A stretch of 64,000 bases of DNA, from NCBI RefSeq assembly GCF_002263515.1, contig NZ_CP022752.1:2852001-2916000 (forward strand), written 5' to 3'. Numbering within the stretch: the first letter of the stretch is position 1; each line of letters begins with the position of its first letter. Positions 1 to 64,000 of the stretch are shown one piece after another. The notes beneath the pieces are model-generated. The model ran no database searches. It was not told where the DNA came from and worked only from the letters and a program-made list of their open reading frames with translations. Source of the DNA: Actinopolyspora erythraea (GTDB lineage: Bacteria; Actinomycetota; Actinomycetes; Mycobacteriales; Pseudonocardiaceae). A program made the translations under genes and the position numbers.

Positions 1-132
1 CGCTCGTTCCCCACCGGGCGCGGCCCGCACGGATGCGTGTCGACAACGGGGCGTGACCCACCGGGATCTCCTCGGGAGGCCGCTGGGCGAGCCATCGCCA
101 CAGCGGGCGAGCCAAACGGAGGGAACCGGCCG

Positions 133-154
133 CCGGGCGGCACGTGCCGCCCGG
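133..154. repeat. 22-base perfect palindrome
   Basis: The two 11-base halves, centred on CACGTG, are perfect reverse complements. It lies just before the larger inverted repeat at 172-218. It could be a transcript hairpin for a gene off the left edge or part of a compound regulatory site; nothing in the sequence decides between these. Confidence 0.5.
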
Positions 155-171
155 GGTAGGAAGCAGCCGGT

Positions 172-218
172 GAGGCCCGCCGACACCTACCCCCGGGGGG
201 TAGGTGTCGGCGGGCCTC
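172..218. promoter_or_regulatory. 47-base inverted repeat with CsoR-like core
   Basis: Arms of 23 bases (172-194 and 196-218) are perfect reverse complements around one central G. The core is TACCCCC-G-GGGGGTA, the G/C-tract palindrome typical of copper-sensing CsoR operators in actinobacteria (family knowledge). csoR and copper genes follow within 4 kb, and a small gene with a good ribosome site starts 32 bases downstream at 251. It may also serve a leftward gene outside the window. Confidence 0.55.
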
Positions 219-250
219 GAGCCGGAAAGCCGGGCGAAAGGAGTCACACC

Positions 251-451
251 GTGCGCAACCAACTCAGCTTCCACAGGAATCACCGGTTCGGCCGCGTACT
301 CACCACGACCGAAGTGGTAGTCCGATTTTGCTGCCGAACCGTGGTGGCCTCGGGCTTCCTGGAGGCACGCGGGCGCGGCGGCCTCGGGGAATGGATCATC
401 CGTGCCGGGGCCTCGTCCAAGGCCCCGTGCGCGAACGGCCGCCACGGCTGA
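251..451 (+). CDS. Unrecognised 66-residue Cys-containing protein in copper island
   Basis: I do not recognise this protein. The case for a real gene is its setting: a CsoR-like inverted repeat ends 32 bases upstream, AAAGGAG lies about 7 bases before the GTG start, and a GC hairpin begins immediately after the TGA. The product would be basic and soluble, with adjacent cysteines in FCC near residue 29 and a third Cys near the C-terminus (APCANG). Those cysteines and the operator suggest a copper-inducible metal-binding or stress protein, but this is inference. No signal peptide or membrane segment is visible. It could be a spurious frame in GC-rich DNA. Confidence 0.4.
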   Translation: MRNQLSFHRNHRFGRVLTTTEVVVRFCCRTVVASGFLEARGRGGLGEWIIRAGASSKAPCANGRHG

Positions 452-484
452 GCCCCCGCACGCCGCTCTTCTGCTGGCGGGGGC
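452..484 (+). terminator. Hairpin after the 66-residue gene
   Basis: GCCCCCGC (452-459) pairs perfectly with GCGGGGGC (477-484), starting right after the stop codon at 451. There is no U tract, as is common in high-GC actinobacteria. Confidence 0.45.
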
Positions 485-559
485 CTGACACGGGAACGGC
501 GTCACGCCCGGCGAAGCGGGTTCCGAGCGGGGGGCGAACCACCGTGGCTCGCGAGCAAA

Positions 560-606
560 ACGGGTCATGAGGGTGGGGTACTCAACCCCACGACCTCATG
601 ACCCGT
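560..606. terminator. Bidirectional terminator hairpin
   Basis: ACGGGTCATGAGG (560-572) pairs with CCTCATGACCCGT (594-606). An inner GTGGGGT/ACCCCAC stem surrounds a five-base loop ACTCA, leaving only a two-base bulge. It lies between the rightward gene ending at 451 and the leftward gene ending at 624, so it probably stops transcription from both sides. Confidence 0.65.
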
Positions 607-623
607 CGTTGCGAGCGGAGGGC

Positions 624-863
624 TCATTCCCCGCTCTCGGCGGAAGACCGCTCTTCCGCGACGAATCCCTCCCGGGCGTGACTGCCGTCGCAGAGGGGCT
701 TGTTCGCGGACAGACCACAACGACACAGCACCCGTGTCTTCCCCGGGCCGAGATCGTATTCGTTGTTGTCGTGGTCGACCACGCGAACCGGACCCTTGAT
801 CTGGTAGGGACCGTTCTCGATCGCTTTGACGACGACCGGGTCCCGCTGTTGCTGATCGCTCAT
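624..863 (-). CDS. CDGSH iron-sulfur domain protein
   Basis: A 79-residue protein with one CDGSH [2Fe-2S] motif, CRCGLSANKPLCDGSH (about residues 47-62), giving the three Cys and one His ligands of the family. Bacterial CDGSH proteins are small soluble cluster carriers or redox proteins, and the precise role is unknown in most species. The ATG at 863 has GGAGAG about 9 bases upstream. It follows the copper chaperone gene by 34 bases and is probably the last gene of the operon that starts behind the operator at 1638. Co-expression with copper chaperones makes sense because Cu(I) attacks iron-sulfur clusters. Confidence 0.85.
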   Translation of the reverse strand: MSDQQQRDPVVVKAIENGPYQIKGPVRVVDHDNNEYDLGPGKTRVLCRCGLSANKPLCDGSHAREGFVAEERSSAESGE

Positions 864-897
864 GAGATCGCGCTCTCCGAACCGTTCGGCGCCGCCC

Positions 898-1104
898 TCA
901 GCCCACCACCTCGTAACCGGCGTTCTGGACGGCCTCCCGGACCGAACCCGCGTCGAGCGAGTCGCGACCGGTCACGGTGAGCTGCCCCGTGCTGATGTCG
1001 ATGTCGACGTCCTCGACCCCTTCGACGCCGTTCACCGCGGTGCTCACCTTGTTCATGCATCCCGAGCAGGTCATTCCCTTGACCGTGTAGACACTGGTGC
1101 TCAT
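898..1104 (-). CDS. copZ: Heavy-metal-associated domain copper chaperone (CopZ-like)
   Basis: A 68-residue single HMA domain with the metal site GMTCSGC (about residues 10-16). These cytosolic proteins bind Cu(I) and pass it to P1B-type ATPases or to CsoR. I chose the ATG at 1104 because GAGGAGA lies just upstream; the frame continues upstream but has no HMA similarity there. It is the second of two tandem chaperones of exactly the same length (the other is 1291-1497). The predicted copper-exporting ATPase is not in the window and may lie off the left edge. Confidence 0.9.
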   Translation of the reverse strand: MSTSVYTVKGMTCSGCMNKVSTAVNGVEGVEDVDIDISTGQLTVTGRDSLDAGSVREAVQNAGYEVVG

Positions 1105-1290
1105 GTACGTCTCCTCATCTCCGTCGTTCTTCCCGTGAAACTCACGAACGTGACGACCACCGTCGGCGGAGCACTGCGGAACCGCCCGGAAACCACTCAC
1201 CGGTGACCGCCGTGAAAAGCCACCAGCGGAGCGGGGACGAGGTGCTGTCCCGACCGCTCGCCCGCTCCGCCGCGGCACGACCACCTCGTG

Positions 1291-1497
1291 TCAGGTGGCC
1301 AGTTCGTACCCGGCCTCGTCGACAGCGGCGCGGACGTCGTCCTCGCTGACGGGGGCCGTGCTCGTCACCGTCAGCGCTCCGGTGGCGAGGTCGACGTCCA
1401 CTCCTGAAACGCCGGCCAGTTCACCCACCTCTTCGGTGACCGAACGCACGCAGTGCTCACACGTCATTCCGACCACGGTGTAAGTGGCAGTGGACAT
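1291..1497 (-). CDS. copZ: Heavy-metal-associated domain copper chaperone (CopZ-like)
   Basis: A 68-residue HMA domain with GMTCEHC as the Cu(I) site, followed by the usual beta-alpha-beta sequence ending in AGYEL. It starts at ATG 1497 behind a near-ideal GAAGGAGG. It is the first gene after the CsoR-like operator at 1638-1657 and is followed 186 bases later by a second chaperone. The two copies differ in the residues between the cysteines (EH here, SG in the neighbour). That may mean different partners or affinities, but this is inference. Confidence 0.9.
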   Translation of the reverse strand: MSTATYTVVGMTCEHCVRSVTEEVGELAGVSGVDVDLATGALTVTSTAPVSEDDVRAAVDEAGYELAT

Positions 1498-1637
1498 CAG
1501 AACCTCCTTCGCATCTCCCCGTCCTCGCGGACCGGACTGCGGTCGCCACGGATCCGGGAGCCGGCGGGCGGCCCTCACGAGCTTCGGGAGGACTCGCCCC
1601 TCCTCGTCGTGACCGCATCGATCAACGATCACGACAA

Positions 1638-1657
1638 TACCCTAGGGGGGTAGGGTA
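1638..1657 (-). promoter_or_regulatory. CsoR-like operator before the chaperone operon
   Basis: TACCCTA (1638-1644), six G, then TAGGGTA (1651-1657): a perfect inverted repeat with a G tract, about 140 bases upstream of the first chaperone start. It resembles known CsoR sites and lies in the same island as csoR. The flanks (CAATACCC, TAATC) are AT-richer than the surroundings, as expected for a promoter. Confidence 0.6.
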
Positions 1658-1993
1658 ATCAAGTGGTGCGGCGCAAACCCTGTCGATTCCCGACCACCAC
1701 CCCGCCCGGCGTGGCACACCTTCCACTCAGGAGTCCTCGCGGAATGACTCGCCCGGGTGACCGGCTGTCGGCACGTGAGCTGGCGTCTCGCCGCGTTGGA
1801 GGACACCTCGGGTAGCGGCCTCCGCACCACGTACCCTGCCGCCTCGCGATGCGTCCACCTCACGCACCGCGGCGAATCGTCCCGCTCCGGCCGAGCACCC
1901 CAGCCAAGAAAAACCACGTTGAAAGAACCCCTCAACTCCCCACCAACGGGCGGCGGTCCTACCCGGGGAACGAGCGAACGAGCGCGGAACGGC
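1658..1993. other. Intergenic stretch, no gene seen
   Basis: It lies between the chaperone promoter and the 3' end of the multicopper oxidase gene. I see no convincing reading frame, RNA or hairpin here. Confidence 0.5.
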
Positions 1994-3577
1994 TCAAGCG
2001 GTGTAGGAAAGCACGGTCATCATCCCCGACTCGCCGTGGTAGACGTTGTGGCAGTGCACCAACCACTGTCCCGGGTTGTCGGCGTGGAAATCCACTTCGA
2101 GGGTTTCCTTCGGCAGCACCAGGACGGTGTCCTTGCGAGGGCCCGGACGAGCCCCACCGACGAGCTGGAAGGTGTGTCCGTGCAGGTGCATCGGGTGGAA
2201 CATCATCGTCGTGTTGACGAAGCGGAGCCGCACGCGCTCGTCACGGCGCAGTGGCATCGGGGTGCGCTCGTCGAACGTTTCGCCGTTGATGGTCCACCGG
2301 TACGTTCCGGACGGATCCAGCCCCAGCCGCAGCGTATGGGTGCGGTCGGGCTTCCCCACCGGCAACCGGACACGTTCGCTCGCGTGCAGGTCCCGGGCCA
2401 ACAGCGGTCGCCCTGCCAGTTCCCGGGGACGCACCGGGGCGACGGGCGCGGTTCCGGGTCCGGTGCGGAGCAGAGCCATGGCCTGGCCACCCTTGCCCTC
2501 GGCGACGGCGACCACGGGAAACACCCCCTCACCGAGGGTGACCTCGACGTCGTAGCGCTCCCCCATGCCCAGCAGGACCGAGTCCGCCCGGCGTGGTTCG
2601 ACCGGAAAACCGTCGGTGTGCGTGACGGTCATGCGGTGCCCTCCCACCGCCAGCCGGAACGCGGTGTCCGCCCCCGCGTTGATCAGACGCAGTCGCAGCC
2701 GCTGCCCCGGCCTCGCCCGGTTCACCACCGGCGCCGCGGGGACCCTCCCGTTGACCAGGTAGTGCGGATGGCTGACATCGCCGGTGTCCGTGCCCAGCGG
2801 ACCGGTTTTCGTCCCGTCCGGATCCACCCCGCCCGAATGGGCGTGACCGCCACCGCTCATGGACATGCCCTCACGCCGCAACTCGGCGAGCCGGGCGTCG
2901 GGACCGGCGGAGAGGCCGTCGAGCCAGTCGTCGAGCACGAGCACCAGCTCGTCGTCGTAGCGTCCCGGCTCGTCCCGCTCTTCCACGATCAGCGGGGCGT
3001 ACAGCCCACGGTCGAGTTGCGTACCCACGTGCGGGTGGAAGAAGTGAGTGCCCGCGTCCGGGAGGGTGAACTCGTACGAGAACTCCCCGCCCGGGGCGAC
3101 GCGCTCCTGGGTCACCCCCGGCACGCCGTCCATGTCGTTGCGCAACGCGATCCCGTGCCAGTGAATGGTCGTCGCCTCGGGAGTGTCGTTGCGTAACCTG
3201 GCGCGAAGCACGTCCCCACGACGTGCCCGGATCTCCGGCCCCGGCAGACCGCCGTTGAACATCCAGGTGGGAGCGGACAGTCCACCGAGGTCCGCTTCGC
3301 CGGGACGTGCCCGCAGTTCGATGTCCACGCGTCGCGCGTTCGCCGGGCGTCGTGCGCGTTCGGCCAGTCGGACCATCCGGCTGTCGGGGCGAACCGGTTC
3401 GCGCCCGGGCGCACCGCACGCCTGCACGGCCGCCACGGCGGTTCCGGCCGAGAGGCCGAGGAAACGCCGTCTTCCGAACACCGTCGACCGCTCTTCCGCG
3501 TCGTCATCGGCGCCACGGGCCCACTGCGAAGATTCATCGTTCGTTCCGGAACGGGAAGTGTTCACGAAGATCAACAT
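1994..3577 (-). CDS. Tat-exported multicopper oxidase
   Basis: A 527-residue three-cupredoxin oxidase. All four copper-binding motifs are present: HWHG (about 139-142), HFFHPH (178-183), HPMHLHGH (461-468) and HCH...H (508-514), followed by GM as in the type 1 site. The N-terminus has a twin-arginine signal, GRRRFL at 35-40, then a short hydrophobic stretch and AC at 53-54, which could be a lipobox. Homologues such as MmcO and CueO oxidise Cu(I) outside the membrane and protect against copper. The start is uncertain: ATG 3577 lacks a clear ribosome site, but any start must precede the Tat motif. A CsoR-like site lies at 3789-3804 upstream. Confidence 0.9.
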   Translation of the reverse strand: MLIFVNTSRSGTNDESSQWARGADDDAEERSTVFGRRRFLGLSAGTAVAAVQACGAPGREPVRPDSRMVRLAERARRPANARRVDIELRARPGEADLGGLSAPTWMFNGGLPGPEIRARRGDVLRARLRNDTPEATTIHWHGIALRNDMDGVPGVTQERVAPGGEFSYEFTLPDAGTHFFHPHVGTQLDRGLYAPLIVEERDEPGRYDDELVLVLDDWLDGLSAGPDARLAELRREGMSMSGGGHAHSGGVDPDGTKTGPLGTDTGDVSHPHYLVNGRVPAAPVVNRARPGQRLRLRLINAGADTAFRLAVGGHRMTVTHTDGFPVEPRRADSVLLGMGERYDVEVTLGEGVFPVVAVAEGKGGQAMALLRTGPGTAPVAPVRPRELAGRPLLARDLHASERVRLPVGKPDRTHTLRLGLDPSGTYRWTINGETFDERTPMPLRRDERVRLRFVNTTMMFHPMHLHGHTFQLVGGARPGPRKDTVLVLPKETLEVDFHADNPGQWLVHCHNVYHGESGMMTVLSYTA

Positions 3578-3788
3578 ACGGGGTACGGGTGGGGGGATCC
3601 CAAACGGGGCAATCCGATATCCCCCGAAAAGGTGACAGCGATGCCGGGCGATGCCAGCACGGTCGACTCCGGTTCCGTTCCCGCGGAAAGCCACCTCCGC
3701 CCTCAGCCCGGAACACACGTACCGCCCCTCTCGGAACGGCTCCGGAAAGGCGAGCCGGAGAGGAGTTCCGCTCGCCACCCGAATCAGC

Positions 3789-3804
3789 ATCCCCCCGGGG
3801 GTAC
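3789..3804 (-). promoter_or_regulatory. CsoR-like operator before the multicopper oxidase
   Basis: ATCCCCCCGGGGGTAC, a G/C-tract palindrome like the cores at 172-218 and 1638-1657, sits about 210 bases upstream of the oxidase start and downstream of csoR. The region 3578-3904 otherwise shows no gene, so this is most likely the oxidase promoter. Confidence 0.5.
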
Positions 3805-3904
3805 AAGCGGGTAGATGCTCGCCGAGGGGCGACGAGGCGAGCACGAACCGCGCCGAGCACCGCACGGGCGAGCGAGGAGCTCGGTACCCGACGGCGGAAA
3901 CCCG

Positions 3905-4189
3905 TCAGGAGCGGACCAACCGCGCGATCGCCTCGCTGGCCTCGCGCACCTTCTCCTCGGCGTTCTCCCCACCGGAAGCCAGCGCTTCGGCGACGCAGTG
4001 CTTGAGGTGCTCGTCCAACAGCGCCACCGAGACGGACTGCAGCCCCTTGGTCGTCGCGGCCACCTGGGTGAGGACGTCTATGCAGTACTTGTCTTCCTCG
4101 ATCATCCGGGCCAGGCCGCGTACCTGTCCCTCGATACGCCGCAAGCGCTTGAGGTACTCCTCTTTGTCCTGGGTGTATCCACGCGCCAC
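3905..4189 (-). CDS. csoR: Copper-sensing repressor CsoR
   Basis: A 94-residue all-helical DUF156-family repressor. The Cu(I) ligands are Cys36, His61 and Cys65, the exact positions known from Mycobacterium tuberculosis CsoR, so a copper rather than nickel or formaldehyde sensor is likely. The helix-1 signature (LKRLRRIEGQVRGL) is intact. Family members release G/C-tract palindromes when they bind Cu(I), derepressing export and oxidation genes. The three similar palindromes at 172, 1638 and 3789 are the obvious targets. I see no clear operator directly in front of csoR itself. ATG 4189 is followed at once by the conserved domain. Confidence 0.93.
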   Translation of the reverse strand: MARGYTQDKEEYLKRLRRIEGQVRGLARMIEEDKYCIDVLTQVAATTKGLQSVSVALLDEHLKHCVAEALASGGENAEEKVREASEAIARLVRS

Positions 4190-4349
4190 TTGAAGTCCCC
4201 TCTCCCGATGCCACCCGCGATGGTACGTGCGTCTCGCCCGGAACCGAGTACGGGACCGCTCCCGCCGGAGCGGACGAGGCGCGGAGGAACCAGGTAACCG
4301 CCGAACGCCACCTCGACGGAATCGAACGGCTCCACGGCGTGGCCGCGCG

Positions 4350-4658
4350 CTACGCCGGCCGCACGTCCTGCCGCCGCGCCGACCTCCTCACCGCCAGCAC
4401 TGTTCCCTGATCCCACCAAGCCCCCGGTTGGAACCCCTGGGCCGGGCTCCGACGTCTTCGGCCGGGCAGCGGAGCTCCCGAACGTGGAGCCTGCCGAGAC
4501 CGATCGCCGACACCTCGATATCGCTGGGCGGGTTCGTCACCGGCACTACCCGCCTCCCTCTCCCTCGACGGCGAGTATCGGTCCACGAACCCGCTGAGCA
4601 GTACAACCGGAACCACCGACGCGGCGGCGGTTCCCATCAGCACCGTCCTGCGTCGCAC
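4350..4658 (-). CDS. Possible short exported protein (uncertain)
   Basis: GTG at 4658 has GAGTGAGGAG in good position and opens a 102-codon frame. The N-terminus reads RRR, then a hydrophobic stretch (MGTAAASVVPVVLLSGF), like a Tat or Sec signal. The rest is Arg/Gly-rich and matches no family I know. The second half resembles non-coding GC-rich DNA read in frame, so this may be the intact 5' end of a gene whose remainder has decayed. The interval 4190-4349 between it and csoR shows nothing further. Confidence 0.3.
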   Translation of the reverse strand: MRRRTVLMGTAAASVVPVVLLSGFVDRYSPSREREAGSAGDEPAQRYRGVGDRSRQAPRSGAPLPGRRRRSPAQGFQPGAWWDQGTVLAVRRSARRQDVRPA

Positions 4659-4778
4659 CGGAAACTCCTCACTCCATATCGGATCCTCGTGCTCACCATT
4701 GGACCCGACGTGGCTGAGAATTCCCCGAGCGTTCGCCTCGAAACCGCCGAGAACCGGCGTGACCACGAGGGCGCTGCC

Positions 4779-5549
4779 TCACCCGGGAGGTGGTTCGGTG
4801 CTTTCCCCGACCGACCACCCGGGGTGTTCGAGCACGGCCGTGTAGACGGTGTTGCCGGACTCGCCCCCGGTGTAGGGGTTGTCGAAGGTGACGACGTGCG
4901 CCCGAACCGTGTCGAACACCTCCGAGAGGGCCGCGGTGAACTCCTCCCTCGGGGGATCGTCCGACCACAGCGCGAAGACACCGCCCGGTTCGAGGTGCCC
5001 AGCCAGCCGCCGGAGCCCTTCGACCTCGTAGAGCCAGGCGTGGCTCGGGTCCAGCACGTGGGTCGGCGAGTGGTCGATGTCGAGCAGCACGGCGTGGAAA
5101 CGACGGCGCGACGTCCCGGTGTCGAAACCGGTTTCGGAGTCGGCCATGGCGAAGAAGTCCCCGTGCACCAGCCGGGTCCGCGGGTCCGAGGTCAACTCCG
5201 CTCCCAGCGGCAGCAGGCCGCGGTGGTGCCACTCGATGACCTCATCGAGGGATTCCACCACGCGCAGCGAGCGCACTCTCGGGTCCTCCAGGGCGGCACG
5301 GGCGGTGTAGCCGAGACCGAGCCCGCCCACGACGACGTCGAGCTCGGCGGCTGACGAGGCGGCGAGCCCGAGCCGCGCGAGTTCGACCTCCGCCACGGTG
5401 AACAGACTGGACATCAGGAACTCCTCGTCCAGTTTGATCTCGTGCACGTCCCGTTCCAGCGACCTGTCCCAGCGACGGCGCAGGCTGATCAGACCGATCG
5501 GCGTCTCCCGCCAGTCGAGTTCCTCGAAACGGGCACTCACCAGTGGCAT
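4779..5549 (-). CDS. Spermidine synthase-like protein
   Basis: A protein of about 256 residues with the Rossmann core of spermine/spermidine synthases: VVGGLGLGYTARAAL binds the nucleotide, VRSLRVVESLDEVI gives the acidic residue after strand 2, and AVLLDIDHSP is the catalytic-loop equivalent. Many actinobacterial members of this family are not proven polyamine synthases and have no aminopropyl-transfer data, so the substrate is unknown. The start is ambiguous. ATG 5549 lies too close to GGAAGG; the in-frame GTG at 5540 has better spacing. It stands alone, with no polyamine genes nearby. Confidence 0.75.
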   Translation of the reverse strand: MPLVSARFEELDWRETPIGLISLRRRWDRSLERDVHEIKLDEEFLMSSLFTVAEVELARLGLAASSAAELDVVVGGLGLGYTARAALEDPRVRSLRVVESLDEVIEWHHRGLLPLGAELTSDPRTRLVHGDFFAMADSETGFDTGTSRRRFHAVLLDIDHSPTHVLDPSHAWLYEVEGLRRLAGHLEPGGVFALWSDDPPREEFTAALSEVFDTVRAHVVTFDNPYTGGESGNTVYTAVLEHPGWSVGESTEPPPG

Positions 5550-5903
5550 CCCTTCCGCGCTGCCGCACCACGGTGTCGATGACGTGCCGCGACGCGCGAT
5601 ACTCGAAACGTCGTCGCTCGCAGGCGCTCCGGCACCGGCGAAGCCGAGGCGCACCTCCACGAGCACCGCTTTTCCGGCCCGCTACCGGCGCTTCCCGCGT
5701 TCCCGGCCGACGGCGCGGAGGCGCTGAGGAGTCACCACGGGCCCGCGGGAGCGCTACGGCGTACGGCGTGAAGACCTCGACAGCAGCATACGCGCGGGCT
5801 CTCGCCTCCGAGTGCCCCGGGCACGAGCACACGCACCAGGAGTTCGCCGAGCGGTTTCCGCGGCGATGTCAGCGCCGCGAAACCCACCGGGGCTCCGAGT
5901 TCT

Positions 5904-5929
5904 CGGTCCGGCCTTCGAAGGCCGGACCG
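5904..5929. terminator. GC hairpin with TTCGAA centre
   Basis: A perfect palindrome whose arms are CGGTCCGGCC and GGCCGGACCG around TTCGAA. It lies in a 480-base interval (5550-6029) between two divergent genes in which I see no coding region. It is likely a strong RNA hairpin or stray terminator. Confidence 0.5.
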
Positions 5930-6029
5930 GCCAGGACCCGCGGATCGACCCACCCGGTCGACCGGACTGTCAGCTCCCACCCAGCTGGCACTCGGCACAC
6001 GCCCGGCCACACCTCGCACAGTGGTGGGC

Positions 6030-6578
6030 ATGAACGACCCCGAACCGACCTACCAGGGGCGCGAGCTGCCCCGGCCGCAGGACGAGCTCGTCGACCAGGG
6101 GCCGGGCTTCGACCCCGGCACACTGCTCAACCGCAGGAGCACCTTGCGGCTGCTGGGACTCGGCGCGGCGGGCGCGGCGTTGACCGCCTGCGGCACCGGA
6201 TCCGGTGGTTCCACCAGCTCGACCGCCACCCCGAGCTCCACCACATCGACCTCGGCCGCCTCGGGCGAGATCCCGGAGGAGTCGGCCGGGCCCTATCCCG
6301 GCGACGGCTCGAACGGGCCGGACGTGCGGGTGGTGGAGAGTTTCCTGACGCTGCCGTCGTTCATCGTAGGCACGAACCGCATCACCCTCACGCAGGCCAA
6401 ACCGGCTCCACTGCTCACCGCGGCGGGTGGGGTCCGCGCGGTGCCCTGCCCCTACGAGACCGTGCCGCTCGTCGAGGCCCTGTGGTGGCACCCCACGCAC
6501 GACAGCGATCCCGAGCACGTCTGGCTGCGTTCGATCTTCGCCGAAGCGGGTGAACAACTCTCCGGCACCGTCGGTTGA
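6030..6578 (+). pseudogene. Chimera: intradiol dioxygenase N-terminus fused to LysR C-terminus
   Basis: Residues 1-99 look like the start of an actinobacterial secreted intradiol dioxygenase-like protein. There is a Tat/lipobox signal (RRSTLRLLGLGAAG...LTACG, 35-54), a Ser/Thr linker, then GEIPEESAGPYPGDGSNGPD, which in that family runs into the catalytic domain. Instead, residues from about 101 (ESFLTLPSFIVGTNRITL...VPLVEALWWHPTHDSDPEH) match the C-terminal effector-binding domain of LysR regulators. No dioxygenase iron ligands and no helix-turn-helix remain, so neither function is expected. The simplest origin is an in-frame deletion joining two same-strand genes at about 6325-6340. The start could also be GTG 6021; no ribosome site is clear. 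Confidence 0.7.
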
Positions 6579-6960
6579 GCGGCCCAGCGGACACGGGGCG
6601 GGGTGTCCTCCCGAAGCCGCCCTGAGGGACGGAGCGGGGCGGGGTACTCGCCGGTGACGAGTGCGACGGCGGGAGCGTTGCTGGCGGTCTTCGGGTCTTC
6701 GGCCGCGGGTCCGGGCCGCGGTCCGGCACCACCGAACCGGAGGAGACATCACTCCGGTCGTCCGCGATCCCCGGGAAGAGCGCCTCAGCGGCAAAGACTT
6801 CCCGTGGACATGGCTTGCGTGCCGGCAGCCGCTGATCGTCCCGCGCCGACCACCACCGGTGCTCGTGCCAGCCCTGAATCACACCACCAGCACCTCCGCG
6901 GGAGCTCCCTCTTCGGCAGGGCCGCGTCAGCGGGTTTTCGTGATCAGTAGGATTCGGCAC
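6579..6960. other. Intergenic stretch, no gene seen
   Basis: About 380 bases between the chimeric gene and the SDR gene. Frames are open by composition but resemble no family. It may be further decayed DNA from the same deletion event. Confidence 0.4.
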
Positions 6961-7680
6961 GTGGAGGGCGGGACGGCAGTGGTGACCGGCGCCGGCAGCG
7001 GGATCGGACGCGCGCTGGCTCAGGAGCTGGCCGAGCGGGGAGCACACCTGGTGCTCGCCGACACGGATTCCAGCGCATTGCGCGACGTCTCGAAGTCATT
7101 GGGGGCACGAGCGGTTCCCACCGACGTCGCCGTGCCGGAAGCGGTCGAGGCGCTCGCCCAGGCCGCCGATGGCGCTCGGTTGGTGTGCCTCAACGCCGGC
7201 ATCGTGGGTCGTGACCTCGGCGCGCCTTGGGAGGTGACCGCCGACGACTGGGACCGGGTGTTCGCGGTGAACGTCGGCGGTGTCGTCAACGGGTTGCGCG
7301 CGTTCGTGCCACGGTTGCTGGCCGCGGACCAGCCTGCGCACATCCTGATCACCGGCTCGTTGGCCGGAGCCGCGACATTTCCCGGCGGTGGTGCCTATGG
7401 TCCTTCGAAACACGCTGTCCACGCCGTCGCCGAACACGCCGCGATGGTGCTGGCCGGCACCCCGATCGGAGTGAGCATGATCTGCCCCGCTCTCGTCTCG
7501 ACCGGCATGTCCGGTGAAGGTACCGATCCATCAACGGTCGCCGCGCAGGCCCTGGCCACGATCGACGACGGGACGTTCGCCGTCCTCCCGGCCGAGTGGC
7601 GGGAAGTTGTCGTCAGCGCCGCCACACGCCTCGCCTCCGGCCAGCATCCCGAACCACCTCACCCCGGCGCCGCACGATGA
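6961..7680 (+). CDS. Short-chain dehydrogenase/reductase
   Basis: A 239-residue classical SDR. It has the nucleotide motif TGAGSGIG near the N-terminus, CLNAG for the central sheet, catalytic Ser in ITGSLAG and the YGPSK active site. VLADTD after strand 2 carries an Asp, which usually means NAD(H) preference. I chose GTG 6961 because AGTAGGA lies about 8 bases upstream and the Rossmann fold begins at once; GTG 6940 is an alternative. The substrate cannot be read from the sequence. It is monocistronic. Confidence 0.85.
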   Translation: MEGGTAVVTGAGSGIGRALAQELAERGAHLVLADTDSSALRDVSKSLGARAVPTDVAVPEAVEALAQAADGARLVCLNAGIVGRDLGAPWEVTADDWDRVFAVNVGGVVNGLRAFVPRLLAADQPAHILITGSLAGAATFPGGGAYGPSKHAVHAVAEHAAMVLAGTPIGVSMICPALVSTGMSGEGTDPSTVAAQALATIDDGTFAVLPAEWREVVVSAATRLASGQHPEPPHPGAAR

Positions 7681-8078
7681 CCTCCCTGTCGCGCTGAAGC
7701 GGTGGTGTCGCGTACGCAGTGGTCGAGCCGGTGGTGCCCCGGCCAGCGCTCCACCGGGATCGCTCCGCTCCGCCGCTCAGGACAGCTTCAGCGGTACGGA
7801 GCCCTCCGGGCGAGTTCCGCGCGAGATCCTCCTTCGGACCACGTGGCGCGATGTCCGAGAGCGAAAGCGGCGCACCGGAGGAGACGGGACGATAGGCCGT
7901 CGCGACGCGGCCACTGGGAGTTCGACGGCTGGACGCGGGGAACTGGTGCGAGAACTCCCGACACGGACAGCTCGACAGCGGCGATCCGGTCATCGAGGAA
8001 CGCCGAACCGAGCACGAGCTCACCGAGAACGCCCTTGCCTGCGGGGCTCGGCCACGGCGACCGTTATGCTGCCCGGCG
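7681..8078. other. Intergenic stretch, no confident gene
   Basis: About 400 bases. A minus-strand frame around 7790-8040 reads FLDDRIAAVELSVSGVLAPV, which has protein-like character, but I cannot place it in a family and it lacks a convincing start. It may be a gene remnant. Confidence 0.35.
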
Positions 8079-8678
8079 ATGACCACTTCGGCCTCCTCCT
8101 CGGAAACAGATCAGCCGGCCGCGGTCGACCGACTGGCCACCGCGCTGCAAGCGCTGGGCCACTACCGCGGGACGAACACCTCGGACGAACACGCGGCGGC
8201 GGCCGAGCGGCTCGGCGGCGAAGCGGTCTACCGCGCCTACCTGGCCAACGCGCTGCTCGGGGCGGCCCAGCTCGAAGCGCTCCTGAACGAATCCGTCGAG
8301 TTCGACGCCGAACAGCGCACCGCCATCTACCTCCAACAGCAGCAGACCGCCGGCGTCACCGGCGACCAGACCAGCATGCTCGAATTCCTGCGGTGGCAGT
8401 TGCTGCGGATCGCCTCACCGCTGCGGGAGAACGCCCGAACCGAGCAGTCCGGCCCCGTCCCGGTGGCCGCTGCCCAGACAGCCGAGGGGCTGGATCGGCT
8501 GCTGGCCGTGAGCGCGGCGAGCCACACACTCACCGACCAAGCCGACATCGACTCGGTCGCCGAACAGCTCGACACGGCGCACCAGGCGCTGAGCAGCGCT
8601 GTCGAGAACATCGACCGACTGCGCGCGCTGACCGAGCGGGCCCGCTCCGGAGCGGGGGCCGAGGATTCCGAGTCCTGA
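8079..8678 (+). CDS. Hypothetical helical protein
   Basis: I do not recognise a family. The 199-residue product is acidic, Ala/Gln-rich and almost entirely helix-forming, with a QQQQ run near residue 90 and a C-terminal heptad-like segment (IDSVAEQLDTAHQALSSAVENI) that could form a coiled coil. It has no signal peptide or membrane segment. GC bias at third positions is typical of a real gene here. It precedes the DUF2339 gene by about 260 bases, so co-transcription is possible but not shown. Confidence 0.6.
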   Translation: MTTSASSSETDQPAAVDRLATALQALGHYRGTNTSDEHAAAAERLGGEAVYRAYLANALLGAAQLEALLNESVEFDAEQRTAIYLQQQQTAGVTGDQTSMLEFLRWQLLRIASPLRENARTEQSGPVPVAAAQTAEGLDRLLAVSAASHTLTDQADIDSVAEQLDTAHQALSSAVENIDRLRALTERARSGAGAEDSES

Positions 8679-8942
8679 ACCGACTGAGCGGAGCCGGCAC
8701 GGCTCCGGCGGCTCGAAGCGCACCACCCGAGCGGTCGGCACCACCGCGAGGCCCCCGTACGCGTCCTCGTGAGCGGGCTCCGCGCTCGGAGCGCCCGGCC
8801 GGATGAGCTGCCGCCGGGCGCTCACTCCACATCGGGCGAGCGCGGAGAACACCGGGAAGCGGCCGAGTACTCAGGGAGTTGGTCGGGAATCTGAGTATTC
8901 GTACTGTTCCCGCACCGAGGCCTCGCACACCATCTTGAGAAC

Positions 8943-10757
8943 ATGTCCGAGCCGGAGCACCCCACCCTGGAAGCGGTCGCCGAGGAACTCACCGAGGTGA
9001 GCCGACGGCTGGACCGCCTCGCCGGTGCCGTGCGGCTCCAGACGAACCCGCCTGCACCACACTTCCCGGGGGAACAGCGACTCCCGGAACCACCCGCCGC
9101 TGCCCCACCTCCACCGTCGGGTGTCGCCCCCTCCCCCACCGGGTCGACGTGGCACGCACCACCGGTGCCCGGCCAGGGCGCTGTCCCGGGCGAGGAGTGG
9201 CGACCCACGGACTCCCGGCCGGTCGGACACGGTTGGACTCCGAGCAGGCTGCTGGCCTGGATCGGCGGGGCGGTGACGCTGCTCGGCGTGGTGCTCCTGC
9301 TGGTGCTCGCGGTCCAACGTGGTTGGCTCGGCCCCGTCACGCGGGTGCTCGGTGGTGCCGGCCTGGGAGTGGTGCTGCTGGCTGCCGCTTTCCGCGTGCG
9401 CGGCGGACCCGGCGGCACGTCCGGCAGTTACGCGCTGGCCGCGACGGGCTTCGCCGCGTTGTACCTGGACGTTATGGCGGCCACTGTCCTGTACGACTAC
9501 CTGTCGGTATTCGGTGGTCTCACGGCGGGCTTCGTCATCGCCGGCGGCGGGTTGCTGTTGTCCGACCGTTGGCGGGCCCAGCCGGTGGCCGTGGGAGTGG
9601 TGGCGGGCTGCGCGGTGTGCGCGCCGCTGGTCACCGGCGAGCCGAACGCGGTGCTGGTCGGTTTTCTGGCACTGTTGCACCTGGTGGCCACTCCGGTGCA
9701 GCTCCGGCACGGGTGGAGGCAGCTGGCCGGGGTCGCCGCGTTGCCCGTGGTGATCGCCGCTGTCCTCGCCGACGTCTGGGCGATGCTGACCGCGACCGAC
9801 CACCTCGCCGTGGTGCTCGTGGTGAGCGCCGCCTCCCTGCTGGGGGTGGTGGTCGCCACGTTCACCTCCGTCCTCCGTCCGGAGGACAACACCGCGACCG
9901 CCGCGCTGGTGGCCGCACCGGTACCGGTTCTGCTGGCCACCCCGCTGCTGCAACGTCCGTTCGCGGCCGCGCTCGCCGCGGGCGTGGCCGCGGCGCTGGC
10001 GGTCCTGTGGGGCTCGCGATTCGTCCTGAACTGGCGTGACCGGCTGCCCGCGGAGTTCACCACGGCGGCGGGCGGAATCGCCGCGGTTGCCGCCGTGCAG
10101 TCCACGATGACCTCGCTCGACGCCTCGGCTTGGGCCACGGCGCTGCTGTGCGAAGCGCTGCTGCTGACCCTCGGGGCACTGTGGCTGCGCGGCCCCGGTG
10201 TGCTGCTCGGGGCGTTGTGCTACGCGACGCTGGGTACGGTGATGGCGCTGTACCACGACATCCCGCCGCGGCACTTGGTGCTGGTGTCGCACTCGGCGGG
10301 TGCCGCCGGAGTTCTGGTGGGCGCGCTGACCGCGCTGGTCGCGGTGGCGATTCCGATCGCGGGGGTTCGCCTCGGTGTGCTGTCCCGCCCGCCGGCGGCG
10401 AAGCCCCTGTGGAGCCTGGCGGGAGTCCTGGTGCTGTACGGCACGGCCAGCGCGACGATGGCGCTGGTGTCGCTGTTCCAACCGGACCGTTCCGGATTCC
10501 TCCTCGGACACGTGTCGATCACGTTGAGCTGGGTGGTGGTCGCGATCGCGTTGCTGCTGCGGGGGATCAGGCTGACTTCGCTTCGTGTCGCGGGCATGGT
10601 GCTGCTTCCCGTGGCGCTGACCAAGCTGTTCCTGTTCGATCTGGCCGCGCTGGACGGCTTCGCGCGGGTGGTGGCGTTCCTGTGCACCGGTCTGGTACTG
10701 CTGGCGGCCGGGGTGCGTTACGCGCGTTCGGTGAGCACGGACTCGACGGCCGGATGA
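8943..10757 (+). CDS. DUF2339 multi-pass membrane protein
   Basis: A 604-residue protein. Residues 1-35 form a short coiled coil (LEAVAEELTEVSRRLDRLAGAV), residues 36-95 are Pro-rich and disordered, and the rest is roughly fifteen or more hydrophobic helices. The first membrane block (LLAWIGGAVTLLGVVLLLVLAVQRGWLGP) and the later ALAATGFAALYLDVMAAT are typical of DUF2339. The function of this family is unknown; transport or cell-envelope roles have been suggested only by topology. ATG 8943 opens the coiled coil directly. It is monocistronic. Confidence 0.85.
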   Translation: MSEPEHPTLEAVAEELTEVSRRLDRLAGAVRLQTNPPAPHFPGEQRLPEPPAAAPPPPSGVAPSPTGSTWHAPPVPGQGAVPGEEWRPTDSRPVGHGWTPSRLLAWIGGAVTLLGVVLLLVLAVQRGWLGPVTRVLGGAGLGVVLLAAAFRVRGGPGGTSGSYALAATGFAALYLDVMAATVLYDYLSVFGGLTAGFVIAGGGLLLSDRWRAQPVAVGVVAGCAVCAPLVTGEPNAVLVGFLALLHLVATPVQLRHGWRQLAGVAALPVVIAAVLADVWAMLTATDHLAVVLVVSAASLLGVVVATFTSVLRPEDNTATAALVAAPVPVLLATPLLQRPFAAALAAGVAAALAVLWGSRFVLNWRDRLPAEFTTAAGGIAAVAAVQSTMTSLDASAWATALLCEALLLTLGALWLRGPGVLLGALCYATLGTVMALYHDIPPRHLVLVSHSAGAAGVLVGALTALVAVAIPIAGVRLGVLSRPPAAKPLWSLAGVLVLYGTASATMALVSLFQPDRSGFLLGHVSITLSWVVVAIALLLRGIRLTSLRVAGMVLLPVALTKLFLFDLAALDGFARVVAFLCTGLVLLAAGVRYARSVSTDSTAG

Positions 10758-11003
10758 GCTCGTACCTCGGGGGGCTCACGGTCGGTTCTCGACCATGTCG
10801 TCCCCGCTGGAAGAGTGGGCGTGGCGGTGCCGGGGAGGGGGCAGGACCCCGACCGTGGGAGCCGCGGTCCGTCCTGGCCGGACCGCCGGACGAACCGTTC
10901 ACGGTGCGCCCCGAACGCACTCGTGACGGGCCGTTCCGCGTACGGTGCGCGCTGCCCGGCACGACGTTGGTCCCCGGTCCGCGCGGCGGGTTAGGCTGTC
11001 GGC

Positions 11004-11825
11004 ATGTCGCACGACGCGGAGTTGGCCGCCCGAGTGGGGAACGTGAACTTCGACCAGCCCAACATCGCGCGGATGTACGACTACCACCTCGGCGGATCCG
11101 CGAACTTCGCCATCGACCGGGCCGTGGCCGAACAAGCGCTGCGGCTCGTGCCCACGGAGCGGGACTACTGCTGGGCCAACCGCGCGTTTCTGGGCCGTGC
11201 GGTGCGCACCCTCGTCACCGAACACGGGCTCGACCAGTTCCTCGACCTCGGCTCCGGTGTACCGACGGTGGGAAACGTGCACGAGATCGCCCACCAGTAC
11301 GATCCCCGCGCACGCGTGGCCTATGTGGACTGGGAACCCGTCGCCTGCCACCACGCCCGCCACCTGCTCGGCCCCGACGAGCACCGGGTGACGGTGACCG
11401 AGGCGGACGTGTGCGAGCCCGAGACCGTGCTCAACGCCGCCGGAGTGGCGGGGTTGTTGGACTTTTCTCGCCCGGTCGCGGTACTGGCGTTCGGAATCCT
11501 GGACATCCTGCCCACCACCGACGGGGCGGGGTTGGTCTCCCGCTACCGCGAGGCGTGCGCGTCGGGCAGTGTGCTGGCGCTGTCCAACAACGCCCAGCTC
11601 AGCCGCACCGACCAGGAGGTCGCGGCCCTGCGGTCCCTGCTGGCCGACACCTCCACGCCGAACCTGTACATGCGCGACAGCGAGGAAGTCGCCGCGCTGC
11701 TGCCCGGCTACACGCTGCTTCCCCCGGGAGTGGTGCCCGCGTCGTTGTGGCGGCCCGACCAGCCCGTCACCGAGCAGGAGGCCCGGCGCGGCAACGTCTA
11801 CGGCGCCGTCGGAATCCTGCCGTAG
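11004..11825 (+). CDS. S-adenosyl methyltransferase, DUF574 type
   Basis: A 273-residue member of the actinobacterial SAM methyltransferase family formerly called DUF574. It begins with the family signature NIARMYDYHLGGSANFAIDR, then the SAM-binding segment LDLGSGVPTVGNVHEIA and RVAYVDWEPVA. Physiological substrates are mostly unknown; such genes occur in many copies in actinomycetes. A paralogue lies at 24203-25015. The two share long stretches around the SAM site but differ at the N-terminus and in the substrate-side helices. It has no operon partner. Confidence 0.88.
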   Translation: MSHDAELAARVGNVNFDQPNIARMYDYHLGGSANFAIDRAVAEQALRLVPTERDYCWANRAFLGRAVRTLVTEHGLDQFLDLGSGVPTVGNVHEIAHQYDPRARVAYVDWEPVACHHARHLLGPDEHRVTVTEADVCEPETVLNAAGVAGLLDFSRPVAVLAFGILDILPTTDGAGLVSRYREACASGSVLALSNNAQLSRTDQEVAALRSLLADTSTPNLYMRDSEEVAALLPGYTLLPPGVVPASLWRPDQPVTEQEARRGNVYGAVGILP

Positions 11826-11947
11826 CTCCCGGGCTCGCCGAACCCCGCGCGGGAACAACTTGTGGTGAGAGTCGCGACTTCCGCGAACAGCACTCCAGCG
11901 CGCTCCTCCGTCCGGATCCGGCCACGGAGGCCTCGATCCGTGCGATC

Positions 11948-12565
11948 ATGAGACCCCGTGGGAGCGTGGCCCTGCTGCCGCTCGTCACGGCCGTAGCCCT
12001 GACCGGCTGTGCCGCACGCCCGGCGCACCCCGGCGAGGGGGCATCGTCGCCGTCCACGACCACGGCCCGGCCAACTCCGACGACTGCCTCAGCGGCCGCG
12101 GACTGCCCGGAGGCGGGGGTGCGTCTCACGACCGACTCGGTGGACGTGGCCATGGGTCTGCGGGTCATGCGAGTCGAGCTGACCAACTGCGGTGACCGGT
12201 CCTACGCGCTGAACGGCTATCCACGCGTGCGCGTGCTGGACGAGGACCGGAAACCGTTGGCCGTCCGGGCCGAGCGGGGTTCGGCGGACATCGCCACTGT
12301 CGACGGTTTCGACGCGCCCCCGGAGGCGATCACGCTGCGACCGGGAGAGCACGCCGAGACCCTGCTGATGTGGCGCAACACCAATGCCGGTGTGAACGCC
12401 CCGGCGGTCGGCGAGTACCTGCGGATCGCTCCGGCGCGGGGGCGGCCCTGCCAACCGGTGGTACCGGTAGGCCGGGAGCGGGGATCGCCCCGGCAGGACC
12501 GCGACGCGATCACCATGAACCTCGGAAGCACCGCGAAGCTCGGTGTCCGCGCCTGGTACCGCTAG
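11948..12565 (+). CDS. DUF4232 lipoprotein
   Basis: A 205-residue exported lipoprotein. The signal peptide ends in the lipobox ALTGC (Cys21), followed by a Ser/Thr/Pro linker (about 22-55) and a DUF4232 beta-sandwich containing CPEAGVRLTT...VELTNCGDRSYALNGYP. The two early Cys probably form a disulfide. The function of DUF4232 is unknown; it is common on actinobacterial cell surfaces. The ATG at 11948 has only a distant GGAGG. Its stop overlaps that of the convergent Rrf2 gene: the tetranucleotide CTAG at 12562-12565 supplies TAG to both strands. Confidence 0.85.
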   Translation: MRPRGSVALLPLVTAVALTGCAARPAHPGEGASSPSTTTARPTPTTASAAADCPEAGVRLTTDSVDVAMGLRVMRVELTNCGDRSYALNGYPRVRVLDEDRKPLAVRAERGSADIATVDGFDAPPEAITLRPGEHAETLLMWRNTNAGVNAPAVGEYLRIAPARGRPCQPVVPVGRERGSPRQDRDAITMNLGSTAKLGVRAWYR

Positions 12566-13053
12566 GACCGGTCGGACGAAGCGACCTCACGGAGTCCCGC
12601 GCTGTCCCCGCCCGGGTTCCCCTCCCGGTCGAGGCGCCGGAGCTCGCGGACCCCGTCGGCGAGCGTGCGATCGCCCAGCGCATCGAGCACGGCCCGTTCC
12701 GCCTCCCTGGTCAGCTCGGCGAAATAGGCCTGCGTGTTGGCGGCGACCCGGCAGTCGTGCTCGTCACCGGAGCGGCAGTTCCAGAGCGGCTTGTCTCCCG
12801 TCGAGCAGCGGTAGACCTCGGCGAGGGTGATCTCCTCCGGGGCCCGCGCCAGCCGGGTCCCGCCCGTGCGCCCCTTGGAGCAGACCACGAGCTCGGCCCG
12901 CGCCAGCGGGAGGACCAGCTTGCGCACCAGGCTCGCGTTGGTGCCCATCCGCTCGGCGAGCTGTGCGGAGCTCAGCGTCGGGTTTCCCTCCTCCTCGGCG
13001 ACGGCGAGGATCAGCATCGCCATGAGGGCGCTGGAGAAGCGGATGTCCAGCAC
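12562..13053 (-). CDS. Rrf2-family regulator with three spaced cysteines
   Basis: A 163-residue Rrf2 protein with an N-terminal winged helix (LDIRFSSALMAMLILA...SSAQLAERMGTNASLVRKLV). Cys83, Cys93 and Cys101 lie after the wing, in the area that holds the [Fe-S] or redox cysteines in IscR/NsrR-like members. I chose GTG 13053 because GGAGGGAGG is well placed and LDIRFSSAL is the usual N-terminus; ATG 13074 is possible. It is divergent from the Old Yellow Enzyme gene at 13200 and likely controls it through the AT-rich site between them. The signal could be nitrosative, electrophile or redox stress. Confidence 0.85.
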   Translation of the reverse strand: MLDIRFSSALMAMLILAVAEEEGNPTLSSAQLAERMGTNASLVRKLVLPLARAELVVCSKGRTGGTRLARAPEEITLAEVYRCSTGDKPLWNCRSGDEHDCRVAANTQAYFAELTREAERAVLDALGDRTLADGVRELRRLDREGNPGGDSAGLREVASSDRS

Positions 13054-13148
13054 GCCGGCAGCACCTCCCTCCATCGGCCGAACCGGTGGCTGCCACCTGG
13101 TGTTCTCCCAGGCTAGCAAGGCCGCCGAGGCCACCCGCACCCGAAAGT

Positions 13149-13165
13149 GTATTTTTAAAAAGAAC
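13149..13165. promoter_or_regulatory. AT-rich imperfect palindrome, probable Rrf2 operator
   Basis: GTATTTTTAAAAAGAAC is an imperfect inverted repeat in otherwise GC-rich DNA, placed between the divergent Rrf2 regulator and the Old Yellow Enzyme, 35 bases before the latter's ATG. AT-rich dyads of this kind are typical of Rrf2 sites. That this regulator binds it is inference. Confidence 0.5.
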
Positions 13166-13199
13166 ATTTTGTTTTCGCGTGCCCCAGGAGGACGTCCAC

Positions 13200-14321
13200 A
13201 TGTCCGCTCGCGCAGCGCAGGCGCTGTCCCGACCGCTCACCCTCGGCTCTGTGGAACTGCCGAACCGGCTGGTCATGGCCCCGATGACCCGTGCCAAGTC
13301 CCCCGGCGGGGTTCCCGACGAGAACGTCGCCGCCTACTACGCCCGGCGTGCCGCGGCCGGCACAGGTCTGATCATCACCGAGGGCACCTACGTCGACGAC
13401 CCCTCGGCCGGTGATCAGGAGAACGTGCCGCGCTTCCACGGTGAGCGGGCACTGGCGGGGTGGAGCGAGGTCGTCTCCGCCGTCCACGCACACGGCGGGA
13501 AGATCATGCCGCAGTTGTGGCACGTCGGTATCCAGCGACGGACGGGCAAACCGCCGGTCCCCGAGGCCCCCTCGGTCAGCCCTTCCGGCATCGCGCTGGA
13601 CGGGACCCCGGGGGCGGGTGAGGAACTCTCGCCGGCCGACGTCGAACGCCTCGTCGAGGCCTTCGCCGAAGCCGCGCGGCAGGCCGAGCGCGTCGGCTTC
13701 GACGGCGTGGAGCTCCACGGCGCGCACGGCTACCTGATCGACCAGTTCCTCTGGGAACGCACCAACCGGCGCACCGACGCCTACGGCGGTTCCCCGGTGG
13801 AACGCACCAGGTTCGCCGCCGACATCGTCGCGGCGGTGCGGGAGCGGGTCTCGGCCGACTTCCCCGTCGTGCTGCGGTTCTCGCAGTGGAAGGCCGACAA
13901 CTACGACGCCAAACTCGCCGAGACCCCGGACGAGCTGCGGGCGATGCTCGCCCCGCTGAGCGAGGCCGGAGTCGACGCCTTCCACGCCTCGGGGCGCCGC
14001 TACTGGGAACCCGAGTTCCCCGAGTCCGACCCCGACCTCAACATCGGCGGCTGGACCCGCAAGCTCACCGGCAAGCCGGTCATCACCGTCGGCTCGGTCG
14101 GACTGGACGCGGTGTTCGACCCCGCCACCCTCGGCGACGGCGCGGGCACCAACGTGGCCAGCGTCGAAGGGCTCGCCGAACGCCTGGAGCGGGAGGAGTT
14201 CGACCTCGTCGCCGTCGGCCGCGCGCTACTGGCCGACCCGGAGTGGAGCCGGAAGGTGCTGGACGGCCGCGAGGGCGAGCTCGTGCCGTTCACCCGCGAG
14301 GCGATCGCCACGCTGTACTGA
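13200..14321 (+). CDS. Old Yellow Enzyme-family flavin oxidoreductase
   Basis: A 373-residue FMN-dependent alkene reductase of the NemA/OYE class. It starts LTLGSVELPNRLVMAPMTRAK and has IMPQLWHVG near 100 for flavin and substrate contacts, GVELHGAHGYLIDQFL as the beta-barrel core, and a C-terminal GRALLADPEW loop. These enzymes reduce activated C=C bonds, nitro compounds or nitrate esters with NAD(P)H, often in electrophile defence. AGGAGG lies 8 bases before ATG 13200. Divergence from an Rrf2 sensor suggests inducible expression. A second, distinct family member is at 38392-39459. Confidence 0.92.
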   Translation: MSARAAQALSRPLTLGSVELPNRLVMAPMTRAKSPGGVPDENVAAYYARRAAAGTGLIITEGTYVDDPSAGDQENVPRFHGERALAGWSEVVSAVHAHGGKIMPQLWHVGIQRRTGKPPVPEAPSVSPSGIALDGTPGAGEELSPADVERLVEAFAEAARQAERVGFDGVELHGAHGYLIDQFLWERTNRRTDAYGGSPVERTRFAADIVAAVRERVSADFPVVLRFSQWKADNYDAKLAETPDELRAMLAPLSEAGVDAFHASGRRYWEPEFPESDPDLNIGGWTRKLTGKPVITVGSVGLDAVFDPATLGDGAGTNVASVEGLAERLEREEFDLVAVGRALLADPEWSRKVLDGREGELVPFTREAIATLY

Positions 14322-14328
14322 GCCCCAC

Positions 14329-14358
14329 GGGGCCGGACAACCACCTACGTCCGGCCCC
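14329..14358. terminator. Terminator between convergent genes
   Basis: GGGGCCGGAC (14329-14338) and GTCCGGCCCC (14349-14358) form a perfect 10-bp stem, eight bases after the stop of the Old Yellow Enzyme gene. The remaining bases to 14540 show no gene. Confidence 0.75.
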
Positions 14359-14540
14359 GCCACGGTTGGCCGAGACGCACGGTGGAACCGGGTCTTCGCA
14401 CCGTGCCGCAACGACGGATCGCCCACGGGTCGCGCCCGCCGGGCCGCTCCTACCGGAAGTGCTTGCCGGGCACCACGGAAGCACCCGCCCGGCTGACCGC
14501 CGACATTCGGCGGAGAGCCCCGCCAGGCCACGCCACGTCG

Positions 14541-15602
14541 TTACCCCGCTCCGCCGAGTGGCGTCGTCTCCCGTTCCCACTCACCGCGAGCTCCGGGCGG
14601 GGCGCACGCGCGGTCCCAGCGCATGCGCGACCACGGCATCGTGAGCTCCGTGGTGCTGACCACCGGACGCGGTGCGAGCTCGGCGATGTCCTCGGCCGCC
14701 TCGGCACGGGAGAACACCGCTTCGTTGTAGCGGTGCCCCGTGTCGGCCGCGATGAACAGCACCGGGCCGGACGCCCCCTCGTACCGCTCCCAGCGCGCGG
14801 CCAGGTACGCGGCACCACTGGACAGCCCCGCGAACACGGCGTGCCTGCGGAGCAGGTCCGTGCTCCCCGAGAGCGCGGTGCTGAAGGAGATCCAGTGCAA
14901 CGTGTCGTAGGCGGTGTGATCGACGTTGCCGAACGGGATGGAGCTGCCGATCCCGGCGATGATCATTTCGTTGTCGGAGACGTGGTCGCTGCCGAAGGTG
15001 ACGCTGCCGAACGGCTGAACCCCGACCAGGGTGACATCCGTGTCGGCGCCGCGCAGGTACTTCGCCAGCGCTCCCGTGGAAGCGCCGGACCCGACGCCGC
15101 CGACGACGGTGAGCGAGTCGCTGTCCAGTTCGGCGCGGATGCGATCCGCGATCGTGCGATACCCGAGGTAGTGAATGTCGTCGTGGTACTGCCGCATCCA
15201 GTGGTAGTCAGGATTCTCGTGCAACAGCTGTCGCACCCGACGCACCCGCAGGCTCTGGTCGAGCTTGAGGTCCGCCGACGGTTCGACCCGCTCCAGACGG
15301 CACCCCAGCAGGACGAGTTGGTTGTGCAGGGCGGAGTCGATCGTCGTCGAACCCACGATGTGGCAACCGAGGCCGTATCTGTGGCAGGCCACCGCGAGCG
15401 CGTACGCGTAGATGCCGCTGGAGCTGTCCAGCAGGGTGTCGCCGGGACGCACCCTTCCCCGTTCGAGTAATCGCTCGACCGCGGCCAGGGCGGACACGAC
15501 CTTCATCGTCTCAAACCGAAGGCATACGAGCCCCCTTTCGAGGCGGATCAGGTCGGGGCGTGCGATCGCGTCCGCGATGTGTTCGTCCATGATCACCATC
15601 AC
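14541..15602 (-). CDS. PLP fold-type II enzyme (cysteine synthase/SbnA-like)
   Basis: A 353-residue enzyme. The Schiff-base lysine is probably Lys34 (RFETMKVVSAL), and the phosphate-binding glycine loop is GGVGSGASTG at 168-177. The substrate loop, usually SGNTG or SGNxG, reads SSSGIYAYAL (60-69), so the conserved Asn is replaced by Ile and the substrate is unlikely to be that of CysK. Relatives include SbnA, which makes a diaminopropionate precursor from O-phosphoserine for staphyloferrin B. Together with the upstream kinase, a beta-replacement on a phospho-amino acid is a reasonable inference. Its 5' end overlaps the kinase gene by 92 bases; the conserved N-terminus requires this overlap. 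It is the last gene of the operon. Confidence 0.85.
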   Translation of the reverse strand: MMVIMDEHIADAIARPDLIRLERGLVCLRFETMKVVSALAAVERLLERGRVRPGDTLLDSSSGIYAYALAVACHRYGLGCHIVGSTTIDSALHNQLVLLGCRLERVEPSADLKLDQSLRVRRVRQLLHENPDYHWMRQYHDDIHYLGYRTIADRIRAELDSDSLTVVGGVGSGASTGALAKYLRGADTDVTLVGVQPFGSVTFGSDHVSDNEMIIAGIGSSIPFGNVDHTAYDTLHWISFSTALSGSTDLLRRHAVFAGLSSGAAYLAARWERYEGASGPVLFIAADTGHRYNEAVFSRAEAAEDIAELAPRPVVSTTELTMPWSRMRWDRACAPPGARGEWERETTPLGGAG

Positions 15603-16548
15603 CGTTCCGGGAACGAGGGCGAGTGCTGAACACTCGTGTGCTGGGAATGTCGTTGCGGGCCAGTTCGAGGAGGCATGCCCGTATCCGGGCCCCCGCTCCG
15701 GGGGAGGCCGGGTCGAAGATCAGTCCGGCGACATTGCCGCTGTGCGCGACCTGCAGGCCGACCGCTCCGACCCGCTCGGCGATGTCCAGGAGCGAGTCCA
15801 GCTGGGTCTTGTCGAGGACGCGCTGGTTGTTCCGGGCGCTCTCGGTGCTGACCCGCCCGAGCAGGGCGGTGTCCGAACGAGCCACGGCTCGCCGCAGCAG
15901 TGCGCGCAGCCGTTCGCCTGTCCGCACGTCCGCCTCTCGGACGGGGTGGGCACCCAGTTCCAGGGTGTCGACGCCGGTCGCACCTTCGGTGAGGCATCCC
16001 ACCACCAGCGCCGGGGGAAGCCGGGCACCGAGTTCTTCGAGGACTCTGCCCTGCCGTTGCGCGAACAGCAGGGGGCGGTCGCCGAACATCAGCGGGTCGC
16101 AGGCGTGTTCGGCCGACACGGCGATTCCCGACACGGTCTCCGCGGACAGGTGCGTACCGTAGGCGTCCACCACGGCGCGAATGGCGGCCAGGACGTCGGC
16201 GCTCGACGACCCCATCCCGAGGCCGTCGGGAATCTCGCTGCTCAGGGACAGTCGTCCGCCGCACGGTGCCCGAGCCGTGATGTTCCCGCAGAGTTCGCAG
16301 GTCAGGGTAGCCGCCCGTCGCGCCTTGTCCCGGCCGTTCGGAGTGGTGGTGATGGCGTCGGGAGAGGTACCCGGCTCGGGTACGAAGACGGCCCTGCTGC
16401 GGGGACCGGGCAGGGGCAGCGTGACCAGGCCGCGGCAACCACGCCCCCGTTCGTCGAGGAAGGCTCCCTGCAGGATCTCGCCGTGATGGCAGCTGGACCG
16501 GCCCGTCCCGGTCCTCGGTGGAGCTTTCCGGGCGGTGAGTGCGTTCAT
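15511..16548 (-). CDS. PduX-like GHMP kinase
   Basis: A 345-residue GHMP-superfamily kinase. SCHHGEILQGAF (19-30) resembles the PduX/L-threonine kinase N-terminus, and GLGMGSSSAD (109-118) is the ATP-binding motif 2. PduX phosphorylates L-threonine for cobamide synthesis, but no cobamide genes are near. Here the kinase sits between a metal-chelation protein and a PLP enzyme that would need an activated amino acid, so O-phospho-L-serine or -threonine for metallophore assembly is the better guess. The start overlaps the previous stop (ATGA). The C-terminal 30 residues, within the overlap, are basic and of low complexity. Confidence 0.85.
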   Translation of the reverse strand: MNALTARKAPPRTGTGRSSCHHGEILQGAFLDERGRGCRGLVTLPLPGPRSRAVFVPEPGTSPDAITTTPNGRDKARRAATLTCELCGNITARAPCGGRLSLSSEIPDGLGMGSSSADVLAAIRAVVDAYGTHLSAETVSGIAVSAEHACDPLMFGDRPLLFAQRQGRVLEELGARLPPALVVGCLTEGATGVDTLELGAHPVREADVRTGERLRALLRRAVARSDTALLGRVSTESARNNQRVLDKTQLDSLLDIAERVGAVGLQVAHSGNVAGLIFDPASPGAGARIRACLLELARNDIPSTRVFSTRPRSRNGDGDHGRTHRGRDRTPRPDPPRKGARMPSV

Positions 16549-17363
16549 GAGGAGTGACCGGCGCGGTAGCGGTACAGGGTGGTCGGTCCCGAGTCGAACT
16601 GGGAGAACGGGAAGGGCTCGGCGGACAGCGCGGTGACGCCGGAGCCGAGGAAGGCCCGCGCGACGGCCGCCCCCGACTGGGCGTAGAGGGTCAGCGGCAC
16701 GCCCCGCTGCCCGCAGTGCCGCAGTATCCCCTCGAAGGTCCCGTTGCCCAGCGTCATACCGGTGGCCACGACGGCGTCGGCGGGTTCGAGCACTTCGTTC
16801 ATGACCGAGGTGACCAGCCCACCGTCCACGGTGGTGTCGAGGTTGTAGTCACAGGGCAGGCAGACGCAACCCCGCTCGTGCAGGGCCGTCACGAGCGGGG
16901 AGACGACGCCGATGAGCGCCACCTTGGTTCCCGGGGCGGCGTCGAGAAGTCCCGTGATCGCTTCGTCCCTGGCCCGGGCACGCTGCTCGGGAGTGCCCGC
17001 CGGTAGTGCGACGGCTTCCGCGTCGGCTCGGTCCTGGTGGTGCTCGACCTCGGTGAGGTAGGCGTCGAGCGCGGCGACGCGCAGCGCGAGCGGTGCGTCG
17101 CGCATCAGGACGTCGAGTCGGCTGCCCGACGCCTCCGAGCAGATGTTCGCAGTGAGTTCACCCGCTTCGAAGGCGCAGGCGCCGTAGGAGTGTCCGACTC
17201 GGACGAGGACGTACCGGTTGAGGGATGTGGTGTTCGATCCTGCCAGCCGGGTGCCGTGCTGGAGCCAGAACACACTGGTGGCGACCAGTTCACTCGGATG
17301 TGGCCCCCTGGAGCCACCGAGCGTCTCGGCGAAGAGGGCGTCGAGCGTCGCTGTTTCGGTCAT
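16545..17363 (-). CDS. DUF4213/DUF364 putative heavy-metal chelation protein
   Basis: A 272-residue protein of the DUF4213/DUF364 type, which Pfam describes as putative heavy-metal chelation on structural grounds: an enolase-N-like domain (about 1-100) followed by a Rossmann-like domain (APGTKVALIGVVSPLVTAL...PADAVVATGMTLGNGTFEGIL). CVCLPCDYN carries a Cys pair that could bind metal. Family members often neighbour FecCD-type importers. It follows the binding-protein gene by 46 bases and overlaps the kinase by four. It could process the metal-ligand complex after uptake or contribute to ligand synthesis; nothing in the sequence settles this. Confidence 0.8.
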   Translation of the reverse strand: MTETATLDALFAETLGGSRGPHPSELVATSVFWLQHGTRLAGSNTTSLNRYVLVRVGHSYGACAFEAGELTANICSEASGSRLDVLMRDAPLALRVAALDAYLTEVEHHQDRADAEAVALPAGTPEQRARARDEAITGLLDAAPGTKVALIGVVSPLVTALHERGCVCLPCDYNLDTTVDGGLVTSVMNEVLEPADAVVATGMTLGNGTFEGILRHCGQRGVPLTLYAQSGAAVARAFLGSGVTALSAEPFPFSQFDSGPTTLYRYRAGHSS

Positions 17364-17409
17364 GCTGCTGCCTTTCCGGAGCTGTTGGCCGGGAGAGCGG
17401 GATCGTGGG

Positions 17410-18399
17410 CTAGCGCCCGATGGAACGCAGGTAGTCCGCGAACTTCTCGGCGGCGGCGATGTTGCGGGGACCGCTTACGGCGGCTCCGTAGTCGATGACG
17501 TGGAACCGGTTGTTCCGGACGGCCGGGGTTCGTGCCAGCGGGGGGAACGACTTCAGGAACTCGATCTTGTCCTCGACGGGTTTGTCCCCGTAGTCGACGA
17601 CGGTGATGACTTCCGGATCGGCCCGCACGACGGATTCCCACCCGATCGTGGTCCAGCGCTTGTCGAGGTCGTGCAGGATGTTGCGACCGCCCGCCAGGGA
17701 GACGATGGAGTCGGGGGCCGCTTGAGCACCGGATGTGAACGGTTTGTCGGTTCCGGAGTCGTAGATGAAGACCCGGGGTGGCGTGCCTTCCGGTTGTCGC
17801 TCGCGAAGATCCCGGGCACGTCGCTTCAGATCCGCGACCACCCGTTGCGCGCGCTCCTCGACGCGGAAGATCTTCCCGATCTGGCGCAGATCGGTGTAGA
17901 GCGCTTCCAGCGGTGGGACGCGCACGGGGTCGGATCCGTAGTTGAAGCAGCTCTCGGTGTGCTGGTAGCTGCGTATGCCCAGGGAGTCGAGCTTGCTCGG
18001 GGTGATCCCCCGGGACTGGCTGAAACCGGACTCCCAACCGGCCAGGACCCAGTCCGCTTTCGCGTCGAGGACGACCTCGAGGCTGAGCACGTCGGTGCTC
18101 AGCGTTTCGACGGAACGGTAGTCCTCCCGCCACGGGGAGCGCTTCACCGACGGGTCGGCGGTGCTGGGCATGACGATGCCCCGCATGCGATCGGCCAGTC
18201 CGAGGGCGAACATCTTCTCGGTGCTGCTCATGTCGTAGGCGACCGGGCGCCGCGGTTCGGGGTATTCGATCGTCCGCCCGCAGTTGTCGATGGTGACCGT
18301 GCCGGACTCCCCGTTCGAGGCGGGCGTGATGTCTGCTCCGCAGGCGGTGGCGAGTAACGAGCTGGTCAGCAGTATCGGGACGGCCAGGCGTGATGCCAT
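17410..18399 (-). CDS. Metal-chelate ABC transporter binding lipoprotein
   Basis: A 329-residue FecB/BtuF-fold solute-binding lipoprotein. The signal ends in the lipobox LATAC (about residue 20), and the two lobes are joined by a long helix (LEALYTDLRQIGKIFRVEERAQRVVADL). Siderophore, haem and cobalamin binding proteins share this fold, so the ligand is a metal chelate of unknown type. The His-rich loop typical of free-zinc ZnuA proteins is absent, which argues that the ligand is a complex and not a bare ion. It is third in the operon after permease and ATPase. Confidence 0.88.
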   Translation of the reverse strand: MASRLAVPILLTSSLLATACGADITPASNGESGTVTIDNCGRTIEYPEPRRPVAYDMSSTEKMFALGLADRMRGIVMPSTADPSVKRSPWREDYRSVETLSTDVLSLEVVLDAKADWVLAGWESGFSQSRGITPSKLDSLGIRSYQHTESCFNYGSDPVRVPPLEALYTDLRQIGKIFRVEERAQRVVADLKRRARDLRERQPEGTPPRVFIYDSGTDKPFTSGAQAAPDSIVSLAGGRNILHDLDKRWTTIGWESVVRADPEVITVVDYGDKPVEDKIEFLKSFPPLARTPAVRNNRFHVIDYGAAVSGPRNIAAAEKFADYLRSIGR

Positions 18400-18430
18400 C
18401 GCGGGTACTCCTCCTTGTTCACAGTGGTGG

Positions 18431-19192
18431 TCAGATGTCGTAGTGCAGCTGGGGGACGCCGGTGCGCGGGTGGTGAACGATCGAGGGGGTCACGCCGAAC
18501 GCCTCGTTGACCACCTCGGGGGTGAGGACTTCGGCGGGTGGACCCAGGTACAGCACTGTTCCGCGGGCGAGCACGGCCAGCCGGTCGCACGTGGCCGCCG
18601 CGAGGTTGAGGTCGTGCATGGCGATCAGCACGGTGAGCGACTCCGCGCGCAGCTGCCGGAGCAGCTGGAGCTGGTGGTGTATGTCGAGGTGGTTGGTCGG
18701 TTCGTCGAGGACCAGAACACGGGGTTGCTGCGCGAAGGCCCGGGCGAGCACCACTCGCTGTCGCTCGCCACCGGACAACGACAGCACTCCGCGATCGGCC
18801 AGGTGGACGACGTCGGCACGCCGCATCGCCTCGTCGCGGACGGCGCGCTCCTCGGCGGTCAGTGGCTGGTTCCCACGGTGGTGCGGAAAACGGCCGAGCT
18901 CGACGACTTCGGCGACGGTGAAGTCGAGGTCGTTGCCGCTTTCCTGCGGGACGGCGGCGATGGATCGCGCGGACGCACGCGGGTCGAGGGTGGCGAGGTC
19001 GGTGCCGTCGAGCAGCACGGCTCCCCTGCTCGGTCGCAGCGCCCCGTAGACGCACCGCAGGGCGGTGGACTTGCCGCTTCCGTTGGGCCCCACGAACCCG
19101 AGCACTTCCCCTTCCTCCGTTTTGACGTTCAGGTCGTGGACGAGCTCGGCCCCGGCGAGACGCACGGACACGGCATCGAAAGTGATCGACAT
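18431..19192 (-). CDS. ABC transporter ATPase, FecE/FepC type
   Basis: A 253-residue ATPase with Walker A GPNGSGKST, signature LSGGERQRV, Walker B VLVLDEPTNHLD and the switch His in IAMHDLN. It belongs to the class that powers metal-chelate import through FecCD permeases. Its ATG directly abuts the permease stop (permease ends at 19193, this gene starts at 19192), so the two are translationally coupled. Confidence 0.93.
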   Translation of the reverse strand: MSITFDAVSVRLAGAELVHDLNVKTEEGEVLGFVGPNGSGKSTALRCVYGALRPSRGAVLLDGTDLATLDPRASARSIAAVPQESGNDLDFTVAEVVELGRFPHHRGNQPLTAEERAVRDEAMRRADVVHLADRGVLSLSGGERQRVVLARAFAQQPRVLVLDEPTNHLDIHHQLQLLRQLRAESLTVLIAMHDLNLAAATCDRLAVLARGTVLYLGPPAEVLTPEVVNEAFGVTPSIVHHPRTGVPQLHYDI

Positions 19193-20269
19193 TCACCGAC
19201 CTCCGAACAGGTAGCCACGACGTCGCAGCAGCGTGATGAACACCGGAACTCCGATCAGAGCGGTGATCACGCCGAGGGGAAGCTCACGGGGTGCGAACAA
19301 CGTCCGCGAGGCGAGATCGACCCAGACGAGGAAGATCGCGCCGATCAGCGGGGCGAGGGTCAGAACCCGGCGATGGTTCGCACCGACCAGCAGGCGCACG
19401 AGGTGCGGGATGACGAGACCGACGAAGCCGACCGCGCCGCTGACCGCGACCAGGCAGCCGGTCACGATCGCCGTGAGCAGGAAGAGTTTCTTGCGCACGG
19501 CGGGGGCGTCCATGCCCAGGCCCGCAGCGGTTTCGTCACCGAGCGCCAGCACGTCGAGGGCACGGCAGTTCCGCAGGAGCAGCACCGTGGCGAGAGCGAC
19601 CGTGGCCGCGGCCAGCGGGAGACTGGACCACGTGGCGCTGCCCAGGCTGCCCATCAACCAGAACAGGACCGTGCGGGCAGAGTCGCTGAAGGGGGCGAAG
19701 AACACGATCGCGCTCATCAACGCCTGGAATCCGTAGGCGAGGGCGACGCCCGTGAGCACGAGACGAAGCGGAGTAAGCCCGGACTTGCCGCGTGCGGCGA
19801 GGTAGACGAGTGCCGAGGCCCCCAGCGCCCCCAGCAGCGCGGCAGTGGACAGCGCGTACACCCCGAGTCCGGCGAACAGCCCGAAGGAGACCACGGCGCT
19901 GGCACCGACCGAGGCCCCGGACGAGACACCGAGGATGAAGGGGTCGGCGAGCGCGTTGCGAACAGTGGCCTGTATCGCCACGCCGACGACGCTGAGTCCC
20001 GCCCCCACCACCGCCGCGAGCAGCACTCGGGGGGTGCGTACCTGCCAGGTGATCGCGTACCCGCTGGCGTCCCCCGCGTCGACGCTCCCACCGGTGATCG
20101 CCGCCACCAGGTAGCGCACGGTCTCGGGCAGCGGCACGGGGGTGGGGCCGAGAGCGATGCCGATCAGGATCGACCCCGCCAGAACCGCCACCAGCGGCAG
20201 AACCGCCGTGATCAGGCCTCTCTCCCTTCGGCGCACCGGGAGGGCCGACTGTGTCTCCGATGTGGTCAC
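19193..20269 (-). CDS. FecCD-family metal-chelate permease
   Basis: A 358-residue, roughly ten-helix permease of the BtuC/FecCD family. The characteristic segments RTPRVLLAAVVGAGLSVVG, NALADPFILGVSSGAS and GFVGLVIPHLVRLLVG are all present, and the last is the coupling region. It is probably a homodimer, since no second permease gene exists. It starts at GTG 20269 and is the first gene of a six-gene operon. The Zur/Fur-like box at 20354-20372 lies about 85 bases upstream, so import is presumably repressed when metal is plentiful. Confidence 0.93.
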   Translation of the reverse strand: MTTSETQSALPVRRRERGLITAVLPLVAVLAGSILIGIALGPTPVPLPETVRYLVAAITGGSVDAGDASGYAITWQVRTPRVLLAAVVGAGLSVVGVAIQATVRNALADPFILGVSSGASVGASAVVSFGLFAGLGVYALSTAALLGALGASALVYLAARGKSGLTPLRLVLTGVALAYGFQALMSAIVFFAPFSDSARTVLFWLMGSLGSATWSSLPLAAATVALATVLLLRNCRALDVLALGDETAAGLGMDAPAVRKKLFLLTAIVTGCLVAVSGAVGFVGLVIPHLVRLLVGANHRRVLTLAPLIGAIFLVWVDLASRTLFAPRELPLGVITALIGVPVFITLLRRRGYLFGGR

Positions 20270-20353
20270 TGTTCGCGCTCCGTGTTCGAAGCTCCGCGGG
20301 GACGGGTGAAGGGGGTCGAGGACGGATGCCGCGGTCGCTTACGATGCATCGTA

Positions 20354-20372
20354 GAAAACGATAATCATTTTC
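20354..20372. promoter_or_regulatory. Fur-family (probably Zur) box in the divergent promoter
   Basis: GAAAACGATAATCATTTTC is a 19-base palindrome with one mismatched pair, in an AT-rich patch between the importer operon (start 20269) and the MFS gene (start 20510). Actinobacterial iron control normally uses IdeR/DtxR boxes of the TTAGGTTAGGCTAA type, which this is not. Zur boxes of the TGAAAATGATTTTCA type are much closer. Outer arms CGTAGA and TCTACG extend the dyad loosely. I call it Zur by resemblance only. Confidence 0.65.
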
Positions 20373-20509
20373 GTCTACGGTTGATGTTCATTGGGAGAAC
20401 CGTCACAGCGACGACACGTCGCGCGACCCTCGGTGGTATCCGAAGTGACCGGTCAGATGCGTTCTCCAGTGCGGCGCCGCCGTGGACACGTGTGACGGGA
20501 GCAGATCCA

Positions 20510-21826
20510 GTGACATCCGCGCCTACCGGACCAGAGGAAACCCCGCCGCGAAGGTCGCTGTTCCTCGAGCCGAGCTTCCTGCGGTTCTGGGCCGGAACGA
20601 CCGCTTCCGGGCTCGCCACGTGGGCGCTGCCCTTCGTGCTCGGTCTGGCCGTGCTCGACCGCACCATCGGCGCCGCGGCGCTCGGGGTACTGCTCGCGAC
20701 CCGCACAGCGGGTTTCCTGCTCGCCGTCCCCCTCGGCGGGGTGCTGGCCGACCGCTACTCCAGCCGAAGGGTCGTGACGCTGTCGGGGATCACCGCCGCC
20801 GTGGCCACCGCGGTCCTCACGATCGGCTCGGGTGCTTCGCAACCGTTGATGGCAGTGGCTTCGGCCGCGGTCGGAGCCGGACAGGGAGCTTGCAGACCAG
20901 CGTTCCAAGCCCTGACCGCCGAGGTCGTGGACCCGGCCCGACGGCAGCGGGCCAACGCGGCGCGCACCCTGTCGGTGCGGGTGACCACACTGGTCGCGCC
21001 CGGTTTGACGGCGCTGGCGGCCACCACCGTCGACACCAACACGCTGTTGCTGGTCACGGGTGGGCTCTGGCTGGTGGCGGCCTGGCTTCCACCGGCGGGG
21101 CGGAAGAACACCGGCGTCCCCTCGCGCGATGGCGGCGTGCCGTTCGTCTCCGAGTTCACCGAGGGCATGCGCGAGGCGCGCAGGCACCCCTGGTTCCTGG
21201 CCGGTCTGGCCGCGTTGGCCACCGTCATCACCACCGGCTATTCCGCCACCGGGGTCCTCCTACCGCTGATCAGCCGCGATCGCTACGACACCGAAGCGGT
21301 CCTGGCGGCCGCGCTGACCGCTTACACGACGGGAGCGCTGCTCGGGGCGCTGCTCGTCGCGCGGTGGCGGCCCCGCTCGCAGGGTTTCTGGGCACTGGCC
21401 GGGCTGGCCGGTTACGGCTTCGCCCCGCTCGGGTTGCTGCTACCGCTCCCGGCCGCGCTGCTGGTGGCGGGGTACGTGCTGGCTGGGGTCGGGATCGAGT
21501 TGTTCAACGTCCCGTGGTTCACCGCGACCCAGCGCGAGGTCGCTCCGGACAAACTGGCGCGCGTGTCCGCCCTGGACTTCCTGGTCTCCTACGGACTGGC
21601 ACCGCTGGGACTGGCGCTGATCGCGCCCGCCGTGACGCTCGTCGGGAACTTCTGGGTGCTGGTGGTGTGCGCGGCGGCGTGCTTCGCGGCACCCGCCTTG
21701 GCCGCCCTGGCCCCCGGCGCACGCCACTTCACCCGGCCCGCGAGGGCCGCGGAGGCGGCGGAGCGAGCGCCGGCCGCCCAAGAGGTGAGCTCGGCGAGGA
21801 GCCGGCCCGAGGGCACCGGGGAGTAG
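20510..21826 (+). CDS. MFS exporter divergent from the metal-uptake operon
   Basis: A 438-residue twelve-helix transporter of the MFS_3/EntS-like group. It begins FLEPSFLRFWAGTTASGLATWALPFVLGL and has the loop 2-3 motif GGVLADRYSSRRV. Family members export siderophores, macrolides and other small molecules. I chose GTG 20510, with GGGAG about 9 bases upstream; GTG 20492 is in frame. The intergenic region with the metal-responsive box is shared with the uptake operon, so secretion of the chelator made by the kinase and PLP enzyme is the likely role, by inference. Confidence 0.85.
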   Translation: MTSAPTGPEETPPRRSLFLEPSFLRFWAGTTASGLATWALPFVLGLAVLDRTIGAAALGVLLATRTAGFLLAVPLGGVLADRYSSRRVVTLSGITAAVATAVLTIGSGASQPLMAVASAAVGAGQGACRPAFQALTAEVVDPARRQRANAARTLSVRVTTLVAPGLTALAATTVDTNTLLLVTGGLWLVAAWLPPAGRKNTGVPSRDGGVPFVSEFTEGMREARRHPWFLAGLAALATVITTGYSATGVLLPLISRDRYDTEAVLAAALTAYTTGALLGALLVARWRPRSQGFWALAGLAGYGFAPLGLLLPLPAALLVAGYVLAGVGIELFNVPWFTATQREVAPDKLARVSALDFLVSYGLAPLGLALIAPAVTLVGNFWVLVVCAAACFAAPALAALAPGARHFTRPARAAEAAERAPAAQEVSSARSRPEGTGE

Positions 21827-21854
21827 CGCGAGCGATGCTCCCCTTCCCCCGGTT

Positions 21855-22025
21855 CCGCACGACCAGCTCCCGCGCGGTGACCAGGCCGGGGTGACGGTCG
21901 TCGCGGCGCTGTCGGTGATCGTGCCCAACGACGACAACGCACGGGTGCACGTCCCCGCGCTGCGGGCGGCGGCACGGGGAATCTCCCGAACCATGGCCGG
22001 GCGGGAGCACGCCCCACCTCGCTGA
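21855..22025 (+). pseudogene. C-terminal remnant of an IclR-family regulator
   Basis: An in-frame stretch ending at TGA 22025 reads DQLPRGDQAGVTVVAALSVIVPNDDNARVHVPALRAAARGISRTM. This matches the last strand and helix of IclR effector domains (VAALSV...LRAAARGISR). The helix-turn-helix and most of the effector domain are missing, and there is no start codon with a ribosome site. It is a leftover of a lost gene. The rest of 21827-22237 shows nothing else. Confidence 0.6.
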
Positions 22026-22237
22026 CCACCTCACCTCGGGCAAGCCCGGTGACGGCCGAGCACACAGGGCTGTAGCAGCCTCTCTTCCCCGTTCGGCGGG
22101 CCGACGGCGGTAGCGCCCCACTGCCCCGCCGGCGGCGAACCGTCGAGCGCGGCCGGGCATTGGACAGCCGGCGTCCGAAGGGCGGCGGCCGACCCGCGGA
22201 GCTCCTCCGAGGGAGCCGGGGTGATACCGGTGGGTGG

Positions 22238-22957
22238 TCAGTTCGCGGAAGTGGTTGGCCGCGCCGCCCGCGTCCACGGCCAGGTGATCAACGCCCAGGC
22301 GGCGACGCCCACCGCGAACTCCACGGCGAGGTACCACGGCCACGGCCCCATGACGTCCAGCAGCGAGGGGTTGTCCGGTTTGGCGTTGAGGAAGCCGTAG
22401 TTCGTGCCGGTGACGCTGTTGAACCCGAACACGAGCACGCCCCAGGCGACCGTGACGAGGACGGCGGTCGCCAGAGCGCGCCAGCCGGGGCGGAGCCCCA
22501 GTCCCCAGGTCAGGTAGATGGCCGCCCACACCACGAGGGTGTGCTGGACCCAGAAGTCGACGAAGTCGACGTGGGGAAAGCCCGGCGCGTCCAGGGCGGG
22601 GGTGAGCATGGCCTGGGGGTTGAGCGTGAGTCCCCAGTAGTACGTCAACGAGTGCGCCCACCACCGACGCGTCCACAACGCGTATACCGCCACCACCCAG
22701 GTGAGGTCGGACAGGTGCAGCGGCAGCGAGACCCCGATGTCCCACTGCGACGGCAGCACCCGGTAGACCTGCATCGCGAGCGCGAACAGCCCCAGCAGCA
22801 ACGCGAACGCCCTGGCGAACAGCACCTCCGAGCGCGTTCCGCGCTGCCGGCGTCCGGCCCGGACGAGCAGCACCGCCCCTACTGCCGCCGCCCCGAGGAG
22901 AACCCAGTGGGAGACGCCGTAGGGAGTGAACGTTTCCTGCGCCCACGACGGGTCCAC
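22238..22957 (-). CDS. TIGR02206-family integral membrane protein (YwaF-like)
   Basis: A 239-residue protein with about six or seven membrane helices and the family hallmarks SLPLHLSDLTWVVAVYAL, SLTYYWGLTLNPQAMLTP and TGTNYGFLNAKPDNPSLLDVMGPWPWYL. It is related to Bacillus YwaF; function is unknown. It starts at GTG 22957 and is monocistronic. A decayed, frameshifted copy of its first 40 or so codons lies at 28110-28235. Confidence 0.88.
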   Translation of the reverse strand: MDPSWAQETFTPYGVSHWVLLGAAAVGAVLLVRAGRRQRGTRSEVLFARAFALLLGLFALAMQVYRVLPSQWDIGVSLPLHLSDLTWVVAVYALWTRRWWAHSLTYYWGLTLNPQAMLTPALDAPGFPHVDFVDFWVQHTLVVWAAIYLTWGLGLRPGWRALATAVLVTVAWGVLVFGFNSVTGTNYGFLNAKPDNPSLLDVMGPWPWYLAVEFAVGVAAWALITWPWTRAARPTTSAN

Positions 22958-23219
22958 ACCGGAAGACTAGTAGAGGAGTCGTCCTCCTCGCCCGCCAAAC
23001 CGCACCGCACGTACCGCGCCCCGGGCGATCGTCGCTGTTCTTTCCGATGCGAACGGTTCCTTCGGGACACCGCCGCGCGCTCGTGGTCGGCCACTTGTGG
23101 CGGTCGCGGCACTCCTCCTAAGCTGTTTTCCCATAAAATGAACACAACTATCCACATTATGAGAAACCGGGGCCTCAGTGTCCGAGCACGGCCCCACCAC
23201 GGCACGGGGAGAACCAACG

Positions 23220-24035
23220 ATGACGACTTCCGATCAGGTCTACGGCCAGGGTCATGCCGAGAGCGTGGTTCGATCGCAGTACTGGCGAAGGGTGGACAAC
23301 TCCGCCGCTTATCTGGCCGATCGACTCCGGCCGGGGGTGGCCGTGCTCGACGTGGGCTGCGGTCCCGGAACGATCACCGTCGATATCGCGGAGCGGGTGG
23401 CACCCGGCCGGGTGGTGGGAGTGGATCCAGGCGAGTCGGTGCTGGCCCAGGCGCGTACGGCCGCCACGACGGCGAGGACCGACAACGTGGAGTTCCACCG
23501 GGGCGACGTCCGCGAGCTGGACTTCGACGACGACACCTTCGACGTGGTGCACGCGCACCAGGTGCTGCTGCACCTGACCGATCCGGTCGCGGCACTCCGG
23601 GAGATGCTTCGTGTCGTTCGTCCAGAAGGGGTGGTCGCGGTCCGCGACACCGACTACGCCGGAGCGATCTGGTGGCCCGCCGACGAGAGACTGGACCACT
23701 GGCGGGAGGTGTACCGGTCGGTGGCACGGGCCAACGGCACCGAACCGGACGCCGGGCGACGACTGCTCTCCTGGGCTCACGCCGCGGGGGCGGTCGGGGT
23801 AAGACCGAGCGCGTCGATCTGGTGCCACGCCACCCCGGCGGAACGCGCGTGGTGGGGCGGGATGTGGGCGGACCGCATGCTGGGCTCGCGCATCACCGAG
23901 CAGGCCGTGGCAGGCGGCCACGCCACCCGCGAGGAACTGGCCGCGATCTCGGCGGCCTGGCGCGAGTGGGCACGACACCCCGACGGCTGGTTCGCCCTCC
24001 CGCACGGCGAGGTGCTCTGCCGCGCCCCCAGATGA
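23220..24035 (+). CDS. Class I SAM-dependent methyltransferase
   Basis: A 271-residue methyltransferase of the UbiE/Methyltransf_11 type: motif I VLDVGCGPGTITVDIA, acidic residue VVGVDPGESVL, motif II VHAHQVLLHLTDP and motif III LRVVRPEGVVAVRD. ATG 23220 has GGGGAGAA at a good distance; an upstream in-frame GTG at 23178 lacks one. The substrate is unknown. Menaquinone methyltransferase is conceivable because the window lacks MenG, but the long C-terminal half (GGMWADRMLGSRITEQAV) is not that of MenG, so I do not assign it. Confidence 0.85.
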   Translation: MTTSDQVYGQGHAESVVRSQYWRRVDNSAAYLADRLRPGVAVLDVGCGPGTITVDIAERVAPGRVVGVDPGESVLAQARTAATTARTDNVEFHRGDVRELDFDDDTFDVVHAHQVLLHLTDPVAALREMLRVVRPEGVVAVRDTDYAGAIWWPADERLDHWREVYRSVARANGTEPDAGRRLLSWAHAAGAVGVRPSASIWCHATPAERAWWGGMWADRMLGSRITEQAVAGGHATREELAAISAAWREWARHPDGWFALPHGEVLCRAPR

Positions 24036-24202
24036 GCGGCTCGGCACGAGCGCGAACGATCGCGGCGCTGAAACCACACCCATCACACCGCGTCCGTACC
24101 GGCGATCGGCACAGTGCCGCGACTCGCCGTAGCGGAAAGATCGCTCACTGTGGACAATATGGTTCCGGCACGCGTTCGAGCCACCCGAGAAGGGAGCCAC
24201 CG

Positions 24203-25015
24203 TTGGAGACGGGAACCGGACAGCAACCACCGCGGGTGGACGAGCGGACGCCCAACATCGCGCGGATGTACGACTACTTCCTCGGCGGATCGGCGCACTT
24301 TCACACCGACCGTGTCGCCGCCGAGGAGTTCCTGCGGGTCTACCCGGGCAACACGCTGTGGGCCCAGCACAACCGCTCGTTCCTCGGCCGGGCGGTACGC
24401 GAGCTGTGCGAACTGGGCATCGACCAGTTCCTCGACCTGGGCTCGGGCATCCCGACCGTGGGCAACGTGCACGAGATCGCCCACCGGAAGAACCCCGGCG
24501 CCAGGGTGGCCTACGTCGACATCGAACCGGTCGCGGTCAGCCACGCCGAGCACATGCTGCGCGACACCGAGCTGGCGACCATCACCCGAGCAGACATACG
24601 CCTTCCCGAGCAGGTGCTGAACGCTCCCGGCGTCGCGGGACTGCTGGACTTCACCCGCCCCGTGGCGGTGCTGGCCGTGGCGATCCTGGACATCATCTCG
24701 GTCCGGGACCCGCGCGGGATGCTGGCCACCTACCGCGAGGCGTGCGCGCCCGGCAGCGCGCTTGTCATCACCAACGGCGCGCAGCTGACCATGACCGACG
24801 CCGAACGAGCGGGCATCGACCAGGTCATGTCGGGTACCACCACCCCGCACGTGACGTTCCGCGATCCCGAGGAGATCCGGGAGCTGTTCGCGGGATACAC
24901 CCTGCTGGAACCCGGTGTCGTCCCCAGCGCCGCCTGGCGACCCGCCGAGCCCGTCACCGACGAGGCCGCCCGGCACTCCAACGGCTACGCAGCCGTGGGG
25001 ATCCGTTCGAACTGA
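24203..25015 (+). CDS. S-adenosyl methyltransferase, DUF574 type
   Basis: A 270-residue paralogue of the gene at 11004, with NIARMYDYFLGGSAHFHTDR, LDLGSGIPTVGNVHEIA and VAYVDIEPVAVSHAEHML. The start is TTG 24203, supported by AGAAGGGAG about 7 bases upstream; no ATG or GTG with a ribosome site fits the conserved N-terminus as well. The substrate is unknown. It lies downstream of another methyltransferase gene by about 170 bases and may be co-transcribed. Confidence 0.87.
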   Translation: METGTGQQPPRVDERTPNIARMYDYFLGGSAHFHTDRVAAEEFLRVYPGNTLWAQHNRSFLGRAVRELCELGIDQFLDLGSGIPTVGNVHEIAHRKNPGARVAYVDIEPVAVSHAEHMLRDTELATITRADIRLPEQVLNAPGVAGLLDFTRPVAVLAVAILDIISVRDPRGMLATYREACAPGSALVITNGAQLTMTDAERAGIDQVMSGTTTPHVTFRDPEEIRELFAGYTLLEPGVVPSAAWRPAEPVTDEAARHSNGYAAVGIRSN

Positions 25016-25630
25016 CCGGTGGCGCACCGGCGGCAGCCGGCCGGGCCGCGCGGTCCCGCACCGCGGCGACACCGCGGTTCGGCACCGGTGACGGGACCGG
25101 CTCCGCGCATGCCAACGTGGCGGGGCGGAGCCGCCGGTGGACCGGGGAACCTCGGGCTCCCGGTGGCGGGTTTCTCTGCCTTCTCGGCGTTGCCCCGTGG
25201 TTGGATGCCGTGAGAGTGACGCCCGGCTCGGCCACTGCGGAGTGGTGCCGGACTCCCGCGCGGCCCCGGTTCCGAGCGGGCCCCGCGCCGAGAGGTTCGG
25301 GGAGCACCGCGCGTTCCACTTCGACACGTTCGTCTGTCCCGGCGAAGGAATCGTGCGGTTGTCGAGAAGGGCTGCTCTCCGCGAGATCCCACGTTCGGAG
25401 CAAATCTCCCCACCTGGACTTCTTCCGCTCGAATCACATCTGGAATCGAATGAGTTCCACAACGAGGCCGAATTCCCGTTTTCCCTGGTCTTTTTGGGTG
25501 AAAGAATCCGTTTTCCCTTCCCCGAACAGGGTTCGGTGAGACCCTACGAGCGGAATTCCACTTCGCATAAAAGCTTTCCGAAGCGGACATTCCTGGCCCG
25601 TTGATCACCGTTATCGCGAGGAGAACGAGC
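25016..25630. other. Long leader or intergenic region, no gene seen
   Basis: About 600 bases. From about 25400 the DNA becomes clearly AT-richer (AATTCCCGTTTTCC, CATAAAAGCTTTCC), so it probably holds the promoter and a long untranslated leader for the secreted protein at 25631. No convincing reading frame is visible. Confidence 0.45.
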
Positions 25631-26116
25631 ATGGGGAAGAAGTTACGCACGGTACTTCCAGCGGTGCTGGGAATGGTGCTGGTCTGTGCCACTTTCACAT
25701 CGGCACGTCCTGCAGCGGCCGATACGGGTTTCCTGGACCGAGCGGAGGGGTTCACCAGGGTTCCCGTGCACGAGGTGGGGACCTCGAACTCACGAGCCGG
25801 GACGCTGTCCTACACCGAGTCGTGCTTCGGATACACCGGACGATTCCGGGACGGCACGGACGTCGTCTTCGTCGACTGGGTGACCGACGTGAACGAGTGC
25901 TTCGGGATCTCCCCCACCCGAAAGATCTGGCACACCTGGCCGAACGCGGGACGCTGGCACGAGATGCCCGGCAACGGCCGGGCCGACCGGATAACCGGGG
26001 TCGGTGAGAACACGAACACGGGCGTCCGGGTCGTGGAGGTGTACGTGAACAGCAGCGGTCGCTACTGGTGCAGCACCTACGACAACGGGTGGGGATCGTG
26101 GTGGAACTGCACCTGA
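25631..26116 (+). CDS. Small secreted protein, family not recognised
   Basis: A 161-residue Sec-exported protein. Residues 1-33 form a signal peptide (KK, hydrophobic core, ARPAAA before Asp), and the mature part has four Cys, likely two disulfides, and many aromatic residues (KIWHTWPNAGRWHEMPGNG, WCSTYDNGWGSWWNC). GAGGAGAACGAGC precedes ATG 25631. The Trp/Gly-rich tail suggests a small beta-sheet, perhaps carbohydrate- or protein-binding, domain. I cannot name a family. It is monocistronic, with an AT-rich leader. Confidence 0.8.
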   Translation: MGKKLRTVLPAVLGMVLVCATFTSARPAAADTGFLDRAEGFTRVPVHEVGTSNSRAGTLSYTESCFGYTGRFRDGTDVVFVDWVTDVNECFGISPTRKIWHTWPNAGRWHEMPGNGRADRITGVGENTNTGVRVVEVYVNSSGRYWCSTYDNGWGSWWNCT

Positions 26117-26597
26117 GCCCGTTGCCGCACTTCGCGGTGCGGGACCCGCGCCGTGGTTCCGGAGGAGTTCCGCCCCTGTTCACGAACCGTCCCGTCCCGG
26201 CACATCGTCACGGGGACGGTCAACGGTGACGTCCGAGTGATCGGAACCGGTCCGCTACGTCACGGAGCACGCACTCGTGATGTAGCGGACTCCGGATGTG
26301 GCCGGATACCCCATCCGCCTCGATGACCAGGCGGTGAGCTCTCGCGAAACGGACTCACATGTCCACTTCTCGAACCACCTGCCCACTGGGCCGGAACGCC
26401 TTGGTTCGGCGGAGGCCCCACGAGCTCGTAGTGCCTCCGACCTCCCCTCGGGAATGCCACGGTCGACTTCGCTGTTTTCCCGCCGGCCAAGTTGGAAACC
26501 CTGTTGGTCCGACCAACCCGCGATCGCCCTCCCCCTCAGCTGTCCCGCTGAGCGGGGCGACGACGCGAGAAGATCCCGAAACGAGGAGTGTTGCGGC
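26117..26597. other. Intergenic stretch, no gene seen
   Basis: About 480 bases. A minus-strand frame around 26260-26490 is open but has no ribosome site or recognised domain. Nothing else stands out. Confidence 0.4.
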
Positions 26598-27293
26598 ATG
26601 GCGAGGATCCTGTTCGTGATGACCGGCGCCGACCACTGGACGCTGGCAGACGGGACGCGGCATCCGACCGGATACTGGGCCGAGGAGTTCGCCGCTCCGT
26701 ACCGCGTGTTCACCGGGGCGGGGCACCAGGTGGTCGTGGCCACTCCCGGCGGGGTCGTCCCACCGGTCGACCGCTCCAGCCTGGCCCCGGAGGCCAACGG
26801 CGGGCAGGAGCGAGCCGACGAGGTCGCCGCGACCCTGGAGTCGGCCGAGGAGCTGCGCCAACCGGTGCGGCTGGAGGACGTGCGTTCGGACGACTACGCG
26901 GCGGTGTTCTACCCCGGTGGTCACGGCCCCATGGAGGACCTGGCCGGCGACGCGGAGTCCGCCCGGCTGCTGACCGAGGTCCTGAGCTCGGGTAAACCGC
27001 TGGGTGTGGTCTGCCACGCCCCGGCCGCCCTGCTGGCCACCGAAGATGAGAGCGGGACCAGCCCGTTCTCCGGATACCGGCTCACCGGGTTCACCAACGT
27101 GGAGGAGAAGCAGGCCGGTTTGGCCGACAAGGCGGCGTGGCTGCTGCAGGACAGGTTGGTGGCCCTCGGGGCCGAGTTCTCCGAGGGACAGCCGTGGGAG
27201 CCCAACGTGGTGGTCGACCGCAATCTGCACACCGGCCAGAACCCGGCCTCCTCGGAACCGCTGGCCGAGAGGATGCTTCCCTCGGTGAGCTGA
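26598..27293 (+). CDS. DJ-1/PfpI-family protein (Hsp31-like)
   Basis: A 231-residue class I glutamine-amidotransferase-like protein. The nucleophile Cys sits in GVVCHAPAALLA, and the acidic partner motif FYPGGHGPMEDL is typical of the Hsp31/YhbO subgroup. Relatives act as glyoxalase III, deglycase-like or chaperone proteins against carbonyl stress. GAGGAG precedes ATG 26598. The next gene, an NAD(P)-binding protein, starts 99 bases later in the same direction and may belong to the same transcript. Confidence 0.88.
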   Translation: MARILFVMTGADHWTLADGTRHPTGYWAEEFAAPYRVFTGAGHQVVVATPGGVVPPVDRSSLAPEANGGQERADEVAATLESAEELRQPVRLEDVRSDDYAAVFYPGGHGPMEDLAGDAESARLLTEVLSSGKPLGVVCHAPAALLATEDESGTSPFSGYRLTGFTNVEEKQAGLADKAAWLLQDRLVALGAEFSEGQPWEPNVVVDRNLHTGQNPASSEPLAERMLPSVS

Positions 27294-27392
27294 ACCGGTC
27301 CGGGGAGGCCGAGGTGAGCAGCTGCCCCTGGAAACGGCGTCGGCACGGAGCACGTGCGGCGGCGTCTGTCGTGCGGAAAGGAGCGGTACGAC

Positions 27393-28046
27393 GTGCGTGT
27401 CGTCATCGCGGGCGGACACGGGAAGATCGCGCTGCGGCTGGCCGGTCTGCTTCACGAGCGGGAAGCCGAGGTCCTCGGGCTGATCCGGAAGCCGGAGCAC
27501 TCCCCCGACCTGGAAGCCGCGGGCGCCCACCCGCTCGAGCTCGATCTGGAGCACAGTTCCCGTGCCGAGCTCACGCAGGCCCTGCGGGGCTCCGACGCGG
27601 TCGTGTTCGCCGCGGGCGCGGGCGGGGGCAGCGGAGCCGAACGAAAGTACACGGTGGACCGCGACGGTTCGGTGTCGCTGGCGGCGGCCGCCGAGGACGC
27701 CGGAGTGCCGCGTTTCCTGCAGATCTCGACGATGGGCGCCGGACGCTCGCCGGATCCGGACTCCGGAGAGGTCTGGAAGGCTTACATCGACGCCAAGACC
27801 AGCGCCGAACAAGACCTGCGCTCCAGAGATCTGGACTGGACCGTTCTCCGCCCCGGAGCGTTGACCGACGAGCCGGGAAGCGGGCTGGTCACCCTCGCCT
27901 CCCCGCCCGTCACCCCCGGCCGGGTGTCGCGTCAGGACGTGGCCGCCGTGCTGGCGGAGCTGCTCGCCAGCCACCGGGGAAGTGCTCGGACGCTCGAACT
28001 GACCGAGGGGAACACACCGGTTCCGGAGGCGGTCGCCGCCCTGTGA
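27393..28046 (+). CDS. NAD(P)-binding SDR-like protein (atypical SDR)
   Basis: A 217-residue atypical SDR of the NAD(P)H-binding group: VVIAGGHGKIALRLAGLL as dinucleotide motif, DAVVFAAGAGGGSG after strand 4, then FLQISTMGA and AYIDAKTSAEQDL, where the K is kept but the YxxxK motif is degenerate. GTG 27393 has AGGAG about 8 bases upstream and opens the Rossmann fold directly. Such proteins include quinone reductase or stress-linked flavin-reductase-like members; the function is not defined. Confidence 0.82.
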   Translation: MRVVIAGGHGKIALRLAGLLHEREAEVLGLIRKPEHSPDLEAAGAHPLELDLEHSSRAELTQALRGSDAVVFAAGAGGGSGAERKYTVDRDGSVSLAAAAEDAGVPRFLQISTMGAGRSPDPDSGEVWKAYIDAKTSAEQDLRSRDLDWTVLRPGALTDEPGSGLVTLASPPVTPGRVSRQDVAAVLAELLASHRGSARTLELTEGNTPVPEAVAAL

Positions 28047-28109
28047 ACTGCCGCGGTGGGTTGGCCGGTAGCGGGCAGCACGCTACCAAGCCGGCCGCGG
28101 GAGCGGACC

Positions 28110-28235
28110 GGTCCGTGGGGGTGCTGATGCCGGCGCCCGGCGTGGACGAGAAGCACCATCTCCACGGTGGGGGGCGGGCACCACCCGGTGGGAGGCGCCG
28201 CAGTGAGTGAACGTTTCCGCCACCGACGCATCCAC
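28110..28235 (-). pseudogene. Frameshifted 5' fragment of a TIGR02206 membrane protein gene
   Basis: From a GTG at 28235 the minus strand reads VDASVAETFTHCGASHRVV, close to the first residues of the intact gene at 22957 (VDPSWAQETFTPYGVSHWVL). After a frame change it continues VEMVLLVHAGRRHQ, matching VGAVLLVRAGRRQR there. Similarity then fades. The fragment has no ribosome site and the frame is broken, so it is a decayed paralogue. The rest of 28047-28424 shows no gene. Confidence 0.65.
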
Positions 28236-28424
28236 GAAGCGAGGGTGGCAGCGGATCGATCGACTCACCCGGGACGCTGACCGAGACACTCCACGCCGAA
28301 TCGTCACGCACTCGCCTTACCGCACCGGCTCCGGACAGGGGCACTGTGCGACAGGTCGTCCCGCGCGCTCCGGGAAACGTCACGTTCCGGAAGGAATGAA
28401 TCGTCACCAGTCGCGACCGGTCCT

Positions 28425-28808
28425 TCACTCGGTGAAACCATCGAGCGCATCCGCGATCTCACCGATACCGACCAGACCACGTACTTCCCGCACCATCAGA
28501 CCTTCGGCCCGGTCCTCGTCAAGGGCGATTCGCAACGGATGCCCGTTGATGTCGAGGAAGACCATTGCCGCTGCCCACGCTGTTCGCTTGTTGCCGTCCG
28601 CGAGAGCGTAGTTACCCGCCAACGAGTGCGGCAACGCGGCGGTTTTGGTGCAGACGTCGGTGTAGACGTCCTCACCGAACACGGAAGCCCGTGGACGATC
28701 CACCGCGCTTTCCAGCGGATCGTAGTCCCGCACGGTCGACACGGTTCCGAGAGTGATACGCGCTATCCCGAGAACGTCGGACACGTCGAGGTATTCGACG
28801 TCGCTCAC
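28425..28808 (-). CDS. doc: Doc-type Fic-fold toxin with altered active site
   Basis: A 127-residue Doc-like protein. The Fic loop normally reads HxFxDxNKR or, in actinobacterial Doc proteins, NHALVDGNKR. Here it is NYALADGNKR (66-75), so the catalytic His is Tyr67 (TAC, one base from CAC). Asp71, Gly72, Asn73, Lys74 and Arg75 are kept. Doc toxins phosphorylate EF-Tu using this His, so activity may be lost or altered, while binding to the antitoxin and autoregulation may persist. The start overlaps the antitoxin stop by four bases (ATGA). The following TAWAAAMVFLDINGHPL is typical of the family. Confidence 0.85.
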   Translation of the reverse strand: MSDVEYLDVSDVLGIARITLGTVSTVRDYDPLESAVDRPRASVFGEDVYTDVCTKTAALPHSLAGNYALADGNKRTAWAAAMVFLDINGHPLRIALDEDRAEGLMVREVRGLVGIGEIADALDGFTE

Positions 28809-28987
28809 TTTTCGGCCGGGCGCTTGTTAAGCCCTGCCGAGCTACCGGCCACCCGTGTAGCAGCGGCAGCGACCTTCCGGCGACGCAGCTCGGAGACGAT
28901 CGCGTCATGGGCCATCGAACGCAGGCTCTTGCCCTCACGTCCGGCGGCTTCGCGGAGCTGGTCCATCTCTTCCTCGGTGAATTCCAC
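28805..28987 (-). CDS. Antitoxin of the Doc-type module
   Basis: A 60-residue protein, FTEEEMDQLREAAGREGKSL then RSMAHDAIVSELRRR, that looks like a ribbon-helix-helix antitoxin with a Lys/Arg-rich C-terminal tail for toxin binding. The start is GTG 28987; the frame is closed by TAA shortly upstream and offers no ATG. A TATAAG -10-like element lies about 29 bases before the start, so the leader is very short. The palindrome at 29024-29043 just upstream is the likely autoregulatory operator. Confidence 0.78.
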   Translation of the reverse strand: MEFTEEEMDQLREAAGREGKSLRSMAHDAIVSELRRRKVAAAATRVAGSSAGLNKRPAEK

Positions 28988-29023
28988 GTTCAGGGCGGGG
29001 GCATACCACGAGGCTTATACTTC

Positions 29024-29043
29024 AGGTACCAAGAACGGTACCT
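29024..29043 (-). promoter_or_regulatory. Operator of the toxin-antitoxin operon
   Basis: AGGTACC (29024-29030), six bases, GGTACCT (29037-29043): a perfect 7-bp inverted repeat, upstream of and next to the TATAAG element (about 29013-29018) that precedes the antitoxin start. Position and symmetry fit binding by the ribbon-helix-helix antitoxin. Confidence 0.65.
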
Positions 29044-29382
29044 GCCTCGCGGTCGGTACACCCCTTGTCCTTGCCGGTCCGGCCCTTCGAACTCGGAACA
29101 GAACTCCGCCGCCGGTTCGCTTTCGTCAACAGGACAGCTGAAACGATGCGGCAGGATCACCGAACCAGCACGTTCGGCTACTCGTGGTCGCATCGAGGCT
29201 CCACTCGGTCCGTCTCGACGAATGGTCAGGTTCATTCACCTGGTGGGGCAATCTCTTCGAAACGCACTCGGGTGCACTTCAGGCTGGACGAGGGCGGAGC
29301 ACTGCGCGTCCCCTCGAACGGCTGGTCCAGCAGCCCACGGCGAGGGGTTCTGCCGAACCATCCGAGCTCCGGGCGACGAGGC
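29044..29382. other. Intergenic stretch, no gene seen
   Basis: About 340 bases between the toxin-antitoxin promoter and the 3' end of the MFS gene. I see no gene, RNA or convincing terminator. Confidence 0.45.
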
Positions 29383-30852
29383 TCAGCTCTTCCCCGGTTC
29401 GGCCGCCTCGTACGTGGCCTCGCGGGCGAACAGGAGACCCACGATCAGGCCCAACCCGAGCAGGACTGCTGCACAGACACCGAGAGCCCGGTGCAGACCG
29501 GTGAGCAGCAGCGCCGTCTGCTCCGGGCTGAGCTCCCGCCCGGTCCCGCTCGTGCCGGGTAGGCCCGCGTAGACGAGCGCGCCGAGCACCGCGACACCGA
29601 AGACCTGACCGATCTGTCTGGAGGCGTTGACCACGGCCGAAGCCTGACCTGCGCGGGCGGGACCGACCGCGGACATCGCCAGCGTCGTGATCGGTGTGCC
29701 GCACAGCCCGATACCGGCACCGAGCACAGCGAAGGTGATCAGGATCGTGGCCACTCCGGTCGCCGGGCCCAAGCCGAGCAGCACGAGCGTGGCCAGCCCG
29801 CTGAGCACCAGCCCGGCCACCAGTGGAAGGCGCTCTCCACTCCTTCCGACGAGCCGACCGGTCCAGGTGGCCGTCAGCGCGTAGGTCACGCCGATCACCG
29901 CGATGCACACCCCGGTTCCGAGCGCGGAGTACCCCCGAACCTGCTGGAAGTAGGTGCTGAAGTAGACCACGGCACCGACGAAGGCGAAGAACACCACGAA
30001 CGCGGCCGCGTTCGCGACGGCGAAGCCCCGGCGGGCGAACAGGGAGACGTCGATGAGCGGTTCGGCGCGGCGACGCGCGATCACCACGAACGCGACCAGC
30101 GAAACCGCTCCCAGAGCGAACGCACCGAGCGTCCGCGAGCTCCACCAACCGGTCGCCTGCCCTTCGATCACCGCGACGGCGGGGAAGGCGACCCCGGCCG
30201 CCGAGAGCACCACACCGGCCAGGTCCAGGCCCGCCTCGGCGCGCCCCGGCAGCGCGGGCAACAGCCGGAACCCGCCCAACAACAGCCCCAGGACCAGCGG
30301 CACGTTAACGGCGAACACCCAGCGCCACCCCAGGCCCGCCACCAGCAGCCCGCCCAGCGGCGGCCCGGTGGCCAGTGCCAGACCGGAGCTGGTCGACCAC
30401 CAGCCGATCGCGGTCGCCCGCTGCCTCGGGTGCTCGAACAGCGCCCGGATGATCGCCAACCCGCCGGGCACCATCAGCGCCGCGCCCAGACCCTGCACGA
30501 CCCGCCCGGCCAGCAGGGCCGGAAGCACCGGCGCCAGCGCCGCGCCCAGGGACCCCGCGCCGAACAGCGCGCACCCGAGCAGGAACAGCCGCTTGCGCCC
30601 GTAGCGGTCGCCGAGCGCACCACCGGCGACGAGCAGGCCCGCGTAAACGACCACGTAGGCATCGACGACCCACTGCAGTCCGGCTGCCGAAGCGTGCAGT
30701 TCGTACCCGATGGTGGGCAGGGCGACGCTGACCACCGTCGTCGAGACCACGGCCACGAACAGCCCTCCGGTCACGACGAACAGCGCGAACCACGCCGAGC
30801 GCGGCGCTCGTGGCGGATCGGCCGGGGCGGCTCCGGTTTCCAGGGTGCTCAT
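29383..30852 (-). CDS. DHA2-family MFS drug transporter
   Basis: A 489-residue exporter with about fourteen membrane helices (QacA/EmrB type). It has the motif A region GGALGDRYGRKRLFLLG after helix 2 and motif C GLALATGPPLGGLLV in helix 5. It starts at ATG 30852, ten bases after the stop of the PEP-mutase-family gene, so the two are co-transcribed. At the downstream end of the long naphthoquinone-type run it could export the product, but it may equally be a separate two-gene unit, because a 120-base gap with its own palindrome precedes its partner. Confidence 0.9.
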   Translation of the reverse strand: MSTLETGAAPADPPRAPRSAWFALFVVTGGLFVAVVSTTVVSVALPTIGYELHASAAGLQWVVDAYVVVYAGLLVAGGALGDRYGRKRLFLLGCALFGAGSLGAALAPVLPALLAGRVVQGLGAALMVPGGLAIIRALFEHPRQRATAIGWWSTSSGLALATGPPLGGLLVAGLGWRWVFAVNVPLVLGLLLGGFRLLPALPGRAEAGLDLAGVVLSAAGVAFPAVAVIEGQATGWWSSRTLGAFALGAVSLVAFVVIARRRAEPLIDVSLFARRGFAVANAAAFVVFFAFVGAVVYFSTYFQQVRGYSALGTGVCIAVIGVTYALTATWTGRLVGRSGERLPLVAGLVLSGLATLVLLGLGPATGVATILITFAVLGAGIGLCGTPITTLAMSAVGPARAGQASAVVNASRQIGQVFGVAVLGALVYAGLPGTSGTGRELSPEQTALLLTGLHRALGVCAAVLLGLGLIVGLLFAREATYEAAEPGKS

Positions 30853-30862
30853 TCGTCCGGCC

Positions 30863-31615
30863 TCACCGGTCGCGATCGGCGACGAGCTGCTGCTTGAACC
30901 ACTTCTCGAAGCTCCACCAGTGCCGTGGACCGAACGAGATTCGGGCGACACCGAGGTCGGTGAGCTCTCGGATCGTCGGGCTCCGCGGCAGGGCGGAGAC
31001 GTTGACGGGGCCGTCGATGCGTTCCACCAGTCTGCCGATGGTGGCCGTCTCGGTCGCGTGGATCGGGTAGACGCAGTCGGCACCCGCTGCCAGGTAGCGG
31101 TTGGCCCTGTCGACCACCTCGGGCAGCGGTTCCTTCTCGACACCGGTGCGCCCTGCCAGGAACGCGTGCAGGAAGCCGTCGACCCGGGCGTTGAGCACCG
31201 GTGGGTCCTCGTGGCGGTCCAGCTCGGAGCGGAGCGCGGCGAGGTAGCGTCCGTACTCCTCGGCGGGGACGAGTTCGCCGGTGCGGTGGTCTGTCTCCTC
31301 GACGTTGAACCCGGCCGCTCCCATCGCCACGAGCCGGCGCACCAGCTCCTCGGGGGCGAAGCCGTAGCCGGCTTCCGCGTCGACGGTGACCGGCGCGTCC
31401 ACCGCTGCCACGATCCGGGCGGCGACCGAGAGCATGAGCTCCGCGGGCGCACCCTCGTGGTCGTCGTGTCCGGCGGCTTCGGCGATCGCCCAGCTGGTGG
31501 TGCCGACGGTGGTGAAACCGGCCTCGTTCGCCCAGCGCGCGGTGGCCGCGTCCCAGACGTTGGCCACCACGACGGGAGCTCCCGGTTGGTGCAGCTTCAG
31601 GAATTCCCGGCTCAC
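30863..31615 (-). CDS. Isocitrate lyase/PEP mutase-family enzyme
   Basis: A 250-residue TIM-barrel protein. VVVANVWDAATARW opens the barrel, VDAEAGYG holds the metal-binding acidic residues and AAGFNVEETDH follows. The EDKxxxxx gating loop of true PEP mutase and the KKCGH motif of isocitrate lyase are both absent, so it is more like oxaloacetate decarboxylase or 2,3-dimethylmalate-lyase relatives of unknown substrate. I chose GTG 31615 on GGAAGGGAG; the frame extends upstream without support. It is coupled to the MFS gene that follows. Confidence 0.82.
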   Translation of the reverse strand: MSREFLKLHQPGAPVVVANVWDAATARWANEAGFTTVGTTSWAIAEAAGHDDHEGAPAELMLSVAARIVAAVDAPVTVDAEAGYGFAPEELVRRLVAMGAAGFNVEETDHRTGELVPAEEYGRYLAALRSELDRHEDPPVLNARVDGFLHAFLAGRTGVEKEPLPEVVDRANRYLAAGADCVYPIHATETATIGRLVERIDGPVNVSALPRSPTIRELTDLGVARISFGPRHWWSFEKWFKQQLVADRDR

Positions 31616-31642
31616 GATCCACTCCCTTCCTCCGCTAATCCT

Positions 31643-31657
31643 GGATGTTACATATCC
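31643..31657 (-). promoter_or_regulatory. AT-rich dyad before the PEP-mutase-family gene
   Basis: GGATGTTACATATCC is an inverted repeat with one mismatch, 28 bases upstream of the GTG at 31615 and in an AT-rich patch. It could be an operator or overlap the -10 region. A related half-site, CCTGGATGTATAAGG on the minus strand, lies upstream of the cupin gene at about 49321-49335. Confidence 0.4.
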
Positions 31658-31735
31658 AAGATCATCCGGACCAGGACTGTGATCGACCACTCAGCGCCAC
31701 CGCCGGAAGCCGTTTCGGCGCTCGCGGCGTCCCGC

Positions 31736-32701
31736 TCACCCCGACAGCCGGTGTTCGGCCACCTCGTTCATCCGGCCGAGCCAGCGGCTCCGCGTGGCCG
31801 CGTCGGCGGCGTGCCGCTCCAGCAGTGCGGGATCGGGCTCCGGGGGACGGCGCGGCACCGGGAGCTCACCGTCCACGGCCGTCAACGAGTCGGTGACGAC
31901 GTCTCCGGTGAGCAGCGCGGTCGTGCCGAGCCCGCAGGCGAAATCCAGCTCCGGCAGCGCCCCGGCCAGCGCCAGTCCCGCCGCGAGGCCGACGCTGGTC
32001 TCCACCGCCGAGGACACCACGCAGGGCAGTCCGCACGCCTCGGCCAGCCGCAGGGCACGTCGGACTCCGCCGAGCGGGGCGACCTTGAGCACCGCGACGT
32101 CGGCGGCACCGAGTTCCGCGATCCGCAGTGGATCCTCGGCACGACGGATGGACTCGTCGGCGGCGATGCGGACGTCCACCCCGCGCCGAACCGTGGCCAG
32201 CTCCTCGGCCGTCGGGCAAGGCTGCTCGACGTACTCCAGACCACCCGCCGCCCGGTCCAGCTCTCCGATCGCGACCACAGCCCGGTCGACGTCCCAGGCA
32301 CCGTTGGCATCGACTCGGATGGCCGCGGCGGGGCCGAGGGCGTCGCGCACCGCCGCCACCCGCTCGCGGTCCTCCGCCACCGAGGAGCCCACGTCGGCGA
32401 CCTTGACCTTCGCGGTGCGGCACCCCGATTCCGCCGCGATCGCGTGAGCACGCTCCGGAGACACGGCGGGGACGGTGCAGTTGACCGGTACGCGGTCACG
32501 CACCGGCTCCGGCCACCCCGCGGTCGCCGACTCGTGAGCGCAGGCCAGCCACGGGGCGCTCTCAGCGGCGTCGTAGCCCTCGAAGGGGCAGAACTCGCCC
32601 CAGCCGTCCGGTCCGCGCAGCAACACGCCCTCGCGGACCGTGATGCTGCGGAAGCGGGAGCGCATCCCGATCGCGTACACGTGCGTCTCGAACACATCCA
32701 C
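31736..32701 (-). CDS. menC: o-Succinylbenzoate synthase MenC
   Basis: A 321-residue enolase-superfamily enzyme that dehydrates SHCHC to o-succinylbenzoate. The catalytic KxK is in TAKVKVAD, the Mg ligands are in RVDANGAWD, EYVEQPC and AADESI, and the second lysine is in LKVAPLGG. The start is GTG 32701 with GGAG at 7 bases. It sits 12 bases after the NirB-like flavoprotein gene, so it belongs to the same transcript as the molybdoenzyme module. This is the only MenC seen here. Confidence 0.92.
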   Translation of the reverse strand: MDVFETHVYAIGMRSRFRSITVREGVLLRGPDGWGEFCPFEGYDAAESAPWLACAHESATAGWPEPVRDRVPVNCTVPAVSPERAHAIAAESGCRTAKVKVADVGSSVAEDRERVAAVRDALGPAAAIRVDANGAWDVDRAVVAIGELDRAAGGLEYVEQPCPTAEELATVRRGVDVRIAADESIRRAEDPLRIAELGAADVAVLKVAPLGGVRRALRLAEACGLPCVVSSAVETSVGLAAGLALAGALPELDFACGLGTTALLTGDVVTDSLTAVDGELPVPRRPPEPDPALLERHAADAATRSRWLGRMNEVAEHRLSG

Positions 32702-32713
32702 AGTGGTCTCCGA

Positions 32714-33877
32714 TCATCGGGGGACGAGCAGTTCGGCGGGGTCGGCGGGCGGTTCCCGGCCGACCAGGGCGCTCAGCGCGGGGTAACCGGTGGTGTCGCC
32801 GACGAGGATCCCGCCCCGCAGGCGGCGGTCCGCTCCGACGACGAGCTTCGCGTAGGTACCGGTGCGGCTGTCGGTGTACACGGCGGGCAGACCGTCGGCC
32901 TTCGTGTCGCCGAACACGCCGACCTCGACGTCGAGCAACTTGAGCCGGGTGGACGAATCCGCGTCCAGGAACTCCGCGTCCCCGCCGAGGAGTTGCTCGA
33001 CGACGGCCTCGGCCATCGCGTAGCCGGGGTTGACCAAGCCGTGGCAGACCCCTTCGACCGCGGCGCACTCCCCCACCGCCCAGATCCGCTCGTCCGCGCT
33101 GCGGCAGCGGGAGTCCACCAGGAAGCCCCCGTGCTCCCCCAGCGCCAGACCGGCGGACGCCGCCAGCTCGTCACGCGGACGGATCCCCGCGGAGAACACC
33201 ACGAGGTCGGTCTTGAGCACGGTGCCGTCGGCCAGGCGCACCGCCGAGGGCCGCCCACCGGAGCCCTCGATCACCTCCGTGGTGGTGCCGCAGTGCACCC
33301 GCACCCCGAGCTCGGCGACGAGCCGATTCAACATCCTCCCGCCGCCTTCGTCCAGCTGCGCGGGCATCAGCCAGGGAGCGGTTTCGACCACGTGCGTCTC
33401 GCTGCCGAGCAGCCGCAGCGCGTTCGCCGCCTCCAACCCCAGGAGTCCGCCGCCGACCACCACGCCGCTGGAGCCCGCCGCGAGCGCGTCGTGGATCGCG
33501 TCGAGATCGTCCAGCGTGCGGTAGACGTGCCCGAGCTCGCTGCCCTCGACCGGCGGCACGAACGGGCGCGAACCGGTGGCCAGCACGAGCGCGTCGTAGC
33601 GCGTGCGGTCCCCGGTCGAGGTGAGCACGGTCCGCCGGGCCCGGTCGACAGCGGTGACCGCGGTGGACACCCGAAGGTCCACCTCGGGCACCGCCGGTAG
33701 CAGGAACTCCTCGCGGCCGGCGAATCGCTCCGACAGTCCCATCCGGTCGTAGGCGGGCCAGGCCTCCTCACCGAACACGACGACGCGCCAGCGCCCCTCG
33801 GGGTCGCGCTCGCGCAGCCGACGTACCAAGCGGTGTCCGACCATGCCGTTGCCTACCACCACCAGCGTCCGGCTCAT
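32714..33877 (-). CDS. FAD/NAD(P)-dependent oxidoreductase (NirB N-terminal type)
   Basis: A 387-residue pyridine-nucleotide-disulfide oxidoreductase-fold protein. The FAD motif VVVGNGMVGHRLV is at the N-terminus, the NAD motif VVVGGGLLGLEAANAL is central, and a C-terminal DKLxG-like lobe ends in KLVVGADRRLRGGILVGDTTGYPAL as in the front half of NirB nitrite reductases. The sirohaem domains of NirB are absent, so it is an electron-transfer reductase. GAGGAGG precedes ATG 33877, which overlaps the previous stop (ATGA). It probably passes NAD(P)H electrons to the molybdoenzyme encoded two genes upstream. Confidence 0.85.
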   Translation of the reverse strand: MSRTLVVVGNGMVGHRLVRRLRERDPEGRWRVVVFGEEAWPAYDRMGLSERFAGREEFLLPAVPEVDLRVSTAVTAVDRARRTVLTSTGDRTRYDALVLATGSRPFVPPVEGSELGHVYRTLDDLDAIHDALAAGSSGVVVGGGLLGLEAANALRLLGSETHVVETAPWLMPAQLDEGGGRMLNRLVAELGVRVHCGTTTEVIEGSGGRPSAVRLADGTVLKTDLVVFSAGIRPRDELAASAGLALGEHGGFLVDSRCRSADERIWAVGECAAVEGVCHGLVNPGYAMAEAVVEQLLGGDAEFLDADSSTRLKLLDVEVGVFGDTKADGLPAVYTDSRTGTYAKLVVGADRRLRGGILVGDTTGYPALSALVGREPPADPAELLVPR

Positions 33878-35199
33878 GCCGCCTCCTCGGAGTTCAACCA
33901 GGTGCACAGCTCGGTCAGCGCACTCGCGCAGGTGCCGCACCCCGTGCCCGCCCGGGTGCTCGCGGACAGCTCCTCCGGGGAACGGGCTCCCTCCCGCCAG
34001 GCGCTGGTGATCACCCGCTTCGACACGCTGTTGCAGCGGCAGACCAGCGCGTCGTCGGGCAGCGCCGAGGGGGACAGCTCGTCCGGGGCGCTGGGCCCGA
34101 ACAACAGAGCGCGCAGGTCGCCCGGAAGCTCGCGGCCGTCGTCGAAGCACTGGTTGACCACGCCGGTGGCGTGGGGGAAGCCGAGCAGGACGGCCGAGGC
34201 GATCCGGCCGTCGCGGAGGACGAACCGCGCGTAGCGGCCGGAGGAGGGGTCGGACAGCACGACCTCGTCCTCGCCCGGCTCGTCGCCGACGGCGAGCAGG
34301 TCGAGCCCGGGTGCCCTCAGCCGGGTGCGCGGTCCCCCGCCGCGACGCGGGCGTTGACCGGACAGGAGCGCGGCGAGGAGGTCAGCCCGGTCCCAGGCGT
34401 GCTCGGCCGACCCCGGGTCGGCGGTGCAACCCCCTACCGCCCTGATGCGCGGGTCCGAGGTGCGCAGTTCCGAGTCGACCACGACTCCCCCGCACTCGGC
34501 GACGTGGAGCCCGGCGTCCACGGCCAGCCCGCCGTCGGGCCGCCCGTCCGGGGCGACCAGCGCGGTGGCCTGGATCGTGGTGCCGTCGACCAGCCGCACC
34601 CGGCCCGCCCGGTGCTCGGCGATGCGAGCACCCGCGCGGAGCCGGATCGACGGGTCCAGCGCGCGGGCCAGCACCTCCGCGCAGGCGGGGTCGACCCGAC
34701 CGGGCAGCAGTCCGGCGGCGGCCACGAGGTCCACACCGACACCCCCTCGGGCGAGCGTCTGGGCGAGCCGCACCCCGAGCACCCCACCGCCGGACACGAC
34801 CACCCGCCCGCCGGCGTCGATCCGTTCCCGCAGCCGGACGCATTCGTCCACGGTGCTCAGCGAGAGGGCGGAATCCCCCGGTACCACAGGAGAGCTCGTG
34901 CCCGTTGCCAGCACGAGGTCGTCGTAGTCGACGCACTCCCCCGACTCGGTGCGCACCACCCGGTGCTCCCGATCGACCGAGACCGCCCGCGCGCCCGTGC
35001 GCACCCGCTCCGGCAACGGTGGCATCGCGACCGTCTCGACCGGCAACGTCCCGGCGAGCACCCCCGGCAGCAGCACCCGGTTGGGGGCGGGACGTCGGCG
35101 GTCCGCGCCCAGGACCACCACCTCGACGGGATGGCGGGCGAGCTCGTGGGCCAGCCGGTGGGCCACCGGCCCACGTCCGGCGATCACGACCCGGCGCAC
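33874..35199 (-). CDS. Flavoprotein with BFD-type [2Fe-2S] domain (NasB-like)
   Basis: A 441-residue fusion. The FAD-binding N-terminus (VVIAGRGPVAHRLAHELA) and NAD motif (VVVSGGGVLGVRLAQTLA) are followed by a C-terminal bacterioferritin-associated-ferredoxin-like domain with CRCNSVSK and GTGCGTC as the four cluster Cys. This arrangement matches electron-transfer subunits of assimilatory nitrate reductases such as NasB, though shorter. GTG 35199 has GGAGGAG upstream and overlaps the molybdoenzyme 3' end by 16 bases, so synthesis is coupled. The aromatic residues usual at the first FAD loop are changed, so flavin binding may be weak. Confidence 0.85.
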   Translation of the reverse strand: MRRVVIAGRGPVAHRLAHELARHPVEVVVLGADRRRPAPNRVLLPGVLAGTLPVETVAMPPLPERVRTGARAVSVDREHRVVRTESGECVDYDDLVLATGTSSPVVPGDSALSLSTVDECVRLRERIDAGGRVVVSGGGVLGVRLAQTLARGGVGVDLVAAAGLLPGRVDPACAEVLARALDPSIRLRAGARIAEHRAGRVRLVDGTTIQATALVAPDGRPDGGLAVDAGLHVAECGGVVVDSELRTSDPRIRAVGGCTADPGSAEHAWDRADLLAALLSGQRPRRGGGPRTRLRAPGLDLLAVGDEPGEDEVVLSDPSSGRYARFVLRDGRIASAVLLGFPHATGVVNQCFDDGRELPGDLRALLFGPSAPDELSPSALPDDALVCRCNSVSKRVITSAWREGARSPEELSASTRAGTGCGTCASALTELCTWLNSEEAA

Positions 35200-37247
35200 G
35201 ACTCCTCCTCGGGGACGAGCCGGACCGCGCACGTCTTGAACTCCGGCATGCGACTGGTCGGATCCAGGGCCGGGCTGGTGAACAGGTTCGCGCACGCCTG
35301 CCCGGAGAAGTGGAACGGGACGAACACGGTGTCCGGCCTGATCGTCTCCGTGGTGCGCACCCGGACCAACGAGCCGCCGCGACGGCTGCTCACCCAGGCA
35401 CGGGCCCCGTCCGTGAGGCCGCAGCGCCGCGCCGTGTCCGGGTGGGTCTCGACGTGGGCCTCCGGGAGCACCGCGGCGAGTTCGGCCACCCGGCGGGTCT
35501 GCGCTCCGGTCTGGTAGTGCGCGAGCACGCGCCCGGTCGTGGCGTACAGCGGGAAGTCCGCGTCGGGGACCTCGGGGACATCCCGGGGCTCGACCGCGGC
35601 GAACCGGGCACGACCGTCGGGGTGGGCGAAGCCGGCCAGGAACATCCGCGGGGTCGAGCTCCCACCCTCCGGGCAGGGCCAGTGCGGGTTCTCACCGTCG
35701 TCGAGACGCTCGTAGCTGATGCCGGAGTAGTCGGCGGCCCCACCGCTGGAGCACCGCCGCAGCTCCTCGAAGACCTCGGCCGGGGCGCTCGGGAACGCGG
35801 CGGCCGGTTGTCCGAGCCGCACGGCCAGTTCCCGCAGCACCTCGAGGTCGGTGCGCACGCCCTCGGGCGGGGCCACGGCCGCACGGCGGCGCAGCACTCG
35901 GCCATCCAGGTTGGTCATGGTTCCGTCCTCTTCGGCCCACTGCGCGACCGGGAGGACCACGTCCGCCTCCGCGGCCGTCTCCGACGGCACGAAGTCGGTC
36001 ACCACCAGCAGGTCCAGCGCGCGCAGTCGTTCGGTCACCCGGGCCGAGTCCGGCGCCGAGACCACGGGGTTGGAGCCGAACACCAGCAGCGCACGCGCCC
36101 CGCCTTCGGTGCCCAGCCCGGACAACAGCTCCACCGCGCTCGGCCCCGGCCCCGGCAGATCGTCGGCCCGGACGCCCCAGTGCCGCGCGACGTGCTCGCG
36201 TGCCGCCGGGTCGGTGATCGAGCGGTAGCCGGGCAGCTGATCGGCCTTCTGCCCGTGCTCGCGCCCTCCCTGACCGTTGCCCTGCCCCGTCAGGCAGCCG
36301 TACCCCGAGCCCGCACGGCCGGGAAGACCGAGCGCGAGCGCGAGGTTCACGAAGGCCGCCGCGGTGTCGGTGCCCGTGCTGTGCTGCTCGACCCCTCTGC
36401 CGGTGAGCACGTAGGCGTTGTCGGCGGCGGCGAGCAGCCGCACCACCTCCCGCTGCGACTCCGCCGGAACCCCGGTTGTCCGCTCGACGCGCTCCGGCCA
36501 CCAGCCGGACGCCAGCTGCCAGGCACGTTCGAAGCCCGAGGTCCGCTCGTGGACGTAGGCGGTGTCGAGGAAACCCTCGACGACGGCGGTGTGAAACAGC
36601 CCCAGCGCCAGCGCCAGGTCCGTGCCCGGCGCTGGTTGCAGGTGCAGCGCGGCGCGCTCGGCCGTCGCGGTTCGGCGCGGGTCGACGACGACCAGCCGCG
36701 CCGCGTCCAGGTGCTGCATCAGCGGGGGCATCGTCTCGGCCGGATTGGCCCCGGCCAGCAGTACCACGTCCGCACCGCCGAGATCGGTGACCGGGAACGG
36801 GAGCCCACGGTCCACGCCGAACGCGGCGGTACCGGCAGCGGCGGCCGAGGACATGCAGAACCGCCCGTTGTAGTCGATCCGCGAGGTCCCCAGCGCCACC
36901 CGGGCGAACTTTCCCAGCAGGTAGGCCTTCTCGTTGGTCAGCGCACCGCTGCCGAACACCGCCACCGCGTCGTGGCCGTGCCGTGCCCACAGCCGGCGCA
37001 CCCGCTCGGTGACGTGTTCGAGGGCCTCCTCCCAGGACACCGCGCGCAACGGTGCGGAGCGGTCGGTGCGCAACAGCGGCGCCCTGAGGCGGTCGGGCGT
37101 CGCCAGCAGTTCCCCCGCCGTCCAGCCCTTGTGGCACAGCCGACCACGGTTGACCGGGAAATCGGCGGGTTCCACGCGTACCCGGTCCGCCTCCGGGCTC
37201 AGTACCGTAGCGCACTGCAGCGCGCAGTACGGGCAGTGTGTCCGCAT
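35184..37247 (-). CDS. Molybdopterin nitrate reductase-like catalytic subunit
   Basis: A 687-residue Mo-bis-MGD enzyme of the NasC/NapA group. The [4Fe-4S] ligands are Cys5, Cys8, Cys12 and Cys38 (CPYCALQC...LCHKGW), and the probable Mo ligand is Cys131 in GRFCMSSA, the nitrate-reductase form rather than the Ser or selenocysteine of relatives. It has no Tat signal, so it is cytoplasmic, as for assimilatory nitrate reductase. No nitrite reductase, nitrate transporter or molybdenum genes adjoin it. It starts 11 bases after isochorismate synthase, inside the Men run, which is unusual. A role in the quinone pathway cannot be excluded. Confidence 0.87.
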   Translation of the reverse strand: MRTHCPYCALQCATVLSPEADRVRVEPADFPVNRGRLCHKGWTAGELLATPDRLRAPLLRTDRSAPLRAVSWEEALEHVTERVRRLWARHGHDAVAVFGSGALTNEKAYLLGKFARVALGTSRIDYNGRFCMSSAAAAGTAAFGVDRGLPFPVTDLGGADVVLLAGANPAETMPPLMQHLDAARLVVVDPRRTATAERAALHLQPAPGTDLALALGLFHTAVVEGFLDTAYVHERTSGFERAWQLASGWWPERVERTTGVPAESQREVVRLLAAADNAYVLTGRGVEQHSTGTDTAAAFVNLALALGLPGRAGSGYGCLTGQGNGQGGREHGQKADQLPGYRSITDPAAREHVARHWGVRADDLPGPGPSAVELLSGLGTEGGARALLVFGSNPVVSAPDSARVTERLRALDLLVVTDFVPSETAAEADVVLPVAQWAEEDGTMTNLDGRVLRRRAAVAPPEGVRTDLEVLRELAVRLGQPAAAFPSAPAEVFEELRRCSSGGAADYSGISYERLDDGENPHWPCPEGGSSTPRMFLAGFAHPDGRARFAAVEPRDVPEVPDADFPLYATTGRVLAHYQTGAQTRRVAELAAVLPEAHVETHPDTARRCGLTDGARAWVSSRRGGSLVRVRTTETIRPDTVFVPFHFSGQACANLFTSPALDPTSRMPEFKTCAVRLVPEEESCAGS

Positions 37248-37258
37248 CGCCTCGTTCC

Positions 37259-38380
37259 TCAACCTCCGGACCGGACCAGCGAGTCGCCGTCCAGGTCGAG
37301 CACCTGCCGCATCGTGGACATCTTGGCTCCCACCTCGCCGAACTCCATCGGGATCGACGAGCCCCGCACGATGCCACCACCGGCGCGCAGGTCCACGTGC
37401 CCGGCCGCGACGTCGGCTTCCATGCCGCGCAGCGCCATGTAGAACTCGCAGTCCCTCGGACCGTCGAACCAACCCACCAGTCCGGCGTAGTAGCTGCGTT
37501 CACCCTCGTGCTCGAGGATGAACTCGTTCGCCTCGTCCCGGGGAACACCGCACACCGCCGGGGACGGGTGCAGCGTCCCCAGCATCTCCGACAGCGCGAT
37601 CTCGTCCGAACGCAGCGTTCCTTCGATGGGCGTACCGAGGTGCCACACGTGCGAGGCCGACACCAGGCTAGGCTCGGCGGGCACGTCCAGCCGGGAACAG
37701 TACGGCGCGAGCCCCTCGCGCAGGAAGTCGACCAGGTAGGCGTGCTCCGACCGGAACTTCGCGGTGGCCAGCAGCCGCCGCGCACGCCGCCGGTCGTCCT
37801 CCTCCGACAGCCGCGGATCCTTCGGCAGCGTGCCGGCCAGCGGATGCAGCACGATCCGGTTCGCGTGTCGACGCAGGAACAACTCCGGGCTCGACCCGAG
37901 GTGGTAGGAGTGCGGCCGGTGGAGGTTGCGCACGCGGAAGTTGTTCCCGGCCGGGTAGGCCTCCCGGATGATCCGGTACAGCGCGTCGACGTCGAGTTCG
38001 CCGTCGACCAGGTAGCGCTCCACCCGCGCCAGCACGACCTTCTCCAGTTCACGCTCGCCGCCCCCGAGGGCGTGCAGCGCGGTGTCCAGCGAACTCAGGT
38101 AGCGCTCGGTCTCGGAGGCGTTGAACCGCACGTCGTAGCGGAAGCGGGGTTCCACCCCCTCCCGCTCCTCGGCGGGCGCCCGCAGGCTGCCGCCGAACAG
38201 CGAGCAGCCGTGGCCGTCGTTCTCGTACGGGATCAAGCCACCGACGGCCCTGTCGTCACCGCCGGACAGCCACTTCTCCGCCTGCTCGACCGACTCGAAC
38301 CGCTCGTCACCGTCGATGTCCAGGGCCGTCACGGCGTTGGCGAAGCGGAACACGGGGGTATCCGAGTTGGACGGTTTCAT
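37259..38380 (-). CDS. menF: Isochorismate synthase
   Basis: A 373-residue chorismate-utilising enzyme. The conserved C-terminal half is complete: EKVVLAR, SPELFL, HPLAGTLPK, SEHAYLVDFL, LHPSPAVCGVP and AGGGIVRGSSIPMEFGEVGAKM with the Mg-binding Glu. It converts chorismate to isochorismate, the first Men step. It could also feed a salicylate or dihydroxybenzoate siderophore, but no lyase, isochorismatase or NRPS is present, and MenD, MenB, MenE and MenC are its neighbours. It is 11 bases from both adjacent genes. Confidence 0.9.
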   Translation of the reverse strand: MKPSNSDTPVFRFANAVTALDIDGDERFESVEQAEKWLSGGDDRAVGGLIPYENDGHGCSLFGGSLRAPAEEREGVEPRFRYDVRFNASETERYLSSLDTALHALGGGERELEKVVLARVERYLVDGELDVDALYRIIREAYPAGNNFRVRNLHRPHSYHLGSSPELFLRRHANRIVLHPLAGTLPKDPRLSEEDDRRRARRLLATAKFRSEHAYLVDFLREGLAPYCSRLDVPAEPSLVSASHVWHLGTPIEGTLRSDEIALSEMLGTLHPSPAVCGVPRDEANEFILEHEGERSYYAGLVGWFDGPRDCEFYMALRGMEADVAAGHVDLRAGGGIVRGSSIPMEFGEVGAKMSTMRQVLDLDGDSLVRSGG

Positions 38381-38391
38381 CGCGGCGCCCC

Positions 38392-39459
38392 TCAGTAGTC
38401 GGTGTAGCCGTTCGATCCACCGGCGTAGAACGTCGCCGGGTCCGGTATCGCGAGCGTCCGGTCCTCGGCCAGCCGAGTCACCAGGTCCGGGTTGGCGATG
38501 AACGTACGCCCGGCCGAGACCAGATCAGCCCCGCGCTCCAGCGGCTCGGCCAGCCGCTGCCTCACCCGCGCGGAGTCGTCGACCGGATCGACTCCAGCGT
38601 TGTGCAGCCAGGTTCCGCCCCAGTTCGACGCGACCAGGTCGAGCACGGCCGAATCGCTGAATCCCGAGGTGTGGCAGTAGGCCAGGGCCGTGATCTCCGG
38701 GCTGTTCAGCAGGTGCCCGTAGGTCTCGGTGAGCTCGCCCTCGGCGATGCGGGTGATCGAGAACCCGGGGGAGATCTTGATGCCCACCCGTTCCGGCCCG
38801 ATCGCGTTCGCCACCGCCGCGGCGACCTCGATCGCCAACCGGCAGTTCGCCGCCGGGGAACCACCGTAGGCGTCGGTGCGGTGGTTGGTGCCCGCCGCGA
38901 GGAACTGGTGGAGCAGGAAACCGTTTCCCGCGTGCAGCTCGACACCGTCGAACCCGGCCGCCACCGCCGAGACCGCGCTGCTGACGTGCGCGTCGACGGC
39001 CCGGCGGATGTCGGACTCCGACATCGCGCGGGTCTCGGGGTGCTCGACGACCTGGTCACCGAGCTTGGTGGTCTCCTGTGGCCGCACCGCGGACGGCCCC
39101 ATCGGCTGGTGTCCACCGTTGACGTCCGGGTGAGCGGCGAGTCCGGCGTGCATGAGCTGCACGAAGATCCGCCCGCCCGCCTCGTGCACGGCCGAGGTGA
39201 CCCGCTCCCAGCCCGCCACCTGGGCCGGGGTGCACAGGTAGGGGCTGTTCGGCTGGCTCCGGGCTTCCGGGCAGGGGTGAGTGCTCTCGGTGATGAGCAG
39301 CCCGGCACCGGCGCGCTGCCGGTAGTACTCGGCCATCAGCTCGGTCGGAGTGCCGTCGTCCGCGGCGCGGCGGCGCCCCATCGGCGACATCACCAGGCGG
39401 TTGGCCAACTTCGTGTCCGCCAGTTCGTAGGGGGTGAACAGCTCGGATTCGAAGGACAT
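38392..39459 (-). CDS. Old Yellow Enzyme-family flavin oxidoreductase
   Basis: A 355-residue FMN alkene reductase: LANRLVMSPMGRRRA, FVQLMHAGLAAHPDVNGG for the active-site pair region, GVELHAGNGFLLHQFLA and SAGRTFIANPDLV. It is clearly different from the copy at 13200. Its ATG overlaps the MenE stop by one base (TGATG) and isochorismate synthase follows 11 bases later, so it is an integral part of the Men run. Standard menaquinone synthesis has no alkene-reductase step, so it may tailor a quinone or enone product. Confidence 0.9.
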   Translation of the reverse strand: MSFESELFTPYELADTKLANRLVMSPMGRRRAADDGTPTELMAEYYRQRAGAGLLITESTHPCPEARSQPNSPYLCTPAQVAGWERVTSAVHEAGGRIFVQLMHAGLAAHPDVNGGHQPMGPSAVRPQETTKLGDQVVEHPETRAMSESDIRRAVDAHVSSAVSAVAAGFDGVELHAGNGFLLHQFLAAGTNHRTDAYGGSPAANCRLAIEVAAAVANAIGPERVGIKISPGFSITRIAEGELTETYGHLLNSPEITALAYCHTSGFSDSAVLDLVASNWGGTWLHNAGVDPVDDSARVRQRLAEPLERGADLVSAGRTFIANPDLVTRLAEDRTLAIPDPATFYAGGSNGYTDY

Positions 39460-40604
39460 CAGTCGTGCTCCTCACGGGACGGGAACGCTTCACGGATCCG
39501 GCGCCGGTCGAGTTTTCCGTTCGGCAACCGCGGCGGGTCTTCGGTGACCACCACGGACCGCGGCGCGAAGTAGTGGTCCAGACGCTCTCTGACGAGGCCT
39601 CTGATCCGCTCTCCGGCCAGCCCGGTGCCCGGCACCACGCACACGTAGCTGGCCACGACCTCTCCCCACTCGGGGTCGGGAAGGCCGAAGGTGCAGGACT
39701 CCGCCACACCGGGGAGTCCTTCGATGCAGTCGTCGACCGCGCGGGGTGGTACCTTCACCCCGCCAGTGTTGATCATGTCGTCGAGGCGTCCGTCGACGCG
39801 CAACCGCCCGTCGACGATCCGGCCCCGGTCGGCGGTGCGGAACCAACGGCCCTCGGAATCCGTGTAGAAGGCGGCGTCGCGCTGGTCGTCGCCGAGGTAG
39901 CCCTCGGCCAGCACCGGACCGCCGAGGTGGATCTCGCCGTCCAGTATCCGGATCCGCACGTCCCGCAGCGGGGTCCCGTCGTAGACGCAGCCGCCGCAGG
40001 TCTCGGTCATGCCGTAGGTGGTGCGGATCTGGGCGACCTGGCGGGCCCGCTCGGCTGTGGCCGCGTCCAGCGGCGCCCCACCGATGAGCACGCCGTCGAA
40101 CCGGCCGAGCTCCGCGCGTGCGGCCGGTTCCGCCAACAGCCGTTTGAGCTGGGTGGGAACGAGCGAGACGTACCGGCGCCCCGGCGGCAGCGCACGGCTA
40201 CCCGCCACGAACGCCTCCGGGGTGAATCCCTCCGAGGTGTCCACGGGGGTCACCTCGGAGCCGGACAACACCGCCCGGGTCACCACCTGGAACCCCGCGA
40301 CATGACCGGGAGGCAGGGTCAACAACCACGAGCCCGGTCCGCCCAGCGCGGCTTCCGTGCCCGCCGCCGAGGCGCGCAGTGCCTCCCGGCCGAGCACGGT
40401 CCGCTTCGGACGACCCGTCGAACCGGAGGTGGTGACGACCGCGGCGACCCCGGGCGACACCGTCTCCGGCACCTCCCCGGCGTCCGCGCCCGGCGCGACG
40501 GCGATCCCGCCCGCCAGCGCCTCGCCGATGCCATCGCGCAGCACGGCCAGCGCCGCGCTCCGCTCCTCCGGCAGCTCCAGCGGCTTCAGGGGGATCTTCC
40601 ACAT
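39459..40604 (-). CDS. menE: o-Succinylbenzoate-CoA ligase MenE
   Basis: A 381-residue adenylate-forming ligase, short as is usual for actinobacterial MenE. It has the P-loop TTSGSTGRPK, TYGMTETCGG for motif A5 and RVDGRLDDMINTGGVKV for the hinge and A8. It activates o-succinylbenzoate with ATP and CoA. CGGAGGCGG precedes ATG 40604. It follows MenB by 11 bases. Confidence 0.92.
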   Translation of the reverse strand: MWKIPLKPLELPEERSAALAVLRDGIGEALAGGIAVAPGADAGEVPETVSPGVAAVVTTSGSTGRPKRTVLGREALRASAAGTEAALGGPGSWLLTLPPGHVAGFQVVTRAVLSGSEVTPVDTSEGFTPEAFVAGSRALPPGRRYVSLVPTQLKRLLAEPAARAELGRFDGVLIGGAPLDAATAERARQVAQIRTTYGMTETCGGCVYDGTPLRDVRIRILDGEIHLGGPVLAEGYLGDDQRDAAFYTDSEGRWFRTADRGRIVDGRLRVDGRLDDMINTGGVKVPPRAVDDCIEGLPGVAESCTFGLPDPEWGEVVASYVCVVPGTGLAGERIRGLVRERLDHYFAPRSVVVTEDPPRLPNGKLDRRRIREAFPSREEHD

Positions 40605-40615
40605 GACCGCCTCCG

Positions 40616-41548
40616 TCAGAAGTACCGGGGGAATCCCGACCAGTCGGGGCTGCGCTTGTCGAGGAACGCCGCCTTGCCCTCCGCCGCCTCCTCGGTCATG
40701 TAGGCCAGGCGGGTCGCTTCCCCGGCGAACAGCTGCTGGCCGTGCATCCCGTCGTCGGGCAGGTTGAACCCGTACTTGAGCATCCGGATCGCCTGCGGTG
40801 ACTGGTCGGCGATGTCCACGGCCATCCGCACCGCGGCGTCCTCCACCTCGCCGTGGTCGGCGACGAGGTTGACCGCGCCCATCTCCCGCATCTCCTCGGC
40901 CGAGTACGTGCGGGCCAGGAAGAAGATCTCCCGGGCCCGTTTCTGACCGACCTGCCGGGCCAGCAGCGCCGAGCCGTAGCCGCCGTCGAACGAACCGACG
41001 GTCGCGTCGGTCTGCTTGAACGTCCCGTGCTGCCTGGAAGCGATGGTCAGGTCGCACACCACGTGCAGCGAGTGCCCACCACCGGCCGCCCAGCCGTTGA
41101 CCACGGCGACCACGACCTTCGGCATGGCACGGATCAACCGCTGCACCTCGAGGACGTGCAGCCGCCCCCGGTTCGCGGCGGCCTGCCTCTCGTCGACGTC
41201 GTCCGGCTCGTACAGGTAGCCGTCCCGGCCGCGCACCCGCTGGTCCCCACCCGAGCAGAACGCCCAGCCACCGTCCTTCTCAGAGGGACCGTTGCCGGTG
41301 AGCAGCACAGTGCCCACGTCCGAGCTGCGGCGTGCGTGCTCCAGCGCGGTGTAGAGCTCGTCGACCGTGTGCGGCCGGAACGCGTTGCGCACCTCCGGCC
41401 GGTCGAAGGCGATGCGCACGGCGCCGATGTCCTTGTCCGAACCGCTGCGCGCCGCGCCGACGTAGCGGTGGTAGCTGATGTCGGTGAAGTCGAACCCGTC
41501 GACCCGTTTCCAGTCCGACTCCCGGAACGGCCGTGTCGTATCGTCCAC
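40616..41548 (-). CDS. menB: 1,4-Dihydroxy-2-naphthoyl-CoA synthase MenB
   Basis: A 310-residue crotonase-fold enzyme performing the Dieckmann-type ring closure of OSB-CoA. Family marks include ISYHRYVG, RPEVRNAFRPHTVDEL, FCSGGDQRVRG, GWAAGGGHSLHVVCDLTIAS and TVGSFDGGYGS, with the C-terminal SPDWSGFPR. The start is GTG 41548 behind AAAGGCGGA. The longer upstream frame is not similar to anything. Confidence 0.94.
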   Translation of the reverse strand: MDDTTRPFRESDWKRVDGFDFTDISYHRYVGAARSGSDKDIGAVRIAFDRPEVRNAFRPHTVDELYTALEHARRSSDVGTVLLTGNGPSEKDGGWAFCSGGDQRVRGRDGYLYEPDDVDERQAAANRGRLHVLEVQRLIRAMPKVVVAVVNGWAAGGGHSLHVVCDLTIASRQHGTFKQTDATVGSFDGGYGSALLARQVGQKRAREIFFLARTYSAEEMREMGAVNLVADHGEVEDAAVRMAVDIADQSPQAIRMLKYGFNLPDDGMHGQQLFAGEATRLAYMTEEAAEGKAAFLDKRSPDWSGFPRYF

Positions 41549-41586
41549 AGCAATCCGCCTTTCCCGTGTGTCATGAATCGGTCCGG

Positions 41587-43248
41587 TCACGCCACGGACC
41601 GGTGCGGTTCGGCGCGGCGCACGCGCTCGCGCACGTCGGTGTGGAGCTCGCGCAGCGTCGAGCGGCGAGTGGGGACCTCGACGACTTCCAGTCCTCTCGG
41701 ATCTCCCAGGTCCTCGGCCCGGGCGAGGCGGTGGGCGACGCCGTAGGCCTCGCACAGCGCGCTGATGTCCGCCCGCTGCGGGGTGCCGTACAACCGCTCG
41801 AAGGCATCGCCGAAGTCGGCTTCCCGGAAGCGGGGGGCACCCTGCTCGAGCGTTTCGAAGATTCCGCCGCCGGTGTCGTTGGCCACCACCACCGCCAGGT
41901 TGTCCGGCCGCCGCTCCAGCGAACCGAACTGCAACGAGGCCGCGTCGTGCAGGAACGTCAGATCCCCGACCATCGCGATCACCCGCTGCGCGGGGCGGCT
42001 CAGCGCCAGCCCGATCGCCGAGCCGAGGGTGCCGTCGATCCCCGCGACCCCCCGGTTGGAGTGCACCTCCACCCCGTCCGGCACGTCGCCGACCAGCGAA
42101 ACGTCCCGGACCGGGTTCGAAGCTCCCAACCACACCAGGTCGCCCGGGGCGACGGAGCGCAGCAGGGCGCGGGCGACGTGCGGGCCGCCCGGTTCCTCCG
42201 CCGTGCGGTCCAACCCGTCCTGCCAGCACTCCCGCACGAGGCGGTCCACCTCGGCGACCTCGGCGAGCCACTCGGCGGGGTTATCCCCGATGAATCGGTA
42301 ACGGGCACCGATCCGGTCGGCGTGCGCCGACGCGAAGACCCCGCCGCGCACCGCTCCGGACTCCACGAGCACTTCCACTCCCGGACGTGCCAGCGGTTCC
42401 GAGACCGCCCGGTGCAGCGTGGGACAACCGAGCACGACCACCCGGCGCGGCGCCAGGTACTCCAGCGCCCACGGGTGGATCCCGTTGCGCCCGGCTGCTC
42501 GCACGGTGGGCTCCGCGACCACCGGGACCTCCGGCGGGACCGCGTCGAGATCAGCACCGTCGCCCGCGATCACCACGGTGGGCTCGGACAGCTCGACCGT
42601 CGTGGCGGGGAGGTCGGCCGAAGCGGCCGGTTCCCCGCTGGTCCAGGGCACCCCGCCGGGTCTTCCCTCCGGGGCCGCTACCTCCGGGGAGGACGGCGGC
42701 GCCCCGGAGGTCAGCGGCAGGTCGATCTGCACCGGCCCCGGAGCACCGCCGAAACCACCGCCTGCCGCCAGCACGGCGGCCGAGACATGTCCGCGCAGGT
42801 CCGCGTTGACCGCATCGTCCCGGTCACGCGTGCTGCCGAGCTGCACCTTGTGCACGACCTGGCCGTCGAAGAACGCGAACTGCTCGACGGTCTGGTTGGC
42901 GCCGGTGCCGAGCAGTTCCGGCGGTCGGTTCGCGCTGAGCACCACCAGCGGCACTTTCCCGTGGTTGGCCTCGCACACCGCGGGCAGCGCGTTGGCCACC
43001 GCCGTGCCCGACGTCGTCACCACCGCCGCCGGGCGACCGCTGCCCTTGGACAGGCCGAGCGCGACGAAGGCCGCCGAGCGCTCGTCCAGCCGCACGTGCA
43101 GCTCGATCTCGCCCGACTGGGCGAGCCGGTGCAGCGCGAACCCGATCGGCCCGTTGCGCGAACCGGGGCAGTAGACGAAGTCCCGCACGTTGTTGCGGAG
43201 GAGTTCGTCGACGACGGCCGTCGCCGACGTGTTCGGCTCGATTGCCAC
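41587..43248 (-). CDS. menD: SEPHCHC synthase MenD
   Basis: A ThDP-dependent enzyme of about 553 residues that condenses isochorismate with a succinyl semialdehyde unit from 2-oxoglutarate. It shows CPGSRNGPIGFAL, LDERSAAFVALGLSKGSGRP with the ThDP-activating Glu, TTSGTAVANALPAV, and the ThDP/Mg segment MVGDLTFLHDAASL. I chose GTG 43248 because GGAGAGG is correctly spaced from it; GTG 43254 abuts that site. It leads the core menD-menB-menE series. Confidence 0.93.
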   Translation of the reverse strand: MAIEPNTSATAVVDELLRNNVRDFVYCPGSRNGPIGFALHRLAQSGEIELHVRLDERSAAFVALGLSKGSGRPAAVVTTSGTAVANALPAVCEANHGKVPLVVLSANRPPELLGTGANQTVEQFAFFDGQVVHKVQLGSTRDRDDAVNADLRGHVSAAVLAAGGGFGGAPGPVQIDLPLTSGAPPSSPEVAAPEGRPGGVPWTSGEPAASADLPATTVELSEPTVVIAGDGADLDAVPPEVPVVAEPTVRAAGRNGIHPWALEYLAPRRVVVLGCPTLHRAVSEPLARPGVEVLVESGAVRGGVFASAHADRIGARYRFIGDNPAEWLAEVAEVDRLVRECWQDGLDRTAEEPGGPHVARALLRSVAPGDLVWLGASNPVRDVSLVGDVPDGVEVHSNRGVAGIDGTLGSAIGLALSRPAQRVIAMVGDLTFLHDAASLQFGSLERRPDNLAVVVANDTGGGIFETLEQGAPRFREADFGDAFERLYGTPQRADISALCEAYGVAHRLARAEDLGDPRGLEVVEVPTRRSTLRELHTDVRERVRRAEPHRSVA

Positions 43249-43294
43249 TCGCACACCTCTCCGGAGATGAAGTACTCGTCTGCGGCAGAACCCG

Positions 43295-44734
43295 TCAGGC
43301 GGGCCGGCTCACCGGTGCGTGTTCACCGCCGTACGCGGCGGCGCGTTCGTACTCGGCCGCCAGCTCGGCCGGGGACACCTCTCCGGACCAGCGGGCCACC
43401 ACCACCCCGTCGGGGCGCACCACGTAGACCCCCGCCGGCACCGGCTCCGCCCTGCCGACCACCCGCAGTTCCCGGCTCCACCGCGGGTGGGCCGACTCCG
43501 GTAGCACTTCGGGGAGCTCGGCGTCACCGACCACCACGAGCAGCGGAGTCCCGAACGTCGCGTCGACATCGGCCCAGCGGATCTCCCGACCGGTCACCTC
43601 GTCCGCGGCGGGTGGGATCCCGGCGGCCCGCATCGCCGCGTGCCGGTTCTCCGAGACACCGGCCGGGATCCCTTCGGGCTCCGGTCCGGACTCCGACTCG
43701 GACGAATCGGCTCCGACCCATCTGTCGGTGCGCCGCCGGATGAGCCCCAGCTCGCCCTCGATCGCCGCGTACCGCTCGAACTCGTATCCCGCCAGTGCTT
43801 CCGCCCAGTCCGCTCCGGAAGTCCCGCTCGCCACCACCAGGCGCGTCGCGACCGACATCGCGTCCTCGATCGCGTTGTTCATACCGCGCCCACCCGCCGG
43901 GGACTGCACGTGCGCGGCGTCGCCGACGAGCGCCGCGCCGGCCACGGCGAACCGCTCGGCCATCTTCACCGAGACGTGGAACACCGACCGCCAGCGCACC
44001 GTCCCGAACTCGGTGCCGAACCCGTATCCGCGCAGCCGTTCCCGGATCACCTGATCACTGTCCGAGTCGGGCCGCTCCAGCAGCGGGGCCACCAGTCGGA
44101 TCACGCCCTCCGGCAGCGGCACCGAGACCAGCGTCCCCGCCGATCCGGTGTAGGTCTCCACCGAATCACGGGGGTGCTCCCCTGCCTCGTCGACGAAGTC
44201 GACCAGACCGAAGCGCGACTCGTACTCGTGACCGGTGAACGGGACCCCGAGCTCCTCGCGGACGAGCGAGCGTGCTCCGTCGGCCGCGATCAGCACGTCG
44301 GCCGCGGCCCGGTCGCCGGACGCGAGCCGGACCGAGACCGCCCCCGGCGCGGAGCGGTCCAGCCCGGTCACCTCGGTCCGCCGGGACACGACGACGCCGA
44401 GCTCACGCGCCCGCTCCTCCAGCAGCCCCTCCAGCCGGTACTGCGGCAACGTCCAGCACGCCAGGTCCTCCAGGTCCACCGAGCCGCGCCCGGAATCACC
44501 GACGAAACCGAGTTGGGCGACGCGGTGCGCCGCCGCACGCACCCGGTCCCCGCAGCCGAGCAGGTCGAGCACGTTCATCGCTCGCGGCCACAGCGTCGGT
44601 GCCCGGGTGCCCTCGCGTTGGGTCGCGGTCCGCTCCAGCACCCGCACGGCGAATCCGGCGCGGGCCAGCAGCCCGGCCGCGACCAGCCCGCTCGGCCCGG
44701 CACCGACCACCACCGCGGCAGGAGCCGCGCTCAT
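43295..44734 (-). CDS. FAD-dependent aromatic hydroxylase (PheA/TfdB family)
   Basis: A 479-residue class A flavoprotein monooxygenase. It has GxGxxG in VVVGAGPSGLVAAGLL, DG in VLIAADGARSLVREELG and the GD motif ALVGDAAHVQSPAGGRGMNNAIEDA. The C-terminus has a thioredoxin-like extension (GTPLLVVVGDAELPEVL...VYVVRPDGVVVARW) as in phenol hydroxylases. Such enzymes hydroxylate phenols or quinones with NAD(P)H. It overlaps the ligase stop by four bases and precedes MenD by 46. Canonical menaquinone synthesis does not need a hydroxylase, so this supports a modified product. Confidence 0.88.
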   Translation of the reverse strand: MSAAPAAVVVGAGPSGLVAAGLLARAGFAVRVLERTATQREGTRAPTLWPRAMNVLDLLGCGDRVRAAAHRVAQLGFVGDSGRGSVDLEDLACWTLPQYRLEGLLEERARELGVVVSRRTEVTGLDRSAPGAVSVRLASGDRAAADVLIAADGARSLVREELGVPFTGHEYESRFGLVDFVDEAGEHPRDSVETYTGSAGTLVSVPLPEGVIRLVAPLLERPDSDSDQVIRERLRGYGFGTEFGTVRWRSVFHVSVKMAERFAVAGAALVGDAAHVQSPAGGRGMNNAIEDAMSVATRLVVASGTSGADWAEALAGYEFERYAAIEGELGLIRRRTDRWVGADSSESESGPEPEGIPAGVSENRHAAMRAAGIPPAADEVTGREIRWADVDATFGTPLLVVVGDAELPEVLPESAHPRWSRELRVVGRAEPVPAGVYVVRPDGVVVARWSGEVSPAELAAEYERAAAYGGEHAPVSRPA

Positions 44735-46290
44735 CGCGCCCCGTCCTCGTGCAGCATCTGTTCGAGCTGCCTGCGCTGCACCTTCGCGGTGGCGGTGCGC
44801 GGGAAGTCGTCGTAGGACAGCACAACCGGCCTGTTGAACCGCGGCATGTCCGCCACGCACTTCCACCAGGAGTCCCAGTCGAACTCCTTGCCTTCCACGA
44901 CCGAGACCACCGGTTGCGGACCACCGTCGGCGCCTCGGACGAACACCACCTCGTTGAGGAAGGGCAACGCGTCCAGGATCACGTCCTCCAGCTCCAGGTT
45001 GCTCTGGATGCCCTCGTTGACGTCGACCTGCCGGTCCTGCAACCACAGCGAGCCCGTCCAGCTGATCTTGCCGAGGTCACCGCTGTTCCACCACCTGCCG
45101 CGCACGTTGCGCTGGAACCGTTCGTCCTCGTCGTAGTAGGTGATCGCACGGCCGCGGGAGAACATCTCGATCTCGCCCTGCTTGCCGCGACGTACCGGAC
45201 GTCCCGTCTCGTCGACCACTCTCACCCGGGTGAGGCCCGGCATGCCGATCCCGACCGAACGCATGTTGGTGAACCGCAACGTCTGTCGGGTGTGCGCGCG
45301 CATCACCATCGGTCCGCATTCGCTCTGGCCGTAGACCTGCAGGAAGACCGGGAAGCGGTGCCGCGACGCGCGCAGGAAGGCCTGCATGGTGGCCTTGTTG
45401 ATGGCGTCGAAGGTGGAGTGCAGGAACCGCACGCTGGAGAACACGTCCGGATCGCGGTCGACCAGTTCGGCCCAGCGCATGAAGTGGTTGGGGTGCGTCT
45501 CCAGAGTCAGCGGGCGGTACTTGCGCATCAGCGCGGCGACGTTGTCCGGCGCCGGGTCGGCGATCACCAGCATCGGGAAGCCGAACGACATCAGCGAGGC
45601 GATTCCGATGTTGAACCGGGAGTGCACCGGTGAGATGTGGAACGCGGCGATCCCGTTGTTGTCCACGAGGGACAGGATGCGGCGCTGCCAGGTGACCCGC
45701 CACCCCATCGACTTCGGGGAGTGCGCGATGAGCTTCGGGATCCCGGTGGTCCCGGAGGTGTGAGTCATGTAGGCGATGTCGTCGACCCCGCGCGGCTCGG
45801 CGGGCCGGTCCACCTCGCCGACCGGCTGCTGCTGCAGCTCGACCAGATCCAGCTTGCGCCCGGTGCGCACGGCCTCGATCCGAGTCACCTCCTCGGCGGT
45901 GGCGTGGTCGTAGACCAGCCACGGGTCGGCCAGCCTCCCGGCCATCACGTTGAGGGTGTCGGCCTTGAGGTGCGGCGAGATCATGACCGGCACGGCGCCC
46001 GCGTAGCTGAGGGCCACGGCGGTCAGGTAGCTGTCGAAGGAGGTCGACTTGAACACCACCACGTGCTCACCGCGTGCGATGCCCGCTCGCATGAACCGCG
46101 TGCCGAGCTCGGCGACCGCCTCTGCGGCGTCCGCGTAGGTGGTGTGGGTGCCCAGGCCGGGGAAGGCGTTGAGCGGCTTGTCGAAGTGGATCGGTGTCGC
46201 CGGTGCGGCCCTCGCCGAGCCGCGGAAGTTCTGGTGCAGGTAGAGCGGGGACGAGCTGGGCGACACCAGACCCTTGATCAGCGATTTCAT
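44731..46290 (-). CDS. AMP-dependent acyl-CoA synthetase/ligase
   Basis: A 519-residue adenylate-forming enzyme. HTSGTTGIPKLIA is the P-loop, VYGQSECGP is motif A5, GEIEMFSRGRAITYY and the hinge WTGSLWLQDRQVDVNEG precede the small C-terminal domain, and TATAKVQRRQL provides the catalytic Lys. It is a second ligase besides MenE and its acyl substrate is unknown; an aromatic or fatty acid is possible. GGAGGAC precedes ATG 46290. It has no carrier-protein domain. It lies between DAHP synthase (92-base gap) and the hydroxylase (overlap). Confidence 0.88.
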   Translation of the reverse strand: MKSLIKGLVSPSSSPLYLHQNFRGSARAAPATPIHFDKPLNAFPGLGTHTTYADAAEAVAELGTRFMRAGIARGEHVVVFKSTSFDSYLTAVALSYAGAVPVMISPHLKADTLNVMAGRLADPWLVYDHATAEEVTRIEAVRTGRKLDLVELQQQPVGEVDRPAEPRGVDDIAYMTHTSGTTGIPKLIAHSPKSMGWRVTWQRRILSLVDNNGIAAFHISPVHSRFNIGIASLMSFGFPMLVIADPAPDNVAALMRKYRPLTLETHPNHFMRWAELVDRDPDVFSSVRFLHSTFDAINKATMQAFLRASRHRFPVFLQVYGQSECGPMVMRAHTRQTLRFTNMRSVGIGMPGLTRVRVVDETGRPVRRGKQGEIEMFSRGRAITYYDEDERFQRNVRGRWWNSGDLGKISWTGSLWLQDRQVDVNEGIQSNLELEDVILDALPFLNEVVFVRGADGGPQPVVSVVEGKEFDWDSWWKCVADMPRFNRPVVLSYDDFPRTATAKVQRRQLEQMLHEDGAR

Positions 46291-46382
46291 ACCGTCCTCC
46301 AGTAATTCGAGGCATCGTCGTCCGACCACGTCTCGGGTCGGTTCCGGCGTGTTGACGCCGGCGGGGATGGGGTGTCGGCGGG

Positions 46383-47477
46383 TCAGGCGGACAGGCCGCG
46401 GCGAGCGCGTACCGACTCGGCGAGGACGTGCAGCAGTTCGACCGTGGTCTCCCACCCCAGGCAGGCGTCGGTGACGCTCTGACCGAACACGGGATCCCGC
46501 GACCGCTCACCCTGCCGGCCCGCGACCAGGAAGCTCTCCAGCATCACACCGCGGATCTCGCCGGTTCCGCCCGCGATCCGCGCGGCGATCTCGCGGGCGA
46601 CCACCGTCTGGCGTTCGTGGTCCTTGCCGCTGTTGCCGTGGCTGGCGTCGATGACCAGCCCCGTGGACAGCCCGTGGGCGTCCAGCCGGTCCACCGCGGC
46701 CCGCACGTCCGCCTCCCCGTAGTTCGGCTGTTCCGGGCCGCCCCGCAGCACCACGTTGCAGTCCGGATTGCCGTGGCTGCGCAGGACGGCGAGTCGACCG
46801 TCCGAACCGGTCCCGAGGTAGGTGTGCGGCGCGGCCGCCGAACGGACCGCGTCGACGGCGGCCTGGACCGAACCGGTGCTGCCGTTCTTCATCCCGATCG
46901 GCATCGGCAGCCCACTGGCCACCTGCCGGTGCGGCTGGCTCTCCACGGTGCGCGCACCGATCGCGCCCCAGGACACCAGATCAGCCAGGTAGGCGGGAGC
47001 GGCCGGGTTGAGCCACTCCGTGGCGATCGGCAGCCCGAGCTCGGCGACTTCCAGCATGAGCCCGCGCGCCCTCCACAGCCCGGTCTCCGCGTCCCCACCG
47101 CCGTCCAGACCGGGGTCGGTGAGCAGTCCCGGCCAGCCCACAGCTGTGCGCGGTTTCTCCAGGTACAGCCGCATCACGACCAACAGGTCCTGGTCGAGTT
47201 CATCGGCGAGCACCCGCAGTGATTTGGCGTAGGCCAGCCCCGCGTCCACGTCGTGGACGGAGCAGGGACCGACGAACACCACCAGCCGGTCGTCGACCCC
47301 GCGCAGCACATCACGCACGGCATCACGGTGGCGCCACACCGCCTCTTCCAGCTGCGGTCCGCGCGGCAGTTGGCGCAGCAGGTCCCGGGGCGGGGTCACG
47401 GCCCGGGACAGAACTCCCTCATCGGCGCTGGTTAATTCGACTCCGATATCGTCGTCCGAATCTTCCACTATTGTCAT
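46383..47477 (-). CDS. Class I DAHP synthase (AroF/G/H type)
   Basis: A 364-residue 3-deoxy-D-arabino-heptulosonate-7-phosphate synthase. VFVGPCSVHD carries the metal-binding Cys, and it continues with MRLYLEKPRT, GARTVESQPHRQVASGLPMPIGMKNGSTG and VIDASHGNSGKDHERQ. It makes the first shikimate-pathway intermediate. Actinomycetes usually use a class II enzyme for primary metabolism, and a class I copy inside a biosynthetic run commonly boosts chorismate for a specialised product (family knowledge). It is the first gene of the run. ATG 47477 has GGGGA upstream; a longer GTG start at 47633 is open but unsupported. Confidence 0.9.
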   Translation of the reverse strand: MTIVEDSDDDIGVELTSADEGVLSRAVTPPRDLLRQLPRGPQLEEAVWRHRDAVRDVLRGVDDRLVVFVGPCSVHDVDAGLAYAKSLRVLADELDQDLLVVMRLYLEKPRTAVGWPGLLTDPGLDGGGDAETGLWRARGLMLEVAELGLPIATEWLNPAAPAYLADLVSWGAIGARTVESQPHRQVASGLPMPIGMKNGSTGSVQAAVDAVRSAAAPHTYLGTGSDGRLAVLRSHGNPDCNVVLRGGPEQPNYGEADVRAAVDRLDAHGLSTGLVIDASHGNSGKDHERQTVVAREIAARIAGGTGEIRGVMLESFLVAGRQGERSRDPVFGQSVTDACLGWETTVELLHVLAESVRARRGLSA

Positions 47478-47898
47478 CCGAATCCCCGCAGTGTGTGCGA
47501 TAACCAACCAATTGGGAGACCCTCGGTCCACGTCGCCCCCACCTCGGATATTTCCGAGTGACGATCTGGCGGAAAACTCCGGATTCGACAGGGCGACTAT
47601 GATTTTCGGATCGCAGTCGACCACATTTCCCACAAGGAGTCAACTAGAACGGCGATCCATTTTCCGGTCTTTCTCTGTTGAACAAGAATTAACCCGGGAT
47701 ACATCTTCGACGTGAATTCACGGCATTCGCCACGACACCGCTCGAACGGCGGGATCGCGCGAAAGTTTCAAAAGAAGAGACGTCAGGTCGCCCGCCAGGG
47801 AAGCGAAAAAGAATTCACGTTTCCCCGACGGGACGGACAACTGTTCCGGAAAAGAGCCACCCGTTCCGGGAAGGCCCGGGGCACCGCACCACCCGCGT
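47478..47898 (-). promoter_or_regulatory. Promoter region of the DAHP synthase/Men run
   Basis: About 420 bases with no gene and clearly lower GC than its surroundings (for example AACAAGAATTAACCC near 47680 and GACTATGATTTTCGG near 47597). It is the only sizeable non-coding interval upstream of the twelve co-directional genes ending at MenC, so it probably holds their promoter. I see no attenuator leader peptide rich in Phe, Tyr or Trp codons. Confidence 0.45.
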
Positions 47899-48645
47899 TC
47901 ACGCCAGAGTGGCCAGCCACTCCTCGACGTTCGGGCCGAGGACCTTCGCCTCAGCCGGGGCCCGCAGCACGCCCTGGGCCAGCTCCGGCAGGTACGGCTC
48001 GGTGACGTGCACCGGACGCTGGTCGCCCAGCGCTTCCAGCCGACGTCTGGCCAGCTCCGGCAGGCGGATGGTCTCCGGCCCGGTGACGAGCACGCGCTGG
48101 CTTCCGGACCGCTCCAGCACCTCCTGGACGAGCACGTCGGCGACGGTGTCGGCCGCGATCGGCTGCACGAGCCAGTCCTGCACCTCGACGCGGTCGTCGT
48201 GGAAGGCCACCGCGGCCGGGTTGGTGGCGAACTCGTACCACTGCGTGGTCTTGACGATCGTGGCGTCGAGCTCGCTCTCACCGACGATCTTTTCCTGCTC
48301 ACGCTTGGCGAGGTAGTACTCGAACTGGTCGAAGGCGGGGTCCTCGACCCCCGAGATGGACAGGAACACCAGGTGCGCCACCCGCTGCTCGGCACAGGCG
48401 GCGACCACGTTGCGGGTGGCGGTGGTCAGCGCCTCCCCCCACGCCATCGAGTCATCGGACGGGAAGGAGTTCGAGGCGTCCACGACGGTGTGCACGCCCT
48501 CCAGGGCCGCTGCCAGCCCGTCACCGGAAACCAGGTCCACCCCGTTCTTGCGGGAGACCTCGACCACCTGCGTTCCCTTGGCACGCAGCCGCTCCACGAC
48601 TCGCGAACCCGCCGTGCCGGTGGCGCCCAGGACAGCTGTTTTCAT
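47899..48645 (-). CDS. NmrA-like/atypical SDR NAD(P)-binding protein
   Basis: A 248-residue atypical SDR. The N-terminal TAVLGATGTAGSRVVERL is the dinucleotide motif, HTVVDASNSFPSD follows strand 4, VFLSISGVED precedes the QFEYYLAKREQEKIV helix, and IVKTTQWYEFATN is typical of NmrA/HSCARG-type proteins. Members act as redox sensors or quinone-type reductases. It follows the cupin gene by 68 bases in the same direction, so the two likely form one operon. Confidence 0.87.
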   Translation of the reverse strand: MKTAVLGATGTAGSRVVERLRAKGTQVVEVSRKNGVDLVSGDGLAAALEGVHTVVDASNSFPSDDSMAWGEALTTATRNVVAACAEQRVAHLVFLSISGVEDPAFDQFEYYLAKREQEKIVGESELDATIVKTTQWYEFATNPAAVAFHDDRVEVQDWLVQPIAADTVADVLVQEVLERSGSQRVLVTGPETIRLPELARRRLEALGDQRPVHVTEPYLPELAQGVLRAPAEAKVLGPNVEEWLATLA

Positions 48646-48713
48646 CTTCTCGTTGATCCCCTTCTCGCGGTTTCGGACTCCTCATGGGGAGTCCCTGACT
48701 GTCGTTTCCTCGC

Positions 48714-49196
48714 TCAGGCCACCGGAGGTGGCCCCAGGATCTCCACCTTGTGCCGCTGGGCGGCGGCCTGCATCCGCGCGACGTCGGGCTCGGTGTCCGG
48801 CGGCACGGTGCGTTCCGCGGCCGGAACCGCCGCCTCACGCAGGAAGTTCTCGTGCTGAGCGGTGGTGACGTCGACGAAGCGTGCGGTTTCGGAGTTCACC
48901 CGGAAGGCGTGTTTGGCCCCTCCCGGGATGTGCACTGTGGAGCCGGCACGGACTTCGAACGGCTCCGCGTCCTCGAGGTAGAAGGTCAGCTCACCCTCCA
49001 CGACGTACATCGTCTCGTCGTCCTCGGGGTGGGCGTGCCACGGTGTCGCCGCGCCCTTGGCGGCCGTCTGCTCCAACACCGAGAACCGTTCCCCCGTGCG
49101 TTCCGCGGGGGTTTTCACCACGAGCAGGAAATCGCCGAACCAGAGAGCTTCGCCCTCGTCCGACGCCAGCGCGGTCGCGGCCGTCGGTTCCTCCAC
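48714..49196 (-). CDS. Cupin-domain protein
   Basis: A 160-residue single cupin. Motif 1 is PWHAHPEDDETMYVVEGELTF (His, His, Glu metal ligands) and motif 2 is VHIPGGAKHAFRV. A C-terminal helix resembles quercetin-dioxygenase-like cupins. I chose GTG 49196 with GGAGGAG upstream. The substrate is unknown; such cupins often accompany NmrA-like proteins. Upstream DNA (49300-49410) is strongly AT-rich and probably holds the promoter. Confidence 0.85.
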   Translation of the reverse strand: MEEPTAATALASDEGEALWFGDFLLVVKTPAERTGERFSVLEQTAAKGAATPWHAHPEDDETMYVVEGELTFYLEDAEPFEVRAGSTVHIPGGAKHAFRVNSETARFVDVTTAQHENFLREAAVPAAERTVPPDTEPDVARMQAAAQRHKVEILGPPPVA

Positions 49197-49412
49197 GGTC
49201 TCTCCTCCATTGCTGCACGCACGGACGCTCGTGCCCGGCCGGGATCCCGAACACCGGTCGAACCGCCACGAGCTGTCCATCCCGGACGTTTTCGGCGTCT
49301 ACCACTGACAATCTAGACCTTATACATCCAGGTTTTACTCCACAAGGGCGACAAAAAGTGAAAGGTCAATCACAAAAGGTAGCTGTATTAACTTCGTTAA
49401 TCACACGAACGG

Positions 49413-49442
49413 GGGAAGCCTCCTCGACAAGGGAGGCCTCCC
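49413..49442. terminator. Hairpin downstream of the Rrf2 gene
   Basis: GGGAAGCCTCC (49413-49423) pairs with GGAGGCCTCCC (49432-49442) with one mismatch. It lies 15 bases beyond the stop of the minus-strand Rrf2 gene at 49457. No U tract follows. Confidence 0.5.
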
Positions 49443-49456
49443 GTAACAGTGGGCAA

Positions 49457-49927
49457 TCAGCGTTTCAGAGCTTCGCGGACGCGCTCCGGGGCTTCGGGGT
49501 TGTACCGGACGACGTCAGCGATGACGTCCGCGACGGTTCGGCTGGCCAGCTCGCGCCGCCAGGCCAGCTCCGCCTGCCGCATGCTCCGCGAGACCGCGCA
49601 GGCGGAGCTGTAGTCCAGGTCCGGATCCCCGCCGGGCCCCTTCCTGAGGATCTGGCTGCAGCGAAAGGCCTCCTCACGACCTTCCACGGCGACCACGACG
49701 TCGAGCAGCGTGATCTCCGCGGCGGGGCGGGCCAGGTGGAATCCCCCGCGCGGCCCGGGAATGGATTCGAGGACCCCGGCTTTCACCAGGGCCTGCAGTT
49801 GCTTGTTCAGGTAGGGCGCGGGTAACTCGTAGATCCCGGCCAACCGCGCGGCGGACACCGGCTCGCCCACCCAGGCGAGGTTCAGGCAGGAGTGCAAGGT
49901 CCATTCGACGGCTTGTCCCATCCGCAT
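49457..49927 (-). CDS. Rrf2-family transcriptional regulator
   Basis: A 156-residue Rrf2 protein: winged helix WTLHSCLNLAWVGE...SAARLAGIYELPAPYLNKQLQALVKAGVLESIPGPRGGFHLA, then a dimerisation helix. Cysteines occur at FRCSQI and SSACAVS, only two in the sensor region, so an iron-sulfur cluster of the NsrR kind is doubtful. ATG 49927 is used; ATG 49921 is in frame. A TTTCG/CGAAA dyad lies just upstream. It is divergent from an alcohol dehydrogenase gene about 490 bases away and next to the cupin/NmrA pair. Either could be its target. Confidence 0.85.
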   Translation of the reverse strand: MRMGQAVEWTLHSCLNLAWVGEPVSAARLAGIYELPAPYLNKQLQALVKAGVLESIPGPRGGFHLARPAAEITLLDVVVAVEGREEAFRCSQILRKGPGGDPDLDYSSACAVSRSMRQAELAWRRELASRTVADVIADVVRYNPEAPERVREALKR

Positions 49928-49942
49928 AACCCGAATGCTACC

Positions 49943-49957
49943 TTTCGTGATGCGAAA
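49943..49957. promoter_or_regulatory. Dyad before the Rrf2 gene
   Basis: TTTCG, five bases, CGAAA, located 16 bases upstream of the ATG at 49927; a candidate autoregulatory site. The remainder to 50413 shows no gene. Confidence 0.35.
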
Positions 49958-50413
49958 CGATCGGTTTCCACCCGGAGTCCGCCCGAACGTGCACGTGGTA
50001 ATGGCACCGGCGGCGCACCGCTTTCCGGCAGGGTCACCACCATTTCGGAGGAACACCGAGCGGTGGGCGCTGGACGCCGTCCACACGTCCGTCCGCGCAC
50101 GGCCACGGTCAGCGAAGCACGCGACCGGGCACCGCTGGAACGAAATTCCCGCCCCCCGACCAACAATTGTCACTTTCGGTGTCCGACCATACCGCCTTGG
50201 TTGTTTTTCGAACAGCGGCGGCCGAGCGCGCGGCACCATTCTCGTTCTCACGAATACGGCGAAAACGGCGAAGAAACCACGGGCGGCCGCCGTTCGCGGA
50301 TCGATCACTTCGTCGTTTTCCGCGCCGCCGGCCGCTCGAAGGACTCGACCACGAACCGGCACGGCACTACTAGGGTTGACCACGGCAACGACGTCGAGAC
50401 GGAAGGGACCGCG

Positions 50414-51460
50414 ATGCGCGCCGTTGTGTTCGACGGGTTCGGCTCCACCCCCGAGGTGCGCACCGTCGCCGATCCAGCCGTCTCCCCGGACGGAGTGGTG
50501 GTGGCGGTCGAGGCCACCGGGCTGTGCCGTAGCGACTGGCACGCCTGGCAGGGGCACGAGCCCGACGTCACCCCGCCGCACGTGGCCGGTCACGAGCTGG
50601 CCGGACGCCTCGTCGAGGTCGGCTCCTCGGTGCGCGGCTGGCACCCCGGGGACCGCGTCACCGTGCCGTTCGTCTGCGCCTGCGGCACCTGCCACCAGTG
50701 CGCCACGGGAAACCAGCAGGTCTGCGAACACCAGTTCCAACCGGGTGCCACCCACTGGGGCTCGTTCGCCGAACGGGTCGCCGTACCCCGCGCCGAGACG
50801 AACCTCGTGGCGCTGCCGGACGAGCTGCCCACCACTTCGGCCGCCACGCTCGGCTGCCGGTTCGCCACCTCCTTCCGGGCGGTGCTGCGGCAGGGGGCGG
50901 TGCGCGCCGGCCAGTGGGTCGCGGTGCACGGCTGCGGGGGTGCGGGCATCTCGACGGTGGTGATCGCCGCGGCCGCCGGTGCCCGCGTGGTGGCCGTCGA
51001 CCTCTCCGATGAGGCACTGCGGCTCGCCGCCGAACTGGGCGCGGAACACACCGTGAACGGAAACCGGCACCCCGACACGGCCGAGGCGGTCCGGGAGCTC
51101 ACCGGCGGCGGCGCCCACGTGTCGCTGGACTGCGTGGGGCACCCGGCCAGCTGCGCGGCTTCGATCTCCTCGCTGCGCACACGCGGCACTCACGTGCAGC
51201 TCGGGCTGATGCCGCCCCAACGGGGTCTGCCACCGGTGCCGATGCACGAGGTGATCGCCCGGGAACTGCGCGTCCTCGGCACCCACGGTCTGCAGGCCCA
51301 CGAGTACCCGGAGATGCTGCGGCTGGTCACCGGTTCCCGGATCGACCTCGACCGGTTGATCGGCCGCAGGATCGGGCTGGACGACATCCCGGCCGCGCTG
51401 ACAGCGATGAACGAGGCGACCCCGCCGAGCAGCGGGATCACCGTAGCCGAGATCGGCTGA
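50414..51460 (+). CDS. Zinc-dependent alcohol dehydrogenase family protein
   Basis: A 348-residue medium-chain dehydrogenase. The catalytic zinc ligands are Cys38 (GLCRSDWHAW) and the His/Glu of GHELAG, the structural zinc is held by CACGTCHQCATGNQQVC, and the NAD(P) motif is GCGGAGISTVVIA. GGAAGGGA precedes ATG 50414. The oxidised alcohol is unknown. It is divergent from the Rrf2 gene with a long spacer. Confidence 0.9.
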   Translation: MRAVVFDGFGSTPEVRTVADPAVSPDGVVVAVEATGLCRSDWHAWQGHEPDVTPPHVAGHELAGRLVEVGSSVRGWHPGDRVTVPFVCACGTCHQCATGNQQVCEHQFQPGATHWGSFAERVAVPRAETNLVALPDELPTTSAATLGCRFATSFRAVLRQGAVRAGQWVAVHGCGGAGISTVVIAAAAGARVVAVDLSDEALRLAAELGAEHTVNGNRHPDTAEAVRELTGGGAHVSLDCVGHPASCAASISSLRTRGTHVQLGLMPPQRGLPPVPMHEVIARELRVLGTHGLQAHEYPEMLRLVTGSRIDLDRLIGRRIGLDDIPAALTAMNEATPPSSGITVAEIG

Positions 51461-51579
51461 ACCGGGACTCCCGTCCTGAGCGGTTTCGCTCGGATCAGTC
51501 GGTCGCTCCGAGTGTGCTGGTGACCAGCGGGCTTGAGCGCGCCCCTCGCCACGGGAACTCCCGCGGCAAACCGTGCTAA

Positions 51580-51855
51580 GCCTCGTCGCCGAGTCCCCCA
51601 ATGCGTTGTGGACCTGTTGTTGGTTCAGTTCCTCCGAGGACACGGGGCGATGGACGGCCGCTGTCCGCAGACCGTCCAGGAGGAAGGCGGCCTGGCGGCG
51701 CCAAGCGTTCGGAGCCGCCTCCGTGGTCGCTCGGGCCAACTGGGCATTGGCCGCGAAGGCGAACACCAGATCCGCGTTGGTGAAGTCGGGGCGGAGGGAA
51801 CCCGCCTCGTGGGCCCGCCCGACGATCAGCTGTGCGGCGAGCTGGCCGACACGGG
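51580..51855 (-). pseudogene. C-terminal remnant of a TetR-family regulator
   Basis: The minus strand reads VGQLAAQLIVGRAHEAGSLRPDFTNADL then VFAFAANAQLARATTEAAPNAWRRQAAFLLDGL, which is the ligand-domain end of TetR proteins. The DNA-binding N-terminus is absent, there is no start, and the frame runs on past the normal end without a stop. The break lies at about 51850, where similarity switches to an SDR on the opposite strand. Confidence 0.65.
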
Positions 51856-52048
51856 CATCTACGTCGGAACCCTGTCCGTCGGGGCATCGATCGCCCGCAG
51901 CGAGATGAGCGCACTCATCGCCCAGGCCGAACCCGGCACGGAGTCAACCGGGGAATTCCCCGTAGTCGACCCCGACGATCTCGCCGAGCAGTACTGGGAC
52001 ATGTACAACGAACGCGATCACATCGAGCGACTCCACCCCCGCCCCTGA
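51848..52048 (+). pseudogene. C-terminal remnant of a short-chain dehydrogenase
   Basis: From about 51848 the plus strand reads TGIYVGTLSVGASIARSEMSAL and, further on, EFPVVDPDDLAEQYWDMYNERDHIER, then a stop at 52048. This is the substrate-side C-terminus common in SDRs of the VGTLTV...DPADLAE type. The Rossmann fold and active site are gone. It faces away from the TetR remnant, as would the two ends of a divergent regulator/SDR pair. The bases 52049-52268 show no further gene. Confidence 0.6.
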
Positions 52049-52268
52049 GCGTGTAACGCACGGTTCGGTTCCCTTCTCGAAACATCGGTGGGGCCGGAAT
52101 CAGCGGGCGGACCAGAGGAAGCTGTCAACGACGCGGCGACCGACCGATCCAGCAGAGGTTCCCGACCGCACGCATCGCGAGGCCGCGGCACGGCCTCACC
52201 GAACACGACAACGGCACCCGCGCGGCTTCGTGGGACCGCCACACCCGTAAGCGCCGAATTCCCGGCAC

Positions 52269-52418
52269 TCACAGTCCTTCCAGCTCGTCGAGGATCCGTT
52301 CCAGGAGTGCGTGCGGCACCATCGTCCGCTTCCTCGGTGGCTCGTGCAGGTCCCCGGCGAACGCCGGGCGTATCCGCGTATTCGGTTCCCCCTGTGGTGC
52401 CGTCCCGTCACCGCTCAC
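52269..52418 (-). CDS. Small protein linked to XRE regulator, unrecognised
   Basis: A 49-residue frame starting at GTG 52418 and ending EPPRKRTMVPHALLERILDELEGL. It overlaps the preceding gene by 11 bases, so translation is probably coupled. The C-terminal half looks like an amphipathic helix, the N-terminal half disordered. I know of no domain, but a small gene in this position next to an XRE regulator and a Cys-rich partner is common in related actinomycetes, as far as I recall. Confidence 0.5.
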   Translation of the reverse strand: MSGDGTAPQGEPNTRIRPAFAGDLHEPPRKRTMVPHALLERILDELEGL

Positions 52419-52656
52419 CTTCCGAACTCCGGGCCCCGGACTGCTCGGCGAGCAGCGCTTCGGTGCAGTCCCGGCAGGTCGGGGCCTGGAACCAGTCCAG
52501 CTCGCTCGGTCGCGCCATCGCGCACGGCCTGCCGCACACCGAGGTGTCGGCCGGACGGCCGTCCCAGTTCTTGCCCCGGAAGGCATGCCGGTGCCACCGG
52601 ACCCCGGTCAGCTCGGGAACGGGGAGCCAGTAGTGCTGTCGCTCGGTGGTTTCCAC
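52408..52656 (-). CDS. Small Cys-rich (zinc-finger-like) protein divergent from XRE regulator
   Basis: An 82-residue protein, ERQHYWLPVPELTGVRWHRH then CGRPCAM and CRDC, with four Cys spaced CxxxC...CxxC that could bind zinc. GGAAGGG precedes GTG 52656; the frame upstream is unsupported. It is divergent from the XRE regulator at 52869, with about 210 bases between them. Its function is unknown; regulator partner or small adaptor is possible. Confidence 0.65.
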   Translation of the reverse strand: METTERQHYWLPVPELTGVRWHRHAFRGKNWDGRPADTSVCGRPCAMARPSELDWFQAPTCRDCTEALLAEQSGARSSEGER

Positions 52657-52868
52657 GCTTATCCCTTCCAACTCGGTTGGCCCCGGTCGAGCCGCGGGCA
52701 TTCCTCGAAGCAGCGGTCGCAGAACGGCCAGCTGGACGGAGCTCCGGCTCCGACCACAAGACGCCCGTCGCACTCACCACCCGAGTCTTCGGTAGTGATC
52801 GAGCACTCACGCAGGGCAATCGATCGGGCACTTCCGGGCAGCTCGGGGCAGGTGGCACGATCACGGCT

Positions 52869-54107
52869 GTGCCCCGCAACCACCGTCTTCGTCAGGCACG
52901 CGAAGCCACTCCGTCACCGCGCACCCCCGGTGCGGGTATGAGCCGTGCCGATCTGGCCGAGTGCGCGAATCGGTGGCTGGCCGCCAACACGGGCGGTTCG
53001 GGAGCCCTGGACGCGCACGCTTTGGCCCGCTACGAGCGCGGAGCGGTAGTGCGGCCGAACAGGGACTATCGGGCAGCGTTGCGTGCTGTGCTGGGAGCTA
53101 CGCGGGATTCCGAACTCGGTTTCGATCGAGCGGAGACCACTCCCTCGGCTCGGAGCGCGCCTTCCCTCACACCCTTGCACGCACCCCTGGAACACACCGG
53201 GCAGTTCACCGACGCCCCGGCTGACAGCGACACGGTGAACGAGCTGCGGACCACGATCCACCATCTGGTCGCGCTGGACGGCAACCTCGGTGGCGGTGAG
53301 GTCGCTCCGCTGGCACTGCGCGCCTTCCGGCGTACCCAACGCATCCTGGACCAGGGCGACTACCGCGCGTCCGTCGAACGTGATCTCGAAGCGACCGCGG
53401 CGGAGCTCGCCGAGGTCGCGGGCTGGTGTCTGATCGACGCCGGGCGGTTCACCGAGGCGCACCGGGTCAACGTGGCGGCCCTGCGCTTGGCCGCCATCGC
53501 GGGGGACACGAGCATGGAATGGTTCGTGCTGTCCAACGATGCCCTGGTCAGTCTGTATCAGGGCAATCCGTACGCAGCACTGCGCATCGCGCGACGTTTC
53601 GGCGAGGCGAACCTACCCAACCGGGTGAGAGCCCTGTTCGAGATCCGGCAGGCCCGGGCACTGGCCGCCCTCGAATCACCAACAGCCCTGGACATCTTCG
53701 ACAAAGCACGCTCGGAACTCACCGAGAGCTTCACCCACCGCGATCCCCCGTGGACCTGGTGGGTGGACCAGCGGGAACTCGCGGTCCAACGCGGCCACGT
53801 CCGCAACGGACTGGGACACTCCCAAGACGCACTGCGCGACATGCTCGAATCCTGGGAACTCTCGCGCGAAAAAGAACACCTGCGGTGGGCCACCTACATT
53901 ACGGCGGCGAACGCCCTGCGACTGAGTCTGCGGGTGGGCGCATGGCAGGAGGCCGAACGTATCACCGCCGAAATCCTCCCGATGGTGGGGGAGGTTTCCT
54001 CGGGGAGGACGGAGAACATCCTTCGCGGAACCGTGGCAGAGATTCCTCGGAATATCTCTTCCACCTTGGTAGGATCGCTCGAACAGATCCGTGCCGAGCT
54101 GGACTGA
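52869..54107 (+). CDS. XRE-family regulator with long helical-repeat domain
   Basis: A 412-residue protein. Residues 1-80 carry an XRE-like helix-turn-helix (RLRQAREATPSPRTPGAGMS, then RADLAECANRWL...RYERGAVVRPN). After an Ala/Pro linker, residues 130-400 are TPR-like helical repeats (WCLIDAGRFTEAHRVNVAAL, ALVSLYQGNPYAALRIARRF). Such actinobacterial proteins resemble peptide-sensing regulators, but the ligand is unknown. I chose GTG 52869 because it includes the conserved basic N-terminus; the ribosome site is weak. The tail loses helical periodicity after about residue 385. Confidence 0.8.
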   Translation: MPRNHRLRQAREATPSPRTPGAGMSRADLAECANRWLAANTGGSGALDAHALARYERGAVVRPNRDYRAALRAVLGATRDSELGFDRAETTPSARSAPSLTPLHAPLEHTGQFTDAPADSDTVNELRTTIHHLVALDGNLGGGEVAPLALRAFRRTQRILDQGDYRASVERDLEATAAELAEVAGWCLIDAGRFTEAHRVNVAALRLAAIAGDTSMEWFVLSNDALVSLYQGNPYAALRIARRFGEANLPNRVRALFEIRQARALAALESPTALDIFDKARSELTESFTHRDPPWTWWVDQRELAVQRGHVRNGLGHSQDALRDMLESWELSREKEHLRWATYITAANALRLSLRVGAWQEAERITAEILPMVGEVSSGRTENILRGTVAEIPRNISSTLVGSLEQIRAELD

Positions 54108-54176
54108 ACAACGGCCGTACGGCATCGCATCATCGACGCGAATCCGAAATTTGATTCACTTTTACTTTCTCGTCCG

Positions 54177-54248
54177 AAAAAGAAGAGCCCCCTGATCGTG
54201 ACCAGGGGGCTCCGTGCTACTTTGTATCCGCCAAGATTACAAATAGCA
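54177..54248 (-). ncRNA. Candidate small RNA with intrinsic terminator
   Basis: On the minus strand a TAGACT -10-like element (54255-54260) is followed by a hairpin (TACAAATAGCA, 54238-54248, with TGCTACTTTGTA, 54215-54226), then a perfect stem GAGCCCCCTG/CAGGGGGCTC (54185-54212) and the tract TTCTTTTT. U tracts are rare in DNA this GC-rich, so this is a strong intrinsic terminator. No reading frame upstream on that strand explains it. The transcript would be about 70 nucleotides. It might instead terminate a longer unrecognised RNA. Confidence 0.45.
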
Positions 54249-54944
54249 GTGCCGAGTCTAGCACGGAATAGGCTTCCCTCCACGCGCACCCCAGGCAGCG
54301 CGTGGGTAGGGCTGTAAGTCCTGGCCACGGTTCACAGCCGTGCGGGCCGCCGTCAGAGGGCGTGTAGCTCGCGCGTCAGGCAACGCACGATCTAGGCGAA
54401 CCCGGCCGTGTCCTTGGTAAGCCCTGGCGCTCATGCTCGGGCACTATCGGCCCATCATCGCCGCTCTGCCCGTAACCCCCGGCTCGGCGAGCCCTCAATC
54501 CGGCTCGCGGGGTGAAGCTCCGAAGTCACAACTCCGGTAGACCGAGACCTTCACCTCCCCCTCGATCCCGGGAGAAGTGTGTCGAATACGCGATACACCC
54601 GAGATCGAGGGGGGCTCGCAGCCTTACGGGTCCACGCGGTTCCCGAACCCCCGAGAAACCCCACGAGCGATTCCGGAAAATTCCCGGCCTCCCCCGAAAG
54701 AACGGACGGCGGTCTGACTCCGGGGCCGAGTGAGGCCGTCGGGGGTTGCCGTCCAGAGGTCAGCACCCGGGAGCGAAACTCAAGCACCGAGAACCAACAC
54801 GAACACGGCAAGAACGGCATCCCGGATGACACACCGGAGCCCCCGAGGGAAACAAGACACCTCACCGCTGTTCCGTCTACGCTGACCGGCGAGAGCAAGG
54901 GCAGCCGAGTTTCGTGGTGACGCTACCGGATCTAGGCTCGGGAC
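54249..54944. other. Intergenic region of uncertain content
   Basis: About 700 bases without a convincing protein gene. CACGG-TTCACAG-CCGTG near 54330-54350 mimics a tRNA T arm, but no acceptor or anticodon stem fits. A plus-strand frame 54579-54920 is rich in charged residues and Pro/Gly and has only a closely spaced GGGAGAAG; I do not call it. Confidence 0.35.
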
Positions 54945-55565
54945 ATGGCGCAGTACTTCGAGGTGCATCCACGCAATCCGCAGCGTCGCGCTCTCAGCCA
55001 AGCGGCCGAGATCCTGCGCTCGGACGGCCTGGTGGCCTACCCCACCGACTCCTGCTTCGCGCTCGGCTGCAGAGTGGGCAACAAGGACGGACTGGAGCGC
55101 ATCCGCACGATCCGCCGGCTGGACCAGCACCACCACTTCACCCTGGTGTGCCGGAACTTCTCCGAACTCGGCCAGCTGGTCGTCGTCAACAACGCGGTCT
55201 TCCGCGCCATCAAGGCCGCCACGCCGGGCAGCTACACGTTCATCCTGCCCGCCACCAAGGAGGTTCCCCGCAGGCTGCTGCACCCCAAGAAGAAAACGGT
55301 CGGCGTCCGCATCCCCGACCACGTCACCGCCCAGGCACTGCTGGACACGCTGGACGAACCCCTGCTGTCGAGCACCCTGCTGCTGCCGGAACAGCAGGAG
55401 CCGATGACCAACGGGTGGGACATCAAGCAACGGCTCGACGGCGAGGTGGACGCCGTGATCGACTCCGGCGACTGCGGCACCGAGCCCACCACCGTGGTCG
55501 ACTTCTCCGATGACGAACCCGAGATCGTCCGCTACGGAGCGGGTGACCCCGGCCTGTTCGAGTAG
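54945..55565 (+). CDS. Sua5/YciO/YrdC-family protein (YciO type)
   Basis: A 206-residue YrdC-domain protein: DGLVAYPTDSCFALGCRVG, then IRTIRRLDQHHHFTLVCRN with the RNA/nucleotide-binding lysine position changed, GSYTFILPATKEVPRRL, and VGVRIPDHVTAQALL. YrdC/Sua5 enzymes make threonylcarbamoyl-AMP for tRNA t6A. The YciO branch, which this resembles by length and by the KRKR-poor loop, is less well defined. ATG 54945. It is monocistronic. Confidence 0.85.
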   Translation: MAQYFEVHPRNPQRRALSQAAEILRSDGLVAYPTDSCFALGCRVGNKDGLERIRTIRRLDQHHHFTLVCRNFSELGQLVVVNNAVFRAIKAATPGSYTFILPATKEVPRRLLHPKKKTVGVRIPDHVTAQALLDTLDEPLLSSTLLLPEQQEPMTNGWDIKQRLDGEVDAVIDSGDCGTEPTTVVDFSDDEPEIVRYGAGDPGLFE

Positions 55566-56060
55566 CGTCACCGCCACTGGGCCGGCACCGGCCGCGCGCC
55601 CACCACCAGTCGTGTTCGCACACCCGCCGCGCCGTCCGGCCCCTCCGGAGTCCCGTTCTTCCGGCTTGAATCGGATGGCGACCTCGGCGCGCGAGAAGTC
55701 ATCGCCGGTTCGTCACCCCGTGCGGAAGAGCCGCGACCGCGATACGCGCGGGCGGGCCGAGCCAGGGTTCGAGGCGAGTGCCCGGTTCTCGGGAGTCACG
55801 GCGAGGCCCCTACCCCCAGCAGGGACCTCGCCAAGCCCGAACCGATCGGGGCGCCACACCTCCGGCGCGCTCCGGCGGATCAGCCCTACGTCGGGATACG
55901 ACTCCGCACGAGAGGATCGGGCACCACTCCACAGCCGCCCCGAACCCGACGGATCCGGAAAACACCACGGAAACCGCCGCACGGAACGCGGCGGTAGGCG
56001 CACGCTCTGTCCCCCTCCCGTGCGATCATGCGATTGAGCGTCCGGATGGCGTTAGCTACA
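55566..56060. other. Intergenic stretch, no gene seen
   Basis: About 500 GC-rich bases before the AT-rich promoter of the XRE operon. No frame with a ribosome site or recognised domain. Confidence 0.45.
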
Positions 56061-56162
56061 GTTGACAGAAACAAGGAAAGCGTAAACTGTGCTTGCCAGG
56101 ATGTCAACTCAAGAAGACAGTATATGATTACCCGACAACGAGAAGCGACATCCTGTTGACAG
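56061..56162 (+). promoter_or_regulatory. Promoter of the XRE-ImmA operon with three GTTGAC-type repeats
   Basis: GTTGACAG occurs at 56061-56068 and 56155-56162, and its inverted core TGTCAAC at 56102-56108, spaced about 41 and 53 bases. TATATGATT near 56131 is a good -10. The patch is far AT-richer than its surroundings. The repeats are likely binding sites for the XRE protein at 56179, giving autoregulation. Confidence 0.5.
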
Positions 56163-56178
56163 TGTTACGGAGGCGGCC

Positions 56179-56562
56179 ATGAGCAACGAAGGCCTCGGCA
56201 GCCGGTCGTTCGGTGAACGACTACGGTGGCTCATGGAGACCTATCCGCAGTCCAACGGGCGACCGTGGACAGCGGGAGCGGTGGCGAAGGCACTCACGGC
56301 CTCGGGCCACCCCGTGTCGCGTCAGCACGTGTGGAAGCTGCTGCGGGACGGAGCGCAGCCGAGTTTCGCACTCGTCGACGCGCTGGCACACGTCTTCAAC
56401 GTGGGGGTGGAGACCTTCAGCGAACGTTCCACCGAACCCGAGCTCCCCGCCGCGCTGTACCGCGCGGGCGAGCTCCCCCCGGAACAACTCACCCATCTCG
56501 CACAGTACATCCGGTTCCTCGAGTCACAAGTGGACAGCACCCGGGAGGATCCGAACGAGTGA
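56179..56562 (+). CDS. XRE-family repressor-like regulator
   Basis: A 127-residue protein with a central helix-turn-helix (GAVAKALTASGHPVSRQHVW then KLLRDGAQPSFALVDALAHV) and a C-terminal helical tail for oligomerisation. GGAGGC precedes ATG 56179. The adjacent gene encodes an ImmA/IrrE protease, and such pairs work as repressor plus anti-repressor protease (ImmR/ImmA of ICEBs1, DdrO/IrrE of Deinococcus). That this protease cuts this repressor is inference. Three GTTGAC repeats upstream are probable operators. Confidence 0.85.
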   Translation: MSNEGLGSRSFGERLRWLMETYPQSNGRPWTAGAVAKALTASGHPVSRQHVWKLLRDGAQPSFALVDALAHVFNVGVETFSERSTEPELPAALYRAGELPPEQLTHLAQYIRFLESQVDSTREDPNE

Positions 56563-56635
56563 CTCGTCACCGTTACCGCGCCGCGTGTCCACAGCACACC
56601 GTGCGGGATGTCGAGCCAGAGACGGAGATCAACCA

Positions 56636-57175
56636 GTGCTGAGTAGCGAGAAGTCGCGTGCGCGCCGCGCGCGGCGCGCACGCGAGAGGCGGTTGCGACG
56701 CAGCCTGCGGACGACACTGCGCGTGGCCGGAGTCGACCATCCGATGGACATGCTGGAGGTCTGCCACCGCCTCTCACGGAACCGGAGCCGTCCGATCTAC
56801 CCCACGGAGTACCCGCTCGCGGCCAGCGGCCCCTTCGGGCTGTGGCTGCCCGGGCGCAAGGCCGAGTGGATCCTGTTCCAACCACGGACCACCGCCCTGC
56901 ACCAGCAGCACATCATCGCCCACGAGCTGGGGCACATCCTCTGCGGTCACCGGCCGGACCCGATCCTGCCCAGCGACGGCGTGGATTCCGACTCCTTCGA
57001 CTGGGGAGCTCTCCGCCGCACCGCCTACGACTCCGAACAGGAGCAGGACGCCGAGACCGTTGCCACGCTGCTGCTGGAGTCGGCGGCGGCCAGCGACGGC
57101 GTAGTCTCCCCCGGCTCCTCCGGAAGGGCCCAGCGGGCCCAGCACGCACTCGGCGACCTGGAGGGATGGCTGTGA
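56636..57175 (+). CDS. ImmA/IrrE-family metalloprotease
   Basis: A 179-residue protein with the zinc-protease motif HELGH in HIIAHELGHILCGH and a downstream acidic segment (EQEQDAETVATLLL) that supplies the third ligand. The N-terminus is very basic (KSRARRARRARERRLRRSLR), unusual for the family and perhaps membrane- or nucleic-acid-associated. The start is GTG 56636 with GGAG upstream. The stop overlaps the next gene (GTGA), so the membrane protein is translationally coupled. Confidence 0.87.
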   Translation: MLSSEKSRARRARRARERRLRRSLRTTLRVAGVDHPMDMLEVCHRLSRNRSRPIYPTEYPLAASGPFGLWLPGRKAEWILFQPRTTALHQQHIIAHELGHILCGHRPDPILPSDGVDSDSFDWGALRRTAYDSEQEQDAETVATLLLESAAASDGVVSPGSSGRAQRAQHALGDLEGWL

Positions 57176-58305
57176 CCCTGGCCGGCCAGAGCCCGATCCA
57201 GCTGGCGATCGTCATCGCCTTCGTCTGGTTCGCCTACCGCCTGACTCGTTCCCCCCACAGCCTCGCGCTCTGGGCCGTCGTGTCCTGCCTCGCGTTCCGC
57301 TACTTCGCCTCCGGCGGGATCGCCGACCTGCGCGGCCAGCTCGGCGGCGTGCTGTCCTCGGCCTCGGTGGCCAAGGTGGTCATGAACGCCGCGCTGGCCG
57401 CCTCGTGGTGTTCCCTGCTGCTGTTCTTCCTGCTCGCGGCGGCACCGCACCGGGCGGTGCGCACCGCGTTCCGGGAGATCGCGATCATGGTCGCGGCGGT
57501 GCTGACAATGGCCGTGATGGTCGCCGTCACCCCGAATTCCGACGAGGCCTTCTCATCCGGCGCCGGGGGCGCGCTGCCCTCGGACGTCTCGATATCGGTG
57601 GTGGCCTTCTACATCATCGGGTCGGCCTACATCGCCTATGTCACCTGGCGTGCGGCGATCTGGGCGTGGAGCTACGCCGCCGAGAGCACTCAGCGCACGC
57701 GGCTGGGACTGCGCATCGCGGCGGTGGCGTTGGGAACGATGGGCTCCGTGGCCGCGATCCGCGCCGGACAGATCCTGCTCATCTGGGGCGGCGGCACGCT
57801 CCCGGAGTGGGCGACCCTCGTCAACATGGGCGTACCGCTGGGAACGCTGCTGTTCGTGCTCGGCGTGTGCCTGGCCGGAGCCGCCGCGCGGATCGAACGG
57901 TTCCGAATCTGGCTGCGTCACCGGCGCGCCCTGCGCGAACTGCGACCGCTGTGGTCCGTCCTCCACGACCTCTTCCCGGAGGATCGGCTGGTTCCGGCCC
58001 ACGAGCAGTCGCGGCTCGACCGCTTCTCCCCGCGCCGGGTGCATCAGCAGTTCTGGCGGGCCGTGGTGGAGATCCGCGACGGTCTGGTTCAGCTCAGCCC
58101 TCATCTGTCCGACCTGGGCTACGATCCGGACATCTCGTTGCACCAGCAGTCCGGTCTGCTCCGCGAGGCCATCCGCCGCCAGCGGTCCGGCACGGCCCCG
58201 AGCACCCGCGACGCCGTGCTGGTCGCGGCTCCGAGCTCGACCGGCGCCTTCGACGTCGAAGCCGACGTGGAGCAACTCGTACTCCTCTCCCGCTCCCTCT
58301 CCTGA
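57172..58305 (+). CDS. MAB_1171c-family (DUF6545) membrane protein
   Basis: A 377-residue protein with about seven N-terminal membrane helices (residues 5-255) and a cytoplasmic C-terminal half beginning RFRIWLRHRRALRELRPLWSVLHDLFPE, the mark of the MAB_1171c/DUF6545 family. Its function is unknown; it is annotated only as a putative transporter. GTG 57172 overlaps the protease stop and has GGAGGG at the right distance. Coupling to a protease and repressor suggests a membrane sensor that feeds a signal to them. Confidence 0.82.
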   Translation: MTLAGQSPIQLAIVIAFVWFAYRLTRSPHSLALWAVVSCLAFRYFASGGIADLRGQLGGVLSSASVAKVVMNAALAASWCSLLLFFLLAAAPHRAVRTAFREIAIMVAAVLTMAVMVAVTPNSDEAFSSGAGGALPSDVSISVVAFYIIGSAYIAYVTWRAAIWAWSYAAESTQRTRLGLRIAAVALGTMGSVAAIRAGQILLIWGGGTLPEWATLVNMGVPLGTLLFVLGVCLAGAAARIERFRIWLRHRRALRELRPLWSVLHDLFPEDRLVPAHEQSRLDRFSPRRVHQQFWRAVVEIRDGLVQLSPHLSDLGYDPDISLHQQSGLLREAIRRQRSGTAPSTRDAVLVAAPSSTGAFDVEADVEQLVLLSRSLS

Positions 58306-58321
58306 CTCGTGGAGGTCCCCC

Positions 58322-59512
58322 GTGCAGTTGATCACCGCCGCAACCGTGCTGCCCGGTCCGGCCGGCGAGAGCGTGCCCGACGGCGCGGTGCTCGTCGACG
58401 GCGGGACCATCCGGGCCGTCGGTCCTCGCAGCGAGGTGGCACCGCTCGCCGAGGACGCCGAGCACGTGGACTTCCCGGGGCACACGGTGCTTCCCGGGCT
58501 GATCAACGCCCACGTGCACCTCGCGTTCGACACCACGGCCGAGTGGTACACCCACCTCAACGACAGCGACGACCCCGACCTCCTGCTCGGCATGGCCGGA
58601 CGAGCTCAGCAAGCGCTCGCCTCCGGCGTCACCACGCTCCGCGACCTGGGGGACCGCGGTGGTCTCGCGATGCGCCTGCGCGACGCCGTCGGCAACGGCG
58701 AGCTCGCCGGTCCCCGCATCCTCAGCGCCGGATCGCCGATCACCGTTCCGGGCGGGCACTGCTGGTTCCTCGGTGGCGAGGTGTCGAGCGAGAGCGAGAT
58801 CCGTGCACGGGTGGAGGAACACGCCGCCGCGGGCGGGGACCTCGTCAAGGTGATGGCCTCCGGTGGATCGGTCACACCGAACTCGCCACCCATGTGGCAG
58901 TCGCAGTTCGGGGTGACCGAGCTGCGCGTCGTGGTCGAAGCGGCACGGTCGGCGGGGCTGCCCGTGGCCGCTCACGCGCACGGGACGCAGTCGATCGTGG
59001 ACGCCGTCGAAGCGGGCGTTGACACGATCGAGCACGCGACCTGGATCGCCGACGGCGGCTCCGGCAGCGACCTCCGCGAGGACACCGCGCGAGTCATGGC
59101 CGAACGGGGCATCGCCGTCTGTCCCGGCTGGCCCGCCGACTGGCGGCACTTCGCGGAACGGATCGGCCCCGAGCGGAGCAGGGCGGCCATCGAGCGGTTG
59201 CGGTGGATGGCCGAACGCGGTGTGACCCTCATCCTGGGCACCGACGCCGGCCTGCGCGGTTCCGCTTTCCGGAACTTCCCGAACGCCCTCGGGCTCTACC
59301 GGGAGATCGGTTACAGCAACGCCGAGGTCGTCGAACTCGCCACCACCACGACGGCAGGCGCTCTCGGCCACGGCAAGGAAACCGGCCGCATCGCTCCCGG
59401 TTACGCCGCCGACCTCCTCGTCGTCGAGGGCGATCCTCTCGCCGACCTGGCGAACCTCAACCGCCAGGCACGCGTACTCCGCGGCGGAGAACGCGCTACC
59501 CACCCGGCGTGA
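58322..59512 (+). CDS. Amidohydrolase-superfamily protein
   Basis: A 396-residue metal-dependent hydrolase. The first metal ligands are HVH in GLINAHVHLAF, the Lys in DLVKVMASGG may be carboxylated, the His ligands follow in AAHAHGTQSI and IEHATWIADGG, and the catalytic Asp is in LGTDAGLRGS. It resembles prolidase/imidazolonepropionase-type amidohydrolases acting on peptides or cyclic amides. GGAGG precedes GTG 58322, 16 bases after the membrane-protein stop, so it is the fourth gene of the XRE operon. It might degrade or modify the signal sensed by that system, by inference. Confidence 0.88.
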   Translation: MQLITAATVLPGPAGESVPDGAVLVDGGTIRAVGPRSEVAPLAEDAEHVDFPGHTVLPGLINAHVHLAFDTTAEWYTHLNDSDDPDLLLGMAGRAQQALASGVTTLRDLGDRGGLAMRLRDAVGNGELAGPRILSAGSPITVPGGHCWFLGGEVSSESEIRARVEEHAAAGGDLVKVMASGGSVTPNSPPMWQSQFGVTELRVVVEAARSAGLPVAAHAHGTQSIVDAVEAGVDTIEHATWIADGGSGSDLREDTARVMAERGIAVCPGWPADWRHFAERIGPERSRAAIERLRWMAERGVTLILGTDAGLRGSAFRNFPNALGLYREIGYSNAEVVELATTTTAGALGHGKETGRIAPGYAADLLVVEGDPLADLANLNRQARVLRGGERATHPA

Positions 59513-59663
59513 ACCCGCTCGCCACGACGACCTCTCACGTCCACACCGCCCCCTGGTGGCCGAGGGGGCGCTGGGCAGGAACCGCGCCCCGCGCGGCGGG
59601 AGCGGCCTTTCCGCGCCTCCCCTGCCGGAGGCCGTGCGCGGCGGGCCCGCTCGCGCCGGGCGT

Positions 59664-60149
59664 TCAGTCACGACGGAGCGCGAAGCGCCGATGCAGTTCC
59701 CGCACCTCGTCGGCAAGGGCGGTGATCGGCCCCTCCACCACGAGGCCGGGCACGACCTCCGTGACCGGCAACATGCGAACCGGCGGTGCGCCCGCCCCGA
59801 GCTCGGTCAGCCAACCGGCCAGCTGGGCGGCCGAGCTCACGTACACGATACGGCCCAGCCCCACCCAACCGTGGGCGGCCGCGCACATCGGACAGTGCTC
59901 CCCGGACGTGAACACCGTGGCAGCCGCCCGCTCCGCCGGCGTCATGTTCGCCGCCGCCCACCGTGCCAGGGCGAACTCCGGGTGCAGGGTCGCGTCACCG
60001 CCGCTGGCGACACGGTTGCGGTCCTCGGCGAGACGGCTCCCGTCGGATGCCACCAGCACCGAACCGAAGGGCTCGTCGCCCGCCCGCAACGCCTCGGCCG
60101 CCAGCTCCACGCACCGACGCGGATGATCCAGCTCGACATCGCTCGTCAT
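59664..60149 (-). CDS. Nucleoside/guanine deaminase-like protein
   Basis: A 161-residue zinc deaminase of the CDA fold. The zinc and proton-shuttle motif is HPE in LHPEFALARW rather than the commoner HAE, and the second motif is EHCPMC. GDEPFGSVLV is typical of guanine/tRNA-adenosine deaminase relatives. ATG 60149 has GAGGAG upstream. It is divergent from a ureidoglycine aminohydrolase gene 680 bases away, which supports a purine-catabolism role. Confidence 0.83.
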   Translation of the reverse strand: MTSDVELDHPRRCVELAAEALRAGDEPFGSVLVASDGSRLAEDRNRVASGGDATLHPEFALARWAAANMTPAERAAATVFTSGEHCPMCAAAHGWVGLGRIVYVSSAAQLAGWLTELGAGAPPVRMLPVTEVVPGLVVEGPITALADEVRELHRRFALRRD

Positions 60150-60478
60150 GACCCACTCCTCGATCGCACCGTCATCACGCCCGTCAGGACCGGAGGACCA
60201 ACCGCCACCGACCCCCGTGTTCCGAACCGTTTCCCCGGAATGTTGGCCCATGGAGCAGTCGTGGTCGTCCAGCGGTACTCGACCCCGGCGCCCGGTGCGG
60301 CCCGGAGCACGCCGGTTTCGCGGTGGAGGGGTTCCGTCGTGGTACAGGAGGCTCCCCTGCCGGGTCGCGGCCCGCCCGAGGAGCCGGTTTCGAGTGTGGC
60401 GCGGCGTGGGGAATCCGGCCGGACGAGCGTTGACCCGGAGCGCGGGACTCACTAGAGTATCCTAGATGTGAAATAATA

Positions 60479-60495
60479 ATTCCGAATAACGGAAT
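60479..60495. promoter_or_regulatory. Dyad in the AT-rich centre of the deaminase/allE interval
   Basis: ATTCCG, five bases, CGGAAT, within an AT-rich patch (60450-60500, including GAAATAATAATTCC). It lies roughly midway in the 60150-60825 interval between divergent purine genes, which holds no protein gene that I can see. A candidate operator for both. Confidence 0.45.
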
Positions 60496-60825
60496 CAATC
60501 GTGGTGCGGGGGCACGGCCGACGACTCGCCGGGCGTGCCGATCGCGGCCGGCTCGACGTGCGACCGGCGCGTCGGGGACACCGAGCGGGCACCCGCACTC
60601 GCCGCCCCACCGGAACCTCACGTCGAGCCTTGGAGGGGACGTACCGGCACCGGACCAATCCGGGCACGCGAAAAACGGGCTCCGCCGGAAACCGTCCCGT
60701 CGCTTCGGGAACGTCCATGCCGACGGCCGCCCGGAGCGCTGCCCGCGCCCGAACAGACGTGGTAGAGGACCGCGCCGGAAGCGCGGGGCGGGCGCGCGAA
60801 GTTCGACCGAGACAGGAGTGGAACC

Positions 60826-61647
60826 TTGAACGCACCGTCGTACCACGCCCCGCGAGGGGGCCTCCCGCCGCAGAGCACGCTGCTCACCGACCGGGCCGTG
60901 GTCAGGGAAGCCTACACCGTCATCCCCAGGGGCGTGCTGCGCGACATCGTCACCAGCAACCTGCCCGGCTGGAACCACACCCGGTCCTGGATCCTGGCCC
61001 GGCCCGTAACCGGGTTCGCCACCACGTTCGCACAGTACGTCGTCGAGGTCTCCCCCGGCGGTGGTAGCACCGAGCCGGAGCCGGAGCCGGGTGTCGAATC
61101 GGTGCTGTTCCTGCTCGACGGGACACTCACCGTCGTGCTCGAAGGCGAGCCCCACGTCCTCACCCCCGGCGGTTACGCCTACCTCCCGCCGGACGCGGAC
61201 TGGTCGGTGACCAACGACTCGGACGGGACGGCCAGCTTCCAATGGGTCCGCAAGGCCTACGAACCACTGCGGGGACACCCGGTCCCCAGCGGGTTCGCCG
61301 TGCAGGAGCAGGACATCACCCCCACCCCGATGCCGGACACCGACGGCGCGTGGACGACCACCCGGTTCGTCGACCCCGACGACCTGTCCCACGACATGCA
61401 CGTCAACATCGTCACGTTCGACCCCGGGGCCGTGATCCCCTTCGCCGAGACGCACGTGATGGAACACGGCATCTACGTGCTGGAGGGCAAGGCGGTCTAC
61501 CGCCTCAACGACGACTGGGTCGAAGTCGAAGCCGGTGACTTCATGTGGCTGCGCGCGTTCTGCCCGCAGGCCTGCTACGCGGGCGGTCCCGGCAAGTTCC
61601 GCTACCTGCTCTACAAGGACGTCAACCGCCAGATCAGGCTCACCTGA
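60826..61647 (+). CDS. allE: (S)-Ureidoglycine aminohydrolase (bicupin)
   Basis: A 273-residue bicupin. The N-terminal cupin starts at RGVLRDIVTSNLPGWNHTRSWI; the C-terminal one holds the Mn site in VIPFAETHVMEHGIYVLEG and QACYAGGPGKFRYLLYKDVNR. This is the typical sequence of AllE/UGHY, which releases ammonia from (S)-ureidoglycine in allantoin breakdown. The start is TTG 60826 with AGGAG at 9 bases. Allantoinase and allantoate genes are not in the window. Confidence 0.9.
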   Translation: MNAPSYHAPRGGLPPQSTLLTDRAVVREAYTVIPRGVLRDIVTSNLPGWNHTRSWILARPVTGFATTFAQYVVEVSPGGGSTEPEPEPGVESVLFLLDGTLTVVLEGEPHVLTPGGYAYLPPDADWSVTNDSDGTASFQWVRKAYEPLRGHPVPSGFAVQEQDITPTPMPDTDGAWTTTRFVDPDDLSHDMHVNIVTFDPGAVIPFAETHVMEHGIYVLEGKAVYRLNDDWVEVEAGDFMWLRAFCPQACYAGGPGKFRYLLYKDVNRQIRLT

Positions 61648-61939
61648 GTTCCACGTCGCCCTGGCCGGAAAGGCGCGTGGGTGCGGCCCGGCCGACACTG
61701 CCCTCCCCCTACCGGTCACTCGCACGGCTCCGGGATCTCACCGCTCCCAGCCGCCGAAAAAGCCCACCCGAAGGTCCGGACCGCCGACGGCCCGCCGGGC
61801 CATCCCGGGTGGGCGGCTCGGCCGAGTCCGCCGATCACCGGCACGGCGCGGCCACGACGAGCGCACGAGAACCGTCGTTCGCCCCTCCCACTCCGGTGCC
61901 GTACGTGGCTCTCTGACACGGGCGTCGCGGTGGCGGGGA

Positions 61940-62506
61940 TCACGGCTTGCCGAGCAGTGCCGCCGCGGCTGTGCGGGCGTGGTGGGCCGGGCTCGGGTCA
62001 CCATTGATGCCCGCCGTGACGACGGCTCCCTCGACCAGCAGGAACACCGGTTCGACCACCGCCACGCCGGTGGCACGGACCCACTCGGCGAGCTGGTCGT
62101 GGAACGCCTGCTTGTGCGCCCGGACCTCGGCCAGCACCGCCGCCGACGAGGAGCCGAGCTCACCGTGGGCATTGATCCAGGCACACCCTCGGAAGCCGGG
62201 CTCGGCGAACCACTCGGCGAGCCAGTCGAAAACCGCGAGCACGCGCTCGCGCGGATCGGAGACCCGCTCCACGAACGTGGCCAGGCTGTCCCGCCACCGC
62301 TGGTCGCGACGCCGGAGCATCGCCACCACCAGATCCTCCTTACCGGGGAAGAACCGGTAGATCCGCTTCAACGACAGCGTCGAGGCCGCACGCACCTCAT
62401 CCATCCCGACCGCCTGGATACCTCGCTCGTAGAACAGCCGCTCCGCCGCGTCGAGCAGCGCGGCACGGTCCAGACGATCGCGTTCCTCGGTGAGCGGGGC
62501 GGGCAT
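61940..62506 (-). CDS. TetR-family regulator
   Basis: A 188-residue TetR protein: [44 protein letters not shown] is the DNA-binding domain, followed by a ligand domain with [15 protein letters not shown], as in TetR_C subfamilies that control small oxidoreductase or NTF2-like genes. ATG 62506 is well placed behind AAGGAGG; GTG 62512 abuts it. It is divergent from the gene at 62598, and the two GAGAACG dyads between them are its likely operators. No gene is visible in 61648-61939. Confidence 0.9.
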
Positions 62507-62524
62507 CCACACCTCCTTGACTTC

Positions 62525-62577
62525 GAGAACGATCGTTTTCTATCTTAGGTCACCATCGATGGAGAACGCACGTTCTC
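62525..62577. promoter_or_regulatory. Two TetR operators between divergent genes
   Basis: GAGAACGATCGTTTTC (62525-62540) and GAGAACGCACGTTCTC (62562-62577) are copies of the dyad GAGAACG-N2-CGTTCTC, the second perfect and the first with one change. Centres are 37 bases apart. One is next to each start codon, so the TetR protein probably represses both genes. Confidence 0.75.
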
Positions 62578-62597
62578 AACACGTGAGGAGCCCCACC

Positions 62598-63059
62598 ATG
62601 CCGGAAGACCGCCCGCCGTACCCACCCTTCACCCGGGAAACGGCCCTGCGGAAGGTCCAGGCGGCCGAGGACGCCTGGAACACCCGCGATCCCCGACGGG
62701 TCGCCACCGCCTACACACCGGACTCCACGTGGCGCAACCGGGACACGTTCCTGCGAGGACGGGAGGAAATCGTCACCTTCCTGACGCGGAAGTGGGAACG
62801 CGAACTCGACTACGCACTCCGCAAGAACCTGTGGGGGTTCCACGAGAACCGGATCGCCGTCCGTTTCCAGTACGAGTGCCACGACGCGGCAGGACAGTGG
62901 TGGCGCAGCTACGGCAACGAAATGTGGGAGTTCGACGAGAACGGCCTCATGCGGCGCCGGGAGGCCAGTATCAACGACGTCGCCATCGCGGAAACCGACC
63001 GACGCATCCACGGCCCCCGCTCCGGAGACGAACGCACCACCGAGCTCCCCCTCCGATAA
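62598..63059 (+). CDS. DUF1348 NTF2-like protein
   Basis: A 153-residue protein of the SnoaL/NTF2 fold, DUF1348 group: [40 protein letters not shown] then [19 protein letters not shown] and [26 protein letters not shown]. Many are of unknown function; some NTF2-like proteins are isomerases or hydrolases of small hydrophobic substrates. GTGAGGAG precedes ATG 62598. It is regulated with its divergent TetR neighbour. Confidence 0.88.
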
Positions 63060-63152
63060 TTCCCGTAAGGGCGCCACGCCGGGCTGACGGGGTACGGTAT
63101 CAGTACATTCTGGCGGTTCTCCCGGCGGAATTCCGGACTGTGGCCGACAGGA

Positions 63153-63320
63153 GTGTCCATTGTCATCCGTGAAGGTGGGAAGTGCCGCTCTGGCGGGGAC
63201 CGCATCACCATCACCGGAGCCATGAACGCCGTTGTGACCAGCCGCGAGTTCCCCGTCACGGATGTCGGCTCGAACGACGCCCCCCTCCCCGACGAGTCCG
63301 GCAGGATCACGCTGGGATGA
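63153..63320 (+). CDS. Possible 55-residue protein (uncertain)
   Basis: A short frame from GTG 63153 to TGA 63320 (IVIREGGKCRSGGDRITITG... ESGRITLG). ACAGGA lies directly before the GTG, closer than ideal, and no family is recognised. It is the only plausible frame in the 600 bases 63060-63660, which also contain the promoter of the LacI gene. Confidence 0.25.
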   Translation: MSIVIREGGKCRSGGDRITITGAMNAVVTSREFPVTDVGSNDAPLPDESGRITLG

Positions 63321-63660
63321 CCACGCGCTGGCCGGCTCTCTGCTCGCTCCGGGCCCACCTGTCGTCGCTTCCCGTCACCCGGCGACAGTCGACAGCAGCG
63401 TGGACGGTTCCGTGCTTCGGTCCACCACCGCCTCGTCGACCGGCGTTCCGGTGTCGGGAGCACCGCACGACCCCGCCGCACTACCCTGGAGACGTGTTCA
63501 CGGGAGCACGCGCGGCGGAAAGAGCCGGTGACGAGGCGAGTCGCTCGTACTGGTGTTTCCGACACCGGGTGCGCCGAAGCGGGTCCCGAGCCGACCGCCA
63601 ACCCGGCCGGAAAAGACCAGTAGAGTTTGCAAAAACCGCTTCAGTAGCGAGGAGACTTCG

Positions 63661-64000
63661 ATGCCGGGCAAACGACCGACCATCTCCGACATCGCCAGAG
63701 CAGCCGGGGTGTCGATCGGCGCGGTCTCCTATGCGCTCAACAACCGCCCCGGCGTCTCGGACGAGACCCGGCGTCGCATCCTCGACATCGCCGAACGCCT
63801 GGGATGGGCTCCCAGCAGCGTCGCACGCTCGCTGACCGGCGGCCAGACCAACGCGATAGGTCTCGTGGTGGACCGCCCCGCGCGGGTCCTCGGCATCGAG
63901 CCCTACTTCATGCAGCTCATCTCCGGCATCCAGGAGGCCCTCTCCGGCGGCCCCACCTCACTGCTGCTGCAGGTCACCGACAACACCGACGCCGAGCTCG
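63661..64000 (+). CDS. LacI-family regulator (5' part, cut by window end)
   Basis: ATG 63661 follows GCGAGGAG and opens a LacI helix-turn-helix and hinge: TISDIARAAGVSIGAVSYAL then NNRPGVSDETRRRIL and LGWAPSSVARSLTGG. The periplasmic-binding-like domain begins TNAIGLVVDRPARVLGIEPY. The frame stays open to the window edge at residue 113. GTTTGCAAAAACCGCTTC just upstream may be part of an autoregulatory site. The sugar or effector cannot be told from this part. Confidence 0.92.
   Translation, partial: MPGKRPTISDIARAAGVSIGAVSYALNNRPGVSDETRRRILDIAERLGWAPSSVARSLTGGQTNAIGLVVDRPARVLGIEPYFMQLISGIQEALSGGPTSLLLQVTDNTDAEL

Follow-up and report, generated by a model that had tools for sequence, protein, structure and literature searches.

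Organization of the Locus

The window analyzed here is the whole stretch of 64,000 nucleotides from Actinopolyspora erythraea, whose 5.24 Mb genome is a single contig and lies near that of Actinopolyspora xinjiangensis (locus L034, 92–97% protein identity). Inspection of its open reading frames placed seven genes at the coordinates first given, six of them packed on the minus strand. These encode a FecCD-type permease of an importer (19193..20269; Pfam FecCD, 289 bits), the importer ATPase (18431..19192; ABC_tran, 114 bits), a substrate-binding lipoprotein (17410..18399; Peripla_BP_2, 79 bits), a DUF364 protein (16545..17363; DUF364, 42.4 bits, cut-off 23), a PduX-like GHMP kinase proposed to act on an amino acid (15511..16548; GHMP_kinases_N, 47 bits, cut-off 22), and a fold-type II PLP enzyme proposed to be a beta-replacement synthase (14541..15602; PALP, 110 bits). 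The seventh gene, on the plus strand (20510..21826; MFS_1, 112 bits), is divergent from the six and encodes a predicted MFS exporter. A Zur-like box, GAAAACGATAATCATTTTC (20354..20372), is common to both promoters. No other site in the window scored above 14/19, and the sole site at 14 overlaps the box itself.

The permease and ATPase genes abut (0 bp), gaps of 31 and 46 bp separate the ATPase gene from the lipoprotein gene and the latter from the DUF364 gene, the DUF364 and kinase genes overlap by 4 bp, and the kinase and PLP genes overlap by 80 or 92 bp, depending on the PLP start chosen. In the related loci and the window taken together, overlaps were found at 55 of 60 DUF364–kinase junctions and at 55 of 57 kinase–PLP junctions. 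The six-gene operon, the divergent MFS gene and the single Fur-type box of the preliminary description were thus confirmed in families, spacings and coordinates. A simple scan found no sigma-70 promoter in 20200–20600. No Rfam family reached its threshold in the window, the cobalamin riboswitch included.

Properties of the Three Enzymes

The product of 16545..17363 had been labeled DUF4213/DUF364. Pfam found DUF364 (PF04016) above the gathering cut-off, and the fold agreed, but DUF4213 had no match in this protein. Its AlphaFold2 model had a mean pLDDT of 89.3, and the closest solved folds were the DUF364 structures 3l5o (Dhaf4260) and 3npg (PH1506), which have the two-domain fold in common with the window protein at an identity of just 14–16%. 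The protein is probably an enzyme. From genome context, the DUF364 structure paper suggested that the side chains of chelators are condensed or hydrolyzed by such proteins (PMC2954201, excerpt). A sequence search for solved structures related to the DUF364 protein or to the kinase returned nothing useful.

The kinase carries the GHMP motif IPDGLGMGSSSAD (alignment A4) and belongs to the GHMP family by Pfam, while its PduX label comes solely from the names that some sources give to its relatives (“uncharacterized protein involved in propanediol utilization”). Serine, threonine, and homoserine are all candidate substrates. A relative (E 0.001) was found in 51 of 397 genomes of the order. Close kinases (E 1e-60) occurred in 25 of 199 genomes of Streptomyces, the genus of locus L045, and 21 of them were at least 58% identical, with the query's own genome counted. 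Streptomyces coelicolor did not appear among the 120 top-ranking kinase relatives listed for L045 and may lack this kinase. We also probed 16 genomes, of which 15 were chosen for a cluster without an adjoining window-type kinase and one was a positive control. A kinase match was absent genome-wide in 6 of the 16, with the reservation that draft genomes may be incomplete. By family and by the labels of its relatives, the protein is a putative PduX-like kinase, and it is not a component of every such system.

The Schiff-base lysine of the PLP enzyme is K34 by alignment and was invariant in alignments A1 and A5. The predicted model (pLDDT 78, with a weak stretch at 201–227) had SbnA (5d87) as its best solved fold, narrowly ahead of cystathionine beta-synthase, and the SbnA model TIGR03945 scored 134.6 bits, far under its curated cut-off of 349.95. 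By sequence model, and narrowly by predicted fold, the enzyme therefore resembles SbnA most. The asparagine loop of O-acetylserine sulfhydrylase (OASS) reads TSGNTG; that of the window enzyme is SSGIYA, an unusual substrate loop. A beta-replacement-type PLP enzyme by fold and family thus stands in a block whose seven genes include neither NRPS nor NIS genes (Pfam) nor an SbnB-like dehydrogenase (Pfam and NCBIfam), in line with what had been claimed.

Covariation between kinase and PLP enzyme was considered as a sign of different substrates. Residue 67 was Tyr in 75 of 77 kinase-linked PLP enzymes and His in 14 of 15 others. These 15 formed one clade in a quick tree (support 91), so the switch happened once and does not prove that the substrates differ, and this idea was dropped.

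The Zur-Like Box and Its Occurrence

At three or fewer mismatches, a genome-wide search returned three places for the 19-mer box and none for the reversed control. The three places were the operon promoter, a position 45 bp upstream of znuA, and the vicinity of a hydrolase-like ORF. The operon promoter therefore has a Zur-type box in common with znuA of the same genome, which favors zinc as the metal. Considering the third place, the box alone is no proof of zinc uptake. Since the 19-mer consensus was taken from the window itself, we also scored the published S. coelicolor motif, tGaNNatSatNNtCa, derived from 172 ChIP sites (PMC5472717, excerpt). Of 181 regions upstream of block genes, 116 matched at least 9 of its 11 positions, vs. 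33 of 624 other regions, and a second znuA (L126) has a 10/11 match on its upstream side. Of the 61 regions upstream of the MFS gene, 54 contain the 19-mer at 14/19 or better (49 of 56 when Actinopolyspora is left out), vs. 16 of 625 other regions having no promoter in common with the block; counted by locus, 63 of 76 have it in their core upstream regions. Because related loci are not independent, these counts are only descriptive. By its sequence, the box looks like a Zur site, and the operon is probably zinc-controlled.

In the remaining 13 of the 76 loci, no core upstream box reached 14/19; six of these are kinase-less type clusters. Three of the box-less loci (L077, L094, and L113, two of them among the six) have their own Zur-like gene, a Fur-family gene directly after the exporter whose product is 41–43% identical to the Zur-like protein of the window genome. 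In S. coelicolor, Zur regulates SCO0475, and the start of a ZurR site lies in the ATG of SCO0476 (PMC4726154 and PMC10320115, excerpts). The box at the permease start of L045 has the same geometry as that at the SCO0476 ATG, a lead toward a possible orthology.

A metallophore of like build might instead serve another metal (iron, nickel or cobalt), its box being read by a different Fur-family protein. The window genome has three Fur-family genes, the Zur-like one being 34 and 29% identical to the other two; FecCD importers carry many kinds of chelate, and some relatives have an Opp/Nik-type importer. Against this stand the box shared with znuA and the weakness of iron boxes, for which an IdeR/DmdR-type consensus, scored on the MFS promoters alone, reached at best 13/19 in 62 of these, 54 of them at 10 or less. 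Iron control was rejected on these weak boxes, and we regard another metal as unlikely.

Conservation and Variants of the Cluster

Relatives were collected by a DUF364 protein scan of contigs from one genome per species, and the best 80 of 250 loci, largely from Streptomyces and Pseudonocardiales, were kept. Among these 80, a PLP gene was present in 76, a FecCD permease in 71, and the kinase in 62. An MFS gene of the window type adjoined the block in 61 of them, and one of a second family was seen in 14. In the 69 loci whose flanks on either side of DUF364 exceed 4.5 kb, the PLP gene was found in 68, an MFS gene of any type in 67, an importer (FecCD or SBP5-type, i.e., Opp/Nik-type, genes) in 65, the kinase in 54, and the extra gene c7 in 32. 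L104, the single locus of these 69 that has no called PLP gene, gave a partial PLP match by tblastn. The gene c7, seen in 36 of the 80 loci, has no Pfam match; we term it a methyltransferase because of weak HemK-type matches and an NPP-type motif.

Four variants were distinguished. Variant A, the window type, consists of MFS, FecCD importer, optional c7, DUF364, kinase, and PLP. Variant B has c7, PLP, a PhyH dioxygenase, DUF364, and the second MFS and lacks the window-type kinase; it includes an SBP5/Opp-Nik-type ABC system in L077, L103, and L107, and a kinase 34–36% identical to that of the window, divergent from PLP, in L070, L071, and L105. Variant C (L089, L101, and L106) has DUF364, PLP, and FecCD without a kinase. 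Variant D (L139 and L140) is plasmid-borne, with ATP-grasp, DUF364, a cysteine-synthase-like PLP enzyme, dipeptide epimerase, MFS, methyltransferase, and ABC importer; the 19-mer scan found an 18/19 box in L139 and none in L140. In Tsukamurella (L137), the importer, DUF364, and MFS genes occur with a PLP gene and a GHMP-like protein annotated as hypothetical. By these gene contents, DUF364 and PLP are the constant pair, while importers of FecCD and Opp/Nik type are swapped. The constant pairing favors a biosynthetic role of DUF364, which may instead release metal after uptake.

The metallophore interpretation of the preliminary description was supported in part, for a conserved block of exporter, enzymes, and importer with a Zur-like box, but not for a kinase in every cluster. 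Co-occurrence mainly with cobamide genes had been named as evidence against it. Apart from the block clusters c0–c10, every clustered gene family was confined to 5 or fewer of the 80 loci. No cobamide gene family thus accompanies the block at this clustering level (38% identity or more), which might conceal a family that had been split. Given this and the window without a riboswitch, a cobamide/PduX reading was set aside.

The genes might also serve to take up and process a chelate, cofactor or vitamin that other organisms produce, with enzymes that modify or degrade the import and an MFS protein that expels waste. The best NCBIfam models of the importer are those of an F420-0 transporter, though below cut-off (permease, TIGR03869, 285 bits vs. 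437; lipoprotein, TIGR03868, 176 bits vs. 392). DUF364 is also found together with ABC metal transporters in prokaryotes lacking a kinase or PLP gene of this kind (PMC2954201, excerpt). However, the combination of kinase, PLP, DUF364, and exporter, to which some loci add ATP-grasp, epimerase, and methyltransferase genes, is synthesis-like, and no cobamide or F420 gene family was conserved among the clustered families of the 80 loci. We judge such a processing role to be quite unlikely.

A Putative Zinc-Regulated Metallophore Pathway

We consider it likely, if far from assured, that the locus encodes a zinc-regulated metallophore system in which a phospho-amino acid undergoes PLP-dependent beta-replacement and the product is exported and re-imported as a metal complex. 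This reading is based on the gene order, conservation, box, families, and folds obtained by comparison, from which we infer a scheme that runs from repression to transport in both directions, with zinc as the metal carried. Zur with zinc would bind the box between the two promoters and turn both off, and zinc shortage would release them. Serine or threonine, as a hydroxy amino acid, would be phosphorylated by the kinase. The PLP enzyme would then eliminate the phosphate and add an amino acid, such as aspartate, as the amine nucleophile, giving a small secondary-amine aminocarboxylate chelator. DUF364 would complete the chelator or act on it after uptake. The MFS protein would export the chelator, and the lipoprotein/FecCD/ATPase system would return the metal complex to the cell. 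Since some clusters have no kinase at all, we suggest that these use O-phosphoserine of primary metabolism; where present, the kinase may add more O-phosphoserine or O-phosphothreonine. The box-less loci, the PLP score far below the SbnA cut-off, the SSGIYA loop, and the narrow fold margin are points against the zinc metallophore.

A wider generalization, to which we give somewhat less than an even chance, is that DUF364 and PLP form the core of a so far unrecognized, modular family of Zur-controlled actinomycete metallophores. Its members would be aminocarboxylates made from a phospho-amino acid, with DUF364 biosynthetic; kinase, methyltransferase, dioxygenase, ATP-grasp, and epimerase would diversify the product, and FecCD or Opp/Nik importers would be swapped to match.

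The proposed system is a Zur-controlled metallophore of a known general kind. We found no description of the gene set in the open-access papers searched. Related gene sets recur in Streptomyces and further actinomycetes, with a proposed route unlike the familiar metallophore pathways. If our reading is true, about one-tenth of the sampled Streptomyces genomes contain a metal-scavenging pathway without a known product, and DUF364, for years annotated as “putative heavy-metal chelation,” gets a testable biochemical role. Zinc chelators of the aspergillomarasmine/EDDS type, which are studied as metallo-beta-lactamase inhibitors (PMC8319579, excerpt), would also become minable via a simple gene signature.

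Comparison with Known Systems

Among eight genomes from a single genus in the family to which the window genome belongs, six had Zur-like boxes, at 12 places in all, near TIGR03945-like genes. A first set of candidate EDDS loci proved to be unrelated clusters. L189, L191, and L192 have OCD, decarboxylase, an SbnA-like PLP enzyme, and MATE (by Pfam for L189 and by eye for the other two), and L192 has an SBP5 system in addition. This is presumably the gene set of an ethylenediamine chelator, and we infer from it that the three loci are EDDS-like. The fourth locus, L190, holds another kind of cluster, with an MFS protein 62% identical to the window's. Considering that [S,S]-EDDS is a Zur-controlled aminopolycarboxylate of the actinomycete Amycolatopsis japonicum (PMC6103462 and PMC4993170, excerpts), the window locus might itself encode the published aes pathway for this compound or be directly orthologous to it. 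A PLP enzyme, a route with neither NRPS nor NIS, and, as predicted for the window, Zur control are indeed common to both. However, the PLP enzymes of the candidate operons are only 26–28% identical to that of the window, and neither the window kinase nor DUF364 had a match at E 1e-4 in L189–L192. From this comparison with EDDS-like loci that we assigned by gene content, we regard the identity as very unlikely.

The SbnA/SbnB route of staphyloferrin B likewise uses a PLP enzyme, to which that of the window is related. The window enzyme differs in its score (134.6 bits vs. a cut-off of about 350), and the block in having no SbnB-like dehydrogenase or NIS synthetase.

A PduX-like kinase gene beside an SbnA-like PLP gene is also found in L025–L033, which resemble the 2,3-diaminobutyrate modules in antibiotic clusters of the friulimicin/pacidamycin type. 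They have the kinase–PLP pair in common with the window, but their PLP enzymes are 29–33% identical to the window's, and no DUF364 match was found in the stretch examined. Several contain a lyase-like fragment (in L028, Lyase_1 at 19.6 bits, below the cut-off).

The last comparison, with aspergillomarasmine (AMA) synthase, is by reaction and not by sequence. AMA synthase is a fold-type II PLP enzyme, and no kinase, DUF364 or importer is known to belong to its system. Although fungal, it resembles the proposed pathway in that one PLP synthase joins O-phospho-Ser to an amino acid, here Asp, giving an aminopolycarboxylate zinc chelator (PMC8319579, excerpt).

Features around the Operon and Elsewhere in the Genome

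Two S-adenosyl methyltransferase (PF04672) genes, located at window positions 11004-11825 and 24236-25015, lie one on each side of the operon at a distance of a few kb. Immediately past the operon end, the genes for an Rrf2-type regulator and an FMN oxidoreductase (Oxidored_FMN) are mutually divergent (window 12562-14321). At window 29383-31615, an MFS gene adjoins a phosphoenolpyruvate phosphomutase-family gene. Of the Zur-like boxes in the genome that contains the window, the third (G000:C1:2405506-2405524, corresponding to L117 5507) was located near a hydrolase-like ORF.

Related Clusters in Other Genomes

The clusters of two related loci, L139 (6561-15870) and L140 (6631-16735), were plasmid-borne in actinomycete hosts and comprised genes for an ATP-grasp protein, DUF364, a PLP enzyme, a dipeptide epimerase, an MFS protein, a methyltransferase, and an ABC importer; the ATP-grasp gene of L139 was preceded by a box matching 18/19. 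A further gene cluster bearing Zur-like boxes was observed in genome G090 (L190 7765-19756). Its MFS protein shares 62% identity with the window exporter, and the MFS gene is followed by genes for a decarboxylase, OCD, an aminotransferase, and an SbnA-like PLP enzyme; the cluster further includes a pair of ABC protein genes, one gene resembling methyltransferases, and one encoding a binding lipoprotein. Zur-like boxes also precede candidate EDDS-like operons in three regions (L189, L191, and L192) of genomes from the window organism's family.
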